In this document: piece by piece, positions 1 to 64,000 of the stretch | Layout of the letters: each line of letters starts with the position of its first letter | Numbering within the stretch: the stretch's first letter is position 1 | Source: Pseudomonadota bacterium | Lineage (GTDB): Bacteria > Pseudomonadota > Gammaproteobacteria > Burkholderiales > Burkholderiaceae_C | NCBI GenBank assembly: GCA_021845505.1 | Contig: JAJZVU010000016.1 | Coordinates: 1 to 64,000, forward strand | Length of the DNA stretch: 64,000 nt | Reading direction: 5' to 3' | The notes under the pieces: generated by a model | Database searches by the model: none | What the model was told of the DNA's origin: nothing | What the model saw: the letters and a program-made list of their open reading frames with translations, nothing else | Made by a program: the position numbers and the translations under genes

Positions 1-54
1 ACACCGCGCGCGCCTGGCGCGGCGCGCCGCCGCTACACCGCGCGCGCCTGGCGC
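1..54. repeat. 20-bp direct repeat at the 3' end of the CoA-transferase gene
   Basis: The 20 bases at 1-20 recur exactly at 35-54, a period of 34 bp. The second copy covers the last codons and part of the stop codon of the minus-strand CoA-transferase gene, so the first copy looks like a duplicated gene 3' end. The window edge hides whether more copies lie to the left. Confidence 0.6.
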
Positions 55-1217
55 AGCGCTTCGATGTCGGCGTCGCTGCGGCCGAGTTCGCGCAGGATCG
101 CCCGGGTGTGCTGCCCGAGCCGGGGAATCGCATCCATGCGGCACGCGTAGGCATCGCTGGTCACCGGAGGCAGCAGCGCCCGCAGCTCGCCGACCGGCGA
201 GTCGATGCTGCGAAACCGCCCCCGCGCCAGCAGCTGGGGATGCCGCCACAGCTGCGCCACATCGTTGACCGCGGCGTTGGCGATCTGCGCCTCGTCCAGC
301 CGCGCGAGGATCTCCGCGGCGGTCAGCGTGGCGAACAGGTCGAGGATCAGGCCCCGCAGTTCGCCTCGATGCTGCGATCGACTCGCGGTCGAATCGAAGC
401 GCGGATCCAGCGCCAGTTCGGGGCGGCGCAGCACCCGTTCGCAAAAGGCCTTCCACTCGCGCTCGTTCTGCAGTCCGAGCATCACCAGCCGACCGTCGCC
501 GGTCTCGAAGGGGCCGTAGGGATAGATCGACGCGTGCGCCGCACCGCTGCGCGCCGGGGCGTCCTGCCCGTCGTAGGCGTAGTACATCGGGAAGCCCATC
601 CATTCGGCCAGCGCCTCGAGCATCGACACCTCGACGTGCGACCCGCGCCCGCTGCGTTCGCGCTGCAGCAGCGCGCCCAGCACCCCGGTGAAGGCGTACA
701 TGCCGGCGGCGATGTCGGCGATGGAAATCCCCGCCTTGCATGGCTCCTGCGGGGTTCCGGTGATCGACAGCAAAGCCGCCTCGCTCTGGATCAACAGGTC
801 GTAGGCCTTCTTGTCGCGGTAGGGTCCGTCGCTGCCGTAGCCGGAGATGTCGCACACCACCAGCCGCGGGTGCTGCTCGCGCAGCGCCTCGTAGCCCAGC
901 CCCAGGCGCGCCGCTGCTCCCGGCGCGAGGTTCTGCACCAGCACGTCGGCGCCGGCGAGCAGCTCGCGCAGCAGCTGCAGCGCCGGCGGCTGCTTGAGGT
1001 CCAGGGTCAGGCTCTCCTTGGAACGGTTGGTCCACACGAAGTGCGAGGCGAGCCCGCGGGTGCGCGAGTCGTAGCCGCGGGCGAAGTCGCCGCCGTCGGG
1101 GCGCTCGATCTTGATCACCCGCGCGCCGAGATCGGCGAGTTGCCGGGTGCAGAAAGGGGCGGCGATGGCGTGCTCGAGCGCGAGCACGGTGATTCCGTCC
1201 AGCGGGCGTGTGTGCAT
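33..1217 (-). CDS. CaiB/BaiF family CoA-transferase
   Basis: The 394-residue protein has the layout of family III CoA-transferases (formyl-CoA transferase, CaiB, BaiF), which move CoA between acyl-CoA and a free acid through an aspartyl-CoA anhydride. The N-terminal region LEHAIAAPFCTRQLADLGA and the central GISIADIAAGMYAF are family-typical; Asp168 in the latter is the expected catalytic aspartate. Length matches the family. It starts with ATG at 1217. The next minus-strand gene begins 81 bp upstream, so it may be cotranscribed with the HDOD gene. The substrate cannot be deduced: the family is large and no dedicated pathway gene is adjacent. Confidence 0.88.
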   Translation of the reverse strand: MHTRPLDGITVLALEHAIAAPFCTRQLADLGARVIKIERPDGGDFARGYDSRTRGLASHFVWTNRSKESLTLDLKQPPALQLLRELLAGADVLVQNLAPGAAARLGLGYEALREQHPRLVVCDISGYGSDGPYRDKKAYDLLIQSEAALLSITGTPQEPCKAGISIADIAAGMYAFTGVLGALLQRERSGRGSHVEVSMLEALAEWMGFPMYYAYDGQDAPARSGAAHASIYPYGPFETGDGRLVMLGLQNEREWKAFCERVLRRPELALDPRFDSTASRSQHRGELRGLILDLFATLTAAEILARLDEAQIANAAVNDVAQLWRHPQLLARGRFRSIDSPVGELRALLPPVTSDAYACRMDAIPRLGQHTRAILRELGRSDADIEALRQARAV

Positions 1218-1298
1218 GGGATTCCTCGGTTGCTGGGCGCGCCGGCGGGCCGCAGGGCCTGCCGCGCCGATGCCCGCGCCGCCTGGGCCGGGCGCGCG

Positions 1299-2240
1299 CT
1301 ACGCGCTCCGGAAATCCTGGTCGTCGAGCCCGATCGCCGCCAGCAGCCTGGAGGCCTCGACGGTGGCCGAGCGCAGCCGCAGCAGCCGATCCTCCGGCGC
1401 GCCGCGGTAGCGCGAGCGCATGTGCGCCCGGGCCTGGGCCTCGAACTCCGCGGGGGGCTGCTCCAGCCACGCCATGCCGTCGCGCGCCACGTGCATGGCC
1501 AGCCAGTCGACGTCGCGCAGCAGGGTCACCAGCGCCCCGGCCTGCGTGTCGGCCTCGGCGGCGCCGGCCGCGTCCGCGGGCGCGTCGCGGTGGTGGTCGC
1601 GGGCGGCCCGCGCCAGCGAGCCGGGAAGCCCCCAGCGGGTCATGGCCTCGTAGGCGAGTTCGGTGTGGGTGCAGCCGCAGGCCTGGCGTTCGGCGTCGAG
1701 CAGGCCCTGCGGACCGTCCCAGCCCGCGTCTTCCACCACCTCGAAGGCTTCGGGCAGCAAGGCGGCCATCAGGAAGCGGCCGATGTCGTGCAGCAGCCCG
1801 GCCAGATACGCGTGGTTGGCGTCGATCTCGGCGCCGATGACCATCGGTGCGAGTCTTCGCATGTAGTTCGCCACCAGAACCGAATGCGCCCACAAATCGC
1901 GCTGCCATTCGTCCTTGGCCGGGAACATGGTGGCGGCCTTCTCGGCCAGCATCAGCTCCACCGCGGTGCGCGCGCCGACCCGCAGCAGCGCCAGGTCGAT
2001 CGAGGTGGTCGCCGCCAGCGCGCCGCCGCCGGCCGAATTGGCCAGCCGCAGCAGCCGCACCGCCAGCCCCGGGTCGGCGTGCACCAGGCGTTGCACGTCG
2101 TCGAAGTACGACGGCGACTCGGGGTCGAGCATCGACAGCCGCAGCAGCACCGTCGGCAGCATCGGCAGCCGTGCGATGTCGTCGTGCAACCGCCTGGCGA
2201 CTTCGGCGGGTGCGGGCAGGGGCTCCGGGGGGAGGTTCAT
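1299..2240 (-). CDS. HDOD domain protein
   Basis: This 313-residue protein is a stand-alone HDOD domain, a degenerate HD-phosphohydrolase fold used in bacterial signalling and without proven catalytic activity in most members. The N-terminal IARLPMLPTVLLRLSML is the usual HDOD opening, followed by the central AYLAGLLHDIGRFLMAALLP with a partial HD signature. No receiver, GGDEF or EAL domain is fused. I start at ATG 2240 because a longer reading would run into the end of the LysR gene; the ribosome site there is weak. Its partner and input are unknown. Confidence 0.82.
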   Translation of the reverse strand: MNLPPEPLPAPAEVARRLHDDIARLPMLPTVLLRLSMLDPESPSYFDDVQRLVHADPGLAVRLLRLANSAGGGALAATTSIDLALLRVGARTAVELMLAEKAATMFPAKDEWQRDLWAHSVLVANYMRRLAPMVIGAEIDANHAYLAGLLHDIGRFLMAALLPEAFEVVEDAGWDGPQGLLDAERQACGCTHTELAYEAMTRWGLPGSLARAARDHHRDAPADAAGAAEADTQAGALVTLLRDVDWLAMHVARDGMAWLEQPPAEFEAQARAHMRSRYRGAPEDRLLRLRSATVEASRLLAAIGLDDQDFRSA

Positions 2241-2301
2241 GGCGGATTCGGCGTGACGCGTCCACCCTAGCAGAAACCGTGCGCGGGCGCTGCGCAGGAT
2301 T

Positions 2302-3243
2302 TCACGCTCGTCGAGGTTGCCGGCGCAAGGCCGTGCGCAGTTGTTCGCGCATCCAGGCGTGGCCGGGCACTGCGGCATGGCGGCGGTGGAAGTGGATTTC
2401 CAGCGCATACGGGGGGATCGGGAACGGGGCCGGGTGGATGGCCAGCGGCAGCGCGCCGCCCAGCGCCTGCGCGACCAGCCGCGGCAGGGTGATCAGGTAG
2501 TCGGTGCGCGCCACGATGAAGGGTGCGGCCAGCAGGCTGGGCAGTTGCACCGCGACGTCGCGCCGCAGCCCCCGGCGCTCCAGCGCGGCGTTGATCACGC
2601 TGCCGGCGTCGACCCAGGGCGTGACCACCACGTGGCGCGCCGCCAGGTACAGCTCCAGCGTGAGGCCGCGGCCCAGACGTGGGTGGTCCTGCCGCGCCGC
2701 CACGACATAGTCGTCGTCGAAGCCGGGCAGGGTCTCGACCCCCTCGTGGCCCGGCGGCGGGCCGTCGCGCATGCCGATGGCGAAATGCACCCGGCCGGCG
2801 CGCAGGTCGTCGAGGCAGTCGCGGTGGGTCGAGTAGACGGTGCGTACACGCAGGTGCGGGGCGACGCCCTCGATGTTCGCGACCAGCGAGGGCAGCAACG
2901 CGAAGGCGGTGAAATCGGTGGCTGCGAACACGAAGCCCTGCCGGCTGTGGGCGGGCTCGAAGGCCCGCGCGCCTTCCAGGCAGCCGTCGAGCGCGCCCAG
3001 CGAGTCGCCGACCGCCGCGGCGATCTGCTCGGCGCGGGCGGTGGGTTGCATCGAATGGCCGTAGCGCACGAACAGTTCGTCGGCGAGGGCCTGGCGCAGC
3101 CGCGCCAGCGCGTGGCTCAGCGCCGAAGGGCTGATCGCCAGTTCGCCGGCCGCGCCGACCACGCTGCGGTGGCGCCACAGTGCGTCGAACACCAGCAGCA
3201 GGTTGAGGTCGAGACGGCGCAGGCGGGCATGCATCTCATGCAT
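2302..3243 (-). CDS. LysR-family transcriptional regulator
   Basis: Residues 1-65 form a LysR winged helix-turn-helix (LDLNLLLVFDALWRHRSVVG, then AISPSALSHALARLRQAL), followed by a LysR substrate-binding domain. The gene is divergent from the PatB-type lyase gene, the classic LysR arrangement, so that gene is the likely target and the inducer may be a sulfur amino acid or thioether. Starts at 3234, 3243 and 3282 are possible. I prefer 3243, since the extra 13 residues from 3282 do not resemble the family. The chosen start lies inside an inverted repeat that could be the regulator's own operator. Confidence 0.88.
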   Translation of the reverse strand: MHEMHARLRRLDLNLLLVFDALWRHRSVVGAAGELAISPSALSHALARLRQALADELFVRYGHSMQPTARAEQIAAAVGDSLGALDGCLEGARAFEPAHSRQGFVFAATDFTAFALLPSLVANIEGVAPHLRVRTVYSTHRDCLDDLRAGRVHFAIGMRDGPPPGHEGVETLPGFDDDYVVAARQDHPRLGRGLTLELYLAARHVVVTPWVDAGSVINAALERRGLRRDVAVQLPSLLAAPFIVARTDYLITLPRLVAQALGGALPLAIHPAPFPIPPYALEIHFHRRHAAVPGHAWMREQLRTALRRQPRRA

Positions 3244-3254
3244 TACAGCATGCA
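3239..3254. promoter_or_regulatory. Candidate LysR operator between divergent genes
   Basis: TGCAT-N6-ATGCA is a perfect interrupted inverted repeat in the space between the divergent lysR and patB genes, followed by a further TGCA at 3274-3277 region. It overlaps the proposed lysR start codon, as an autoregulatory site could. It is short, so chance is not excluded. Confidence 0.35.
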
Positions 3255-3349
3255 GACAATGCAGTACGAACAGCAGGGCCACGACCTAGGATGCAAGGCT
3301 TTGGCGGCCGCGCGGGAGTTCCGGCGGCGCGCCGCGAGGAGTCTCCCCG

Positions 3350-4579
3350 ATGGCAAGCAGCGCATCCTTGCGTTTCGACCGCATCGTCGACCGCTCGGCG
3401 ACGAATTCGATGAAATGGACCATGGCGCGGGCGTTGCTCACACCCGAGCAGGCGGCCGCGCAGCCGTTGCCGATGTGGGTCGCCGACATGGACTTTCGTG
3501 CGCCGGAGGCCGTGATCGAAGCCCTGCACGACCTGGTGTCCTTCGGGGTGTTCGGTTACCCGGCCGGGCCGACACCGGGGTATCTGCGGGCGGTGACCGG
3601 CTGGCAGAAGCGTCGCTTCGGCTGGGAGGTCGACCCGCAGTGGCTGGTGCCGACCGCCGGAGTGATCACCGCGCTCAAGACCGCGATCCAGGCCTTCAGC
3701 GCGCCGGGAGACTCGGTGCTCATCCAGCCTCCGGTCTACGGGCATTTCCACGACGACACGCTGCTGAACGGCCGGCGCGTGGCCGCCGCGCCGCTGGGCC
3801 TGCAGGACGGGCGGTATCGATTCGACCCGCTGGTGTTCGAGCGGGCGATCCGCGACGACACGAGGCTGTTCATCCTGTCGCATCCCCACAACCCCACGGG
3901 CAACGTGTGGTCGCCCGACGAACTGCGCACCATGGGGGAGATCTGCCTGCGCCGCGGGGTGCTGGTGGTGTCCGACGAAATCCACCAGGACTTCGTGCTG
4001 GCGCCGTCGCTGCGCCATGTCCCCTTCGCGTCGCTGGATCCCCGCTTTGCCGCGCACAGCGTGACCTGCACCTCGACCAGCAAGACCTTCAACCTGGCCG
4101 GGTTGCAATGCGCCCAGGTGTTCATCCCCGATCGCCGGCTGCGCGGCGAGTTCACCCGGCAGCTGCAGCGCAACCAGTTCCACCTGGTCAACCTGGCGGG
4201 CATGGTGGCCGCCGAGGCCGCCTACGCCCACGGCGAGCCCTGGCTGGAGTCCTTGCTGCAGACCATCGGCGCCAACCAGAGGCATTTCGCCGACACGGTC
4301 AACGCGGCGGGCTGGGGACTGCGGGTGCATGCGATGGACGCGCTGTACCTCGCGTGGATCGACTGCCGCGGACTGGGACTGGCGGCCGACGAGATCGACG
4401 ACCTGCTGCTGCGGCGAGCGCGCGTGTGGTTCGACAAGGGGAGCAAGTTCGGCGTCGAGGGCCGGGGCTTCGTGCGGGCCAACCTGGGCTGCCCGCGCGC
4501 CATGGTCGAGCAGGCGCTGGAGCGCCTGGCGCAGGGGCTGGGCGGCGCCTCGGGCGCCCGAGGGGCCCGAGGGGCCTGA
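3350..4579 (+). CDS. patB: MalY/PatB family PLP-dependent C-S lyase
   Basis: This 409-residue fold-type I PLP enzyme matches the MalY/PatB cystathionine beta-lyase group, which cleaves C-S bonds of cystathionine or other cysteine S-conjugates to pyruvate, ammonia and a thiol. Near the N terminus LPMWVADMDFRAPEAV is the hallmark of the group. SHPHNPTGNVWSPDEL (177-192), the SDEIHQDF segment (208-215) and Lys245 in TSTSKTFNLAG form the PLP site. A GAGGA ribosome site sits 8 nt before the ATG. The last dozen residues are a Gly-Ala-Arg repeat encoded by a tandem repeat and probably lie outside the fold. Control by the divergent LysR regulator is inferred. Confidence 0.88.
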   Translation: MASSASLRFDRIVDRSATNSMKWTMARALLTPEQAAAQPLPMWVADMDFRAPEAVIEALHDLVSFGVFGYPAGPTPGYLRAVTGWQKRRFGWEVDPQWLVPTAGVITALKTAIQAFSAPGDSVLIQPPVYGHFHDDTLLNGRRVAAAPLGLQDGRYRFDPLVFERAIRDDTRLFILSHPHNPTGNVWSPDELRTMGEICLRRGVLVVSDEIHQDFVLAPSLRHVPFASLDPRFAAHSVTCTSTSKTFNLAGLQCAQVFIPDRRLRGEFTRQLQRNQFHLVNLAGMVAAEAAYAHGEPWLESLLQTIGANQRHFADTVNAAGWGLRVHAMDALYLAWIDCRGLGLAADEIDDLLLRRARVWFDKGSKFGVEGRGFVRANLGCPRAMVEQALERLAQGLGGASGARGARGA

Positions 4580-4611
4580 GCACGTCGGGCACCCCAGGCA
4601 CCCCAGGCACC
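4557..4611 (+). repeat. Two adjacent 9-bp tandem repeats at the patB 3' end
   Basis: Two copies of CCCGAGGGG (4557-4574) encode the Gly-Ala-Arg tail of PatB. After the stop codon comes GGCACCCCA repeated about 2.7 times (4588-4611). Both have a 9-bp period, so slippage would lengthen or shorten the tail without changing frame. The region lies between the convergent patB and msrQ stops; no clear terminator is present. Confidence 0.7.
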
Positions 4612-4646
4612 ACCGCCACCCCGGGCGCGCCGGCGGGCGCCGCGGG

Positions 4647-5291
4647 TCAGCGCCGCCTGGCCGCGATGGCGCGGTAGATGCGCCAGCCCAGCAGCACGGC
4701 CAGCACGAGGGCGTAGAGCTTGGGGTCGGCCGTGTTGTTCTTCGCCAGCTTGCCCCACCAGTAGTGGAACACCCCGAGCACCCCCGCCGCGTAGACCAGC
4801 CGGTGCAGCATGCGCCAGCGGGCCGCCCCCATGCGCCGGATGATGCCGTTGGTCGAGGTCGAGGCCAGCGCGGCCAGGATCGCCAGCGTGGCCATGCCGG
4901 CCAGCACGAAGGGGTGGCGGGCCGCGTCCTGCGCCACCCGCGTGACGCTGAATCCGTTGACCAGACCGAAGTAGGTGGTGAAGTGCAGCGCGGCGTAGCT
5001 GAAGCTGAACAGCCCGAGCATGCGGCGCAGCCGCGCCAGCTCGGTCCAGCCGGTGAGCACCCGCAGCGGCGTCACCGCCAGGGTGATCAGCAGGAAACGC
5101 AGCGCCCACAGCCCGGTGGCCCAGATCAGCGCCTGCTCGGGGTTGGCGCCCAGGCGCTGGCTGAAGGCACGCCACACCAGGTCGGCCATCGGCAGCAGCG
5201 CCAGCACGAACACCGCCGGCTTGAACCAGCGGGCCTGCAGCGTGGCGCGCCGCCACTGGATGCCGCGCGCGGGCAAGGTGGTGGACGACAT
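4647..5291 (-). CDS. msrQ: Protein-methionine-sulfoxide reductase heme-binding subunit MsrQ
   Basis: This 214-residue membrane protein matches MsrQ (YedZ), the b-type haem protein that passes electrons from the respiratory chain to periplasmic MsrP. About six hydrophobic segments are visible. Family-typical stretches include LFSFSYAALHFTTYFGL and GAARWRMLHRLVYAAGVLG, whose histidines are the expected haem ligands, and the HYWWGKLAK turn. The ATG at 5291 follows the msrP stop codon by only two nucleotides, so the two are surely translated from one message. Confidence 0.95.
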   Translation of the reverse strand: MSSTTLPARGIQWRRATLQARWFKPAVFVLALLPMADLVWRAFSQRLGANPEQALIWATGLWALRFLLITLAVTPLRVLTGWTELARLRRMLGLFSFSYAALHFTTYFGLVNGFSVTRVAQDAARHPFVLAGMATLAILAALASTSTNGIIRRMGAARWRMLHRLVYAAGVLGVFHYWWGKLAKNNTADPKLYALVLAVLLGWRIYRAIAARRR

Positions 5292-5293
5292 GT

Positions 5294-6283
5294 TCAGAAC
5301 TCCTTGCTCAGGTCCATGCCTTGGTACAGGTGCGCGACCTGTTCGCCGTAGCCGTTGAACATGCGGGTCGGGATGCTCGGAGTGAACAGCCCGCCGAACG
5401 CGCCCTGGCCGATGCGGCGCTCGTGCGCCTGGCTCCAGTTCTGCGGGCTCACGTGGGGGTTCACGTTGGAGTAGAAGCCGTACCAGTCGGGCACCGCGCG
5501 CATCCACGAGGTCACCGGCTGCTTGTCCACCAGTCGGACCCTGACGATCGACTTGGCTCCCTTGAAGCCGTATTTCCAGGGGATCACCATGCGCAGCGGC
5601 GCGCCGTTCTGGTTGGGCAGCAGCTCTCCATAGAGCCCGAAGCTCAGCAGGGTCAGCGGCTGCATGGCCTCGTCGATGCGCAGGCCCTCGACGTAGGGCC
5701 ACTGCAGGATGTCGCTCCTCTGCCCCGGCATGTGCGCCGGGTCGAGCAGGGTGTGGAACTCCACGAAGCGCGCGTTGCCGGTGGGCTGCACCGCATCGAG
5801 CAGCCGCGACAGCGGGTAGCCGATCCACGGGATCACCATCGACCACGCCTCGACGCAGCGGTGGCGGTAGATGCGCTCTTCCATCGGCGCCAGCCGCAGC
5901 AGGTCCTCGATGCCGAAGGTCCGCGGCTTGCGCACCAGGCCGTCGACCACCACGGTCCACGGCCGCGTCGGCAGCGCGCCGGCATAGCGCGCGGGGTCGC
6001 TCTTGCTGGTGCCGAATTCGTAGAAGTTGTTGTAGGTCGTCACGTCGCGGTAGGGCGTCAACGCATCGTGGGTGGAGTAGGTGGCGTTGCGCGAGGCCGC
6101 CAGCCGCGGGCGCCGGCCCTGCGGCGCCACCTCGACCGCGCCGGCCGCGCGCACGCCGGCCAGCGACCCCAGGGTCGCCAGCCCGGCGCCGCGCAGGAAG
6201 TCGCGGCGTGCGCGATACACCGCCTGGGGAGTGATCTCCGAGGTCACCGGGTGGTCGAATCCTTGCTGCGTGCGCTTGCTCAT
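5294..6283 (-). CDS. msrP: Protein-methionine-sulfoxide reductase catalytic subunit MsrP
   Basis: MsrP (YedY) is the periplasmic molybdopterin enzyme that reduces methionine sulfoxide in proteins oxidised by hypochlorous acid and similar agents. The 329-residue product has a twin-arginine signal (ARRDFLRGAGLATLG, arginines at 26-27), a sulfite-oxidase-like molybdopterin domain, and the molybdenum-ligand cysteine at 143 in YRHRCVEAWSM. I choose ATG at 6283: GGAGG lies 8 nt upstream of it, whereas the GTG at 6292 would abut that site. The gene lies between a DUF2282 gene and msrQ on the same strand, with a strong hairpin in the 69-nt gap before it. Confidence 0.95.
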   Translation of the reverse strand: MSKRTQQGFDHPVTSEITPQAVYRARRDFLRGAGLATLGSLAGVRAAGAVEVAPQGRRPRLAASRNATYSTHDALTPYRDVTTYNNFYEFGTSKSDPARYAGALPTRPWTVVVDGLVRKPRTFGIEDLLRLAPMEERIYRHRCVEAWSMVIPWIGYPLSRLLDAVQPTGNARFVEFHTLLDPAHMPGQRSDILQWPYVEGLRIDEAMQPLTLLSFGLYGELLPNQNGAPLRMVIPWKYGFKGAKSIVRVRLVDKQPVTSWMRAVPDWYGFYSNVNPHVSPQNWSQAHERRIGQGAFGGLFTPSIPTRMFNGYGEQVAHLYQGMDLSKEF

Positions 6284-6315
6284 GTCGGGCACCTCCGAAA
6301 ACGAAACGGCGTGGA

Positions 6316-6346
6316 ACGGGCCCCGGGGCCGTGCCCCGGGGCCCGT
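6316..6346 (-). terminator. 14-bp perfect hairpin between the DUF2282 gene and msrP
   Basis: Arms 6316-6329 and 6333-6346 are perfect inverted complements with a 3-nt loop, almost all G and C. In the transcript the stem lies just after the DUF2282 stop codon and before msrP. It has no clean U-run, so it may be a partial terminator or an mRNA-stabilising and processing stem that sets a high ratio of the small protein to MsrPQ. Confidence 0.6.
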
Positions 6347-6352
6347 GCGGAC

Positions 6353-6685
6353 TCACATGCTGTGCATCCTCTTGCGGGCCATCGCCTGCTCGAAGGCCTG
6401 GGTCTTCGCCGGGCTGGCGAGCACGGCCCTGGCCTCGGTCGGGTCGAGGCCGCCGAGCCGGGCACAGGTCCCCGCGGGCTTGACGACAAAGTCACCCGGG
6501 TTGTAGCTGGTCGTCGACTGTCCCTTGCAGGAATGCAGTCCCGACAGTCCGGCGCAGTCGTTGTGACCGGCGGTGGCCACGCCGTAGCACGGGCCGAGCG
6601 GGTCGGCATGCGCGGGCAGCGCGGCGAGGCCGCCGAGCGCGAGCAGCGAGGCGGCGGCGGCGGCGAGGAATGGACGTTGGTTCAT
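6353..6685 (-). CDS. DUF2282 (bufferin-like) small secreted protein
   Basis: This 110-residue protein has a Sec signal peptide (hydrophobic core 7-24, cleavage expected after AHA at 27). Its mature part has four cysteines at 33, 44, 53 and 74 in the DUF2282 pattern: CYGVA, then GHNDCAG, HSCKGQSTT and PAGTC. DUF2282 proteins include BufA1-type bufferins, copper-binding peptides modified by a DUF692 (MNIO) enzyme. No DUF692 or DUF2063 partner is in this window. GGAGGA lies about 7 nt before the ATG. The gene leads the msrP-msrQ operon, suggesting a role in periplasmic oxidant or metal stress; that role is inferred. The C-terminal 36 residues are unlike short bufferins. Confidence 0.85.
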   Translation of the reverse strand: MNQRPFLAAAAASLLALGGLAALPAHADPLGPCYGVATAGHNDCAGLSGLHSCKGQSTTSYNPGDFVVKPAGTCARLGGLDPTEARAVLASPAKTQAFEQAMARKRMHSM

Positions 6686-6782
6686 GATGCTCCTCCAGGC
6701 GGTTCGGGTTGCGAAACGGCGCGCGGAACACCGCGCTGGGAATGGATTGTTGGACCGGGGCGGTCACCGAGTCCTCACGCGG

Positions 6783-6827
6783 AGTTCAACTTTTCGTGAA
6801 CTTTGGCGCCCCTGCGCGTCCTATGAT
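6783..6827. promoter_or_regulatory. Candidate response-regulator box and -10 element
   Basis: AGTTCA-N8-TGAACT (6783-6802) is a perfect interrupted inverted repeat in the space between the divergent DUF2282-msrPQ operon and the response-regulator gene. TATGAT at 6822-6827 fits a -10 for the latter; no good -35 is spaced to it, as expected for an activator-dependent promoter. It is a reasonable operator for the regulator encoded next door. Confidence 0.5.
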
Positions 6828-6854
6828 GCGGGCACCTCCAGCGACCCACCGCCC

Positions 6855-7574
6855 ATGGACCAGCCCAGGCGCATCCTGCTCATCGAGGACGATCCGGACA
6901 TCGCGCAGATGCTCGGGGTGCACCTGCGCGAGGAGGGCTACGCCCTCGAGCACTGCGCGCGCGGCGACGAGGGCCTGCGCAGGCTGGAGGACGAGGCCTG
7001 GGACGCCTTGCTGCTCGACGTCATGCTGCCGGGGGTCGACGGGCTGGAGATCTGCCGGCGCGTGAGGGCCATGCCGCGCTACACGCCGATCATCATCATC
7101 AGCGCGCGCTCGGGCGAGGCGCACCGCGTCGTCGGCCTCGAACTGGGCGCCGACGACTACCTGAGCAAGCCCTTCTCGGTGCTCGAACTGGCGGCACGGG
7201 TCAAGGCGCTGCTGCGGCGCGTGGACGCGCTGCGCCAGCGCGGCGGCGAGCAGCGCGGCGCGAGCCTGCGCCATGGCGCCTTGTTCGTCGACCCGATCGC
7301 GCGCACCGCCACGCTGGCCGGGCGGCCGCTGGAGCTGACCCCGCGCGAGTTCGACCTGCTGTATTTCTTCGCCAGCCATCCGGGCAAGGTGTTCTCGCGC
7401 ATGGCGCTGCTCGATGCCGTCTGGGGCTACAACCACGAAGGCTACGAGCACACGGTCAACACCCACATCAACCGCCTGCGCAGCAAGATGGAGGCCGACT
7501 CGGCGCAGCCCGGCTGCATCGTCACCGTATGGGGGCATGGCTACAAGTTCGTCGCGCCCGGAGGTGCCGCGTGA
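6855..7574 (+). CDS. OmpR/PhoB-family response regulator
   Basis: The 239-residue protein has a receiver domain (residues 5-120) with acidic pair Glu11/Asp12, phospho-acceptor Asp55 in LLLDVMLPGVDGLEI, and Lys105 in YLSKPF, followed by an OmpR-type winged helix (about 135-235, with LTPREFDLLYFFASHPGKVF and HINRLRSKM). Its stop codon overlaps the kinase start in GTGA, so the pair is translationally coupled. The divergent msrPQ operon suggests a role like HprR/YedW, which controls msrPQ in enterobacteria on hypochlorite exposure; this is by position, not sequence proof. Copper-responsive CusR-type regulators belong to the same family. Confidence 0.93.
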   Translation: MDQPRRILLIEDDPDIAQMLGVHLREEGYALEHCARGDEGLRRLEDEAWDALLLDVMLPGVDGLEICRRVRAMPRYTPIIIISARSGEAHRVVGLELGADDYLSKPFSVLELAARVKALLRRVDALRQRGGEQRGASLRHGALFVDPIARTATLAGRPLELTPREFDLLYFFASHPGKVFSRMALLDAVWGYNHEGYEHTVNTHINRLRSKMEADSAQPGCIVTVWGHGYKFVAPGGAA

Positions 7575-9061
7575 GGCTCGGCCTGACGCAGCGCCTGGCG
7601 CTGGCCTTCTTCCTGCTGCTGCTGGCCACCAGCGGGGTGTCTGCGTGGCTGCAGATCCGCTCCAACCACCTGCGCGAGGAGGAAGTCATCCAGAGCCTGT
7701 CGCGCGGGCTGGCCGCGCATATCGCGCGCAGCACCGAGCTGATGCGCCAGGGCAGGCTCAGGTCCGATGCGGTGCGCAGGCTGTTCGGTCGCATGATGGC
7801 GGTCAACCCCAGCGTCGAGCTCTACCTGCTCGACGCCGGCGGGCGCATCACCGGCGACGACGCACCCCCCGGCAGGGTCAAGCGCCAGCGCGTCGACCTG
7901 GCGCCGGTGCGCCGCTTCCTCGCAGGCGCGCGCCTGCCCATCGTCGGCGACGATCCGCGCAGCCTGCACGCGCGCAAGGTGTTCAGCGCGGCGCGCCTGC
8001 CCGGAGTCGGCGGCAAGCCGGCCGGCTACATCTACGTCATCCTGCAGGGACAGACGCGCCAGGCGCTGGCGGCCCACGCCGAGGCCAGCGCCGAGCGGCG
8101 CGACACCCTGCGCTCGATGGCCCTGGTGGCCGCGTTGAGCCTGGCGGCCGGGCTGCTGGCCTTCGGCTGGATCACCCGGCCGCTGCGCCGGCTGGCGCAG
8201 GCGCTGGGCGGCTTCGACGTCGGCGGCTCGCCGCAGCAGCTCGAACAGCTGGCGCGCAGCGTCGCGCCCGCGCCCGCCGGCGCGGCCGGCTCCGCGCGGG
8301 CGAAGGACGAGATCGCGGTGCTGCAGCAGGCCTTCGCGCAGATGGCCGGGCGCATCGCCGAGCAATGGCAGGCGCTGGCGCTGACCGAGCAGCGGCGGCG
8401 CGAATTCGTGGCCAACGTCTCGCACGACCTGCGCACCCCGCTGACCTCGCTGCACGGTTACCTGGAGATCCTGGCGCTCAAGGGCGACGGCCTCGGTCCC
8501 GAGGAGCGCCGGCGCTACCTCGCGACCGCGCTGGCGCAAAGCGCCAAGGTCGGCAGGCTGGCGCAGTCGCTGTTCGAGCTGGCGCGCCTGGAGGACGGCC
8601 ATGTGGTCGCGCAATGCGAGGACTTCGCGCTCGCCGACCTGGTGCAGGACGTGTTCCAGAAGTTCGAGCTGGCCGCGCGCGGCAAGCGCATCCGGCTGGA
8701 GGTGGACATGCCCGAGCGGCCACCGCGGGTCCACGCCGACCTGGCGATGATCGAGCGCGTGCTCACCAACCTGGTCGACAACGCCATCCGCCACACCCCG
8801 GAGGGGGGAATGGTGCGGGTGGACATCGCCGCCCGCGACGGCCAGGTCGCGGTGGCCGTGTGCGACAGCGGGCCGGGCGTTCCGCCCGAGTTGCGCGAGT
8901 CGCTGTTCCGGCGTGCCCTCGGCGGGCAGCAGCCGCAGCGCGGCGGCCTGGGCCTGCTGATCGTGCGGCGCATGCTGCAGCTGCAGGGCAGCGACATCGC
9001 GCTTGTGCAACGGCCCGGGCTGGGGGCGGTGTTCGAGTTCGTGCTGCAGGCCGCGTCCTGA
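7571..9061 (+). CDS. Two-component sensor histidine kinase
   Basis: This 496-residue kinase starts at GTG 7571, overlapping the regulator's stop. It has an N-terminal membrane helix (about 5-27), a periplasmic sensor region of about 150 residues, a second helix (183-202), a HAMP-like linker, then the dimerisation domain with His285 in FVANVSHDLRTPLTSL. The ATPase domain shows the N box (LTNLVDNAIRHTPEGG) and G boxes (CDSGPGVP, GGLGLLIVRRML). The periplasmic sensor has no cysteine, so any oxidant sensing would use methionines or another route. It probably phosphorylates the coupled regulator to control the divergent msrPQ operon. Confidence 0.92.
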   Translation: MRLGLTQRLALAFFLLLLATSGVSAWLQIRSNHLREEEVIQSLSRGLAAHIARSTELMRQGRLRSDAVRRLFGRMMAVNPSVELYLLDAGGRITGDDAPPGRVKRQRVDLAPVRRFLAGARLPIVGDDPRSLHARKVFSAARLPGVGGKPAGYIYVILQGQTRQALAAHAEASAERRDTLRSMALVAALSLAAGLLAFGWITRPLRRLAQALGGFDVGGSPQQLEQLARSVAPAPAGAAGSARAKDEIAVLQQAFAQMAGRIAEQWQALALTEQRRREFVANVSHDLRTPLTSLHGYLEILALKGDGLGPEERRRYLATALAQSAKVGRLAQSLFELARLEDGHVVAQCEDFALADLVQDVFQKFELAARGKRIRLEVDMPERPPRVHADLAMIERVLTNLVDNAIRHTPEGGMVRVDIAARDGQVAVAVCDSGPGVPPELRESLFRRALGGQQPQRGGLGLLIVRRMLQLQGSDIALVQRPGLGAVFEFVLQAAS

Positions 9062-9262
9062 CGGCGCGCGGCCGGGGCTGCGCCGGAATGGCGCGCTCGC
9101 GGCGTTTCCCATCCCCGCGTCTTCGCGCTTCGCTGCCGCGACGGCCTTGGTCGCCGCCTTCGCGCGCCGTGCCGCACCTCGCAGGTGGCGGATCGGGTTC
9201 GCTCCGGCTGTTTCCCTAAGATAGGAGGTTTTGCCCAACAAACCACAAGAAGACTCAACAAC

Positions 9263-9907
9263 ATGCCAAGGAAAAAGCAGCTTGTCGCGTCCCTCGCCCT
9301 TGTCGTCGCAGCCGTCGCCGGACTGGCTCCGGCGAGCCGGGCGGAGACCCTTACGCTGAACTTCAACGCGGCTCAATTGCTTTCGCGCCTGCGCGGCGCA
9401 CTGCAACCCGGCGCGGCGGCGAGCGCGGCCGGCCCTTCGGCTTCCGCGCCGCCGGCAGCCGCCGCCGGCTTTGCGCTGATGCCGGGTGTCTGGAGCGCCG
9501 GCGCGTCGTGCGCCAACGTGGGTCAGGCCACGGTGTTTCCGGCCATCGCCGCCGGCACGCCGGTCGCGCAGGCCGAGCGGGCGCTGCGCGCTGCGGTGCA
9601 GACCGATCTCGCGGGGCAGTTCGGCAATGTCGACGGCCAACCCGACCCGGTGTGCCACAGCGCAGTGTCGATCCGCGGCGCGAGCGCCCGCTTGCGCGGC
9701 CGTTGCACCCAGGGCGCTCGGCAGCGCAGCCTGGACGTCACGCTGAGCGTGGCCGCCGATGGCCAGAGCGGGGTGCTGATCGACCACGCGATGCACGACA
9801 GGCGCTACCCGCTGCGTCGCACCGGGCCGCTGCCCGCGCCCATTGCGGGAACCACGCTGTACGCGAACAGCTGCGTGGCCGACCTGCTGAGCCTGGCCGG
9901 GTCCTGA
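9263..9907 (+). CDS. Secreted hypothetical protein with four cysteines
   Basis: I do not recognise this 214-residue protein. It has a Sec signal peptide (positive MPRKKQ, hydrophobic 7-24, likely cleavage near ASRA at 27), a low-complexity Ala/Ser/Pro linker (about 50-68) and a compact region with cysteines at 83, 131, 148 and 204, enough for two disulfides. Spacing to the kinase gene is 201 bp, so it probably has its own promoter. A strong AGGAGG at 9224-9229 lies 33 nt before the ATG, too far to serve it, and no in-frame start is nearer to it. The mature protein is probably periplasmic. Confidence 0.7.
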   Translation: MPRKKQLVASLALVVAAVAGLAPASRAETLTLNFNAAQLLSRLRGALQPGAAASAAGPSASAPPAAAAGFALMPGVWSAGASCANVGQATVFPAIAAGTPVAQAERALRAAVQTDLAGQFGNVDGQPDPVCHSAVSIRGASARLRGRCTQGARQRSLDVTLSVAADGQSGVLIDHAMHDRRYPLRRTGPLPAPIAGTTLYANSCVADLLSLAGS

Positions 9908-9937
9908 GCAGCGGGCCGGCGCGCCGCGCGGGCCGGG

Positions 9938-10513
9938 TCAGACCAGCGGCGCGCGGTCTTCGCGCGGTCGCAGCCGGCGCACCACCCGCGCCGGGACCCC
10001 GGCGACGAAGCTGTCCGGCGGCACGTCGCGGGTGACCACGGCGCCGGCACCGACCACCGAGTTCTCGCCGACGGTGACTCCGCCGACGATGGTCACCGCG
10101 GTGGCGATCCACACATTGCTGCCGATGACAATCGGCCTGGCCTCGATGGTCTGGCGCCTGTGCGACGGATCGAGCGCGTGGCCGACGGTGATCAGGTTGA
10201 CGTTCGGCCCGATGAGCACCAGGTCGCCGATGTCGACTCCGCCGGTGTCGTAGATGGTGCAGCACTGGTTGATGAACACCCTGCGCCCCACGCGGATCCT
10301 GCGTCCGCCGGCGGTGTAGAACGGGGGGATCAGGTTGAAGTCGGGGTCGACGGGCTGGCCGGTCAATTCGCTGAACAGCTCGCGGATGCGCGCCGCGTCG
10401 TCGACGCCGAGCTTGCTGATTTCGGCGCTCAGCCGGATGCCGCGCTGGATGTCCTGGGTTTGCGCAGACCACTCGGGACTCGCGGTCGCGAAGCGGATCG
10501 GATTCGGTCTCAT
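9938..10513 (-). CDS. Hexapeptide-repeat O-acetyltransferase (maltose/nodulation L type)
   Basis: The 191-residue protein is a left-handed beta-helix acyltransferase of the LacA/Maa/NodL group, which transfers acetyl from acetyl-CoA to a sugar hydroxyl. A helical N-terminal lid (SAEISKLGVDDAARIRELFS) precedes hexapeptide turns: RRVFINQCCTIYDTG, VLIGPNVNLITVGHALDPSH, and IVIGSNVWIATAVTIVGGVTIG-like repeats, ending GVPARVVRRLR. The catalytic histidine expected in this group fits the GHALDP motif. I use the ATG at 10513; the longer reading frame adds 17 residues unlike the family. The acceptor sugar is unknown. Confidence 0.85.
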   Translation of the reverse strand: MRPNPIRFATASPEWSAQTQDIQRGIRLSAEISKLGVDDAARIRELFSELTGQPVDPDFNLIPPFYTAGGRRIRVGRRVFINQCCTIYDTGGVDIGDLVLIGPNVNLITVGHALDPSHRRQTIEARPIVIGSNVWIATAVTIVGGVTVGENSVVGAGAVVTRDVPPDSFVAGVPARVVRRLRPREDRAPLV

Positions 10514-10666
10514 CGGATTCGCGCAAGGGTGGCTGCGTTCCCGGCATCGTAGCGGGCAGCCCATCGCTGCGCGACGTGGGTCCCGGAGTTCGGGCCTGCC
10601 CTGCCAGGCGGCCCGAGGGACGGCGGCCGGGCGGTCGCGCCCGGCCGGTGGGAAGTGCGCCGCGGC

Positions 10667-10816
10667 TTACTGCTTCGGCGCTTTCGAGTGCTTCGCCGCC
10701 GAGGCGGGCTTGCCGTGGTGGGCCATGCCGGCGGCGTTCGCCAGCAGCGGGCTGGCCAGCATCGACAGCGCGGCGGCGGCGACGAAGACACGGGCGATCT
10801 TGCGGGGTGCGGTCAT
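10667..10816 (-). CDS. Small secreted basic peptide
   Basis: A 49-residue product with a clear Sec signal (MTAPRKIARVFVAAAALSML, cleavage likely after ANAA near residue 29) and a short mature tail rich in His, Lys and Ala, with no cysteine. AGGAG lies 8 nt before the ATG, which favours a real gene. The tail resembles acid-shock-type or other basic periplasmic peptides only in composition; I cannot assign a function. Neighbours give no operon context: 153 bp separate it from the acetyltransferase gene. Confidence 0.6.
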   Translation of the reverse strand: MTAPRKIARVFVAAAALSMLASPLLANAAGMAHHGKPASAAKHSKAPKQ

Positions 10817-11573
10817 GGGTAGGCTCCTGTGGGCTGTGTGGACAACGCGGGCGCGCCGGCTGGCGGCCGCGGGACCCGTCGATCGGGTCTTGGCGCGGTT
10901 CCACGCAATCGCCGTGCCTGCTCCGGATTGCCCAGCAAGTTCAACCACTTGGCGCGCCGGCCCGGGGCGACGCCGAGGCTCGCGGACGGCATCGGCCGCG
11001 GCGCGGCCGTAAAGTGTCGCCGCAGGGCGACGAACAGGACAGTGCGCCGCGCGCCGCCCACGCCGCGGCGCCGCCTGCATCCGGGCTGTCGTCGCAGCCC
11101 GACACCATGCCCTCCGGTTGACATCCGGTTGCGAACGGGCGGCCTGCGGTCCGGCTGGAGCCCGGCGACCACCGTCACCCCGATCCCGGGACAGCGCTCC
11201 ATGCCGGTCAGCACGTCGATCGACCGCTCGAGGCTCAGCGTGCGGCCGATCGCTCGGCGCGCAGCCGGCCCCGCCGACTCGATGCACTCCGGCAGGCTGG
11301 CGTAGCGGTGGGCCTGCAGGGCGGGCTGCCGCAGCCGGCGACGCAGGGCGCGCTGCCGCACGCATGGGGCGGGGTGTATCGGCTGGCCAAGCCGGCTGGC
11401 CAGGCGGGCTGGCCAGGCGGGTACGGCAGCCGCTACAGTGCGGGGCGCGGGGCTGGCTCCGGATGGGCGCTCGCGGCACGCCGGCGGCGCGCGACACCGG
11501 GGCCTGGTGCGGGCCGCCGGCTCGCCCGCTGCATGGACCGATGCCCGACCCGGCGTGAACTGGAGGCCCGCCC
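10817..11573. other. 757-bp region without a convincing gene
   Basis: Open frames cross this GC-rich stretch on both strands, but none has recognisable domains, credible composition or a good ribosome site. A 182-codon minus-strand frame (10813-11361) is Arg/Pro-rich and looks non-coding. The only ordered structure is a 13-bp triple repeat at 11381-11419. It could be the remnant of a lost gene; the promoter for the beta-propeller gene at 11574 should lie near its right end. Confidence 0.5.
11381..11419. repeat. Three tandem 13-bp repeats
   Basis: GGCTGGCCAAGCC, then two copies of GGCTGGCCAGGCG, lie head to tail, each carrying the palindromic core TGGCCA. They end 154 bp before the beta-propeller gene. 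A protein-binding array at just over one helical turn, or a slippage-born repeat, would both fit. Confidence 0.7.
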
Positions 11574-12758
11574 ATGGCCCAGATGATTCTCCTAGGCACC
11601 CGCAAGGGAACGATCCTCGTCGATCGCCGCGCCGGCGGCTGGCGGGCCCGGCCGATCGGCCACGCCGGCATTCCCGTGTGCTACGCCGCCCGCGATCCGC
11701 GCGACGGTACCCTGTGGGCCTCGCTGGACCACGGCCACTGGGGCCCGAAGCTGTCGCGCTCGCGCGACGGTGGAGCGAGCTGGCAGGACCTTTCCTCGCT
11801 GAAATACCCCCAGGGTGCTCGCTACATCGTCAAGTACCTGCCGACACCGGACTTCGATCCGGCAGCTCCGGCCGCGCAGCCGGAGTACAAGGACGCCACG
11901 GTGTACAAGATCTGGCACCTGGCCTTCGGCCCCGCCGACCAGCCCGGCCGGCTGTACGCGGGAACCATCCCCGGCGGGCTGTTCGTCAGCGACGACGGCG
12001 GCGACAGCTGGGAGTTGAACCGGCCGCTGTGGAACCACGACAGTCGCGGCGGGGACCTGAGCGCGGGCGCCGCGACCAGCGAGAACCGCTGGTTCGGCAC
12101 CCCGGCGAGCGTCGACTACGGGGTGTTCGAGCCGGGAATCCACTCGGTGGTGGTCGACCCCCGCGACCCGCGGCACCTGCATGTGGCGGTGTCTTCCGCC
12201 GGGGTGCTGGAGACCCGCGACGGCGGGCACAGCTGGGTCGGCCGCAACCGCGGCATGCTCAACGACTACCTGCCGGATCCGCAGGCCGAATGGGGACACG
12301 ACCCGCATTGCGTGGTCGCCTGCGCCGCCCAGCCCGAGCGCATGTGGCAGCAGAACCATTGCGGGGTGTTCCACAGCGAGGACGGCGCCGCCACCTGGCG
12401 CAAGGTCAGCCAGCCCGAGGAGGGGGTGCACTTCGGCTTCGCCATCGCGGCGGACGCCGGCGACGGACGCGTCGCGTGGGTGGTGCCGGGGCAGGCCGAC
12501 GCGCAACGCATGGCCATCGGCGGCGGGCTGTTCGTCGCCCGCACCGACGACGGCGGGAAGTCGTGGACGGCGTTTCGCAAGGGCCTGCCGCAGGAGCACG
12601 CCTACGACCTCGTGCTGCGCCACGGCCTGGACGCGGCAGACGACTGCGTGTGCTTCGGCAGCTCCACCGGCAACGTCTACCTGTCCGAGGACCGAGGGGA
12701 ATCGTGGACCTGCCTGGGGCACCATTTCCCGCCGGTGTACTCGGTGCGCTTCGGGTGA
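11574..12758 (+). CDS. BNR/Asp-box beta-propeller protein (sialidase-like fold)
   Basis: A 394-residue protein made of repeated Asp-box (BNR) turns: SRDGGASWQDL, SDDGGDSWEL, TRDGGHSWVG, SEDGAATWRKV, TDDGGKSWTAF and SEDRGESWTCL. Such repeats sit at blade edges of six- or seven-bladed propellers in sialidases and VPS10-like proteins. The catalytic arginine triad and Asp/Tyr/Glu of sialidases are not evident, so this is better called a sialidase-like propeller than an enzyme. No signal peptide is present, so it is probably cytoplasmic. GGAGG lies 7 nt before the ATG. Its stop is 5 bp from a ThiS/MoaD-like gene, suggesting a functional pair. Confidence 0.85.
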   Translation: MAQMILLGTRKGTILVDRRAGGWRARPIGHAGIPVCYAARDPRDGTLWASLDHGHWGPKLSRSRDGGASWQDLSSLKYPQGARYIVKYLPTPDFDPAAPAAQPEYKDATVYKIWHLAFGPADQPGRLYAGTIPGGLFVSDDGGDSWELNRPLWNHDSRGGDLSAGAATSENRWFGTPASVDYGVFEPGIHSVVVDPRDPRHLHVAVSSAGVLETRDGGHSWVGRNRGMLNDYLPDPQAEWGHDPHCVVACAAQPERMWQQNHCGVFHSEDGAATWRKVSQPEEGVHFGFAIAADAGDGRVAWVVPGQADAQRMAIGGGLFVARTDDGGKSWTAFRKGLPQEHAYDLVLRHGLDAADDCVCFGSSTGNVYLSEDRGESWTCLGHHFPPVYSVRFG

Positions 12759-12763
12759 AGGCC

Positions 12764-13042
12764 ATGCCCCGCGTGGAGATCACCCGGCACCTGCACCGCT
12801 TCTTCCCGGCGCTGCAGCGGGGCGGCATCGAGGTCGAGCCGGGCTCGGTCGCCGAGGTGCTGCGGGCGGTCGAGCGCATCGCCCCGGGTTTCACCGACTA
12901 CGTGCTCGACGAGCGCGGAGCGCTGCGCAGGCACGTCGCACTGAGTGTCGACGGCCGCATCGTCGTCGACCGCGAGACCCTTTCGGACCGGGTGGCCGAA
13001 GGCGCCACGGTGCATGTGTTCCAGGCGCTGACCGGAGGCTAG
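12764..13042 (+). CDS. MoaD/ThiS family ubiquitin-like protein
   Basis: This 92-residue protein has the beta-grasp pattern of MoaD and ThiS: an N-terminal strand (MPRVEITRHLHRFFP), a central helix (VAEVLRAVERIAPGFTDYVL), late strands (VALSVDGRIVVDR) and a C-terminal Gly-Gly after FQALT. In MoaD and ThiS that Gly-Gly is adenylated and carries sulfur. No moaE, thiF or moeB gene is near, so it is unlikely to be the housekeeping MoaD or ThiS. It follows the propeller gene by 5 bp and is almost certainly cotranscribed with it. The true ligand or target is unknown. Confidence 0.87.
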   Translation: MPRVEITRHLHRFFPALQRGGIEVEPGSVAEVLRAVERIAPGFTDYVLDERGALRRHVALSVDGRIVVDRETLSDRVAEGATVHVFQALTGG

Positions 13043-13048
13043 ACTGGG

Positions 13049-13417
13049 GTGCCTTCGCCGCCCCGATTCGCCATGCACCGACACCCCGGCTTCGCCGACA
13101 CGCCCGAGCCTCCGTACTACGCGGTGGTGTTCACCTCCCGGCGCAGCCCGGTCGACGAGGGTTATGCCGCGGTGGCGCAGCGCATGGTCGAGCTGGCCGC
13201 GACCCAGCCCGGCTTCCTGGGCCTGGAGAGCGCGCGCGACGAGCAGGGCCTGGGTATCACGGTGTCCTACTGGTCCTCGCTCGAGGCCATCGCGGCGTGG
13301 AAGGCCCACCTCGAGCACCAGGAAGCGCAGGCGGCGGGCCGGCAGCGCTGGTACGAGCACTACACGGTCAGGATCTCCCGCGTCGAGCGCGCCTACGCCT
13401 TCGACGCCCGGCGCTGA
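13049..13417 (+). CDS. Antibiotic biosynthesis monooxygenase (ABM) domain protein
   Basis: The 122-residue protein carries an ABM ferredoxin-like fold: YYAVVFTSRRSPVDEGY, MVELAATQPGFLGLESARD, TVSYWSSLEAIAAWKAHLEH and a C-terminal strand around YTVRISRVERAYAF. Family members are small cofactor-free oxygenases or haem-degrading enzymes, often of unknown substrate. GTG at 13049 has GGAGG ten nt upstream; the ATG at 13073 is an alternative that removes eight residues of no conserved sequence. Only 6 bp separate it from the ThiS-like gene, so it is probably the last gene of that three-gene unit. Confidence 0.82.
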   Translation: MPSPPRFAMHRHPGFADTPEPPYYAVVFTSRRSPVDEGYAAVAQRMVELAATQPGFLGLESARDEQGLGITVSYWSSLEAIAAWKAHLEHQEAQAAGRQRWYEHYTVRISRVERAYAFDARR

Positions 13418-13445
13418 GCCGGCCGGCGCGGCCCGCCGGTCCGGC

Positions 13446-14879
13446 TCAGGCCCCGCGCGCGATGTCCCCGGCCAGGCGGCCGACCAGCCGCAGCGCATCC
13501 TCGCGCTCGGCCGACCAGGGAGCCCCGGCGTTCAGGCGCACGCAGTTGCGGTAGCGGTTGGTGGTGCTGAACAACGGGCCCGGCACGACGATGATGCGCT
13601 GCTCGATGCAGCGGCGGTACAGCTCGATGGCGTCCACCGTCCTCGGCAATTCCACCCACAGCACGTAGCCGCCGCTCGGGTCGGTGACCCGCGTGCCCGC
13701 CGGGAAGGCGGTGCCGATGATGCGCCGCGCCATGTCCACCTGCTCCGCGAAATGGCGCCGCAGCTGGCGCAGCCCCTGGTCGTAGCCGCCATGCTCGAGC
13801 AGGTCGGCCAGCGCCCACTCGACCACGCTGCTGCCGCCGCCGCTGAACGAGCGCTTGAGGTTGGCCACCTCGGCGCTCCAGCGCCCCGCCTCGACCCAGC
13901 CGATTCCCCGCAGCCCGGGAGCCAGGGTCTTGCCGAAGGAGCCGCACAGCATCACCCGGCCGTCGCGGTCGAAGGACCGCACGGCGCGCCGGGCCTCGTC
14001 GCTGGGCGCGAGATCGCTGCAGATCACGTCCTCGATCAGCGCGACGCCGCGCCGCGCCAGCAACTCGGCCAGGCGCTTCTTGGAGGCCGTGGGCATGATG
14101 GTGCCCATCGGGTTGGACACCGTGGGCACCGCGATCACGGCCTTGATCGGCTGGGTGTCCAGCGCGACCTCCAGCGCCTCGATCGACAGTCCGGTGCGCG
14201 GCTGCATCGGAATCTCCACCGCGCGCAGTCCCAGCCCCTGCATGGCCCGCAGGAAACCGAAGTAGGTGGGCGACTCGATCGCGATGACATCGCCGGGCTG
14301 GGTGAGCGCGCGCAGGCACAGGGTCACCGATTCGGTGCAGCCGTTGGTGACCACCACGTCGCGGTGGTCGAGGTGGCAGCCCAGACTCATCGCCCGATGG
14401 GAGATCGCCTGGCGCAGCTCCGGCACCCCCAGCGACGTCACGTAGCGCCCCAGGCTGCCGGCGTGCGCCTGCGCGCTGCGCGCCAGCGCGCGGCGGATGC
14501 GCTCGATGCCGTACAGGCCCTCGGCCGCCGCTGCGGCGCCGAAGGAAATGAATCCCGGCTCGCCGAGCAGGTCGTAGACCGCGTCGGCGATGGCCTTGAC
14601 CTCGACGGTGACCGGCCGCGCGGGCGGTCGGGTGGTCGCCGGTACCGGCGGCAGGCTGCGCGGGCGCCGCACGAAAAAGCCCGACTTGGGCCGCGCCTCG
14701 ATCACCCCGCGATCTTCCAGCGTGCGGTACGCCTGTACCGCGGTCGACACCGACACGCCGTGCTGCTCCGACAGCGCGCGTACCGACGGCAGCCGCGCGC
14801 CGGGGCGCAGCGAGCCCGAAGCGGCCAGGCCGGCCAGCCGGTCTGCCAGTGAAAGATACAGCGGAGTCTCGGTGGGCAT
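13446..14879 (-). CDS. MocR-family regulator (GntR HTH fused to PLP aminotransferase domain)
   Basis: The 477-residue protein has a GntR winged helix (residues 1-72; GARLPSVRALSEQHGVSVST, then EARPKSGFFV) joined to a fold-type I aminotransferase domain with PLP lysine Lys317 in LCGSFGKTLAPGLRG and the VVVTNGCTESVTL and ESPTYFGFLRAM segments. MocR regulators such as GabR and PdxR sense amino compounds through PLP. The ATG at 14879 gives the standard start. It is divergent from a DUF2917-LysE-ArgO-like operon, which it probably controls through TACAG direct repeats between the genes. Enzyme activity is unlikely to be its role. Confidence 0.92.
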   Translation of the reverse strand: MPTETPLYLSLADRLAGLAASGSLRPGARLPSVRALSEQHGVSVSTAVQAYRTLEDRGVIEARPKSGFFVRRPRSLPPVPATTRPPARPVTVEVKAIADAVYDLLGEPGFISFGAAAAAEGLYGIERIRRALARSAQAHAGSLGRYVTSLGVPELRQAISHRAMSLGCHLDHRDVVVTNGCTESVTLCLRALTQPGDVIAIESPTYFGFLRAMQGLGLRAVEIPMQPRTGLSIEALEVALDTQPIKAVIAVPTVSNPMGTIMPTASKKRLAELLARRGVALIEDVICSDLAPSDEARRAVRSFDRDGRVMLCGSFGKTLAPGLRGIGWVEAGRWSAEVANLKRSFSGGGSSVVEWALADLLEHGGYDQGLRQLRRHFAEQVDMARRIIGTAFPAGTRVTDPSGGYVLWVELPRTVDAIELYRRCIEQRIIVVPGPLFSTTNRYRNCVRLNAGAPWSAEREDALRLVGRLAGDIARGA

Positions 14880-14916
14880 TGCGAGATGATGGCAGAAAGC
14901 CGTCGCGCCCACACCG

Positions 14917-14980
14917 TACAGTCGGGCTGCGAACGGACCAGTACAGATTCTGCATTACCTCCGCTGTGCCGATACAGATT
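14917..14980. promoter_or_regulatory. Direct repeats, candidate MocR operator
   Basis: TACAGATT occurs at 14942-14949 and 14973-14980, 31 bp apart (about three helical turns), with a partial copy TACAGTC at 14917. All are in the same orientation within the divergent spacer. MocR-type regulators characteristically bind direct repeats, so this is a plausible site controlling both the regulator and the export operon. Confidence 0.55.
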
Positions 14981-15056
14981 GCACTCGCGTGGGTCTGTCG
15001 CGATCGCGCCGGCCTGCCTAGAGTGCAGGCATGTCGAATCGATGCAGGAGACGCTC

Positions 15057-15362
15057 ATGCAGGGCCTCGATCCGGGTAGGGTGTGGAGTCTGCAGCGCGC
15101 CGCTGGCGCGCGCATCGCGGTGCGCGCAGGACAGGTCTGGATCACCGAGAGCGGTTGCGCCGACGACCTGTTCCTGTGCGCCGGCCAGCACCATGTCGTG
15201 GCCGGGCAGGGGCGGGTGGTGATCGAGCCGCACGGTCGGGGTGTCGTGGCGTGGATCGACATCAGCGGGCCCGGCCCGTCCGCGGTGCCGCGCGGGTCGC
15301 TGCGCCCCTGGGGCCTGCTGGCGCGGCTGTGGCCGCGGATGCGAGAGCGCCATGTCGCGTGA
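15057..15362 (+). CDS. DUF2917 domain protein
   Basis: The 101-residue protein matches DUF2917, a small cupin-like all-beta domain: WSLQRAAGARIAVRAGQVWI, ESGCADDLFLCAGQHHVVA, then GRVVIEPHG. Function is unknown; members occur next to LysE-type exporters and MocR or GntR regulators in beta-proteobacteria, as here. I start at ATG 15057 because AGGAG at 15046-15050 is 6 nt upstream, rather than ATG 15042. Its end overlaps the LysE gene by 11 bp, so the two are translationally coupled. Confidence 0.82.
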   Translation: MQGLDPGRVWSLQRAAGARIAVRAGQVWITESGCADDLFLCAGQHHVVAGQGRVVIEPHGRGVVAWIDISGPGPSAVPRGSLRPWGLLARLWPRMRERHVA

Positions 15363-16074
15363 CGGCGTGCTGGCCTTCGCGCTGTTCGCGTTCGTGTCGT
15401 CGATCACCCCGGGCCCGAACAACCTGATGCTGCTGGCGTCGGGGGCGAACTTCGGCTTTCGCGCGTCGGTGCCGCACGTGCTGGGGATCACCTCGGGCTT
15501 CATGGTGCTGGTGGCTTCGGTGGGCTTCGGCCTCGCCGCGGTGTTCTCCCGCGCGCCCTGGGTCTACACCGCGATGCGCTGGCTCGGCGCGGCCTACCTG
15601 CTGTTCCTCGCGTGGCGCATCGCGCGTGCCGCGCCGCCCGAGCCCTCGCAGCGCCGCGCCGGCCCGGCGCGACCGATGCGCTACTGGGGCGCGGTGGCGT
15701 TCCAGTGGGTCAACCCGAAGGCCTGGCTGATGGCGCTCAGCGCGTTCAGCACCTACGTGCCGGCGGGCGGCGGCGCGCCGGTGGTGCTCGGCGCGGTCGC
15801 GCTGTACGGCGCGATCAACCTGCCGAGCGTCACGGCCTGGGCCATCGGCGGATCGCAGCTGCAGCGCTTCGTGCGCACGCGCCGACGCGCGCTGGCCTTC
15901 AACCTGGCGATGGCCGGCTTGCTCGTCGCTTCGTTGCTGCCGATGCTGCGTGCGCTGCCGCAGCCCGCCCGAGCGGGAGTGGCCAAGGCCGCGGCGGCGC
16001 GCGTTGCGGGCCGCGGCCACGTAAGCTGGCAGCCATGCACGCCGGCGCATCCACCGCAGCTGCGGCCTTCCTGA
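15352..16074 (+). CDS. LysE/RhtB family amino-acid exporter
   Basis: This 240-residue membrane protein has the LysE/RhtB signature near its N terminus (FVSSITPGPNNLMLLASGANFG) and about six hydrophobic helices, including GVAFQWVNPKAWLMALSAFS-like central residues. It should export an amino acid or related metabolite by proton antiport. The C-terminal 30 residues are not family-like and overlap the start of the next gene by 40 bp; the functional domain ends before them. Induction via the divergent MocR protein would fit an overflow valve for the compound the regulator senses. Confidence 0.9.
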   Translation: MSRDGVLAFALFAFVSSITPGPNNLMLLASGANFGFRASVPHVLGITSGFMVLVASVGFGLAAVFSRAPWVYTAMRWLGAAYLLFLAWRIARAAPPEPSQRRAGPARPMRYWGAVAFQWVNPKAWLMALSAFSTYVPAGGGAPVVLGAVALYGAINLPSVTAWAIGGSQLQRFVRTRRRALAFNLAMAGLLVASLLPMLRALPQPARAGVAKAAAARVAGRGHVSWQPCTPAHPPQLRPS

Positions 16075-16670
16075 GCGGGCTCGGACTGGGGCTGGGACTG
16101 ATCGTCGCGATCGGCGCCCAGAACGCCTTCGTGCTGCGCCAGGGGTTGCGCCGCGAGCATGTCGCTGCGGTCGTGGTGTTCTGTCTGCTGGCCGACGCCG
16201 CGCTGATCGCCGGCGGAGTCGCCGGCATGGCAGCGGTGCTCGGCCGGCATGCCTGGCTGGCGCGCGCGCTGGCGCTCGCCGGCGGGCTGTTCCTGGTCGT
16301 CTACGGCGTGCGCGCGCTGCTGCGCGCGCGCGACGCGCAGGGCCTGGCAGCGGCCGGCGACGGCGGCGCGCCGGGACTGCGAGGCACGCTGGCGCGGGCC
16401 GCCGCATTCACCCTGCTCAACCCCCATGTCTACCTCGACACCGTGCTGCTGGTGGGCAACGTCGGCGCGCGCCAGCCCGGGGCGCTGCGTGCGGTGTTCG
16501 CGCTGGGCGCGATCTGCGCCAGCCTGCTGTGGTTCAGCCTGCTGGGATTCGGCGCGCGCTGGCTCGCGCCCTGGTTCGCGCGGCCGCGGGCGTGGCAGCT
16601 GCTCGAGCTGCTGACCGGAGGCACGCTGCTCGTGCTGGGCCTGCGACTGCTGCCGCAGGCCTTCGGCTGA
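16035..16670 (+). CDS. ArgO-like LysE/ArgO amino-acid transporter
   Basis: A 211-residue membrane protein of the LysE/ArgO branch, with the diagnostic GLIVAIGAQNAFVLRQGLR near the N terminus (residues 20-39) and the LLNPHVYLDTVLLVGNVGA motif in the middle, plus about six helices. ArgO and LysE export arginine and lysine. Its ATG lies inside the end of the preceding exporter gene (40-bp overlap in another frame), so two exporters of different subfamilies are produced from one operon. Confidence 0.9.
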   Translation: MHAGASTAAAAFLSGLGLGLGLIVAIGAQNAFVLRQGLRREHVAAVVVFCLLADAALIAGGVAGMAAVLGRHAWLARALALAGGLFLVVYGVRALLRARDAQGLAAAGDGGAPGLRGTLARAAAFTLLNPHVYLDTVLLVGNVGARQPGALRAVFALGAICASLLWFSLLGFGARWLAPWFARPRAWQLLELLTGGTLLVLGLRLLPQAFG

Positions 16671-16696
16671 GCGCCAGGCGCAGCGCGCGGCGCCGC

Positions 16697-17149
16697 TCAG
16701 CCCTGGGCGCCGGTGTCGGCGACCAGCCCGAGCGCGCGCACCGCGGCCACCGCGCAGAGTTCGTCGTGGTCGGCGGTGTCGCCGGTGACCCCGATCGCGC
16801 CCAGCAGCGCCCCCCGCGCATCGCGCACCAGCACGCCGCCGGCCACCGGAACCACCCGGCCCGCGCTCAGGTCCGACAACGCGGCGTAGAAGGCCGGCTG
16901 CAACGCGGAGCGCCGCTCGATCTCGCGGCTGCCGAACCCCATCGCCAGCACGCCCCACGCCTTGCCGACCGCGATCTGCGGGCGCAGCAGGCTGGAGCCG
17001 TCCGAGCGCAGCAGCGCCATCAGATGCCCGCCCGAATCGAGCACCGCCGCGGTCAGCGCGGCCAGTCCGCGCTGCCGCCCCTCGGCCAGCGCGCGCTGGC
17101 ACAGCTCCAGCGCGACATCCATCGTCCAGGTTCCGGCTTGTTCGTTCAT
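16697..17149 (-). CDS. GlcG/HbpS family heme-binding protein
   Basis: The 150-residue protein matches the GlcG/HbpS (PF03928) fold: LAALTAAVLDSGGHLMALLR, AVGKAWGVLAMGFGS, then VVPVAGGVLVRDARGALLGA and IGVTGDTADHDELCAVAAV. HbpS is a haem- and iron-responsive octamer; GlcG is encoded in glycolate operons, but no glycolate gene is here. It has no signal peptide, so it is probably cytoplasmic. It is convergent with the ArgO-like gene, and its function in this genome cannot be named. Confidence 0.87.
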   Translation of the reverse strand: MNEQAGTWTMDVALELCQRALAEGRQRGLAALTAAVLDSGGHLMALLRSDGSSLLRPQIAVGKAWGVLAMGFGSREIERRSALQPAFYAALSDLSAGRVVPVAGGVLVRDARGALLGAIGVTGDTADHDELCAVAAVRALGLVADTGAQG

Positions 17150-17718
17150 CGGCTCCGTCCCTCCTGCGCGCGGCGATCGCGCCCTGCGCCCAGTGTAGGT
17201 GCGCCGCGGCGATAGACATCGACATCTGGCCGACAGGCGACTCGCTGCCGGAGCAGTGCGAGGCCACCCAGAAGAAGCAGGACGCAGTGATGGGCGACCT
17301 CCGCGTAGTCACCGCACCGCAGAAGTGGGCCTCCGGGGAAGACCTTGTTCCTCCTTGGACGGCTGCGCTCAGGCGTGGAGGCGGCACGGGCATCGCTGGG
17401 CATCGGCTGCGCGGTGCGCGCCCAGCTGCCAAGCCATGGGCTGGGCGGCGTGCAGGATCGGCACCACGACGACCACGAGTGCCTTGCGGAGAAGCGACGC
17501 GCATGGAAGGCATGGCCGGACTTCCCGCATGTCGCGCCTGCTTCCAGGCAAGAGGAGGTTGCGCGCAAGGCTGCTCGAGCTGCGGCGATTCCAACCACCC
17601 GATGCCGGGCAAGGCGTTGGCTGCCGTTCTCCTGGACCGGATCTGGAAGAGGGGCACGGTGCGGCCTGGGATGGCGCCTGGACATGGCCGAATGTAGTCC
17701 ATAGACTACAATGCGATC
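17150..17718. other. 569-bp region with no recognisable gene
   Basis: Frames on both strands reach 100-190 codons but encode Arg/Cys/Trp-rich, domain-free products without ribosome sites. The sequence is less GC-rich and differs in texture from its surroundings, and it abuts a toxin-antitoxin pair and a tRNA gene, so it may be degraded imported DNA. The last 26 bp hold the toxin-antitoxin promoter and operator. Confidence 0.45.
17693..17712 (+). promoter_or_regulatory. Toxin-antitoxin operator palindrome overlapping a -10 element
   Basis: TGTAGTC-CATA-GACTACA (17693-17710) is a perfect inverted repeat. TACAAT (17707-17712) overlaps its right arm and ends 6 nt before the toxin ATG, fitting a -10 element of a leaderless transcript. 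Autorepression by antitoxin binding at such a palindrome is standard for type II modules. Confidence 0.7.
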
Positions 17719-18028
17719 ATGCTCGAACTCCGGCAAACGAGCGTCTTCCGGAAGTGGTGGGGCAAGCTGCGTGACGCGCGAGCTCGCGCCTTGGTCGCCT
17801 CGCGATTGAACCGATTGGCCTATGGCCTATGGCCTGGCTGGCGACGTCGCGCCGGTCGGGGGCGGAATCAGCGAACTTCGGATCCATTACGGGCCCGGTT
17901 ACCGCGTGTACTTCCAGCGCCGAGGCACGGTGCTGGTGATCTTGCTCTGCGGCGGGGACAAGGGCTCGCAAGCGCGGGACATCGAGACCGCAAAGCGTCT
18001 GGCGCGTGAGGGGAGGGAAGACAGATGA
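17719..18028 (+). pseudogene. RelE/HigB-like (HI1419 type) toxin, broken by a 7-bp duplication
   Basis: The reading frame opens as a RelE/ParE-superfamily addiction toxin (LRQTSVFRKWWGKLRDARAR, ALVASRLNRLAYG) and then leaves frame. TATGGCC is present twice in tandem (17821-17834). Removing one copy restores a toxin of about 100 residues continuing LAGDVAPVGGGISELRIHYG, YRVYFQRRGTVLVILLCGGD and KGSQARDIETAKRLA, ending at 18028. As read, the first frame runs on to 18009 with an unrelated tail. The proper stop overlaps the antitoxin start in ATGA. This looks like loss of toxicity, possibly reversible by slippage. A sequencing error in the repeat is the main alternative. Confidence 0.85.
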
Positions 18029-18315
18029 ACGATCGATGGACGAACTTCAATCCGGCAGAACTGCTGGATTCGGACGAAGCCATTGCGGCCTTCATGGCCG
18101 ATGCGTTCGAGTCCGGCGACGCCGGGTACATTGCCCAGGCTCTGGGCGTCGTCGCGCGAGCAAGAGGCATGAGCGATATCGCGCGCGAAACCGGGCTGTC
18201 GCGGGAACAGCTCTACCGATCATTCAGTGCCCGCGGCAATCCAACCCTGAAGACGACCCTGGCGGTGATGAAGGCGCTGCACATCGACCTGACGGCCAAG
18301 CCCGCGCGGACATGA
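18025..18315 (+). CDS. Addiction-module antitoxin (HI1420/HigA-like, HTH)
   Basis: The 96-residue protein matches the 'addiction module antidote' family paired with HI1419-type toxins. It has a short N-terminal arm (FNPAELLDSDEAIAAFMADA) and a Cro-type helix-turn-helix around ARGMSDIARETGLSREQLYR, ending NPTLKTTLAVMKALHIDL. The ATG overlaps the toxin stop. The frame is intact although the toxin is frameshifted, and its coupling to toxin translation is now broken upstream, so its level may be altered. It should bind the palindrome at 17693-17710. Confidence 0.9.
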   Translation: MNDRWTNFNPAELLDSDEAIAAFMADAFESGDAGYIAQALGVVARARGMSDIARETGLSREQLYRSFSARGNPTLKTTLAVMKALHIDLTAKPART

Positions 18316-18349
18316 AGCTCCGATCGGAGCTGTCGTCTGAAGGACAGCT
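18316..18349. terminator. Overlapping alternative stems between antitoxin and tRNA-Leu
   Basis: AGCTCCGATCGGAGCT (18316-18331) is a perfect palindrome. It overlaps a second stem, AGCTGTC (18328-18334) with GACAGCT (18343-18349) around an 8-nt loop. The two cannot form together. The second stem ends one base from the tRNA CCA, so it can act as the tRNA terminator or processing stem on the minus strand, and as the antitoxin terminator on the plus strand. No T-run is present. Confidence 0.5.
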
Positions 18350-18436
18350 TGGTGCCGGGAGGGGGACTCGAACCCCCACACCATCGCTGGCGGCGGATTT
18401 TGAGTCCGCTGCGTCTACCGATTCCGCCATCCCGGC
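18350..18436 (-). tRNA. tRNA-Leu (anticodon CAA)
   Basis: Reading the minus strand, 87 nt from G at 18436 to an encoded CCA at 18350-18352 fold as a class II tRNA. The acceptor is GCCGGGA pairing TCCCGGC, the anticodon loop CTCAAAA gives CAA (reads UUG), a long variable arm is present and the T arm contains GGTTCGAGTCC. Its 3' end faces the toxin-antitoxin module. Confidence 0.96.
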
Positions 18437-18469
18437 CAAAGCGGGCCATTATTCCATAGCCGCCCGCGC

Positions 18470-21292
<2,823 letters not shown>

Positions 21293-21479
21293 GGCGGTCG
21301 CTGGGCAAAGGCGCAAAGGGCGCGGCCCGCTTGCGGCGGGCGGTGTCGGCAACGGGAAGGCGCTCGGCTGGCAGGCCCGACGCGAGAAGAAGGTGCGCGG
21401 GTACGCGAAGACGCGGTCGGGCGCGCCCATGCTAGCAGCGCCGGCCGGACTGCCGCGCCGCCCGGCCGGCGCGCGCTGC

Positions 21480-21485
21480 TACGAT
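21480..21485 (+). promoter_or_regulatory. -10-like element at hemC start
   Basis: TACGAT ends 7 nt before the hemC ATG. A transcript from it would begin at or next to the start codon, and no ribosome site precedes the ATG. Confidence 0.4.
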
Positions 21486-21492
21486 TCCCGGC

Positions 21493-22461
21493 ATGTCCGA
21501 TACCGTCTCGTCTCGCGCCGCGGCCGCCGCGGCAAGCCTGGTCATCGCCTCGCGCGAAAGCCGCCTGGCGTTGTGGCAGGCCGAGCATGTGCGCGCGCGG
21601 CTGCTCGAGCTCGACCCGGCGCTGGACGTGCGCATCGAGCCGATGACCACCCGCGGCGACCAGATCCTCGACCGCGCGTTGTCCAAGGTCGGCGGCAAGG
21701 GGCTGTTCGTCAAGGAGCTCGAGGCGGCGATGCAGCAGGGCCGCGCCGACCTGGCGGTGCATTCGCTCAAGGACGTGCCGATGCAGTTGCCGCAGGGCTT
21801 CGAGCTGTGTGCCATCCTGCAGCGCGAGGACCCGCGCGACGCCTGGGTGTCGGAGCGCGCGGGGCATTTCACCGAACTTCCCGCGGGGGCCGTGGTCGGC
21901 ACCTCCAGCCTGCGCCGGGAGATGCAGATCCGCGCGCTGCGCCCGGATCTGCAGGTGCACCCGTTGCGCGGCAACCTCGACACCCGGCTGCGCAAGCTCG
22001 ACGAAGGCCGCTTCGACGGCATCGTGCTGGCTGCCGCCGGGTTGCTGCGCCTGGGGCTGGAGTCGCGCATCCGCTGCCTGATCGATCCGGCGCAGATGCT
22101 GCCTGCCGCGGGCCAGGCGGCGCTGGGCCTGGAGATCCGCAGCGGCCGCGACGACCTGGCGGCGCGGCTGCTGCCGCTGCAGCACCGGCCGACCGCGCTG
22201 GCCACGCTGGCCGAGCGCGCGCTGGCGCGCGAGCTCGGCGGCAGCTGCACCACCCCGCTGGGCGCGCACGCGCAATGGTCGGGCGAGCGCCTGAGCCTGC
22301 GCGCGGTGCTCGGGCTGCCCGACGCCTCCCAGGTGCTGCACGTCGAGGTGCAGGCCGCGGTGGACGACGCCGCGCAGGCCGAGGCGCTGGGCCGCCAGGC
22401 CGCGTCGCGCCTGCACGAGCAGGGTGCTGCGCCGCTGCTTGCGCAGTTGCAGCGCGCGTGA
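21493..22461 (+). CDS. hemC: Porphobilinogen deaminase (hydroxymethylbilane synthase)
   Basis: HemC joins four porphobilinogens into hydroxymethylbilane in tetrapyrrole synthesis. The 322-residue protein has Asp94 in HSLKDVPMQ (catalytic), [10 protein letters not shown] (138-ish, substrate-carboxylate binding arginines), [15 protein letters not shown], and Cys252 in [12 protein letters not shown], which holds the dipyrromethane cofactor. It heads the hemC-hemD-hemX-hemY cluster; hemD follows after 18 bp. The start has a -10-like hexamer 7 nt upstream and no ribosome site. Confidence 0.97.
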
Positions 22462-22479
22462 CGCGAGCGGGCAGCTGCG

Positions 22480-23304
22480 ATGAGCGGCCCGGCCCCTTCC
22501 ATCCCGCAGGCCAAGCGGATCATCCTGACCCGCGCCTGCGATCCCGCCGACGAAGGCGTGCCGTCGCCTCTGGAGCTGCAGTTGCGCGACGCCGGCGCGC
22601 GGGTGGAGCAGTTCGCGCTGATCCACCTGGCGCAACCGGCCGACGCGGCGGCGGCCAGGCAGGCCCTGCAGGACCTCGCGGACTACGTGCTGGCGGTACC
22701 GGTGAGCCCGGCCGCTGCGCGCGCCGCGTTGGGGTTGCTGGACCGGCCGTGGCCGGCGTCGTGCGCGCTGGGGCTGATCGGCGCGGCCAGCCGCGACGCC
22801 ATGCGGCAGGGCCTGCAGGCGCGCGGCGAGTCGCCGCAGGCGTTGCGCTGGATCTGCGCCGAGCAGCCCGATGCCGATTCGGAGGCGCTGTGGCAGGCGC
22901 TGCAGCGCTGGCGCGCCGACTGGCATGGCGCGCCGGTGCTGCTGCTGCGCGGCGACGGCGGCCGCGAGTGGCTGGCCGATGCCTTGCGCGCCGCCGGCGC
23001 GCGGGTGCGGGTGCTGGAGGTCTACCGCAGGGTGGCCCCGGCCGCCGATGCGGCGCGGCTGCGCCGGCTGCGCGAACTGCTGCAGCCGGGGGACGCGTGG
23101 CAGATCGCCGCCGCCTCGGCGCTGCACAACCTGTGCGGCTTGCTGCGCGCGGCCGGCTTGCAGCCCCGCCAGGCGCTGGCCGGCCAGTGCGCGCTGGTCC
23201 ACCATGCACGGCTGGCGCAGGCGGCGCGCGAGGCCGGTTTCGGGTGCGTCCGGACGGTCGCGTTCGACCCCCGCGGCTTGCTCGAGGCCTTGGGCGGCCG
23301 ATGA
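22480..23304 (+). CDS. hemD: Uroporphyrinogen-III synthase
   Basis: HemD closes hydroxymethylbilane with ring-D inversion to uroporphyrinogen III. The 274-residue sequence is divergent, as is usual, but shows the two-lobed pattern: LTRACDPADEGVPSPLELQL at the N terminus, LLLRGDGGREWLADALRAAGARV in the middle and the YRRVAP joint. Position between hemC and hemX confirms the call. It is somewhat Ala/Arg-rich in the second lobe. Confidence 0.9.
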   Translation: MSGPAPSIPQAKRIILTRACDPADEGVPSPLELQLRDAGARVEQFALIHLAQPADAAAARQALQDLADYVLAVPVSPAAARAALGLLDRPWPASCALGLIGAASRDAMRQGLQARGESPQALRWICAEQPDADSEALWQALQRWRADWHGAPVLLLRGDGGREWLADALRAAGARVRVLEVYRRVAPAADAARLRRLRELLQPGDAWQIAAASALHNLCGLLRAAGLQPRQALAGQCALVHHARLAQAAREAGFGCVRTVAFDPRGLLEALGGR

Positions 23305-23408
23305 CCACCCGGCCGCGCGGGCGCGGCGCCGCGGGCCGGCGCCCCCTGATTTCCCCCACCGCGGGCGTACGCGCGACAACCCGGGATGGCGCGCCGGCCC
23401 AGCTTGCC

Positions 23409-23414
23409 TAGAAT
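23409..23414 (+). promoter_or_regulatory. -10-like element at hemX start
   Basis: TAGAAT ends 6 nt before the hemX ATG with no ribosome site between, suggesting an internal promoter giving a leaderless hemXY message. Confidence 0.45.
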
Positions 23415-23420
23415 CGGCGC

Positions 23421-24617
23421 ATGTCAGAGCCCATCGCACCCGACGATCAGCCGGCCGAGCCGGCGCCGGCCACTCCGGGGCCAGCGCCCGCGGTGACGCC
23501 CGCTTTGGCGTCCGCTTCGGCGTCCGCTTCGGCGCCCGCTGCACCGGGCATGACGCCGGGCGCGCTGCCGGGCCCGGCGCCCGCTGCCGCCGACCCGTTC
23601 GGCGCGCCGCCGGTCGCTTCCCCGGGGCGCCGAGGCGCGGTCGCGACCTGGCTTGCGATCGGCGCGCTGCTGGTGCTGCTGGGCGCGCTGGCGTGGTGGC
23701 TGAACCAGCGTCTGTACGCCACCCAGGAGGCCATCGCCCAGCGCCTGCAGCAGACGCAGACCCGCGCCATCGAGGCGCGCACCATCGCGTCGCAGAACGC
23801 CCAGGCCGTGCGCGACCTGGCCGGCAAGCTGGCGGTGATGCAGTCGCAGCTGCAGGACCTGGCCGCGCAGCGCGAAGCGCTGCAGCAGCTGGTGCAGCAG
23901 TTGGCCAAGACACGGGACGACGCCTTCCTCGGCCAGACCGCCGACCTCATCGGGCTGGCGCAGCAGCAGGCCGAGCTCAGCGGCTCGCTGCGCCCGCTGA
24001 TCGACACGCTGCGCAGCAGCCTGCAGCGCCTGCAGCGCGCCGGCACGCCGCGCGCACTGCTGGTGGCGCGCGCGGTGCAGGCCGACCTGACTCGCCTGAA
24101 GGCGGCGGTGGTGCCCGACGTGCCGGTGGCGGCGCAGCGCCTGGACCAGTTGGCGGCGATGGTCGATGGCTTGCAGCCCCTGGGCTCGGCGCGGCCGCCC
24201 GGCAGCGAGCCCGCGCCGGCGGCGTCGGCGCCGGCGGCGACGGGCTGGCGGGCCTGGCTGGGCCGCCTGGGCGGGGCGGCGTGGCAGCAGGTGCGCAGGT
24301 TGTTCACGGTGACCCGGGTCGACAACCCGCAGGCGCTGCTGGCCTCGCCGTCGCAGCAGGCGTACCTGCGCGCCAACCTGAAGCTGCGCATCCTCAACGC
24401 CCGCCTCGACCTGCTGTCGCGCAACGCGGTGGCCTACGAATCCGACATGCACGACATCCGGCGCGCGCTCGTGACCCAGTTCAATATCCGCAGGCCTTCG
24501 GCCCAGCTGGCGCTGGCGCTGGCCGCCCAGGTCGCCGACGTCGACCTGACGGCCCAGCCGGCGGCGCACCTGCAATCGCTGCAGGTGCTCTCCGGCCTCG
24601 GACTGGGGAGCGATTGA
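23421..24617 (+). CDS. hemX: HemX-like membrane protein (uroporphyrinogen-III C-methyltransferase family name)
   Basis: The 398-residue HemX has an N-terminal Ala/Pro/Ser cytoplasmic region (about 10-68) with a 12-bp DNA repeat giving LASASASASAP, one membrane helix (73-93) and a long periplasmic helical, coiled-coil-prone domain (about 100-390, rich in Gln and Leu). Despite the database name, the SAM-methyltransferase motifs are absent. HemX and HemY are thought to organise late haem or tetrapyrrole steps, but the role is not settled. Its stop overlaps the hemY start by one base. Confidence 0.9.
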   Translation: MSEPIAPDDQPAEPAPATPGPAPAVTPALASASASASAPAAPGMTPGALPGPAPAAADPFGAPPVASPGRRGAVATWLAIGALLVLLGALAWWLNQRLYATQEAIAQRLQQTQTRAIEARTIASQNAQAVRDLAGKLAVMQSQLQDLAAQREALQQLVQQLAKTRDDAFLGQTADLIGLAQQQAELSGSLRPLIDTLRSSLQRLQRAGTPRALLVARAVQADLTRLKAAVVPDVPVAAQRLDQLAAMVDGLQPLGSARPPGSEPAPAASAPAATGWRAWLGRLGGAAWQQVRRLFTVTRVDNPQALLASPSQQAYLRANLKLRILNARLDLLSRNAVAYESDMHDIRRALVTQFNIRRPSAQLALALAAQVADVDLTAQPAAHLQSLQVLSGLGLGSD

Positions 24618-25834
24618 TGCGCTGGCTGGCGTGGCTGATCACCCTGGCGCTGGGCGCCGCGCTGCTGGCCATGGCGGCCAGCGGCCGGCCCGGCAACGTG
24701 GCCATCCTGCTGCCGCCGTACCGCATCGACCTGTCGCTCAACCTGGCGGTGCTGCTGCTGTTGCTGGCTTTCCTGTTGCTGTACGTGGCGGTGCGCGCGC
24801 TCAGCCTGCTGCTCGGGTTGCCGCGCGCGGCCGCGCAGTTCCGGTCGCGTCGCCGCGTGCAGGTGGCCGGCGCGGCGCTGCACGAGGCGCTGCTGCACCA
24901 CCTCGGCGGGCGTTTCCGGCGCGCCGAGCGCGCCGCGGCGCGCGCCGCCGAGGTCGAGCCCTTCCGTCCCGGAGCCTTGCTGACCGCTGCCCAGGCGGCG
25001 CAGGCGATGCAGGCCTACGAGCGACGCGATGCCTACCTGGAGGCGTTGCCGCCGGCGGCGCGGGAAACCGGCAGCCTGCTGCAGGCGCAGTGGCAGATCC
25101 AGGCGCGCGATCCGCAGGCCGCGCAGCGCAGCCTGCGGGGCCTGTCGGGCGGCATGCAGCGGCGCACCCAGACACTGCGCCTGGCGCTGTCGGCCGCGCG
25201 GGCGTTGCACGACCATGCCGAGGTGCTGCGCCTGGCCGGCGCGTTGCGCAAGCACCATGGCCTGCACCCGGCGGCCGCGCAGGCGATGATCCACGCCGCC
25301 GCGCTGGGCTTGATCCGCCAGGCCGGAGCCGACGCGGAGGCGTTGCGCGCGCTGTGGAAGTCCTTCGAGCCGGCGCTGCGTCACGACCCGCAGCTGGCGG
25401 TGGCCGCGGCGCGCGGACTGGCGCAGGCCGGCGAGATGGAACAGGCGCGCGCGGTGCTGCTGGAAGCCTTGCGCGCGCCCGACGCCGAGCCGGCCGCGCT
25501 GATGCCGGCGCTGCGCGGCATGCTGGCCGGAATCGACGCCGGTTTTGTCGCGCAGGCCGAATCCTGGATGGATCGCTGGCCGCAGGAGTCGCAAGCCAGC
25601 TTCCTGGCGGCGCGAGCGTGCGCCGAACTGGAACTGTGGGGCAAGTCGCAGCAATACCTGCAGCGCGCGCTCGAGCAGTGCCAGCCCGACGAGCGTCGCT
25701 TGCGCGGCCAGGTCCACGCCGCGCTGGCGCGCCTGCAGGAGCGCATCGAGCGCGAGGACCAGGCGATGCGCCACTGGCGGCTGGCCGCGGTCGACCTGGC
25801 CAACGACGACGGCGGTCCCGCCGGCGGCGCCTGA
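24617..25834 (+). CDS. hemY: HemY protein, TPR-like, inner membrane
   Basis: The 405-residue HemY has two N-terminal membrane helices (about 4-22 and 41-60) separated by GRPGNVAILLPPYRIDLSLN, the most conserved part of the family, followed by a helical tetratricopeptide-like domain (70-395). This is the proteobacterial haem-cluster HemY, not the protoporphyrinogen oxidase of that name. ATG at 24617 overlaps the hemX stop codon by one base, so the pair is translationally coupled. Confidence 0.92.
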   Translation: MRWLAWLITLALGAALLAMAASGRPGNVAILLPPYRIDLSLNLAVLLLLLAFLLLYVAVRALSLLLGLPRAAAQFRSRRRVQVAGAALHEALLHHLGGRFRRAERAAARAAEVEPFRPGALLTAAQAAQAMQAYERRDAYLEALPPAARETGSLLQAQWQIQARDPQAAQRSLRGLSGGMQRRTQTLRLALSAARALHDHAEVLRLAGALRKHHGLHPAAAQAMIHAAALGLIRQAGADAEALRALWKSFEPALRHDPQLAVAAARGLAQAGEMEQARAVLLEALRAPDAEPAALMPALRGMLAGIDAGFVAQAESWMDRWPQESQASFLAARACAELELWGKSQQYLQRALEQCQPDERRLRGQVHAALARLQERIEREDQAMRHWRLAAVDLANDDGGPAGGA

Positions 25835-25840
25835 GCCGCC

Positions 25841-26977
25841 GTGGCGTCGCCGCGCGTGGCGACCGCGCAGCGGCTGGGGCGGCTGCTGCGACGCGAGCGC
25901 CTGGCGCTGGGCTTCGGCGCGCTGACCCTGCTGCTGGCGGTGGCCGACCCGCGCCCCTGGGCGCGCTGGCGAGACTGGCTGGAACTGCCCACGCTGCTCG
26001 GCCTGCTGGCGCTGCTGGCCAGCATCGAGGGCGTGCGCGCCAGCGGCGCGGTGCAGCGCGCTGCGCAAAGGCTGGCGCGACGCGCGCGCAGCCAGCGCGG
26101 CCTGGCGGTGATGCTGGTGCTGGGATCGGCGCTGCTGGCGATGGCGCTGACCAACGACGTCAGCCTCTTCCTGCTCGTTCCGCTGACCCTGGAACTCGGG
26201 CGCGGCGGCGACCTGCCGGTGCGCCGGCTGGTGATCCTCGAGGCGCTGGGGGTCAATGCCGGATCGACCCTCAGCCCGGTGGGCAATCCGCAGAACCTGT
26301 TGTTGTGGCGCGAGTCGGGCTTGTCGATGCTGCAGTTCGCCGAGCGCATGCTGCCGGCCTTCGCGGTGATGCTCGCGCTGTTGCTGCTGACCGTGCGGCT
26401 GGTGGTTCCCGCGCGGGCCGTGCACCCCGACGGCGGCGCGCCGCCGCCGCCGTTGCGCGGCGCGCTGGCGGCCGTGTCGGCGCTGCTGCTGCTGGCGGTG
26501 CTGGCGCTGCTGCAGGCCGGCCTGGCCGCGTGGGCGGCGCTGCTGGTGCTGGCGGTGTTCGCGCTGGGCTGGCGCGAGGTGCTGCGGCGCCTGGACTGGG
26601 GCTTGCTGGCGACCCTGGCGGCGATGTTCGTCGGGCTCGGGCATCTGGCGGTGTGGCCGCCGGTGCAGCGCTGGATCGGCGCATGGGCCTGGCGCGAACC
26701 GCTGCCGGGCTACCTCGGCGCCATCGTGCTGTCGCAGGGGTTGAGCAACGTGCCGGCCACGGTGCTGCTGCACGGGCTGGTCGCCTCGCCGATGCGGCTG
26801 GCGGTGGCGGTGAACGTCGGCGGCTTCGGGCTTGCGATGGGCTCGCTGGCCAACCTGATCGCGTTGCGCCTGCACGGCGAGCGCGGCGCTCTGGCGGAGT
26901 TCCATCGCATCAGCGTGCCCTTCCTGCTGGCGTGCGCGCCGGCGGTGTGGGCGGTGCAGCGCCTGCTGGGCGGGTGA
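25841..26977 (+). CDS. ArsB/NhaD-superfamily (SLC13/CitMHS-like) permease
   Basis: A 378-residue polytopic protein with about ten hydrophobic segments in two repeats. AMALTNDVSLFLLVPLTLEL and VNAGSTLSPVGNPQNLLLW in the first half, and LSQGLSNVPATVLLHG plus NVGGFGLAMGSLANLIAL in the second, are the paired signature loops of ion-transporter superfamily members. The NPQN motif resembles that of ArsB/NhaD and anion permeases. The start is GTG at 25841, 6 bp after hemY. The substrate (anion, arsenite or sodium/proton exchange) cannot be read from sequence, and no ars gene is nearby. Confidence 0.85.
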   Translation: MASPRVATAQRLGRLLRRERLALGFGALTLLLAVADPRPWARWRDWLELPTLLGLLALLASIEGVRASGAVQRAAQRLARRARSQRGLAVMLVLGSALLAMALTNDVSLFLLVPLTLELGRGGDLPVRRLVILEALGVNAGSTLSPVGNPQNLLLWRESGLSMLQFAERMLPAFAVMLALLLLTVRLVVPARAVHPDGGAPPPPLRGALAAVSALLLLAVLALLQAGLAAWAALLVLAVFALGWREVLRRLDWGLLATLAAMFVGLGHLAVWPPVQRWIGAWAWREPLPGYLGAIVLSQGLSNVPATVLLHGLVASPMRLAVAVNVGGFGLAMGSLANLIALRLHGERGALAEFHRISVPFLLACAPAVWAVQRLLGG

Positions 26978-27029
26978 CGCCGGCAGCAGCGACCCCGCCA
27001 TGCCAGAATACAGCCCAGGAGAATCCCAG

Positions 27030-27938
27030 ATGCCCGCGTACAAGACCCTGGAACAGACCATCGGAGGCACCCCGCTGGTGCGACTGCAGCGCGTCGGCGC
27101 TGCCGACAACGAGCGTCGCGGCAACGTGCTGCTGGCCAAGCTGGAAGGCAACAACCCGGCCGGCTCGGTCAAGGACAGGCCGGCGTTGTCGATGATCCTG
27201 CGCGCCCGCGAGCGCGGGCAGATCCGCCCCGGCGACACGCTGATCGAGGCGACCTCGGGCAACACCGGCATCGCGTTGGCGATGGCCGCGGCGATCCTGG
27301 GTTTCCGCATGGTGCTGATCATGCCCGAGGACCTGTCGGTCGAGCGCGCGCAGACCATGCGCGCCTACGGCGCCGAGCTGATCCTCACGCCGCGCAGCGG
27401 GGGCATCGAGTACTCGCGCGACCTCGCCGAGCAGATGCAGCGCGAAGGCAAGGGGCTGGTGCTCGATCAGTTCGCCAACAGCGACAACCCGCGCGCGCAT
27501 TACGAAACCACCGGGCCGGAGATCTGGCGCGATACCGAGGGCACGGTGACCCATTTCGTGTCGTCGATGGGAACCACCGGGACCATCACCGGGGTCTCGC
27601 GCTACCTCAAGGAGCGCAACCCGGCGGTGCAGGTGGTCGGCGCGCAGCCCGACGAGGGCTCGCGCATCCCCGGCATCCGCAAGTGGCCGCAGGAGTACCT
27701 GCCGAAGATCTACCAGCCGCAACTCGTCGATCGGCTCGAACTGGTCAGCCAGGCGGCGGCCGAATCGATGGCCAGGCGGCTGGCGCGGGAGGAGGGCCTG
27801 TTCTGCGGAATCAGCTCGGGCGGTGCCTGCGAGATCGCGCTGCGACTGGCGCGCGAACTGCGCGACGCGACCATCGTGTTCATCGTCTGCGATCGCGGCG
27901 ACCGCTACCTGAGCACCGGAGTGTTCCCGGCCGCCTGA
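27030..27938 (+). CDS. cysM: Cysteine synthase B
   Basis: CysM makes cysteine from O-acetylserine and sulfide or thiosulfate. The 302-residue protein has YKTLEQTIGGTPLVRLQRV, PLP Lys48 in NNPAGSVKDRPA, the TSGNTGIALAMAAA loop, and QFANSDNPRAHYETTGPEIW, typical of the CysM branch. ATG at 27030 is used; an AGGAGA site precedes it, and starting at 27000 would add ten non-family residues. TusA follows 71 bp downstream, possibly linked in sulfur transfer. Confidence 0.95.
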   Translation: MPAYKTLEQTIGGTPLVRLQRVGAADNERRGNVLLAKLEGNNPAGSVKDRPALSMILRARERGQIRPGDTLIEATSGNTGIALAMAAAILGFRMVLIMPEDLSVERAQTMRAYGAELILTPRSGGIEYSRDLAEQMQREGKGLVLDQFANSDNPRAHYETTGPEIWRDTEGTVTHFVSSMGTTGTITGVSRYLKERNPAVQVVGAQPDEGSRIPGIRKWPQEYLPKIYQPQLVDRLELVSQAAAESMARRLAREEGLFCGISSGGACEIALRLARELRDATIVFIVCDRGDRYLSTGVFPAA

Positions 27939-28009
27939 GGCGCCCGCGCGCCCGGGGCCTACAATCGAGGGTCGGCGTTCGGGATGCCGGGGCCGCAACG
28001 GAGAGGAGC

Positions 28010-28261
28010 ATGGGCGCGCAAGGCGAGGCATTGGACAAGGTGGACAACGAGGTCGACGCGCGCGGCATGAACTGCCCGTTGCCGATCCTCAAGGCCAAGA
28101 AGGCGTTGTCGGCGATGCACAGCGGCGAGGTGCTGCGGGTGCTGGCCACCGACCCCGGTTCGATGCGCGACTTCCAGGCCTTCGCCCGCCAGACCGGCCA
28201 CCAGCTGGTCGCGCAGACCGAGCGGGACGGAGTGTTCTCGCACCTGCTGCGGCGCCGCTGA
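28010..28261 (+). CDS. TusA/SirA-family sulfurtransferase
   Basis: The 83-residue protein has the TusA fold with the invariant CPxP motif: Cys22 in ARGMNCPLPILKAKKAL, then SGEVLRVLATDPGSMRDFQA. TusA-like proteins carry persulfide sulfur to tRNA thiolation, molybdenum-cofactor or sulfur-oxidation routes. GAGAGGAG precedes the ATG closely, and TACAAT near 27960 would be a conventional -10. Pairing with cysM suggests cysteine-sulfur traffic, but the acceptor is unknown. Confidence 0.9.
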   Translation: MGAQGEALDKVDNEVDARGMNCPLPILKAKKALSAMHSGEVLRVLATDPGSMRDFQAFARQTGHQLVAQTERDGVFSHLLRRR

Positions 28262-28304
28262 CACGCTGTGGCGGGCGCGCCGCCGCGACCCGAGCGGGGG
28301 CGTT

Positions 28305-28982
28305 TCAGGTCGACTCGGCGGCGGCCGCCTGCAGTTGCGGGGTGACCCGCGCGTGGGCGGTGGTCACGTGGTCGCGGATCGCCTGCGCCGCAGCCTCGGC
28401 GTCGCCTGCTGCGATGGCCTCGAGGATCGCCGCATGCTCGCTCCATACCGCGCCGGCCAGCTCGGGGTGGCGCAACACCTCGCCCATCGCCCGCCGCAGG
28501 TGCTGCCAGTGGGTGCCCATGGTCTCGACGATCAGCGCATTGCCGCTGGTCTCGTAGATCCACGAGTGGAAGGCCACGTCGGCGAGCAGGCGCGCCTGCG
28601 CGTCGTCGCGGCTGGCCGCGCGGCGGCCCTGCTCGACCAGCGCGCGGCCGCGCTCGATCTGCTCGCGTCCGGCACGCCGCGCCGCCAGCGCGGCGGCCAG
28701 CGGCTCCAGCGCCGAGCGCAGTTCGTAGATGGCGTCGAAGCGTGCGCGGTCGACCGCGGCGACCTGCAGCCCGCGCCGCCCACGCTCGACCAGGAAGCCC
28801 TGCAGCCGCAGCCGCGCCAGCGCGGCCATCACCGGCTGGCGCGACACCTGCAGGCTGGCGGCGAGTTCGTCCTGGGTGACGCGCTGCCCGGGCGCCAGCG
28901 CGCCGTCGCAAATGGCATCGAGGATGCGGTCGTAGACCTGATCGACCAGGGTGCGTTGGGGCTGCAGCGACTCGATCGGCAT
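28305..28982 (-). CDS. GntR/FCD-family regulator, likely repressor of the hcm operon
   Basis: The 225-residue regulator has a GntR winged helix (residues 10-75; QVYDRILDAICDGALAPGQR, ELAASLQVSRQPVMAALARL) and an FCD ligand domain (85-215). An Asp and three histidines (DVAFHSW, EHAAIL, RDHV) form the FCD metal site that usually holds a carboxylate-bearing ligand. It is divergent from the mutase operon, and a perfect palindrome lies between that operon's -35 and -10. I infer repression relieved by 2-hydroxyisobutyrate, its CoA ester or a related acid; the ligand is not shown by sequence. Confidence 0.9.
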   Translation of the reverse strand: MPIESLQPQRTLVDQVYDRILDAICDGALAPGQRVTQDELAASLQVSRQPVMAALARLRLQGFLVERGRRGLQVAAVDRARFDAIYELRSALEPLAAALAARRAGREQIERGRALVEQGRRAASRDDAQARLLADVAFHSWIYETSGNALIVETMGTHWQHLRRAMGEVLRHPELAGAVWSEHAAILEAIAAGDAEAAAQAIRDHVTTAHARVTPQLQAAAAEST

Positions 28983-29010
28983 GGTGGGGGTGGCGGCGGG
29001 CGCATCGGGA

Positions 29011-29057
29011 TAAGGGAAAACCCTTAATCCTTGTTTTCGTATACCGTATACGATAAT
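29011..29057 (+). promoter_or_regulatory. Promoter and palindromic operator of the hcm operon
   Basis: TCGTATACCGTATACGA (29037-29053) is a perfect palindrome around a central C. It fills the spacer between TTGTTT (29031-29036) and GATAAT (29052-29057, overlapping the last two bases), a layout in which a bound repressor would block RNA polymerase. A second inverted repeat, TAAGGG-AAAA-CCCTTA, sits at 29011-29026 towards the regulator gene. Confidence 0.75.
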
Positions 29058-29112
29058 ACCCGGACCCGAGCTGGGTGTCACCCGTTTCCCTACCCCCAGG
29101 AAGAGTTTGCCC

Positions 29113-29523
29113 ATGGACTCATCACCGATCCGCGTGCTGCTGGCGAAAGTCGGGCTCGACGGCCACGACCGCGGGGTCAAGGTCGTCGCCCGCACCCTGC
29201 GCGACGCCGGCATGGATGTCATCTACTCCGGGCTGCACCGCTCGCCCGAGGAGGTGGTCAACACCGCGATCCAGGAGGATGTCGACGTGCTCGGCGTGAG
29301 CCTGCTTTCGGGTGTGCAGCTCACCGTGTTCCCGAAGATCTTCAAGCTGCTGCGGGACAAGGGAGCCGACGACCTGATCGTCATCGCCGGCGGCGTGATG
29401 CCCGACGAGGACGCCGAGGCCATACGCGGCATGGGGGTGCGCAAGGTGCTGCTGCAGGACACCCCGCCGCAGGAGATCGTCGATTCCATCCGGCGCCTGG
29501 TCGCCGAGCGCGGCCCGCGCTGA
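29113..29523 (+). CDS. hcmB: 2-Hydroxyisobutyryl-CoA mutase small subunit (B12-binding)
   Basis: The 136-residue protein is a stand-alone cobalamin-binding domain: the DxHxxG motif is Asp16-Gly-His18-Asp-Arg-Gly21 in KVGLDGHDRGVKVVARTLRD, with His18 the lower cobalt ligand. VLGVSLLSGVQ and VIAGGVMPDEDAEAI complete the Rossmann-like fold. Split mutases pair this subunit with a separate substrate domain, here encoded 2.4 kb downstream (31955). A TTG at 29107 gives a two-residue longer alternative. It opens the operon, about 55 nt after the -10. Confidence 0.88.
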   Translation: MDSSPIRVLLAKVGLDGHDRGVKVVARTLRDAGMDVIYSGLHRSPEEVVNTAIQEDVDVLGVSLLSGVQLTVFPKIFKLLRDKGADDLIVIAGGVMPDEDAEAIRGMGVRKVLLQDTPPQEIVDSIRRLVAERGPR

Positions 29524-29537
29524 GACCGGACACCACC

Positions 29538-30977
29538 ATGGACATGGAAGAGTGGAGTTTTCCCGTCGCGTACGACGAACACTACCTGCCTCCCGCCGAC
29601 AGCCGCTACTGGTTCCCGCGCCGCGAGACCATGCCGCCGGCCGAGCGCGAGCGGGCGATCCTCGAGCGGCTGCGCCAGGTCTGCCAGTACGCGTGGGACC
29701 ATGCCGAGTTCTACCGCCGCAAGTGGGATGCAGCCGGCTTCCACCCCAGCCAGCTCAGGTCGCTGGAGGACTTCGAGCAGCGCGTGCCGGTGGTCACCAA
29801 GGCCGACCTGCGCGCCTCGCAGTCGGCGCATCCGCCTTTCGGCGACTACCTGTGCGTGGACGACTCGGAGATCTTCCATGTCCACGGCACCAGCGGCACC
29901 ACCGGCAGGCCGACGGCCTTCGGCATCGGCAGGGCCGACTGGCGCGCCATCGCCAACGCCCATGCGCGCATCCTGTGGGGCATGGGGCTGCGCCCGGGCG
30001 ACATGATCTGCGTGGCCGCGGTGTTCAGCCTGTACATGGGCAGCTGGGGCGCGCTGGCGGGCGCCGAGAGGCTGGGCGCCAAGGCCTTTCCCTTCGGCGC
30101 CGGCGCGCCGGGGATGACCGCGCGCCTGGCGCAATGGCTGGCGCTGATGAAGCCGGCGGCCTTCTACGGCACGCCCAGCTACGCGATCCACCTGGCCGAG
30201 GTGGCGCGCGAGGAAAAGCTCGATCCGCGCTCCTTCGGGCTGCGCTGCCTGTTCTTCTCCGGCGAGCCGGGCGCCTCGGTCGCCGGGGTCAAGGACCGCA
30301 TCGAGGACCTGTACGGCGCCGCGGTGTACGACTGCGGCTCGATGGCCGAGATGTCCCCGTTCATGAACGTGGCCGGCAGCCAGCAGAGCAGCCAGGGCAT
30401 GTTGTGCTGGCAGGACCTGGTGTACACCGAGGTGTGCGACCCGACGAGCCTGCGCCGCGTGCCCTACGGCCAGCGCGGCACCCCGGTCTACACCCACCTG
30501 GAGCGCACCAGCCAGCCGATGATCCGGCTGTTGTCGGGCGACCTGACTCTGTGGACCGACGAGCCCACGGCCTGCGGCCGCACCTACCCGAGCCTGCCGC
30601 AGGGGATCTTCGGGCGCATCGACGACATGTTCACCATCCGCGGGGAGAACATCTACCCCAGCGAGATCGACGCCGCGCTGAACCAGCTGCAGGGCTACGG
30701 AGGCGAGCACCGCATCGTGATCACCCGCGAGTCGGCGATGGACGAGCTGCTGCTGCGCGTCGAGGCCGACGAGCCGATCCACCGCGCCGGAGCCGCGGCG
30801 CTGGAGGCCTTCCGCGCGGCCGCGTCGCGCCAGTTGCACACCATGCTGGGGGTGCGGGCGAAGGTGGAGGTCGTCGCGCCGCACTCCATCGCCCGCACCG
30901 ATTTCAAGGCGCGGCGGGTGATCGACGACCGCGAGGTCTTCCGGTCGCTGAACCGGCAACTGCACGACGCGGGCTGA
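29538..30977 (+). CDS. PaaK-like acyl-CoA ligase, probable 2-hydroxyisobutyrate-CoA ligase (Hcl type)
   Basis: The 479-residue adenylate-forming enzyme belongs to the phenylacetate-CoA ligase branch: HGTSGTTGRPT (116-126) is the P-loop, FSGEPGASV and YDCGSMAEM are central motifs, and TIRGENIYPSEID and RTDFKARRVI mark the mobile C-terminal domain with its catalytic lysine. Length and setting match the ligase (Hcl) that activates 2-hydroxyisobutyrate in mutase operons such as that of Aquincola tertiaricarbonis. Phenylacetate is unlikely because no paa ring-cleavage genes are near. It lies 14 bp after hcmB and 7 bp before meaB. Confidence 0.85.
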   Translation: MDMEEWSFPVAYDEHYLPPADSRYWFPRRETMPPAERERAILERLRQVCQYAWDHAEFYRRKWDAAGFHPSQLRSLEDFEQRVPVVTKADLRASQSAHPPFGDYLCVDDSEIFHVHGTSGTTGRPTAFGIGRADWRAIANAHARILWGMGLRPGDMICVAAVFSLYMGSWGALAGAERLGAKAFPFGAGAPGMTARLAQWLALMKPAAFYGTPSYAIHLAEVAREEKLDPRSFGLRCLFFSGEPGASVAGVKDRIEDLYGAAVYDCGSMAEMSPFMNVAGSQQSSQGMLCWQDLVYTEVCDPTSLRRVPYGQRGTPVYTHLERTSQPMIRLLSGDLTLWTDEPTACGRTYPSLPQGIFGRIDDMFTIRGENIYPSEIDAALNQLQGYGGEHRIVITRESAMDELLLRVEADEPIHRAGAAALEAFRAAASRQLHTMLGVRAKVEVVAPHSIARTDFKARRVIDDREVFRSLNRQLHDAG

Positions 30978-30984
30978 GGCGGCC

Positions 30985-31968
30985 ATGGCCTACGTCGCAT
31001 CGCTGGAATTGCTGCGTCGCTTGCGCGAAGGCGATGCCTGGGCGCTGGGGCGGCTGATCTCCCGCGCCGAGGCGGGGGTCGCGGAGGCGCGGCCCGCGCT
31101 CGCCGAGGTCTACCGCAGCGCCGGCAGCGCCCATGTCATCGGCCTCACCGGGGTGCCGGGCAGCGGCAAGTCGACCCTGGTCGCCAAGCTGACCGCGGCG
31201 CTGCGCGCGCGCGGCGAGAAGGTGGGAATCGTCGCCATCGACCCGTCGAGCCCGTATTCCGGGGGGGCGATCCTCGGCGACCGCATCCGCATGTCGGAAC
31301 TGGCCGAGGACCCCGGGGTGTTCATCCGCAGCATGGCCACGCGCGGCGCGACGGGGGGCATGGCGCGCGCCGCGCTGGACGCGGTCGACGTGCTCGACGT
31401 CGCCGGCTTTCGCACCATCCTGCTGGAGACGGTCGGAGTCGGCCAGGACGAGGTCGAGGTGGCGCACGCTTCCGACACCACGGTGGTGGTGTCGGCCCCG
31501 GGGCTGGGCGACGAGATCCAGGCCATCAAGGCCGGGGTGCTGGAAATCGCCGACATCCACGTGGTCAGCAAGTGCGACCGCGACGATGCGTTGCGCACCC
31601 TGACCGACCTCAAGCAGATGCTGACCCTGGGAACCCTGGTCGGACCGAAGCGCGAGTGGGCGATCCCGGTGGTCGGCGTGAGTTCGTACAGCGGGCAGGG
31701 GATCGACACCCTGCTCGAGCGCATCACCGCCCATCGCGACGCGCTGGCCGCGTCCGAGCTCGGGTCGCAGCGGCGGCGCCGTGTCGCCCAGTTCCGGCTG
31801 GAAAAGACCGCGCAGACCCTGCTGCTCGAGCGCTTCGCGGCGGGCGCGCGGGGCTTCGCCCCGGCGCTGGCCGCCAGCCTGGTCGATCGGGCCACCGATC
31901 CCTACGCGGCGGCGGGTCGGTTGATCGCCCAGACCCTACACGAGGAGTTTTCCGATGAGCTGGCTTGA
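30985..31968 (+). CDS. meaB: MeaB/ArgK-type GTPase chaperone of the mutase
   Basis: The 327-residue G3E GTPase protects and repairs B12-dependent acyl-CoA mutases by gating cofactor loading. Walker A is GVPGSGKS (56-63), with VAIDPSSPYSGGAILGDRIR, MATRGATGGM and ETVGVGQDEVEVA switch regions and the guanine-specifying SKCDRDD-type motif. The old name ArgK (arginine/ornithine transport kinase) is misleading. Its end overlaps the mutase large-subunit start by 14 bp, matching its dedicated-partner role. Confidence 0.93.
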   Translation: MAYVASLELLRRLREGDAWALGRLISRAEAGVAEARPALAEVYRSAGSAHVIGLTGVPGSGKSTLVAKLTAALRARGEKVGIVAIDPSSPYSGGAILGDRIRMSELAEDPGVFIRSMATRGATGGMARAALDAVDVLDVAGFRTILLETVGVGQDEVEVAHASDTTVVVSAPGLGDEIQAIKAGVLEIADIHVVSKCDRDDALRTLTDLKQMLTLGTLVGPKREWAIPVVGVSSYSGQGIDTLLERITAHRDALAASELGSQRRRRVAQFRLEKTAQTLLLERFAAGARGFAPALAASLVDRATDPYAAAGRLIAQTLHEEFSDELA

Positions 31969-33643
31969 TCCGAAGCAGCGCGATGCGCTGCAATCCGAAC
32001 GCGCATCGTGGGAAGAGCAGGAGGTCGCGGCCTTCCTGCGCAAGCAGCCCGAGCGCAAGGAGCAGTTCCACACCATCGGCGACATCCCGGTGCAGCGCAC
32101 CTACACCGCCGCCGACATCGCCGATACCCCGCTGGAGGACATCGGCCTGCCCGGGCGCTATCCCTTCACCCGCGGGCCGTACCCGACCATGTACCGCAGC
32201 CGCACCTGGACGATGCGGCAGATCGCCGGGTTCGGCACCGGGGAGGACACCAACCAGCGCTTCAAGTACCTGATCGCCCAGGGGCAGACCGGGATTTCCA
32301 CCGACTTCGACATGCCCACGCTGATGGGCTACGACTCCGACCATCCGATGAGCGACGGCGAGGTCGGGCGCGAGGGCGTGGCCATCGACACCCTGGCCGA
32401 CATGCGGGCGCTGCTGGCCGACATCGACCTGGAAACCATCTCGGTGTCGCTGACCATCAACCCGACCGCGTGGATCCTGCTGGCGATGTACGTCGCGCTG
32501 GCGCAGGAACGGGGCTACGACCTGAACAAGCTGTCGGGGACCGTGCAGGCCGACATCCTGAAGGAGTACATGGCGCAGAAGGAGTACATCTACCCGATCG
32601 CTCCTTCGGTACGCATCGTCCGCGACATCATCACCTACTCGGCGCGCAACCTCAGGCGCTACAACCCGATCAACATTTCCGGCTACCACATCTCCGAGGC
32701 CGGATCGTCGCCGCTGCAGGAGGCCGCCTTCACGCTGGCCAACCTGATCACCTACGTCGAGGAGGTGACCCGCACCGGAATGCAGGTCGACGAGTTCGCT
32801 CCGCGGCTGGCGTTCTTCTTTGTCTCGCAGGGCGACTTCTTCGAGGAGGTGGCCAAGTTCCGCGCGCTGCGACGCTGCTACGCGAAGATCATGAAGGAGC
32901 GCTTCGGGGCGCGAAACCCCGAGTCGATGCGCCTGCGCTTTCACTGCCAGACCGCCGCGGCGACCCTGACCAAGCCGCAGTACAAGGTCAACATCGTGCG
33001 CACCGCGCTGCAGGCGCTGTCGGCGGTGCTCGGCGGGGCGCAGTCGCTGCACACCAACGGCTACGACGAGGCCTTCGCGATTCCCACCGAGGACGCGATG
33101 AAAATGGCCCTGCGCACCCAGCAGGTCATCGCCGAGGAGAGCTGCGTCACCCAGGTCATCGACCCGCTGGGCGGCAGCTACTACGTCGAGGCGCTGACCA
33201 CCGAGTACGAGCGTCGCATCTTCGCGCTGCTCGACGAAGTCGACGAGCGCGGCGGCACGATCAAGTTGATCGAGCAGGGCTGGTTCCAGAAGCAGATCGC
33301 CGACTTCGCCTACGAGACGGCGCTGCGCAAGCAGTCGGGCGAAAAGCCGGTGATCGGGGTCAACCGTTTCGTCGAGGCCGAGGAACGGGCGGACATCGAG
33401 ATCCATCCCTACGATCCCAGCACCGCCGAGCGGCAGATCGCCCGCACCCGGCGGGTACGGGCCGAGCGCGACGAGCCGAAGGTGCAGGCGCTGCTCGAAC
33501 AGCTGCTGGAGGTGGCCAGGGACCCGTCGCGCAACATCATGCCCATCACCATCGAGCTGGTCAGGCAGGGGGCGACGATGGGCGACATCGTCGAGCGCCT
33601 GAAGACCCTGTGGGGAACCTACCGCGAGACCCCGGTTTTCTGA
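31955..33643 (+). CDS. hcmA: 2-Hydroxyisobutyryl-CoA mutase large subunit
   Basis: The 562-residue protein is the TIM-barrel substrate subunit of a B12-dependent acyl-CoA mutase. Position 90, in [18 protein letters not shown], is isoleucine; methylmalonyl-CoA mutase has tyrosine there and isobutyryl-CoA mutase phenylalanine. Asp117 in [10 protein letters not shown] is also as in characterised 2-hydroxyisobutyryl-CoA mutase, and overall length is the same. The reaction interconverts 2-hydroxyisobutyryl-CoA and (S)-3-hydroxybutyryl-CoA, so tert-butanol-derived or other 2-hydroxy acids could enter central metabolism. It has no B12 domain of its own, so it needs HcmB. GAGGAG lies 7 nt before the ATG. 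A related branched hydroxyacyl-CoA substrate remains possible. Confidence 0.92.
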
Positions 33644-33648
33644 AGGCC

Positions 33649-35439
33649 ATGGGAGCCCCGGTCCTGCAGTCCCACAGCGCCGCCGCGGTCATCGCGCGCC
33701 TCCTGCGGCTGCGCGGAGTGGACCGGGTGTTCGGGCTGTGCGGCGGCCATGTGATGCCCATCTGGATGCGCCTGGACGCCGAGGGCATCGCGATCGTCGA
33801 CGTGCGCGACGAGCGCGCCGCGGTCTACATGGCTCACGCCTACGCCGAGCTCAGCGGCAGGCCGGGGGTCGCGCTGGTCACCTCCGGACCCGGGGTGACG
33901 AACGCCATGACCGGCATCGCCAATGCCCATGTGGCGCGCGCGCCGGTGCTGGTGCTGTCGGGCACTCCGCCGCGGCCCCAGCAGCACCGCGGAGCGCTGC
34001 AGGACCTGGACCACCCGGCGATGCTGCGGGGTATCACCCGCTACGCGCGCACGGTGCGCGAGCCGGCGCAGGTGCCGCAGGCGCTGGACGAAGCGCTGGC
34101 GGCGGCCGGCGGCCAGGCCGGCGGCGAGCCCGGCCCGGCCTTCGTGGATTTCCCCACCGACACCCTGCGCGCGCCGGTTCCGCAGGCCGCGCAGCTCGCC
34201 GAGCACATGCAGCCGCGCGCGCCGGCGCGCATCGTCCCCGACCCGCAGGCCATCGAGAGCGCGTTCGCGTTGATCGCCGGCGCCAGGCGTCGCCTGGTGA
34301 TCGGCGGGCGCGGCGCGCGCAACGCCGCGGCCGAACTGGCGCGCCTGCTCGACGCCACCGGCGCGGTCTTCCTCGACACCGGGGAGTGCAAGGGCGTGCT
34401 GCCGGAGGACCACCCGGCCGGGGTGTCGGCGGTGCGCAGCGCGGCGATGGCCGAGGCCGACCTGGTGATCACCGTCGGACGCAAGCTCGACTTCCAGCTG
34501 GGCTACGGCTCGCCCGCGGTGTTCGGCGACGCGCGCTGGCTGCGCATCGGCGACCATGCCGCGGAATTGCGCGACAACCGCCGCGGCGAAGTCGAGCTGC
34601 TGGCCACCCCCGCGCTGGCGCTGCAGGAGCTGGCCGTCCGCTGCGCGGGCCGCGTGGACGGGGCCGACGCGGCGTGGCGCGAGCGCCTGCGCGGCGAGCA
34701 CCTGCGGCGGGCGCAACGCGCCCGGCAGGCGATGGCCGAGGCCGCGAGCGACGGCGAGGGTTTCATGCACCCCAACCGTCTGTTGCACGAGGTGCAGCGT
34801 GCCATCGGGGACGATGCCGTGGTGGTCGCCGACGGCGGCGACTTCCTGTCCTTCGCGCGCGTGGGGATCCGTTGCGCGACCTACCTCGACCCCGGCTCGC
34901 TGGGCTGCCTGGGAGTGGGCACCGCCTTTGGCATAGGCGCCGCGCTGGCGGTGCCGCAGCGCCTGGTGGCCGTGCTGACCGGAGACGGCGCCTTCGGCTT
35001 CAACTGCATGGAGATCGACACCGCGGCGCGGCATCGCGTGCCGTTGCTGGTGGTGGTCGCCAACAACGGCGCCTGGCAGATCGAGGTGCACGACCAGGCG
35101 AGCAGCCACGGCCGCGTCGTCGGCACGCGGCTGCAGCGCGCGGACTACGCGGCGATGGCGCGGGCCTTCGGCGCGCACGCCGAGCGGGTCGAGCGCGCCG
35201 AGGAGCTGCCGCAGGCGCTGGCGCGCGCGCTGGACGCGCTGGCGCAGGGCAGGCCGGCGCTGCTCGATGTGCAGGTCCGTGGCGATGTGGTGTCCTCCGA
35301 CGGCAAGTCGGGGCTGGCCTGGGTGCCCGACCTGCAGCCGCTGGAGGCCTGGGACACCGCCGAGCGCAACTGGCGGCAGGGTGCGGGGCCGCGGCCGCAC
35401 GCCGAGCCTGCGGGCCCCGAGGCCAGCGCCGCGCGATGA
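33649..35439 (+). CDS. ThDP-dependent 2-hydroxyacyl-CoA lyase-like enzyme
   Basis: The 596-residue protein has the three-domain acetolactate-synthase fold. Glu55 in DVRDERAAVYMAHAYAELSG activates ThDP; the GDGAFGFNCMEIDTA...NN motif (445-473) binds its diphosphate through magnesium; NNGAWQIEVHDQASSHGR follows. No small regulatory subunit or ilv gene is present. Actinobacterial enzymes of this group cleave 2-hydroxyisobutyryl-CoA to acetone and formyl-CoA, and Glu479 just after NNGAWQI is a candidate for their distinctive catalytic glutamate. Location directly after hcmA (5-bp gap) supports that call. Acetolactate synthase or oxalyl-CoA decarboxylase are the alternatives. It overlaps the next gene in ATGA. 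Confidence 0.78.
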   Translation: MGAPVLQSHSAAAVIARLLRLRGVDRVFGLCGGHVMPIWMRLDAEGIAIVDVRDERAAVYMAHAYAELSGRPGVALVTSGPGVTNAMTGIANAHVARAPVLVLSGTPPRPQQHRGALQDLDHPAMLRGITRYARTVREPAQVPQALDEALAAAGGQAGGEPGPAFVDFPTDTLRAPVPQAAQLAEHMQPRAPARIVPDPQAIESAFALIAGARRRLVIGGRGARNAAAELARLLDATGAVFLDTGECKGVLPEDHPAGVSAVRSAAMAEADLVITVGRKLDFQLGYGSPAVFGDARWLRIGDHAAELRDNRRGEVELLATPALALQELAVRCAGRVDGADAAWRERLRGEHLRRAQRARQAMAEAASDGEGFMHPNRLLHEVQRAIGDDAVVVADGGDFLSFARVGIRCATYLDPGSLGCLGVGTAFGIGAALAVPQRLVAVLTGDGAFGFNCMEIDTAARHRVPLLVVVANNGAWQIEVHDQASSHGRVVGTRLQRADYAAMARAFGAHAERVERAEELPQALARALDALAQGRPALLDVQVRGDVVSSDGKSGLAWVPDLQPLEAWDTAERNWRQGAGPRPHAEPAGPEASAAR

Positions 35440-36464
35440 GCGCCACGCCGAACCTGGTGGCCTATGCCGACGCCCGGCCGGTGCTGCTCGGCGAGGTCGC
35501 GCTGGCGCTGCCCGGGCACGCGGTGATCGGCCGCGTCACCCTGGGGCGCGGGGCGCGCCTGGGCGCAGGCAGTGTCATTCGCGCCGACGGGCACTACGTG
35601 CGGGCCGGTGACGACCTCGAACTCGGGCGCGGCGCCACGGTGCACATCGCCCACGACCTCCATCCCACGCTGATCGGCGAACGGGTGTGCGTCGGCGCCG
35701 ATGCGGTGGTGCACGCCTGCACGCTGGGCGACGAAGTGGTGGTCGAGGAGGGCGCGGTGGTGCTCGACGGCGCGCGAGTCGGCGACGGCGTGGTGCTGGA
35801 GGCGCACAGCGTGGTGTTTCCGCGCAGCGTGCTCGAGCCGGGTACCCTGTATTCCGGCAGCCCCGCGCGGCCGCTGCGCAGGCTCGATTCCAGCGAGCGC
35901 GCCGAGCGCGCCCGGGCGCTGCGGTCGCGCAATGCCGCGGACGCGGCCGCGGCCGACTGGCCGTGCCGCACGCTGCCGCAGGCCGCCGCCGCCGAGGTGT
36001 TCGTCGCCGCGACCGCCTGCCTGCAGGGCCAGGTGCGGCTGGGCCAGGCCGGCAGCGTCTGGTATGGCTGCCGGCTGGATGCGAACGCCGCGCCCATCGA
36101 GCTCGGGGCGCGCTGCAACGTGCAGGACAACTCGCAGCTGCTGGCCCGCGGGCCGGGGATCGTGCTGGGCGAGGACACGACGGTCGGTCACAACGTGCAC
36201 CTGGCCGACTGCAGCGTCGGGGCGCGCTGCCTGATCGGCATGGGCAGCCGCATCGCCGCGGGCACGGTGATCGCCGACGACACCTTCGTCGCGGCGGGCT
36301 GCACGACCCTTGCGGGCCAGCGGCTGGACGGCGGGCTGGTGTGGGGCGGGCGGCCGGCGCGGGTGCTGGGCGAACTCGACCAGACCAAGCGCCGGCTGGT
36401 GTTGCTGACCGTGCAGACCTACCGGGAATACGCCAGGGTGCTGGGGCAGGCTCAGCGCGCGTAG
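35436..36464 (+). CDS. Fused double gamma-carbonic-anhydrase-fold protein
   Basis: The 342-residue protein has two left-handed beta-helix halves (about 8-150 and 185-312) with hexapeptide repeats, each like gamma-carbonic anhydrase, CaiE or PaaY. A normal member needs three metal-ligand histidines. The N half keeps the first and third (His70, His93) but has Ala88 at the second. The C half keeps only the second (His252), with Leu236 and Ala257 elsewhere. The conserved Arg/Asp pair is present only in the N half (Arg49, Asp51). PaaY of this fold is a thioesterase, so a CoA-ester salvage role fits the operon, but this is inference. It starts in ATGA overlap with the lyase gene. Confidence 0.8.
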   Translation: MSATPNLVAYADARPVLLGEVALALPGHAVIGRVTLGRGARLGAGSVIRADGHYVRAGDDLELGRGATVHIAHDLHPTLIGERVCVGADAVVHACTLGDEVVVEEGAVVLDGARVGDGVVLEAHSVVFPRSVLEPGTLYSGSPARPLRRLDSSERAERARALRSRNAADAAAADWPCRTLPQAAAAEVFVAATACLQGQVRLGQAGSVWYGCRLDANAAPIELGARCNVQDNSQLLARGPGIVLGEDTTVGHNVHLADCSVGARCLIGMGSRIAAGTVIADDTFVAAGCTTLAGQRLDGGLVWGGRPARVLGELDQTKRRLVLLTVQTYREYARVLGQAQRA

Positions 36465-36483
36465 GCGCGGCGGGCGCGGCGCT

Positions 36484-37359
36484 TCAGCCCAGTTGCAGGC
36501 CCTTCAGGTAGGCGGCCAGCGCAGCGCCGGTCTCCGGGTGGGCCAGCCCGAGTTGCACGGTGGCTTCCAGATAGCCCTGCTTGCTGCCGCAGTCGTAGCG
36601 CCGGCCGCTGTAGCGGTAGGCATACACCGCCTCCTCGCCGAGCAGCGCGGCGATGCCGTCGGTGAGCTGGATTTCCGAGCCGGCTCCCGGGGCGACATGC
36701 CGCAGGTGGTGGAACACCCGCGGGCTGAGCACGTAGCGCCCGACCACCCCCTGGGTGCTGGGAGCCTGTTCCGGGGAGGGCTTCTCGACAATCCCGTCCA
36801 GCGAGGTCAGCCCGGGCAGGATCTCCTGGCCGCTGACAATGCCGTAGCGCCTCGTCTGCTCGCGCGGCACGTCCTCGGTGGCGATCACGCTGCGGCCATG
36901 GCGGGCATGCACCTCGACCATCTGCGCCATCACCGGGGGTCGGCCGACCAGCAGGTCGTCGGCCAGCAGCACCGCGAAGGGCTCGTCGCCGACCAGCCGC
37001 TCGGCGCACAGCACCGCGGCTCCCAGCCCGTTGGCCACCGGCTGGCGCACGAACACGCACTGCACGTCGGCCGGCTTGACGCTGCGCACCACGTCGAGCA
37101 GCGCGCTCTTGTGGGCCGCGGCGAGCTCGCTCTCGAGTTCGTAGGCGGTGTCGAAGTGGTCCTCGATCGCCCGCTTGTGGCGGCCGGTGACAAAGATCAT
37201 TTCGGTGATGCCGGCCGCGTAGGCCTCCTCGACCGCGTACTGGATCAAGGGCTTGTCGACCACCGGCATCATCTCCTTCGGAGTGGCCTTGGTCGCCGGC
37301 AGGAAGCGGGTGCCCAGTCCCGCCACCGGGAACACGGCCTTGGTGATCTTCGGGGTCAT
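36484..37359 (-). CDS. galU: UTP-glucose-1-phosphate uridylyltransferase
   Basis: GalU makes UDP-glucose from UTP and glucose 1-phosphate for cell-surface polysaccharide. The 291-residue protein has [20 protein letters not shown] at the N terminus, [22 protein letters not shown] with the metal aspartates and [13 protein letters not shown]. Length is standard. It lies 24 bp downstream of valS and is probably cotranscribed; its stop faces that of the hcm operon across 19 bp. Confidence 0.96.
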
Positions 37360-37383
37360 GGTCGTCGAACCTCCATCGGATGG

Positions 37384-40203
37384 TCAGGCCAGGCGCGCGA
37401 GCTGCTCGCGCACCTTGGCGAGGGTGGCGCCGAAGTCGGACAGGCGCTGTCGCTCCTGCTCGACCACCGCGGCCGGGGCGCGCTCGACGAACGACGGCTT
37501 GGCCAGCTTGGCCTCGGCCTTGGCGATCTCGCCCAGCAGGCGCTCGGCCTCGCGCTGCAGCCGCTGGCGCTCGGCGTTGCGGTCGACCTCGATGAACAGC
37601 GCCAGGCTGGCCTCGCCGACCTGCGCGGTGGGCGCCGCCTGCACGGCCTGCAGCCACTGCTGCCGGCCGTCGAACAGCCGCAGTTCGGACACCCGCGCCA
37701 GCGCCTGCAGCGCCGGCGCATGGCGCTGCAGCAGCGCGGTGTCGCCGCAGGCCAGCAGCGGCAGGCGCTGCGCCGGCGACACGCCGAGTTCGCCGCGCAG
37801 GTTGCGGCAGGCGTCGACCCATTGCTTGAAGGCGGCGATCTCGGCCTCGGCGCGCGCGTCGAGCTTGTCCGGCCGGGCCTGCGGGTAGCGCGCCAGGCTG
37901 AGGGTGGCGCCGCCTCCGCCGGCCAGCGGCGCGACCTTCTGCCACAGCTCCTCGGTGATGAACGGCAGGATCGGGTGCGCCAGCCGCAGCACCGTCTCCA
38001 GGACACGCAGCAGCGTACGGCGGGCGCCGCGGCGCAGCGCCGGGCTGGCGCCGGCGATCTGCACCTTGGCGATTTCCAGGTACCAGTCGCAGTACTCGCT
38101 CCAGACGAACTGGTAGATGGCCTGCGCGGCGAAGTCCAGCCGGTAGTCCGCCAGCCCCTGCGCCACCTCCTGCTCGACCCGCTGCAGCAGCGAGACGATC
38201 CAGCGGTCGGCCGCGGAAAAGTCCAGGTAGCCCTCGGGACCGCAATCGCCATGGCATTCGGCCATGCCGCGCTCGCGGTCGTCCAGATCGGCCGTCTGCA
38301 TCAGCACGAAGCGCGTGGCGTTCCACAGCTTGTTGCAGAAATTGCGGTAGCCCTCGCAGCGCTTGGAGTCGAAGTTGACATTGCGCCCCAGCGTGGCCAT
38401 CGACGCGAAGGTCAGTCGCAGCGCATCGGCACCGAAGGCCGGGATGCCGGCCGGGAACTCCTGCTCGGTGGCCTTGCGCACCTGCGGCGCGAGTTCCGGG
38501 CGGCGCAGCCCGGCGGTGCGCTTGTCCAGCAGCGACGGCAGGTCGACGCCGTCGATCAGGTCCACCGGGTCGAGCACGTTGCCCTCGGACTTGCTCATCT
38601 TCTTGCCGTGGGCGTCGAGCACCAGGCCGTGTATGTACACATCGCGGAAGGGCACGCTGCCGGTGAAATGGGTGGTCATCATGACCATGCGCGCGACCCA
38701 GAAGAAGATGATGTCGTAGCCGGTGACCAGCACCGACGACGGCAGGAACAGCTGCAACTCGCGCGTGGCGTCGGGCCAGCCCATGGTCGAGAAGGGCACC
38801 AGCGCCGAGGAGTACCAGGTGTCGAGCACGTCCTCGTCGCGCCGCAGCTCGCCGGCGTAGCCGGCGGCGTCGGCCCGCGCCCGCGCCTCCTGCTCGCTGC
38901 GCGCGACGAACAGTTCGCCGCCCTGTCCCCACCACGCCGGGATCTGGTGGCCCCACCACAGCTGCCTGGAGATGCACCAGTCCTGGATGTTGGCCATCCA
39001 CTGCTCGAAGGTGTTGATCCAGTTGTCGGGGACGAAGCGCACCTGGCCGCTGCGCACCGCGTGCAGCGCCTTGTCGGCCAGGGTGCGGCCATCGGGGCCG
39101 GGCCGGGTGGTGGCGACGAACCACTGGTCGGTGAGCATCGGCTCGACCACCTGGCCGGTGCGGGTGCAGCGCGGGATCACCGACTGGTGCTTCTTCACTT
39201 CGACCAGCGCACCGTCGGCCTGCAGCTGCGCGACCACCCGCGAGCGGGCCTCGAAGCGGTCCAGGCCTCGCCAGGGCTGCGGCACCTGGTCGTTGAGGCG
39301 GGCGTCGGCGGTCAGCACCTGGATCATGTCCAGACCGTGGCGCTGGCCGACCTGGTAGTCGTTGAAGTCGTGCGCGGGCGTGACCTTCACCGCGCCGGTG
39401 CCGAACTCGCGGTCGACCGCGGTGTCGGCGATGATCGGCACCAGCCGGCCGCTCAGCGGCAGGCGCACACGCTTGCCGACCAGCGCCTGGTAGCGCGGAT
39501 CCTCGGGGTGCACCATCACCGCGGTGTCGCCGAACAGGGTCTCCGGGCGGGTGGTCGCGACCACCACGCCGCCGCTGCCGTCTTCCAGCGCGTAGCGCAG
39601 GTGCCAGAGCGAGCCTTCCTCGGGCGCGCTCTCGACCTCCAGGTCGCTGACCGCGCTGCGCAGCACCGGGTCCCAGTTGACCAGGCGCTTGCCGCGGTAG
39701 ATCAGGCCCTGCTCGTACAGCCGCACGAAGGTCTCGACGACCACCCGCGAGCGCTCGTCGTCCATCGTGAAGTACTCGTGCCGCCAGCTCAGCGAGTCGC
39801 CCAGGCGGCGCATCTGCCGTGCGATGGTGCTGCCCGAGTGGCGCTTCCACTCCCAGACGCGGTCGACGAAGGCCTGGCGCCCGAGGTCGTGGCGGCTCAG
39901 CCCGGCCTGCTGCAGCTGGCGCTCGACGACGATCTGGGTGGCGATCCCGGCGTGGTCGGTACCCGGGACCCACAGGGTGTTGTGGCCGAGCATGCGGTGC
40001 CAGCGGGTCAGCGTGTCCATCACCGTGTGGTTGAAGGCATGCCCCATGTGCAGCGTGCCGGTCACGTTGGGAGGCGGCAACTGGATGCAGAACGACGGCC
40101 GCGCGGGATCGAGCGTCGGCTCGAAGCAGCCCAGCTGTTCCCAGCGCGCGCTCCAGCGCGCCTCGATGTCGGCAGGCTCGAAAGACTTGGCGAGTTCGGT
40201 CAT
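37384..40203 (-). CDS. valS: Valine-tRNA ligase
   Basis: The 939-residue class I synthetase charges tRNA-Val. It has [17 protein letters not shown] (HIGH motif as HMGH, residues 48-64), an editing domain inserted near 180-350, the KMSKS motif in [15 protein letters not shown], an anticodon-binding domain and a C-terminal coiled coil (the last 65 residues, with [15 protein letters not shown]). It is divergent from the uvrD-type helicase gene across 116 bp. Confidence 0.98.
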
Positions 40204-40307
40204 ACTCGGGTGGGACGGCAGGCAGCGCGCAAAAACGGTGCCCAGAAGGAGGTGCCCAAAAGCGTTTCATTGTAGGCGTCGCGCCGCGACCCGCCGGGCT
40301 GCGCTTC

Positions 40308-40313
40308 TACAAT
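40308..40313 (+). promoter_or_regulatory. -10-like element at helicase start
   Basis: TACAAT ends 6 nt before the helicase ATG; the six intervening bases GGCGGC hold no ribosome site, so the mRNA may be leaderless. Confidence 0.45.
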
Positions 40314-40319
40314 GGCGGC

Positions 40320-42593
40320 ATGTCCGATTTGCTCGACCGGCTCAATCCCGAACAGCTGGCGGCGGTGACCCTGCCGGCGCAAAGCGCCCTGGTGCTGGCC
40401 GGCGCGGGCAGCGGCAAGACGCGCGTGCTGACCACCCGTATCGCCTGGCTGATCGCCAGCGGCCTGGCCTCCCCGGCGTCGATCCTGGCGGTGACCTTCA
40501 CCAACAAGGCGGCCAAGGAAATGCTGGCGCGCCTGGGGGCGATGCTGCCGATCCCGCTGCGGGGCATGTGGATCGGCACCTTCCACGGCCTGTGCAACCG
40601 CTTCCTGCGCGCCCACTGGCGCAGCGCCGGGCTGCCGCAGGCCTTCCAGATCCTCGACACCCAGGACCAGCTGTCGGCGATCAAGCGCCTGCTCAAGGCG
40701 CTGAACGTCGACGACCAGCGCGCGCCGCCCAAGCAGGTGCAGTGGTTCATCAACGGCTGCAAGGAGCGGGCGATGCGCGCCGCCGACTGCAGCGCCCACG
40801 ATGCCCACAGCCGGCTGCTGGCCGAGATCTACGCCGCCTACGAGGCGCAGTGCCAGCGCGAGGGGGTGGTGGACTTCGGCGAGCTGCTGCTTCGCAGCTA
40901 CGAGGTGCTGCGCGACCACGAGGAGGTGCGGGCGCATTACCGCAGGCGCTTCCGCCACATCCTGGTCGACGAGTTCCAGGACACCAACCGGCTGCAGTAC
41001 CTGTGGCTCAAGCTGCTCGCGGGCCCCGAGGAGGAGCAGCCGGCGGCGGTGCTGGCGGTCGGCGACGACGACCAGAGCATCTACGGTTTTCGCGGTGCCC
41101 ATGTGGGCAACATGGACGACTTCCAGCGGGACTTCCATGTGCGCCACCTGATCAAGCTGGAGCGCAACTACCGCTCCCATGGCTACATCCTCGAGGCGGC
41201 CAACGAGCTGATCGCCCACAACACCCGGCGCCTGGGCAAGGTGCTGCGCACCGACTCCGGCGACGGAGAGCCGGTGCGGGTGATCGAGCACCCGACGGAC
41301 CAGCAGGAGGCGATCTGGCTGGTCGACGAAATCCGCCAGTTGCTTCGCCAGGGCTTCGCCCGCGACCAGATCGCGCTGCTCTACCGCTCCAACGCCCAGT
41401 CGCGGGTGATCGAGGGGGCGTTGTTCAACGCCGGCGTCCCCTACCGGGTCTACGGCGGGCTGCGGTTTTTCGAGCGGGCCGAGATCAAGCACGCTCTGGC
41501 CTACCTGAGGCTGTTGCACAACCCGCGCGACGACAACTCGCTGCTGCGGGTGGCCAATTTCCCGCCGCGGGGCATCGGCGCGCGCACGCTGGAGCAACTG
41601 GCCGACGCCGCGGCGGCGCGCCAGCTCGCGCTGGCCGACGCCGTCGCGCTGCTGTCCGGGCGGGGCGCCGCCAGCCTGCAGGGCTTCGTCGCGCGGATCG
41701 ACGGGTTGCGCGGGGCCTGCGAGGCGCTGAGCCTGCCCGAGACGGTGCGCCTGGTGCTCGAGCAAAGCGGCCTGCTCGACCATTACCGCGGCGAGCGCGA
41801 CGGCCAGGACCGGGTGGAGAACCTGGAGGAACTGGTCAACGCCGCGGCGTCCTTCGTGACCCAGGAGGGCTTCGGGCTGGACGCGCGCGCGCTGCTCGAG
41901 CAGCCGCTGGGCGAGCAGGCGCTGGCCGCGCAGGGGATCGACCCGGCCACCGGGGAGACCCAGTCCCCGCTGGGGGCGTTCCTCGCCCACGCGTCGCTGG
42001 AGGCGGGAGACAACCAGGCGCAGCCAGGGCAGGACGCGGTGCAGATGATGACCGTGCATTCTGCCAAGGGCCTGGAGTTCGACGTGGTGTTCATCACCGG
42101 CCTGGAGGAAGGTCTGTTTCCCCACGAGAACGCGCTGGGCGAGGCCGACGGCGTCGAGGAGGAGCGCAGGCTGATGTACGTGGCGATCACCCGCGCGCGC
42201 CAGCGCCTGTACCTGAGCCACGCGCAGACCCGCATGCTGCACGGCCAGACGCGCTACAAGCTGCCCAGCCGCTTCCTCGACGAACTGCCGGGCGATTCGC
42301 TGAAATGGCTCGGCCCGCGCCACGGCGGGCGCGGCCTGGGCGACGCGCCGGGGCTGCCGTCGCGGGGCCCGGCACCGCAGGCGGCGGGCTGGCCGGCGCC
42401 GCAGGCCGCGCAGCCGCAGAGCGCGGCCGGGCTGCGGGTCGGCCAGGCGGTGTTCCACAACCGCTTCGGCGAGGGCGTGGTGCTGAGCCTGGAGGGGCAG
42501 GGCGCCGATGCGCGCGCGCAGGTGCGCTTCCACCGCCATGGCAGCAAGTGGCTGGCGCTGGCCATCGCCAAGCTGACCCCGGTCGACTCCTGA
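40320..42593 (+). CDS. uvrD: UvrD/PcrA-type superfamily 1 DNA helicase
   Basis: The 757-residue helicase unwinds DNA 3' to 5' in nucleotide-excision and mismatch repair and in removing recombinase. Motif I is LAGAGSGKTRVLTTR; others are FTNKAAKEMLARL (Ia), LVDEFQDTNRLQY (II), GDDDQSIYGFRGA (III), LERNYRSH (IV), MTVHSAKGLEFDVVFITGL (V) and YVAITRARQRLYL (VI). The C-terminal 90 residues include a PcrA-type tail (VGQAVFHNRFGEGVVLSLEG) thought to bind RNA polymerase. Rep is the main alternative, but this tail favours UvrD/PcrA. Confidence 0.93.
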   Translation: MSDLLDRLNPEQLAAVTLPAQSALVLAGAGSGKTRVLTTRIAWLIASGLASPASILAVTFTNKAAKEMLARLGAMLPIPLRGMWIGTFHGLCNRFLRAHWRSAGLPQAFQILDTQDQLSAIKRLLKALNVDDQRAPPKQVQWFINGCKERAMRAADCSAHDAHSRLLAEIYAAYEAQCQREGVVDFGELLLRSYEVLRDHEEVRAHYRRRFRHILVDEFQDTNRLQYLWLKLLAGPEEEQPAAVLAVGDDDQSIYGFRGAHVGNMDDFQRDFHVRHLIKLERNYRSHGYILEAANELIAHNTRRLGKVLRTDSGDGEPVRVIEHPTDQQEAIWLVDEIRQLLRQGFARDQIALLYRSNAQSRVIEGALFNAGVPYRVYGGLRFFERAEIKHALAYLRLLHNPRDDNSLLRVANFPPRGIGARTLEQLADAAAARQLALADAVALLSGRGAASLQGFVARIDGLRGACEALSLPETVRLVLEQSGLLDHYRGERDGQDRVENLEELVNAAASFVTQEGFGLDARALLEQPLGEQALAAQGIDPATGETQSPLGAFLAHASLEAGDNQAQPGQDAVQMMTVHSAKGLEFDVVFITGLEEGLFPHENALGEADGVEEERRLMYVAITRARQRLYLSHAQTRMLHGQTRYKLPSRFLDELPGDSLKWLGPRHGGRGLGDAPGLPSRGPAPQAAGWPAPQAAQPQSAAGLRVGQAVFHNRFGEGVVLSLEGQGADARAQVRFHRHGSKWLALAIAKLTPVDS

Positions 42594-42630
42594 GCCCGCG
42601 CGCTGAGCCCGCGCGCGGCAAGCCGCCGCT

Positions 42631-43428
42631 TCAGTTCGCCGCGCGCTGCGGCGCGTCGGCCTCGGGTTCGCCCAGCAGGCTGTGCACGCTGGCCTGGAAG
42701 GACAGCGCGAAGGGCGTGAACAACAGCAGCGACACCGGCAGCACCAGCAGCACGCCCGGGCCGCCGTCCAGGTGCAGCAGCGCGCTGGCCAGCACCGCCA
42801 GCACCAGCCCGGCGGCGAAGACCCCCCACCACTGCAGCACGTACAGCACGAAGGCGCCCAGGTTGCGCCAGACCACCACCAGGCTGGTGAACAGCGCCTG
42901 CGCCGGACTCATTCCCCACCAGGCGACCAGCGGCGGGGCGAACCAGAAGGCCATCGCCACCGGAATGTAGGCGAGCATGGTCACCAGCGCGGCCCGGCGC
43001 AGCGAACCATCGGCCATCGCGCCCTTGGCCGGCGCCGCGGAAAACGCGATCATGCGCAGCAGCCCGCCGCCGTCGGCCAGCGCCGACAGCGCCAGCGCGG
43101 CCAGCAGCGCCAGCGCATACAGCACGCACAGCCAGAGCATCGCCCGCACCCGCCTCGGCGGTCCCTGCAGGCCGCCGAGGAACACCTTCGGCCAGGCCGC
43201 GCGCCCGGCCACCATGTTGCGCGAGGCCTGCATGAAGCCCAGGCTGGTCAACTGGGTCGCGCCCAGCGAGAGCAGCCCGCCGACCAGCGGCACGAAGGGC
43301 AGCAGGCCGATCACCGCGACGTAGACCAGGGTGAGCAGCAGCGCCTGCAGCGGCCTGTGCCGCAGGCAGGCGAAGCCGAAGCGTACCCACAGCAATCCCT
43401 CGCGGGCAGGAACCTTGCGCAGCAACAT
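42631..43428 (-). CDS. BPSS1780-family membrane protein
   Basis: The 265-residue protein has about five or six membrane helices and matches the BPSS1780 family common beside thrB in Burkholderiales: VPAREGLLWVRFGFACLRHR at the N terminus, SLGATQLTSLGFMQASRNM, then FWFAPPLVAWWGMSPAQALF. Function is unknown. Its ATG is 13 bp after the thrB stop, so it is in the thrB transcript, and its stop faces the helicase gene. Confidence 0.88.
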   Translation of the reverse strand: MLLRKVPAREGLLWVRFGFACLRHRPLQALLLTLVYVAVIGLLPFVPLVGGLLSLGATQLTSLGFMQASRNMVAGRAAWPKVFLGGLQGPPRRVRAMLWLCVLYALALLAALALSALADGGGLLRMIAFSAAPAKGAMADGSLRRAALVTMLAYIPVAMAFWFAPPLVAWWGMSPAQALFTSLVVVWRNLGAFVLYVLQWWGVFAAGLVLAVLASALLHLDGGPGVLLVLPVSLLLFTPFALSFQASVHSLLGEPEADAPQRAAN

Positions 43429-43441
43429 GGGGCGGGCTCGT

Positions 43442-44404
43442 TCAGTTCAGCAGCGGGCGCAATCGGGTTTCCAGCTGGCGCTGGCGCAGCACCCGCTCGA
43501 AATGCGTCGGGTCGTGGGGTTGCAGCAAATGGGCGTCGCGCGGCAGGTGCAAGTCGGCCAGGCGCGACACCCAGAAGCGCAACGCGGCGGCGCGCAAGGC
43601 GTCGGGCAGCAGCTCGCGCTCCAGCGGCTGCAGCGGCCGCACGGTCTGGTAGGCATCGAGCAGCGCCGCGCGGCGCGCGGCATCGAAGGCCCCGCTGGCC
43701 GCCTCGATGCACCAGTCGTTGAGTGCCACCGCGAGGTCGAACAGCCAGGTGTCGACTCCGGCGAAATACCAGTCGAACACCCCGCTGAGCCGATCGTCGT
43801 CGAACAACGCATTGTCCCGGAACAGGTCGGCGTGCACCGCGCCGCGAGGCAAGGTCGCGTATTCGGGGCTGGCCGCGATGACCGACTGGTGGGACAGTTC
43901 GGATTCCAGCAACCGGCGCTGCGCCGGCTCCAGCCGCGGCAGCAGCGCCGGCGCCGTGGCGCGCTGCCAGTCCAGGCCGCGCAGGTTCGGCTGGCTGGCC
44001 TGGAAGTCGCGGCTGGCCAGGTGCATGCTCGCCAGGCACCGACCGATTTGCGCGCAATGCTGCGGCTGCGGCTGCAGCACGCTGTGCCCGCGCAGCCGGG
44101 TGACCAGCGCGGCCGGCTTGCCCTTGAGCTGGTGCAGCACCCGGCCGTCGCGCGCCGGCATCGGGTCGGGCACGGCGATGCCGTGAGCCGCCAGATGGTG
44201 CATCAGTGCCAGGTAGAAAGGCAGTTGGTCGGCACGCAGACGCTCGAACAGCGTGAGCACGTAGGCGCCGCGGGTGGTGGTGACGAAATAATTGGTGTTC
44301 TCGATGCCGCTGCCGATGCCTTGCAGTTCGGTCAGCGTGCCCAGGTCGAAGGCGCGCAGGAAGTCCTCGACCTCGACGGTGTCAACGGGGGTGAATACGG
44401 CCAT
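43442..44404 (-). CDS. thrB: Homoserine kinase (ThrB, aminoglycoside-phosphotransferase fold)
   Basis: The 320-residue enzyme phosphorylates homoserine for threonine synthesis. It belongs to the ThrB group with a kinase-like APH fold rather than the GHMP fold: LQGIGSGIENTNYFVTTT near the N terminus, GAVHADLFRDNALF with the catalytic aspartate, and GVFDWYFAGVDTWLFDLAVA, which holds the metal aspartate. Length is typical. It lies between the DUF2782 gene and a BPSS1780-type gene, an order seen across Burkholderiales. Confidence 0.93.
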   Translation of the reverse strand: MAVFTPVDTVEVEDFLRAFDLGTLTELQGIGSGIENTNYFVTTTRGAYVLTLFERLRADQLPFYLALMHHLAAHGIAVPDPMPARDGRVLHQLKGKPAALVTRLRGHSVLQPQPQHCAQIGRCLASMHLASRDFQASQPNLRGLDWQRATAPALLPRLEPAQRRLLESELSHQSVIAASPEYATLPRGAVHADLFRDNALFDDDRLSGVFDWYFAGVDTWLFDLAVALNDWCIEAASGAFDAARRAALLDAYQTVRPLQPLERELLPDALRAAALRFWVSRLADLHLPRDAHLLQPHDPTHFERVLRQRQLETRLRPLLN

Positions 44405-44476
44405 CGGGGCGCGAGCTTCGGGCTGGCTGGGGGCGGGTGCGCCGGCCGCGCGGCGGCCGCGCGCCGGCGCGGGGAG

Positions 44477-44833
44477 TCAACGGAAGGTGCCGATTCGCCA
44501 CTGCATGCGTCCCTGCATGCTGCCGACGGCAGGGGCGCCGGGTTGCGGCGGCACGATGGAATACGGGGCTCCCCCGTGCAGCGGGTGCACCTCGATCCGG
44601 GTGGTGGCGCCGCGCACCTGCTCCTCGTCGATGCGCACCGAGCGGTCCTGGGTCACCAGGTGGCGCACCACCGGTTCCGGAAAGCGCGGCGCCGGCTGCG
44701 ACGCGACCAGGCGCGGGGGGTGCGTCGGCCGCGCCGGGCTCGGCGCCGCGGCCAGGCAGGCCAGCGGCAGCGCCAGCCACGAGGCGGCACACGCCGCGCG
44801 CAGCGCAGCGGCAAGGGCGGGAGCGGTTTGCAT
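44477..44833 (-). CDS. DUF2782 secreted protein
   Basis: A 118-residue protein with a Sec signal (hydrophobic 12-29) and a short conserved mature region: EPVVRHLVTQDRSVRIDEEQ, TTRIEVHPLHG and APYSIVPPQP. This matches DUF2782, of unknown function, next to polA and thrB in beta-proteobacteria. The mature protein is probably periplasmic. It is divergent from polA across 69 bp. Confidence 0.85.
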   Translation of the reverse strand: MQTAPALAAALRAACAASWLALPLACLAAAPSPARPTHPPRLVASQPAPRFPEPVVRHLVTQDRSVRIDEEQVRGATTRIEVHPLHGGAPYSIVPPQPGAPAVGSMQGRMQWRIGTFR

Positions 44834-44890
44834 CGGGCCATTTTAGCCGCCGCCGGCCCGTTCGCCGAGCGCTGGCGCCGGGCGTCGACC

Positions 44891-44896
44891 GATAAT
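44891..44896 (+). promoter_or_regulatory. -10-like element at polA start
   Basis: GATAAT ends 6 nt before the polA ATG, with CGCGCC between and no ribosome site, fitting a leaderless transcript. Confidence 0.4.
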
Positions 44897-44902
44897 CGCG
44901 CC

Positions 44903-47656
<2,754 letters not shown>

Positions 47657-47658
47657 GA

Positions 47659-48128
47659 GCCCCCTTCGTCGCCGGGGGCGACCCCGGCTCCGTCCCCCCA
47701 AGGGGGACGCCTCCGGCCTTGGGGCGGCCCTGCGGCCGTTCGGCTCTGAGCAGCGCAGGGGGTGCGGTGGCGGAGGCTTTCAGGCGGCGGTGGGGCCGGG
47801 ACCTGCGGGTGGGGTTCGGGGCCCCTGGGGCTGACGGGGGTGGCGCTGACGGCCAGGCCGCGGTGGGGCCGGGACCTGCGGGTGGGGTTCGGGGTCCCTG
47901 GGGCTGCCGGGGGTGGCGCTGACGGTCAGGCAGCGGTTGGAGACTGCAGGGAGATCGATCGATGACCCAGCAGCGCCCGAGAAAGTCCTGGCCCCACCGC
48001 CGCCTGAAAATGCCCGCCACTGCGCTACCTCCGCTGCCGAGGGCCGAACGGCCGCAGGGCCGTCCCAAGGCCGGAGGCGTCCCCCTTGGGGGGACGGAGC
48101 CGGGGTCGCCCCCGGCGACGAAGGGGGC
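47659..48128. repeat. Compound inverted repeat between polA and uspA
   Basis: Outer arms 47659-47744 and 48043-48128 are inverted complements over 86 bp with one mismatch. An inner pair, 47778-47802 and 47985-48009, matches over 25 bp with one mismatch. The arms hold their own small hairpins (GTCGCC-GGG-GGCGAC; GTCCCCC-CAA-GGGGGAC). The element fills the space between two convergent genes, starting 3 bp after the polA stop and ending 2 bp before the uspA stop. No coding frame is evident. It can act as a two-way terminator and looks like a dispersed genomic repeat. Confidence 0.9.
47788..47933. repeat. 73-bp tandem duplication inside the inverted repeat
   Basis: Copies 47788-47860 and 47861-47933 lie head to tail and differ at about five positions. 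The first bases of each copy belong to the inner arm of the surrounding inverted repeat. The divergence means the duplication is not very recent. Confidence 0.85.
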
Positions 48129-48129
48129 C

Positions 48130-48564
48130 CTACTTCACCACCAGGACGGGGATCTTGGTGTGGGAGAGCACGCGGGCGGTCTGGCTGCCGAGCAGGGCCG
48201 AGCCCAGGCCGCTGCGGCCGTGGGAGGACATGATGATCAGGTCGGCGTGCTCGCGCTCGGCCACCGCCAGCATGCCCCGCCAGGCCAGGGTGTCTTCCTG
48301 CACCGCGGTGTTGCATTCGACACCGGCGGCGCGCGCCGCGTCGGCGACCCCCTGCACCGCGGCCTCGGCCTGCGCGCGGATGGCTTCCTGCCAGCCCTCG
48401 ATTCCGGTGGGCATGACCTCGATGGCGCCGATGTAGGGGTACAGATCGATCACCGACACCGCGGTGATGCGGGCGCCCTGCAGCTTGGCCTGTTCCAGCG
48501 CCACAGGAATCGCCCGCTGGGCGAGGTCGGAACCGTCGGTGGGAATCAGGATGTGCTTGAACAT
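48130..48564 (-). CDS. Universal stress protein (UspA family)
   Basis: The 144-residue UspA-fold protein has FKHILIPTDGSDLAQRAIPV at the N terminus and the nucleotide loop in IIMSSHGRSGLGSALLGSQT, followed by VLSHTKIPVLVVK. The GxxGxxxxxxxxxGS pattern suggests ATP binding. It follows a paralogue (145 residues) by 74 bp on the same strand, and its stop lies 2 bp from the compound inverted repeat. Confidence 0.93.
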   Translation of the reverse strand: MFKHILIPTDGSDLAQRAIPVALEQAKLQGARITAVSVIDLYPYIGAIEVMPTGIEGWQEAIRAQAEAAVQGVADAARAAGVECNTAVQEDTLAWRGMLAVAEREHADLIIMSSHGRSGLGSALLGSQTARVLSHTKIPVLVVK

Positions 48565-48638
48565 GGTCGGACTCCGCGTGGGATGGGGATCGGGCCCGGC
48601 CGGCGATGCCGCCGCCGCTCCAGGCGCCGTGCTGCGCT

Positions 48639-49076
48639 TCAGCGCACCACCAGCACAGGCAGTTTGCTGTGGGTCAACAGTTTCTGGGTTTCGCTGCCCA
48701 GCAGCACCGCCTGCATTCCCCGGCGGCCGTGCGAGGCCATGACCACCAGGTCGCAGCCCTTGAGTTCGGCGGCGTCGAGCAGCGCCCTCCAGGGATGCGG
48801 GTCTTCCGACACCACGCATTCGCAGCCCAGGCCGGCCTGCTTGCAGGCGTCGACCAGCGGTTGCAGCGCCGCGTCGGCGGCGCGCGTGGCGGTGGCCCTG
48901 TATTCGTCGGCGGTGATGGGCACCGCGTCGGCCAGGCCGGCGTAGGGGTAGGGGTCGGTGACCGTCGCGCCGACGAGCGGAAGGTTGCCGAACTGCCTGG
49001 CCAGTTCGACCGCGGGGGCGATGGCCTTGGCCGCGGTGGCCGAGCCATCCAGGGGAACGAGGATCTTGTTGTACAT
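48639..49076 (-). CDS. Universal stress protein (UspA family), paralogue
   Basis: A 145-residue UspA-fold paralogue of the following gene: YNKILVPLDGSATAAKAIAP at the start, VVMASHGRRGMQAVLLGSET for nucleotide binding, and LLTHSKLPVLVVR at the end. Both copies share the central DPYPYAG/DLYPYIG region, so they stem from one duplication. ATG at 49076 is preferred over a frame extending 13 codons upstream. A partial FNR-like site lies about 70 bp upstream. Confidence 0.93.
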   Translation of the reverse strand: MYNKILVPLDGSATAAKAIAPAVELARQFGNLPLVGATVTDPYPYAGLADAVPITADEYRATATRAADAALQPLVDACKQAGLGCECVVSEDPHPWRALLDAAELKGCDLVVMASHGRRGMQAVLLGSETQKLLTHSKLPVLVVR

Positions 49077-49144
49077 GGTCGTCAGCCTAGCGCGCCCGAA
49101 GGGGCGTTCGGTCATTATGCTGCCTGCGCCCGGCGCTCAGGGTG

Positions 49145-49158
49145 TTGATCTGCGGCAA
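49145..49158. promoter_or_regulatory. Weak FNR/ANR-like site upstream of the uspA pair
   Basis: TTGATCTGCGGCAA resembles the TTGAT-N4-ATCAA consensus with a full left half and three of five bases on the right. uspA genes in related bacteria are often under anaerobic regulators, but one imperfect site is weak support. Confidence 0.25.
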
Positions 49159-49221
49159 CCTTGGAAACGACCATGGGATCGCCGGAGCCATGCGTTGCGC
49201 CGGCTGCGTGCCGCTGCGGCT

Positions 49222-50085
49222 TCAGGGTTCGGCGCCGCGTGCCACCGGGCGCGCCGGGTCGGCGCACCACTGGCTCCACGAACCCGGGTACAGGCTGGAG
49301 CCGCGCAGGCCGGCGATCTCCAGCGCCAGCAGGTTGTGGCACGCGCTGACGCCGGAGCCGCACTGGTTGACCACCTGCCGCGGATCGGTCGCGCCGAGCA
49401 CTTGCAGCCATTGCGCGCGCAGTTGCGCCGCGGGCAGGAAGCGCCCGTCGGCGTCCAGGTTGTCGCGGTAGAACCTGCAGACCGCTCCGGGAATGTGTCC
49501 TGCCACCGGGTCGAGGGTCTCGCCCTCGCCGGCGTAGCGCTGAGGCGAGCGGGCGTCGACCACCAGGTGCTGCCGCGGCTGGCGCAGCACGTCGGCCAGC
49601 AGTGCGTCGACCTCGATGGTGGGCATCGCCGGGCGCGCGCCGGCCTGCAGCCGGCCGGGCGCGCGCGGGCGCGCCGGCCCGCTCTCGGCGGCGCCGCCGC
49701 TGGCCAGCCAGGCCTGCCAGCCGCCGTCGAGCACCGCCACCGGCCCCAGGTCGAGCCAGCGCAGCAGCCACCACAGGCGCGACGCGTAGACGCCGAAGCT
49801 GCGGTCGTAGGCGACCACCGGGAGTCCCTGGTGCAGCCCGAGCGCAGCCAGGCGCTCGGCCAGGGCCTGCGGCCGGGGCAGCGGGTGGCGCCCGCTGCCC
49901 GCGGTCAGCGGGGCCGACAGGTCCTGGTCCAGGTGCATGTGCACCGCGCCGGGAATGTGGGCGGACTCGAACTCCTGCGCGCCCGACGCGGGCGACGCCA
50001 GGTCGTGGCTGCAGTCGACCACCAGCACGTCGGGCAGGCATTCGCGCAGGGCGGCGGGGTCGATCAACGGACCGTGCAGGTTCAT
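49222..50085 (-). CDS. sseA: 3-Mercaptopyruvate/thiosulfate sulfurtransferase
   Basis: The 287-residue protein has two rhodanese domains (1-135 and 150-287). The second is active, with Cys242 in NQCGSGVSACHNLLALE; the CGSGVxA loop is the mercaptopyruvate-type signature rather than CRKGVT of thiosulfate rhodanese. The first holds YDRSFGVYASRLWWLLRW in place of an active cysteine. It should transfer sulfur from 3-mercaptopyruvate to thiols or cyanide. The gene lies 55 bp downstream of the Rieske gene on the same strand. Confidence 0.92.
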   Translation of the reverse strand: MNLHGPLIDPAALRECLPDVLVVDCSHDLASPASGAQEFESAHIPGAVHMHLDQDLSAPLTAGSGRHPLPRPQALAERLAALGLHQGLPVVAYDRSFGVYASRLWWLLRWLDLGPVAVLDGGWQAWLASGGAAESGPARPRAPGRLQAGARPAMPTIEVDALLADVLRQPRQHLVVDARSPQRYAGEGETLDPVAGHIPGAVCRFYRDNLDADGRFLPAAQLRAQWLQVLGATDPRQVVNQCGSGVSACHNLLALEIAGLRGSSLYPGSWSQWCADPARPVARGAEP

Positions 50086-50140
50086 GGTGCGGGCAGTGTG
50101 GTCGGGTGGGTCGCGGAGCCGCTGTCGATCGGCGGGCTGG

Positions 50141-51262
50141 TCAGTCGCTGCGCGGCTGGCCCATGCGGGCCCGCCACCATTGGTGGAAATGGCGCATTCC
50201 GTCCTCCATCGGCGACTGGTAGGGGCCGAACTCCTCCTGCCCGCGCTGCAGCAGCGCCCAGCGGCCGGCGTCCATGCGCAGCGCGATCTCGTCGTCCTCG
50301 ACGCAGGTTTCCATGTACGCGGCGCGCTCGGCCTCGATGAACTCCCGCTCGAAGGCGGCGATTTCCTCCGGGTAGTAGAACTCGACCACGTTCAGGGTCT
50401 TCTGCGGCCCCTGGGGGTACAGCGCCGACACCACCAGCACGTGGGGGTACCACTCGACCATCAGGTTCGGGTAGAGGGTCAGCCAGATCGCGCCATGCTC
50501 GGGAACGACGCCGTCGCGGTACTTGAGCAGCAGGTCCTGCCAGCGCGCGTAGACCTTGCTGCCGGCGCGCCGCAGACCGTTGTGCACGCCCACGGTCTGC
50601 ACGCTGAAGTGGGTACCGAACTCCCAGCGCAGGTCCTCGCAGCTGACGAACTGGCCGAGCCCCGGGTGGAACGGGACGACGTGGTAGTCCTCCAGATACA
50701 CCTCGATGAAGGTCTTCCAGTTGTAGGCGCACTCGTGGTGCTCGACGTGGTCGAGCACGTAGCCGCTGAAGTCCAGCTCGGCGCCCGCGGTCATCGCCCC
50801 CAGCGCCTGCGCGACGTCGAAGCCGTTGCGCTCGAACAGCAGGCCGCGCCAGTTCTGCGGAGTGTCGAAGCGCTGGAGGTGCAGGCAGGGATCCTGCTCG
50901 AAGTGCGGTGCGCCGACCAAGTGACCCTTCAGGTCGTAGGTCCACCTATGGAGCGGACAGACGATGTTGCGGCCTGTCGTCCCGCGCCCCCGCAGCATCA
51001 CCGCCTGGCGGTGGCGGCAGACGTTGGACACCAGTCCGATTCCGTCGTGTCCCCGCACCAGCGCCCGGCCCTCGTTCTCCTGCGGCAGCGCGTAGTAGTC
51101 GCCCACCTCGGGCAGCGCCAGTTCGTGCCCGAGATAGCGGGGGCCGGCATCGAAGATGAGCTGCTTCTCCTTCGCATACAACTCGGGATCGAAGTAGGAC
51201 GCCAGCGAAAGCTGGGTCTTGCCCGGTGCCAGATGCACGCTCTGCAGGCTCAAATCCGACAT
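50141..51262 (-). CDS. Rieske-type ring-hydroxylating oxygenase alpha subunit
   Basis: The 373-residue protein has a Rieske [2Fe-2S] domain with Cys82-Arg-His84 and Cys102-Pro-Leu-His105, and a catalytic domain with the non-haem iron ligands in EDYHVVPFHPGLGQF (His194, His199; Asp192 bridges to the neighbouring Rieske centre) and a C-terminal acidic ligand near CVEDDE. No beta subunit, ferredoxin or reductase gene is adjacent, so it must borrow electron donors. It resembles single-component alpha subunits of the choline or carnitine monooxygenase type more than benzene-type enzymes. Substrate unknown. Confidence 0.9.
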   Translation of the reverse strand: MSDLSLQSVHLAPGKTQLSLASYFDPELYAKEKQLIFDAGPRYLGHELALPEVGDYYALPQENEGRALVRGHDGIGLVSNVCRHRQAVMLRGRGTTGRNIVCPLHRWTYDLKGHLVGAPHFEQDPCLHLQRFDTPQNWRGLLFERNGFDVAQALGAMTAGAELDFSGYVLDHVEHHECAYNWKTFIEVYLEDYHVVPFHPGLGQFVSCEDLRWEFGTHFSVQTVGVHNGLRRAGSKVYARWQDLLLKYRDGVVPEHGAIWLTLYPNLMVEWYPHVLVVSALYPQGPQKTLNVVEFYYPEEIAAFEREFIEAERAAYMETCVEDDEIALRMDAGRWALLQRGQEEFGPYQSPMEDGMRHFHQWWRARMGQPRSD

Positions 51263-51453
51263 GATCTGTTCGAAATCTCCTGGAAAATCAATCGGCTAAA
51301 GAGGGCGCATTGTAAACCCTGCGGTTGCGCCCGGGGTGTCGGGGATCCCCCGGTTGTGTGCGCTGGGGATAACATAGTGGCTTCCCCGGCCGGCGCGTCC
51401 GGCGCCTTGGCGCGCCGGCGTGGCTGGCCGCACCGCCAGGATCCCTTCCGCCG

Positions 51454-51711
51454 ATGACCGCAACCCCGCGCAAGCAGCCCCCGGCCCAGCAACCGCAGAG
51501 CTACGAACAGGCTGCCGCCGAGCTCGAGCAGCTGGTGCAGCAGCTCGAATCCGGACAGATGAGCCTGGACGACACGCTCAAGGCCTATTCCCGCGGCTCG
51601 CAGCTGCTGGCGTACTGCCGCGAGCGCCTGCAGGCGGTCGAGCAGCAGGTGCAGGTGCTGGAGGCGGGAGAGCTGCAACCCTATGTCAACGAGCGTGTCG
51701 GCGAACCATGA
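51454..51711 (+). CDS. xseB: Exodeoxyribonuclease VII small subunit
   Basis: The 85-residue XseB pairs with XseA to degrade single-stranded DNA. QSYEQAAAELEQLVQQLESGQ and MSLDDTLKAYSRGSQLLAYC, then ERLQAVEQQVQVLE, are the expected helical hairpin. Its end overlaps ispA by 29 bp, a standard coupling of xseB-ispA-dxs. Confidence 0.94.
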   Translation: MTATPRKQPPAQQPQSYEQAAAELEQLVQQLESGQMSLDDTLKAYSRGSQLLAYCRERLQAVEQQVQVLEAGELQPYVNERVGEP

Positions 51712-52681
51712 AGCGCCCGCGTCGGCTGTCGCAGCGGCGGCGGGCGATGCGGTGGCGGGCGACGCGGCGGCGGGCGATTTCGAGTCCTGGGTCGCGCAGC
51801 GGGTGGCGCGTGCGCGCGAACTGCTGGATCGCCACGCCGGGGCCGGGCTGAGCCCGGGCTCGCCTCTGGGCGAGGCGATGCACTACGCGGCCGCGCTGGG
51901 CGGCAAGCGCATGCGGCCTTTGCTGGTGTGGGCCAGCGGGGAATGCCTGGGCGCCGACGCCGCGGCGCTGGACGCGGCCGCCTGCGCGGTGGAGCTGGTG
52001 CATGCCTATTCGCTGGTGCACGACGACCTGCCCTGCATGGACAACGATGTGCTGCGGCGGGGAATGCCCACCGTGCATGTGCGCTATGGCGAGGCGATGG
52101 CCCTGCTGGCGGGCGATGCGCTGCAGACCCGCGCCTTCGAGGTGCTGAGCGGCGACCCGGCGCTGCCGGCGCGCCTGCAGGCGCGGCTGTGCGGCCTGCT
52201 GGCGGCTGCCGCCGGCGCCGGCGGCATGGCCGGCGGGCAGGCGCTGGACCTGCAGGCCACCGGACGCCGGCTCGACCTGCAGCAGCTGCGCGACATGCAT
52301 TCGCGCAAGACCGGCGCGCTGCTGCGCGCCAGCGTGCTGATGGGCGTGGCCTGCGCCGGCGAGATCGACCCGCGGCTGGCGCAGCAGTGCGAAGCGGCGC
52401 TGCTGGACTATGCGCGCGACATCGGGCTGGCCTTCCAGGTGGTCGACGACGTGCTCGACGCCAGCGCCGATTCGGCCACGCTGGGCAAGACCGCGGGCAA
52501 GGACGCCGAGCAGGGCAAGGCCACCTTCGTCGCGCTGCTCGGCATCGAGGCGGCGCGCGCGCAGGCGCAGCAGTTGCTCGAGCAGGCGCTGCAGGCGCTG
52601 CGGCGGCTTCCCGAGCCGGCCCGGCAGCGCTCGGCGCGGCTGGCCGAGCTGGCGCGGCGGGTGGTTGCCAGGAGCCATTGA
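51683..52681 (+). CDS. ispA: Farnesyl diphosphate synthase
   Basis: The 332-residue prenyl synthase condenses isopentenyl diphosphate with allylic diphosphates to C15 for quinones and undecaprenyl carriers. The first Asp-rich motif is DDLPCMDND (114-122), the second DDVLD (255-259), with [16 protein letters not shown] before and [15 protein letters not shown] after. The N-terminal 32 residues are Ala/Gly/Asp-rich and non-conserved. ATG at 51683 overlaps xseB; dxs follows 2 bp later. Confidence 0.95.
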
Positions 52682-52683
52682 CC

Positions 52684-54597
52684 ATGAGCCTTTTGGAAAG
52701 CATCGACGATCCGCGCGAACTGCGTCGGCTGGCCGCCGAGCAGTTGCCGGCGCTGGCCGGCGAGCTGCGTGAATTCCTGCTGCACACGGTGGCGCGCACC
52801 GGCGGCCACCTGTCGTCCAACCTGGGCACGGTGGAGCTGACGCTGGCGCTGCACTACGTGTTCGACACTCCCTACGACCGCCTGGTGTGGGACGTCGGGC
52901 ACCAGACCTACGCCCACAAGATCCTCACCGGGCGCCGCGGCCAGATGGGCGGCTTGCGCCAGTGGGGAGGGATTTCGGGTTTCCCGCGGCGCGACGAGTC
53001 GCCCTACGACACCTTCGGCACGGCCCATTCGTCGACCTCGATCTCCGCTGCGCTCGGGCTGGCGCTGGCGGCGCGGGCGAAGGCGGAGCGACGCAAGGTG
53101 GTGGCGATCATCGGCGACGGCGCGATGACCGGCGGCATGGCCTTCGAGGCGTTGAACAACGCCGGGGTGCACCCCGAGGCCGACCTGCTGATCGTGCTCA
53201 ACGACAACGACATGTCGATCTCCGCCCCGGTCGGAGCGCTCAACCGCTACCTGGCGCGGCTGCTTTCGGGGCGCTTCTACGCCAGTGCGCGCGATGCCGC
53301 CAAGCAGGTGCTGAAGGCGGCGCCGCCGCCGTTGCTGGCGCTGGCGCGCCGACTGGAGGAGCAGGCCAAGGGGCTGGTCGCTCCGGGCACGCTGTTCGAG
53401 GAATTCGGAGTCGACTACTACGGCCCGATCGACGGCCACGACCTGCATGCGCTGGTGCCCACGCTGCAGAACCTGCGCCAGCGCGGCGGTCCGCGGCTGC
53501 TGCACGTGGTCACGCGCAAGGGCTACGGCTACAAGCTGGCCGAGGCCGATCCGATCACCTACCACGGTCCGGGGCGCTTCGACCCCGCGGTGGGGGTCAA
53601 GCCGCCCGCGGTGGCGCCGCGGCCGAGCTTCGCCCAGGTGTTCGGCCACTGGCTGTGCGACATGGCGCAGGCCGATTCGCGGCTGATGGCCGTCACCCCG
53701 GCGATGTGCGAGGGCTCGGGGATGGTGGAGTACGCGTCGCGCTTCCCGCAGCGCTATTTCGACGTGGGCATCGCCGAGCAGCATGCGGTGACCTTCGCCG
53801 CCGGCCTGGCCTGCGAGGGACTCAAGCCGGTGGTGGCGATCTACTCCACCTTCCTGCAGCGCGCCTACGACCAGTTGATCCACGACGTGGCGTTGCAGAA
53901 GCTGCCGGTGGTGTTCGCGATCGACCGCGCGGGAATCGTCGGCGCCGACGGCGCGACCCATACCGGGGCCTTCGACATCCCCGCGCTGCGCTGCGTGCCC
54001 GGCATGGTGCTGATGGCTCCCAGCGACGAAAACGAATGCCGGCGCATGCTCAGCACCGCGTTCGCTCTGGACGGGCCGAGCGCGGTGCGCTATCCGCGGG
54101 GCGCCGGTGTCGGCGCCAGCGTCGACCGCGGCGATCTGTCGACCCTGCCGCTGGGGCGCGCCGAGTTGCGCCGCCAGGCGCGCGCGCCGGCGGGCCGGCG
54201 GCTGGCGATCCTGGCCTTCGGCCCGGTGCTGCACGCCGCGTTGCAGGCGGCCGAGGCGCTGGACGCGACCGTGGTGGACATGCGCTTCATCAAGCCGCTG
54301 GACATCCAGATGCTGCAAGGCGTGGCCGCCGGGCACGACGCGCTGGTCACGGTGGAGGAGGGCGCGGTGCGCGGCGGAGCCGGCTCGGCCTGCCTGGAGG
54401 AATTGCAGCGCCTGGGCTGGCAACTGCCGGTGCTCAACCTGGGGCTGCCGGACGATTGGGTCGAGCACGGCGATCCGGCGCAGGTGGCCGCCGCGGTCGG
54501 GCTGGATGCCGCCGGGCTGCTGCGCAGCATCCGCGAGCGTTTCTCCGGCCTGCTCGGCGAGGCCGCCGGCGCGCAACGCCAGGCCGCCAACGGCTGA
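52684..54597 (+). CDS. dxs: 1-Deoxy-D-xylulose-5-phosphate synthase
   Basis: The 637-residue ThDP enzyme joins pyruvate and glyceraldehyde 3-phosphate in the first step of the MEP isoprenoid pathway. [57 protein letters not shown] (ThDP diphosphate binding), [20 protein letters not shown] with the catalytic glutamate, and [20 protein letters not shown] are all present. The start has a 2-bp gap after ispA, so substrate-producing and consuming isoprenoid steps share a message. Confidence 0.97.
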
Positions 54598-54706
54598 GGC
54601 GGGGCGCGGCGCGGCCGCGTGCAGCATCGGCCGCGGCCCGCGATAATTCCAACTCGACCCGAAGGGTCCCTACCCGATCGCGGGCGCGTTTCCCGCGTGT
54701 GCCGAC

Positions 54707-55492
54707 ATGAACCAGCCTTTCGAAGCCATCCCCGACGTCCAGAGTGCCCCCGACCATCGCCGCCTGGCGATCCAGCGCGTCGGGGTCAAGGACCTGCGCT
54801 ACCCGGTGCTGGTGCGCACGGCCGATGGCGGGGTGCAGCCCTCGGTGGCGCGGGTCGACGCCGATGTCGCGCTGCCGGCCGATCGCAAGGGCACCCACAT
54901 GTCGCGCTTTGTCGAAATGCTCGAGGCCTCCGACGCCGCGCTGGATGGCGAGGTGATGGCCGAGATGGCCCGCGGCATGTGTGCCCGGTTGCAGGCCGAA
55001 TCCGGCCGCCTTGCGTTTCGCTTCGTGCTGTTCGTGCGCAAGACCGCGCCGGTCAGCCGGGTCACCAGCCTGATGGACTACGAGGTGCAGTGGATCGCCG
55101 AGGTCGATCGAGGGGTCGCCCGGGTGCGCGCCGTCGTGCAGGTGCCGGTGAAGGCGCTGTGCCCGTGCTCGAAGGAGATCTCCGAATACGGCGCGCACAA
55201 CCAGCGCTCGCACATCACCATCAGCGCGGTGCTCAGGCAGCCGATGTCGCTGGAGAGCCTGATCCGCATCGCCGAGGAGGAGGCTTCCTGCGAGATCTGG
55301 GGCCTGCTGAAGCGCCCGGACGAGAAATTCGTCACCGAACGCGCCTACGACAACCCGAAGTTCGTCGAGGACCTGGTGCGCGACGTGGCGGCCCGGGTCG
55401 GAGCCGATTCGCGCATCGCGTCCTACGTGGTCGAGGCGGAGAATTTCGAGTCCATCCACAACCACTCGGCCTACGCCCGCATCGAGGGCTAG
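54707..55492 (+). CDS. folE2: GTP cyclohydrolase FolE2 (type IB)
   Basis: The 261-residue enzyme converts GTP to dihydroneopterin triphosphate, first in folate synthesis. It is the IB form (COG1469), able to use metals other than zinc. [20 protein letters not shown] carries the metal cysteine and glutamate region, with [11 protein letters not shown] and the C-terminal [22 protein letters not shown] at 54642-54647 may be its -10. It follows dxs by 109 bp. Confidence 0.95.
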
Positions 55493-55568
55493 CCGGTTGC
55501 GGTGGTGGAGCAGGCGGTCGTCGCGCGCAGGCGTCGCGCGCAGTCGTCGCGCACGGGCCCCGGCGCGC

Positions 55569-56021
55569 TCAGCGCTGGCTCAGCAGCGCCTTCGCCCGCG
55601 CCGACACCACGCCCATTTCGGCGCGCCCGGCGAGCCGCGACTTGAGGACCGGCATCAGCTTGCCCAGGTCCTGCGGCCCGGCCAGGCCGAGTTCGGCGAT
55701 CGCCCGCGCGACCTCGGCGTCGACTTGCGCGGCGTCCAGGCGAGCCGGCAGGTAGGGTTCGAGCACGTCGATTTCGGCGCGCTCGGCGGCCGCCAGGTCG
55801 GCGCGACCGCCGGCGTCGAACTGGGCGATGGAATCACGGCGCTGCTTGATCATCCGCTCGATCACCGCCAGCACCGCGTCGTCGCCGAGTTCCACCCGGT
55901 CATCGACTTCGCGCTGCTTGATCGCGGCCAGCAGCATGCGGATGGTGCCCAGGCGCGCGCTGTCCCTGGCGCGCATCGCCGCCTTCATGTCTTCCTGGAT
56001 GCGGGTCTTCAGATCGGACAT
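55569..56021 (-). CDS. GatB/YqeY domain protein
   Basis: The 150-residue YqeY-like protein has the helical tRNA-binding domain related to the GatB tail: LKTRIQEDMKAAMRARDSAR, LGTIRMLLAAIKQREVDDR, EPYLPARLDAAQVDAEVARA and LGKLMPVLKSRLAGRAEMG. Function is unknown, though a tRNA-linked role is suspected. It follows rpsU by 43 bp on the same strand, the normal rpsU-yqeY pair. Confidence 0.93.
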   Translation of the reverse strand: MSDLKTRIQEDMKAAMRARDSARLGTIRMLLAAIKQREVDDRVELGDDAVLAVIERMIKQRRDSIAQFDAGGRADLAAAERAEIDVLEPYLPARLDAAQVDAEVARAIAELGLAGPQDLGKLMPVLKSRLAGRAEMGVVSARAKALLSQR

Positions 56022-56064
56022 TGCGCAGCGGGCGCGGTGCGGGCGCCGCGGGCGAGCACGGGGC

Positions 56065-56277
56065 TCAGTACAGCCGCTTGGGCAGCATGTGGCTGCGGAT
56101 GCGCTTGTAATGACGCTTGACCGCGGCCGCCTTCTTGCGCTTGCGCTCGGCAGTGGGCTTTTCGTAGAACTGGCGAGCACGCAAGTCGGTCAGCAGACCG
56201 AGCTTTTCGATGGTGCGCTTGAAACGGCGCAGCGCCACATCGAAGGGTTCGTTTTCTTTTACGCGAATCGTGGTCAT
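56065..56277 (-). CDS. rpsU: 30S ribosomal protein S21
   Basis: The 70-residue basic protein has the S21 layout: [20 protein letters not shown], then [20 protein letters not shown] and a basic helix [17 protein letters not shown]21 acts in start-site recognition on the 30S subunit. A TATAAT -10 lies about 137 bp upstream, leaving a sizeable 5' leader. It is divergent from tsaD. Confidence 0.98.
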
Positions 56278-56413
56278 TGCAAATGGGTACCTTTGGATCG
56301 GAGGGTGCCTCTTGCCTGCGGCAAGCCTGCCCCGGTTTCCGGCGGCAAGCCCGCCCCGGCGCAGCCGTCGGCGAACGCCGGCTGCCGATGCAAACCGACG
56401 GAAAAACCTTTAC

Positions 56414-56419
56414 ATTATA
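56414..56419 (-). promoter_or_regulatory. -10 element of the rpsU-yqeY promoter
   Basis: On the minus strand these bases read TATAAT, a perfect -10, preceded by CG. The -35 is not obvious. Transcription would begin near 56407 and leave a leader of about 130 nt before rpsU. Confidence 0.6.
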
Positions 56420-56515
56420 CGCGATTGGAACGCCCGCGACGAGGTGCAGGAATGCACGGCCGCGCGGGCCTCGCCGCGCCCCCGGCCTGCCTCGACCCCA
56501 GCCTGCCTCGACCCC

Positions 56516-57586
56516 ATGTCTTCCGTCCCTCCGCCGCCGGCCGGCGGCCGCAGGCTGCGCGTGCTGGGCATCGAGACCTCGTGCGACGAGTCGGGGGTCG
56601 CGGTGTACGACAGCCAGGCCGGGCTGCTCGGGCATGCGCTGCATTCCCAGGTCGCGTTGCACAGCGAGTACGGCGGGGTGGTTCCCGAGCTGGCGTCGCG
56701 CGACCACATCGCGCGCGTGCTGCCTCTGGTGGACACCACGCTGGCGCAGGCCGGGCTGGCGCTGTCGGACATCGACGCGCTGGCCTACACCCGCGGCCCC
56801 GGGCTGGCCGGTGCGTTGCTGGTGGGGGCCGGGGTCGCGGCGGCACTGGCGATGGCCGCCGGCAAGCCGCTGCTCGGGGTGCACCACCTGGAGGGGCACC
56901 TGCTGTCGCCTCTGCTCAGCGAGCCCGGGCTGGACTTCCCCTTCGTCGCGCTGCTGGTCTCGGGCGGCCACACGATGCTGTTGCAGGCGCAGGCGCTGGG
57001 CAGCTACCGGCTGCTCGGCGAGACGGTCGACGATGCCGCCGGCGAAGCCTTCGACAAGAGCGCCAAGCTGCTGGGACTGGGTTATCCGGGCGGGCCCGAG
57101 CTGGCGCGGCTGGCCGCCGACGGCGACGCCGGCGCCTTCGATCTGCCGCGCCCCAAGCTGCATTCCGACGACCTGGACTTTTCCTTCGCCGGCTTGAAGA
57201 CCGCGGTGCTGACCAAGGTGCGCGCCCTCGGCGAGCAGCTCGGCGCGCGACAGCGCGCGGACCTCGCTGCCGCGGTGCAGCAGGCGATCACCGACGTGCT
57301 GGCGGCCAAGGCGGTCGCTGCGCTGCAGCGCAGCGGGCTGGGCACGCTGGTGGTCGCCGGCGGCGTGGGCGCCAACCTGTGCCTGCGCTCCAAGCTCGAC
57401 GCCGCGTGCGCCAGGCTGGGCGCGCGGGTGCACTATCCGGCGCTGCAGTGGTGCACCGACAACGGGCCGATGATCGCCTACGCGGCGTGCCGTCGGCTGC
57501 AGGCCGGGCTGGCGCAGCCCCGGCGCGACTACGCCTTCGACATCCGTCCGCGCTGGGACCTGGGCGAGCTGTCGGCGGCTGCCTGA
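56516..57586 (+). CDS. tsaD: tRNA N6-adenosine threonylcarbamoyltransferase
   Basis: The 356-residue protein installs the threonylcarbamoyl group on A37 of ANN-decoding tRNAs, with TsaB, TsaE and TsaC elsewhere. [44 protein letters not shown] (the HxxxH metal site), [11 protein letters not shown], and [20 protein letters not shown] are family hallmarks. The ATG at 56516 gives a short Pro-rich lead before the fold. Confidence 0.97.
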
Positions 57587-57598
57587 GGCGACGGCGGC

Positions 57599-58366
57599 TC
57601 AGACCTCCCACACTCCCAGCGGCTGGAAGTCCCCGTCCTCGCCCTTGCTGGCGTGGCCGCGGGAGTTGCACACCACGCGCGAGTCGCCGACCCGGTAATC
57701 GTGCCGGCAGTGCAAGTGGCCGTGCAGCCACAGGTCGCTGTGCCCGATCATGTCGTCGTAGGCGTTGCAGAAGCTGGCGGTGGCGCCGTTGATCGGGTAG
57801 CGCGAGTCGGTGCTGCGCAGGCTGGGGGCGAAATGGGTCACCACGACGGTGGCGTCCCACTGCCCGGGCAGGCGGCGCGGGAGTTGCAGCTGTTCGCGCA
57901 GCCAGTCGCGGCTGCGCAGCCCCTCCTCGCGCAGCGCGTGGGCGTCCATCGGCCGCCCATGGCGTACCGAGCGCTGCACCTGCTCGATGAAATAGCGGGC
58001 GGCGCGCATGCAGGATTCGCGCCGCTCCACGCCGAACAGGTCGAAGTCGTTCCACAGCGTGGTGCCCACGAAGCGCACGCTGCGGCCGCCGGCCTGCAGC
58101 GTCAGGGTCTCGCGCTCGAGCATCCGGATGCCCGCGTCGCGGCAGCGCAGGCGCAGAGCCTCGGTGGTGGCGTCGAAGTCGCGCTGGTCGTATTCGTGGT
58201 TGCCGGCGACGAACAGCACCGGCACCGGCCAGTCGCGGAAACGCTCCAGGCCGGCGTGCCCGGCGTCGATGTCGCCGGCCAGGATCAGCACGTCGGCCTC
58301 GGGCGCGGGCCGGGGATCGAAGCTTTCGGTCTCGAAATGCAGGTCGGACAGCAGTTGCAGGCGCAT
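57599..58366 (-). CDS. Calcineurin-like metallophosphoesterase
   Basis: The 255-residue protein carries the dinuclear-metal phosphoesterase motifs in order: SDLHFE (DxH), LAGDID (GD), VAGNHEYD (GNHE), TTLWNDFDL, VVVTHFAP and LWLHGHLH (GHxH). It has no signal peptide, so it acts in the cytoplasm. Substrate unknown; related proteins include phosphodiesterases and YfcE-like enzymes. It is convergent with tsaD across 12 bp. Confidence 0.92.
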   Translation of the reverse strand: MRLQLLSDLHFETESFDPRPAPEADVLILAGDIDAGHAGLERFRDWPVPVLFVAGNHEYDQRDFDATTEALRLRCRDAGIRMLERETLTLQAGGRSVRFVGTTLWNDFDLFGVERRESCMRAARYFIEQVQRSVRHGRPMDAHALREEGLRSRDWLREQLQLPRRLPGQWDATVVVTHFAPSLRSTDSRYPINGATASFCNAYDDMIGHSDLWLHGHLHCRHDYRVGDSRVVCNSRGHASKGEDGDFQPLGVWEV

Positions 58367-58589
58367 GGATGGACTTCCGCGAATGCCGCGGTCTCGGCCG
58401 GGCAAGGCGACAATGTAGCGGCAAAGCGCCCGGCGGGTCGGAATCGGCGGCGTGGTTGCGCCGGGCGCAAGGCGGCTGCGCGCGGGTTCTTGGGGTCGGG
58501 CGCGCGGCCTGCTAGACTTGATCTTTTGCACGGCGCGGAATGGTTTCTTCCGCGTTCGCGAGTCGTTTCATCGGAAACTGGAAATCAAC

Positions 58590-58859
58590 ATGAGTCTGGA
58601 CCAAGCCACCACGGCGCAAATCGTCGCCGACAACGCTCGCGCTGCCAAGGACACCGGGTCTCCCGAAGTCCAGGTCGCGCTGCTGACCGCCCGCATCAAC
58701 CAGCTGACCGGGCACTTCAAGACCCACGCCAAGGACCACCACGGTCGACGCGGACTGCTGCGCATGGTCAGCCGCCGCCGCAAGCTGCTCGACTACCTGA
58801 AGGGCAAGGACGCCGACCGCTACCGCGACTTGATCGCCAAGCTCAACCTGCGCAAGTAA
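58590..58859 (+). CDS. rpsO: 30S ribosomal protein S15
   Basis: The 89-residue protein is standard S15: [60 protein letters not shown]. It binds 16S rRNA early in assembly. It is followed by a strong hairpin and then pnp, the conserved rpsO-pnp unit. Confidence 0.98.
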
Positions 58860-58885
58860 AGACGGACAAGCCTGGATGGACACGC

Positions 58886-58919
58886 TGGCGCCTGCCTCGA
58901 CTCGTCGAGCCAGGCGCCA
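58886..58919 (+). terminator. rpsO-pnp intergenic hairpin
   Basis: Arms 58886-58900 and 58905-58919 pair over 15 bp with one mismatch around a CTCG loop, followed by TGTTGT. It lies 26 bp after rpsO. In enterobacteria this gap has an rpsO attenuator and an RNase III-cleaved stem through which PNPase represses itself; this hairpin could serve either role. Confidence 0.7.
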
Positions 58920-59124
58920 TGTTGTCATGCGCGGCGCCTCGGGCGCTGCGCCTTCGTTTCGGGAAGCGCTGCTGTGTCATTCCTGGGCCGCTCTGGCAGC
59001 CGTGCCGGCCGCGCCGCACGAGAGCCGCACCGGAATGGCATTGTGCTTCCTGCAGTGCCCGTTCGCGGGCTGACTTGACGGGGGCGGGCCAGGGCCCGGG
59101 CCTCCCGTGAAACCGGAGTGAACA

Positions 59125-61242
59125 ATGTTCCACAAGATCACCAAGACCTTCCAATGGGGTTCCCACACGGTCACGCTGGAAACCGGGGAGATCGCCCGCC
59201 AGGCCAGCGGCTCGGTGCTGCTCAACATGGATGACACGGTCGTGCTGGCCAGTGTCGTCGGGGCCAGGACGGCCAAGCCGGGGCAGGATTTCTTCCCGCT
59301 GACCGTCGACTACATCGAGAAGACCTACGCGGCCGGCAAGATCCCCGGGGGCTTCTTCAAGCGCGAAGGGCGCCTGAGCGAACACGAGACCCTGACCTCC
59401 AGGCTGATCGACCGTCCGATCCGTCCGCTGTTTCCCGAGGGCTTCTACAACGAAGTCCAGGTGGTGGTGCAAGTCATGTCCCTGAACCCGGACGTGGAGT
59501 CGGACATCGCCGCGATGATCGCCGCCAGCGCGGCGCTGGCGGTCTCGGGAATCCCGTTCGACGGCCCGATCGGCGCCGCGCGGGTGGGCTACGTCAACGG
59601 CCAGTACCTGCTCAATCCCAGCCGCGCCCAGTTGGCCGATTCGCGGCTCAACCTGGTGGTCGCCGGCACCGAGGCCGCGGTGCTGATGGTCGAGTCCGAG
59701 GCCGACCAGCTCAGCGAGGAGGTGATGCTCGAGGCCGTGATGTTCGGCCACCAGCAGATGCAGGTGGCGATCGAGGCCATCCACGAACTGGTGCGCGAGG
59801 GCGGCAAGCCCGCCTGGGACTGGAAGCCCGCGCCGCGCGACGAGGCGCTGATCGCGCGCATCGACGCGCTGGCGGGCGACGCGCTGCGCGCGGCCTATCG
59901 CATCACCCAGAAGCAGTTGCGCACCGAGGCGCTGCGCAAGGTCTACGCCGACGTGCAGGCGGGGCTGGCGGCCGACGCCACCGAGGTCGATCCGGCCAAG
60001 GTCGAGCAGATCCTGTTCGACATGGAGGCGCGCATCGTGCGCAGCCAGATCCTCGCCGGCGATCCGCGCATCGACGGCCGCGATACCCGCACCGTGCGCC
60101 CGATCGAGATCCGCACCGGGGTGCTGCCGCGGGCGCACGGCAGCGCGTTGTTCACCCGCGGCGAGACGCAGGCGCTGGTGGCGGCCACGCTGGGCACGGA
60201 CCAGGATTCGCAGATCATCGACGCGCTCGGCGGCGAGTACCGCGACCGCTTCCTGCTGCACTACAACATGCCTCCGTACGCCACCGGTGAGGCCGGGCGC
60301 ATGGGTTCGCCCAAGCGCCGCGAGATCGGCCACGGCAGGCTGGCGCGGCGCGCGCTGCAGGCGGTGCTGCCGAAGAAGGAGGACTTCGCCTACACCATGC
60401 GCGTGGTGTCGGAGATCACCGAATCCAACGGTTCGTCGTCGATGGCCTCGGTGTGCGGCGGCTGCCTCAGCCTGCTCGACGCCGGGGTGCCGCTGAAGGC
60501 GCACGTGGCGGGCATCGCGATGGGCCTGATCAAGGACGGCAACCGCTTCGCGGTGCTGACCGACATCCTCGGCGACGAGGATCACCTCGGCGACATGGAC
60601 TTCAAGGTCGCCGGCAGCGCCAGCGGGGTCACCGCGCTGCAGATGGACATCAAGATCCAGGGCATCACCCGCGAGATCATGCAGGTGGCGCTGGCGCAGG
60701 CGCGCGAGGCGCGGCTGCACATCCTGGGCCTGATGCAGCAGGCGATGGGCGGCGCGCGGGCCGAGGTGTCGCAGTACGCGCCGCGCCTGTACACCATGAA
60801 GATCAACCCCGAGCGCATCCGCGACGTGATCGGCAAGGGCGGCTCGGTGATCCGCGCGCTGACCGAGGAAACCGGCACCCAGATCGACATCGGCGAGGAC
60901 GGCACGATCACCGTGGCGTCGACCGATGCCGATCGCGCGAAGGAGGCGATGCGTCGCATCGGCGAACTCACCGCCGAGGTCGAGATCGGCCAGATCTACG
61001 AAGGCACGGTGGTCAAGCTGCTGGACTTCGGCGCGCTGGTCAACGTGCTGCCCGGTCGCGACGGCCTGCTGCACATTTCGCAGATCGCCAACGAGCGCAT
61101 CAACAAGGTCTCCGACCACCTGCAGGAAGGCCAGAAGGTGCGCGTGAAGGTCATCGAGACCGACGACAAGGGGCGCTTCCGGCTGTCGATCAAGGCGCTG
61201 CTCGGCGAGGCCGACGCGGCCGCCGATCCGCAGCGCTCCTGA
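59125..61242 (+). CDS. pnp: Polyribonucleotide nucleotidyltransferase (PNPase)
   Basis: The 705-residue exoribonuclease degrades RNA phosphorolytically and is a degradosome component. Two RNase PH-like domains ([37 protein letters not shown], catalytic [20 protein letters not shown]) flank a helical domain, followed by a KH domain ([20 protein letters not shown], about 560-620) and an S1 domain ([20 protein letters not shown], 625-695). Its 265-bp gap from rpsO includes the hairpin at 58886-58919. Confidence 0.98.
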
Positions 61243-61274
61243 GCATCGGCGCGATCCTTGCGAGGAGCCCCGCG

Positions 61275-62272
61275 ATGAGCCAGACCATGCGCGTAGCCGA
61301 GATCACCCGCCCCGGCGGCCCCGAGGTGCTGCAGTGGGGCGAGCGGCCGATGCCGCGTCCGGGGCCCGGCGAGGTGCTGCTCAGGGTGCGCGCCTTCGGC
61401 ATCAACCGCCCCGACCTGCTGCAGCGCGCGGGGCTGTACCCGCCGCCACCCGGGGCCACCGACATTCCCGGGCTGGAGGTGTGCGGCGACGTGCTCGAAG
61501 GCGATGCCTCGGGCACCGCGCTGCGCATCGGGCAGCGCGTGGTGGCGCTGGTCAACGGCGGGGGCTACGCCGACCACTGCGTGGTGCCGGCCGGGCAGTG
61601 CATCGCTGCGCCGGCGGGCTTGAGCGACGCCGAGGCGGCGGCCATCCCCGAGACCTTCTTCACCGTCTGGCACAACGTGTTCCAGCGCGGCGCGCTGAAG
61701 GCCGGCGAGCACCTGCTGGTGCAGGGCGGCGCAAGCGGCATCGGCAGCACGGCGCTGCAGCTGGCGCGGGCCTTGGGCGCGCGGGCGTGGGCCACCGCGG
61801 GCACCGAGGCCAAGTGCAAGGCCTGTGTCGAGCTCGGCGCCGAACGGGCGATCAACTACCGCAGCGAGGACTTCGCCCAGGTGGTTCGCGAGGCCACCGG
61901 CAAGCGCGGGGTCGACGTGATCCTGGACATGGTCGCCGGGGACTACGTGGCGCGCGAGGTGGGCTGCCTGGCCGAGGACGGGCGCCTGGTGATCGTCGCG
62001 GTGCAGGGCGGCACCGCGGCGTCCTTCGATGCCTCGCTGCTGATGCGCCGGCGCCTGAGCATCACCGGCTCGACGCTGCGTCCGCGCAGCACGGCCTTCA
62101 AGAGCGCGCTGGCGCGCGAGCTGGAGCGGCACGTCTGGCCGCTGATCGACTCGGGCCAGGTGCGGCCGCGCATGCACGCGGTGCTGCCGGCGCAGCAACT
62201 GGTGCAGGCGCACCGCATGCTCGAGGCCGGCGAGCATGTCGGCAAGATCGCGCTGGTCTGGGAGGCGCAGCC

Positions 62273-62276
<4 letters not shown>
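61275..62276 (+). CDS. NAD(P)H-quinone oxidoreductase (PIG3/QOR family)
   Basis: The 333-residue zinc-free MDR-superfamily enzyme has RVRAFGINRPDLLQRAGLYP and PGLEVCGDVLEG in the catalytic domain, then the nucleotide site LVQGGASGIGSTALQLARAL (about 140-160). It reduces quinones with NADPH, as TP53I3/PIG3-like homologues do. GAGGAG lies about 7 nt before the ATG. Its stop overlaps the tpiA GTG in GTGA. Confidence 0.92.
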
Positions 62277-63079
<803 letters not shown>

Positions 63080-63091
63080 TCCCTGTTCATC

Positions 63092-63511
63092 ATGTCCATC
63101 GTCCTCAACCTGATCCTCGTCCTGCAGATCCTGACCGCCATCGCGATGGTCGGGCTGATCCTGATGCAGCATGGCAAGGGCGCCGACATGGGCGCCTCCT
63201 TCGGTGCGGGCGCGTCGGGCAGCCTGTTCGGCGCCACCGGTTCGGCCAACTTCCTCAGCCGCAGCACCGCGGCGGCGGCGACGGTGTTCTTCGTCTGCAC
63301 GCTGGCGCTGGCGTACTTCGGCAACAAGCCCGATTCCGGCGGCGGGGTGATGGGCGAACTCGCCGGCAAGACCCTCGCGCCGGCGCGGCCCGCGGCGTCC
63401 GCTCCGGCTTCCGGACCGGCCGCGCGCGCGGCCTCGGGCGGCCTGGCGCAGATCCCCGGCAACGCGCAGACCGCACCCGCGCCGGCGGCCGCTGCATCGT
63501 CGAAGCACTGA
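63092..63511 (+). CDS. secG: Preprotein translocase subunit SecG
   Basis: The 139-residue SecG has two membrane helices (about 1-25 and 54-74) with the conserved loop LMQHGKGADMGASFGAGASG and GSANFLSRSTAAAATVFF, then an Ala/Pro-rich cytoplasmic tail. It helps SecYE export. It follows tpiA by 12 bp and precedes tRNA-Leu, as in most Burkholderiales, where the nuo operon comes next. Confidence 0.94.
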   Translation: MSIVLNLILVLQILTAIAMVGLILMQHGKGADMGASFGAGASGSLFGATGSANFLSRSTAAAATVFFVCTLALAYFGNKPDSGGGVMGELAGKTLAPARPAASAPASGPAARAASGGLAQIPGNAQTAPAPAAAASSKH

Positions 63512-63880
63512 GCGGGATGGCGGCGCGCCGGCGGGTGCCGCTGCGTGTCAAGGGGGTGCGAGCACGCGCTTTGCCGCAGCGCAAGGGCAGCGCACTCGAC
63601 GTTGCGCCGCAGCAGTCGAGGCTTTAAGATTGACGGGTTCGAAGCCTGCAAAAGCGAGCTGGCGCAATCGCTGCGCCGGGCCAGCCGGAGCGGGCGCCTG
63701 AAAAGGGCGAGCACGCGAACACGGGAGCACGCGAAGCCGCGGGCTCGTGAAGTTGCAGTACATCGTTGCATGTGGTGGCCGGAATGTCTGGATGCACGGC
63801 CGCGGGTGGCGCTTCGACCTCGGAGGCGCGCGAGCCCGCGCCGAGCCGGCTTTCCGGTGGCATGATCGATTGCCGTTGTT
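63512..63880. other. 369-bp intergenic region between secG and tRNA-Leu
   Basis: No gene is apparent. A bulged stem at 63658-63685 (GCTGG/CCAGC outer, GCGCA/TGCGC inner) could end the secG message. GAGCACGCGAA occurs twice near 63710-63735. The promoter for the tRNA and downstream genes should lie in the right half, but I see no consensus hexamers. Confidence 0.45.
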
Positions 63881-63965
63881 GCCGACGTGGTGAAATTGGT
63901 AGACACGCTATCTTGAGGGGGTAGTGGCGAAAGCTGTGCGAGTTCGAGTCTCGCCGTCGGCACCA
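63881..63965 (+). tRNA. tRNA-Leu (anticodon GAG)
   Basis: The 85 nt, with an encoded CCA at 63963-63965, fold as a class II tRNA. The acceptor is GCCGACG pairing CGTCGGC, the anticodon loop TTGAGGG gives GAG (reads CUC and CUU), a long variable arm is present and the T arm contains AGTTCGAGTCT. Confidence 0.95.
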
Positions 63966-64000
63966 CACAGACTGCCAGGGAGCGCGCGGCGCGGGCGCTG

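Follow-up and report, generated by a model that had tools for sequence, protein, structure and literature searches.

A fused two-domain gamma-carbonic-anhydrase-like protein of a 2-hydroxyisobutyrate operon divides the canonical site residues between its halves and may build one metal site from both

The last gene of a 2-hydroxyisobutyrate operon was found to encode a protein with two gamma-carbonic-anhydrase-like (gamma-CA-like) halves, and the residues of the canonical gamma-CA site are divided between them. Gamma-CAs are homotrimers, and each of their sites needs two subunits. We propose, with a probability of about two in three, that the fused protein is a gamma-CA-like metalloenzyme in which two fused, specialised beta-helix domains form a complete site at the contact of the N and C halves. 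The gene lies in the window, which here means the whole stretch of 64,000 nucleotides that was analysed, and the features discussed are listed in Table 1. Residue counts refer to a fused set of 37, consisting of the window protein and 36 full-length homologues 33-92% identical to it, gathered from genome, plasmid and relative-genome searches. As a comparison set, 41 single-domain gamma-CAs were used.

Table 1. Coordinates in the window of the operon genes, of the two halves of the fused protein and of its site residues (x/37, counts in the fused set).
Feature	Position	Strand	Remarks
Divergent GntR-type regulator	28305..29222	-	ORF; GntR annotated here in PM1, Py2 and A. deltaense
hcmB, B12-binding small subunit	29113..29523	+	PF02310
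hcl, AMP-forming CoA ligase (2-hydroxyisobutyrate-CoA ligase by context)	29538..30977	+	PF00501, PF14535
meaH, mutase-associated GTPase (MeaB family)	30985..31968	+	PF03308, 289 bits
hcmA, 2-hydroxyisobutyryl-CoA mutase large subunit	31955..33643	+	4r3u HcmA 1135 bits vs 436 for methylmalonyl-CoA mutase
HACL, 2-hydroxyacyl-CoA lyase, TPP enzyme	33649..35439	+	Best PDB match 7pt1 AcHACL, E 7e-170; Pfam TPP_enzyme_N/M/C
Fused two-domain gamma-carbonic-anhydrase-like protein	35436..36464	+	342 aa; single open frame; full-length homologues in Pseudomonadota
N half, residues ~1-172	35436..35951	+	Left-handed beta-helix and C-terminal helix; R/His1/His3 face kept
C half, residues ~180-342	35973..36461	+	Left-handed beta-helix and C-terminal helix; Asn/Gln/His2 face and helix Tyr kept
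Arg49-Ala-Asp51 (Cam Arg59/Asp61), N half	35580..35588	+	Arg and Asp 37/37
His70, first zinc ligand position (Cam His81), N half	35643..35645	+	His 37/37
Ala88, second zinc ligand position (Cam His117), lost in N half	35697..35699	+	His 0/37
His93, third zinc ligand position (Cam His122), N half	35712..35714	+	His 37/37
Asn228-Val-Gln230-Asp231 (Cam Asn73/Gln75/Asp76), C half only	36117..36128	+	N, Q, D 37/37
Leu236, first ligand position, lost in C half	36141..36143	+	His 2/37 (L085, L043); Arg 21/37
His252, second ligand position (Cam His117), C half	36189..36191	+	His 37/37
Ala257, third ligand position, lost in C half	36204..36206	+	His 3/37 (L011, L043, L085)
Tyr329, C-terminal helix, aligned with Tyr207 of plant gamma-CA1	36420..36422	+	Tyr 37/37 C halves; N half without

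The fused gene starts with ATG at 35436 and stops with TAG at 36462-36464, and the stop of the HACL gene overlaps its start as ATGA. Pfam searches recognised four hexapeptide stretches in the protein (Hexapep, 85.5 bits). Among the NCBIfam models, the C half was nearest to gamma-CA NF050158 and the N half to PaaY TIGR02287, both under the cut-off: the gamma carbonic anhydrase equivalog NF050158 scored 158.3 against a cut-off of 250 bits with both halves summed, the PaaY equivalog 89.6 against 319.6 bits, and CaiE (PRK13627/NF010150) 71.7 against 305 bits. Compared with the 92%-identical homologue L024, dN/dS was about 0.30 in each half, indicating that both halves of the fused protein are under purifying selection.

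hcmB-hcl-meaH-hcmA-HACL-fused gene is a 2-hydroxyisobutyrate operon with the fused gene last, and the gene order fits the described 2-hydroxyisobutyrate clusters (PMC7176365). The fused gene of the window is thus encoded together with hcmA, hcmB, hcl and meaH, and the CoA operon at whose end the sequence-only reading had placed it could be given a name. A GntR regulator is usual beside hcm operons (PMC7176365); the GntR-type ORF as listed here starts inside hcmB on the other strand, and translation probably begins at a later start codon of the same frame. Two routes for 2-hydroxyisobutyryl-CoA are encoded together between 29113 and 35439 of the window, the B12 mutase route (hcmAB) and the TPP lyase route (HACL); Methylibium petroleiphilum PM1 also has both.

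At 19 loci, namely the window and 18 homologous loci, hcmA was adjacent to the fused gene or within about 3 kb of it. On the plasmid of M. petroleiphilum PM1 the fused gene (MPE_RS22160) lies in the hcm operon and overlaps the lyase gene; in this strain two different cobalamin adenosyltransferase genes flank the lyase and fused gamma-CA genes (L077:6637-7218 and 10058-10615). Xaut_5022 directly follows hcmA on pXAUT01 of Xanthobacter autotrophicus Py2, and the fused gene is likewise linked to hcm genes on a plasmid of Agrobacterium deltaense. At locus L024 the lyase lies at a contig edge, and at locus L100 hcmA is about 11 kb from the fused gene. Several operons carry the fused gene without the lyase nearby, and the fused gene is therefore not tied to the lyase. 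One locus labelled planctomycete (L040) has an hcm operon with 55-87% identity to its betaproteobacterial counterparts and a fused protein that groups with those of Burkholderiales, which points to mis-binning or recent transfer.

Thirteen homologues lie elsewhere, not beside hcmA, for example those of genus g386 (G448 and others). The genomes checked among these carried only 33-43%-identical mutases, and a neighbour shared by the 13 was sought, with none found beyond close relatives. A role limited to the HcmA pathway was rejected, because these 13 homologues are not next to HcmA and a pathway-specific role is thus not general. At another locus (L102:4553-9025) the gene immediately upstream of the fused gene encodes an IcmF-like single-chain B12 mutase of 1088 aa, a type other than HcmA. 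In a Methylobacteriaceae MAG (L036:8911-14776) it is found beside genes that, read from their sequences, resemble a CaiD-like enoyl-CoA hydratase, an ADP-forming acyl-CoA synthetase and an acyl-CoA dehydrogenase, a neighbourhood which recalls the place of CaiE in carnitine operons.

When the fused proteins were aligned with canonical gamma-CAs, His70, Ala88 and His93 of the N half and Leu236, His252 and Ala257 of the C half fell in the His1, His2 and His3 columns, exactly the assignment that the sequence-only reading had made. In the 41 single-domain gamma-CAs R, D, Q and the three H were invariant, Asn was present in 38 of 41, and the Asp231 site was always Asp or Glu. Instead of three histidine ligands per subunit, the fused proteins have an N half without His2 (37/37) and a C half without His1 (35/37) or His3 (34/37). 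The Arg/Asp pair had been described as kept only in the N half, and this held across the family: opposite Arg49 and Asp51, the C half of the window protein has Asp215 and Asn217, with R at 215 in 0/37 and D at 217 in 1/37. Conversely, opposite Asn228 and Gln230 the N half lacks N at 62 and has G at 64. Canonical gamma-CAs have Arg/Asp and Asn/Gln together in one subunit; in the fused proteins Arg/Asp was confined to the N half and Asn/Gln to the C half. Asn232 of the C half is also present in all 37 fused proteins. Because Asn, Gln, the following Asp and Tyr329 are kept only in the C half, the division spans the whole canonical site, and in this alignment all eight canonical site residues (R, D, N, Q, H, H, H, Y) are each retained in a single half.

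The same pattern appeared when residues conserved in at least 85% of the single-domain set were considered. Every charged or amide site residue (R, D, N, Q, H, H, H) was present in one half and missing from the other, and the conserved positions kept by neither half were small or hydrophobic, except for one Arg near the C-terminal helix, for which the N half was just under the 90% mark (0.89). An exact complement by chance has a probability of 1/70 for eight sites with the halves keeping 4/4 independently, a figure in which conservation is not counted. On the tree, His at 236 needs at least two changes and His at 257 at least three, and position 252 never changes. Homologues therefore do not lose the site histidines at random (n = 37), which was the check that had been suggested, and random decay is ruled out by the 37/37 conservation and the complementary losses. 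In two homologues, L043 and L085, all three histidines are still found in the C half; these C halves may represent the state before loss of the His1/His3 face, and an additional C-C site could form in them.

In Cam, one monomer contributes His81 and His122 to zinc binding and the next contributes His117 (PMC4519908); in a halophilic gamma-CA, His64 and His94 come from chain A and His89 from chain B (PMC7199487). These solved structures agree with the arrangement that the sequence-only reading had given for Cam, with the first and third histidines from one subunit and the second from its neighbour. In the canonical hexapeptide register, position i+1 is taken by Arg in hexapeptide 0, by His1 in hexapeptide 3 and by His3 in hexapeptide 6, which make one stacked column, while Gln and His2 on hexapeptides 2 and 5 make a second. 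The residues of the first column are those retained by the N half and the residues of the second those retained by the C half; the site has thus been divided face by face. Tyr207, Gln101 and Arg86 have been reported around the zinc site of plant gamma-CA1, and they align with Y329, Q230 and R49 of the fused protein.

In the mechanism that we propose, one face, carrying Arg49/Asp51, His70 and His93, would come from the N domain, and the other, with Asn228/Gln230/Asp231 and His252 and probably Tyr329, from the C domain. Placed against each other, the N(His1/His3) and C(His2) faces would restore the whole site and give one complete mononuclear centre, with metal predicted to bind at the N/C contact. 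N-N contacts could not form such a site, and C-C contacts would be expected to do so only in L043 and L085, and hence in nearly all homologues not at all. It had been claimed that the losses are complementary and would leave one N/C hetero-site; the pattern holds in 37/37 with His252 invariant, whereas the N/C contact itself is a point that we infer.

The AlphaFold model of the window protein had a pTM of 0.82 and a mean pLDDT of 75, and that of the homologue L025 a pTM of 0.87 and a mean pLDDT of 82, with pLDDT in the C half only about 65-80. The left-handed beta-helix with C-terminal helix of canonical gamma-CAs was present, and in comparisons with gamma-CA structures the window model reached Z values of about 15-20, the homologue model as much as 25.8. 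Among the matches listed, only one solved chain, 3c8v, spanned the two halves in both models (299 and 297 aligned residues at rmsd 3.8 and 3.7, with 14-16% identity), a match to be read with the caveat that AlphaFold training came after the release of 3c8v. The models suggest that the two halves hold a defined arrangement within one chain, and since both do so, the one site that we expect per chain would most likely form within the chain.

Conservation lends good support to the proposed site shared by the two halves. The weak point of the proposal is assembly. If whole chains trimerised with simple C3 symmetry, like halves would meet in an N3 and a C3 ring and no N/C contact would arise; nor do two domains per chain split evenly into trimers. 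An N/C site would call for an asymmetric assembly or for pairing of the halves within one chain, and pairing within the chain would be the simplest arrangement that fits the conservation.

C3 symmetry is nevertheless the gamma-CA norm, and the chains might form stacked homotrimers, N3 + C3, in which the N ring holds metal through His70, His93 and a substitute (His53 or His73) and the C ring is structural. His53 is present in 30 and His73 in 29 of the 37 N halves. However, both also occur in canonical gamma-CAs that keep three ligands (13/41 and 17/41) and are ordinary in one group of these, which makes them unlikely as replacement ligands, and they are replaced in 7-8 fused members. Stacked trimers would also leave unexplained why N228, Q230, D231 and H252 are retained in 37/37 beside the lost other ligands of the C half, and we consider this arrangement unlikely. 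That each half is without at least one ligand would also suit a dead pseudoenzyme kept as a scaffold or subunit glue, with its site residues as folding relics, in the manner of the plant complex I CAL subunits, which lost two ligands yet were retained. Relics, though, are not expected to be exact complements, nor to stay unchanged across 37 homologues with identities as low as 33% when positions 236 and 257 drift freely; a dead protein seems to us quite unlikely. Gamma-CA trimers have three domains and the genome of the window has further gamma-CA-like genes, which might allow a third, separately encoded domain to complete a pseudo-trimer N+C+X, but G054, G448, G930, G861 and G981 carry the fused gene without another full-length gamma-CA match, and we hold this to be very unlikely. 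An obligatory canonical partner subunit was rejected as well, with at least five genomes having the fused gene and no other full gamma-CA.

All canonical CA residues are present over the two halves, and CO2 hydration by the fused protein is possible from its residues; its relative PaaY also has CA activity. A true carbonic anhydrase or bicarbonate supplier for carboxylation is improbable, however, as the genome encodes a complete single-domain gamma-CA elsewhere (G000:C23) and neither the mutase nor the lyase route for 2-hydroxyisobutyryl-CoA has a carboxylation step. For the latter reason the 'carboxylation aid' of the sequence-only reading found no support in the two published routes. PaaY is a thioesterase, with CA activity too, from a CoA catabolic operon (PMC467105), and in the lyase route formyl-CoA hydrolysis is left to unidentified thioesterases, with no dedicated formyl-CoA hydrolase identified (PMC7176365). 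By the analogy with PaaY and this gap in the lyase route, a PaaY-like CoA-thioester hydrolase would be the likeliest role of the fused protein, at somewhat less than even odds. It might, for example, relieve stalled 2-hydroxyisobutyryl-CoA or formyl-CoA, a suggestion made with lower confidence. The combined picture, in which the protein left homotrimeric symmetry and became two interdependent beta-helices with exactly one metal site, acting as a CoA-thioester hydrolase in B12-dependent branched-acid catabolism, is possible but clearly tentative.

In a tree with single-domain gamma-CAs, the N halves formed one clade (100/100) and the C halves another (100/99) in separate parts, and the N clade was nested among single-domain bacterial gamma-CAs. 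Forcing N and C halves together cost 18 log units and was not rejected (AU p = 0.126), and the tree thus appears compatible both with internal duplication and with fusion of two lineages.

Gamma-CAs of the Cam, CamH and YrdA type share with the fused protein the beta-helix and C-terminal helix as well as the ligand and second-shell columns, and the N half nests among their single-domain bacterial members; they differ in having three histidines in every subunit of a homotrimer, whereas in the fused protein two domains share one set. The CA1, CA2 and CAL subunits of plant mitochondrial complex I (PMC7447434, PMC7567890) resemble it in being non-identical, with partial ligand loss and one zinc site at one hetero-interface, but they are three subunits from separate genes, without fusion and in a different pathway. 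Plant CA1 lost one ligand and CAL two, so that two interfaces died, with no reciprocal division of the whole site. PaaY of the phenylacetate operon, the best NCBIfam match of the N half, has the gamma-CA fold and is likewise encoded with CoA-thioester catabolic genes, but is a single domain with a canonical trimeric site. CaiE of the carnitine operon, matched through NCBIfam PRK13627, is also a gamma-CA-fold accessory in a CoA operon; it too is a single domain, and the fused protein falls far under the CaiE cut-off. 3c8v, a putative acetyltransferase from Desulfovibrio desulfuricans G20 compared by structure alignment, has two beta-helix parts in one chain, but shows 14-16% identity to the models and has no assigned function. 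A literature search for fused or tandem gamma-CAs returned nothing relevant, and papers on hcm clusters made no mention of the fused gene; both searches covered openly licensed papers only and are weak absences.

2-Hydroxyisobutyrate is a product of fuel-additive degradation. The fused gene is an apparently undescribed component of the 2-hydroxyisobutyrate pathway, relevant to the degradation of MTBE and tert-butanol. For a shared site, the substitutions H70A, H93A and H252A offer a sharp prediction. A family that divides the whole site between fused domains would be a clear example from nature of reciprocal loss after duplication or fusion, and from the division one can read on which side of the interface each residue lies.
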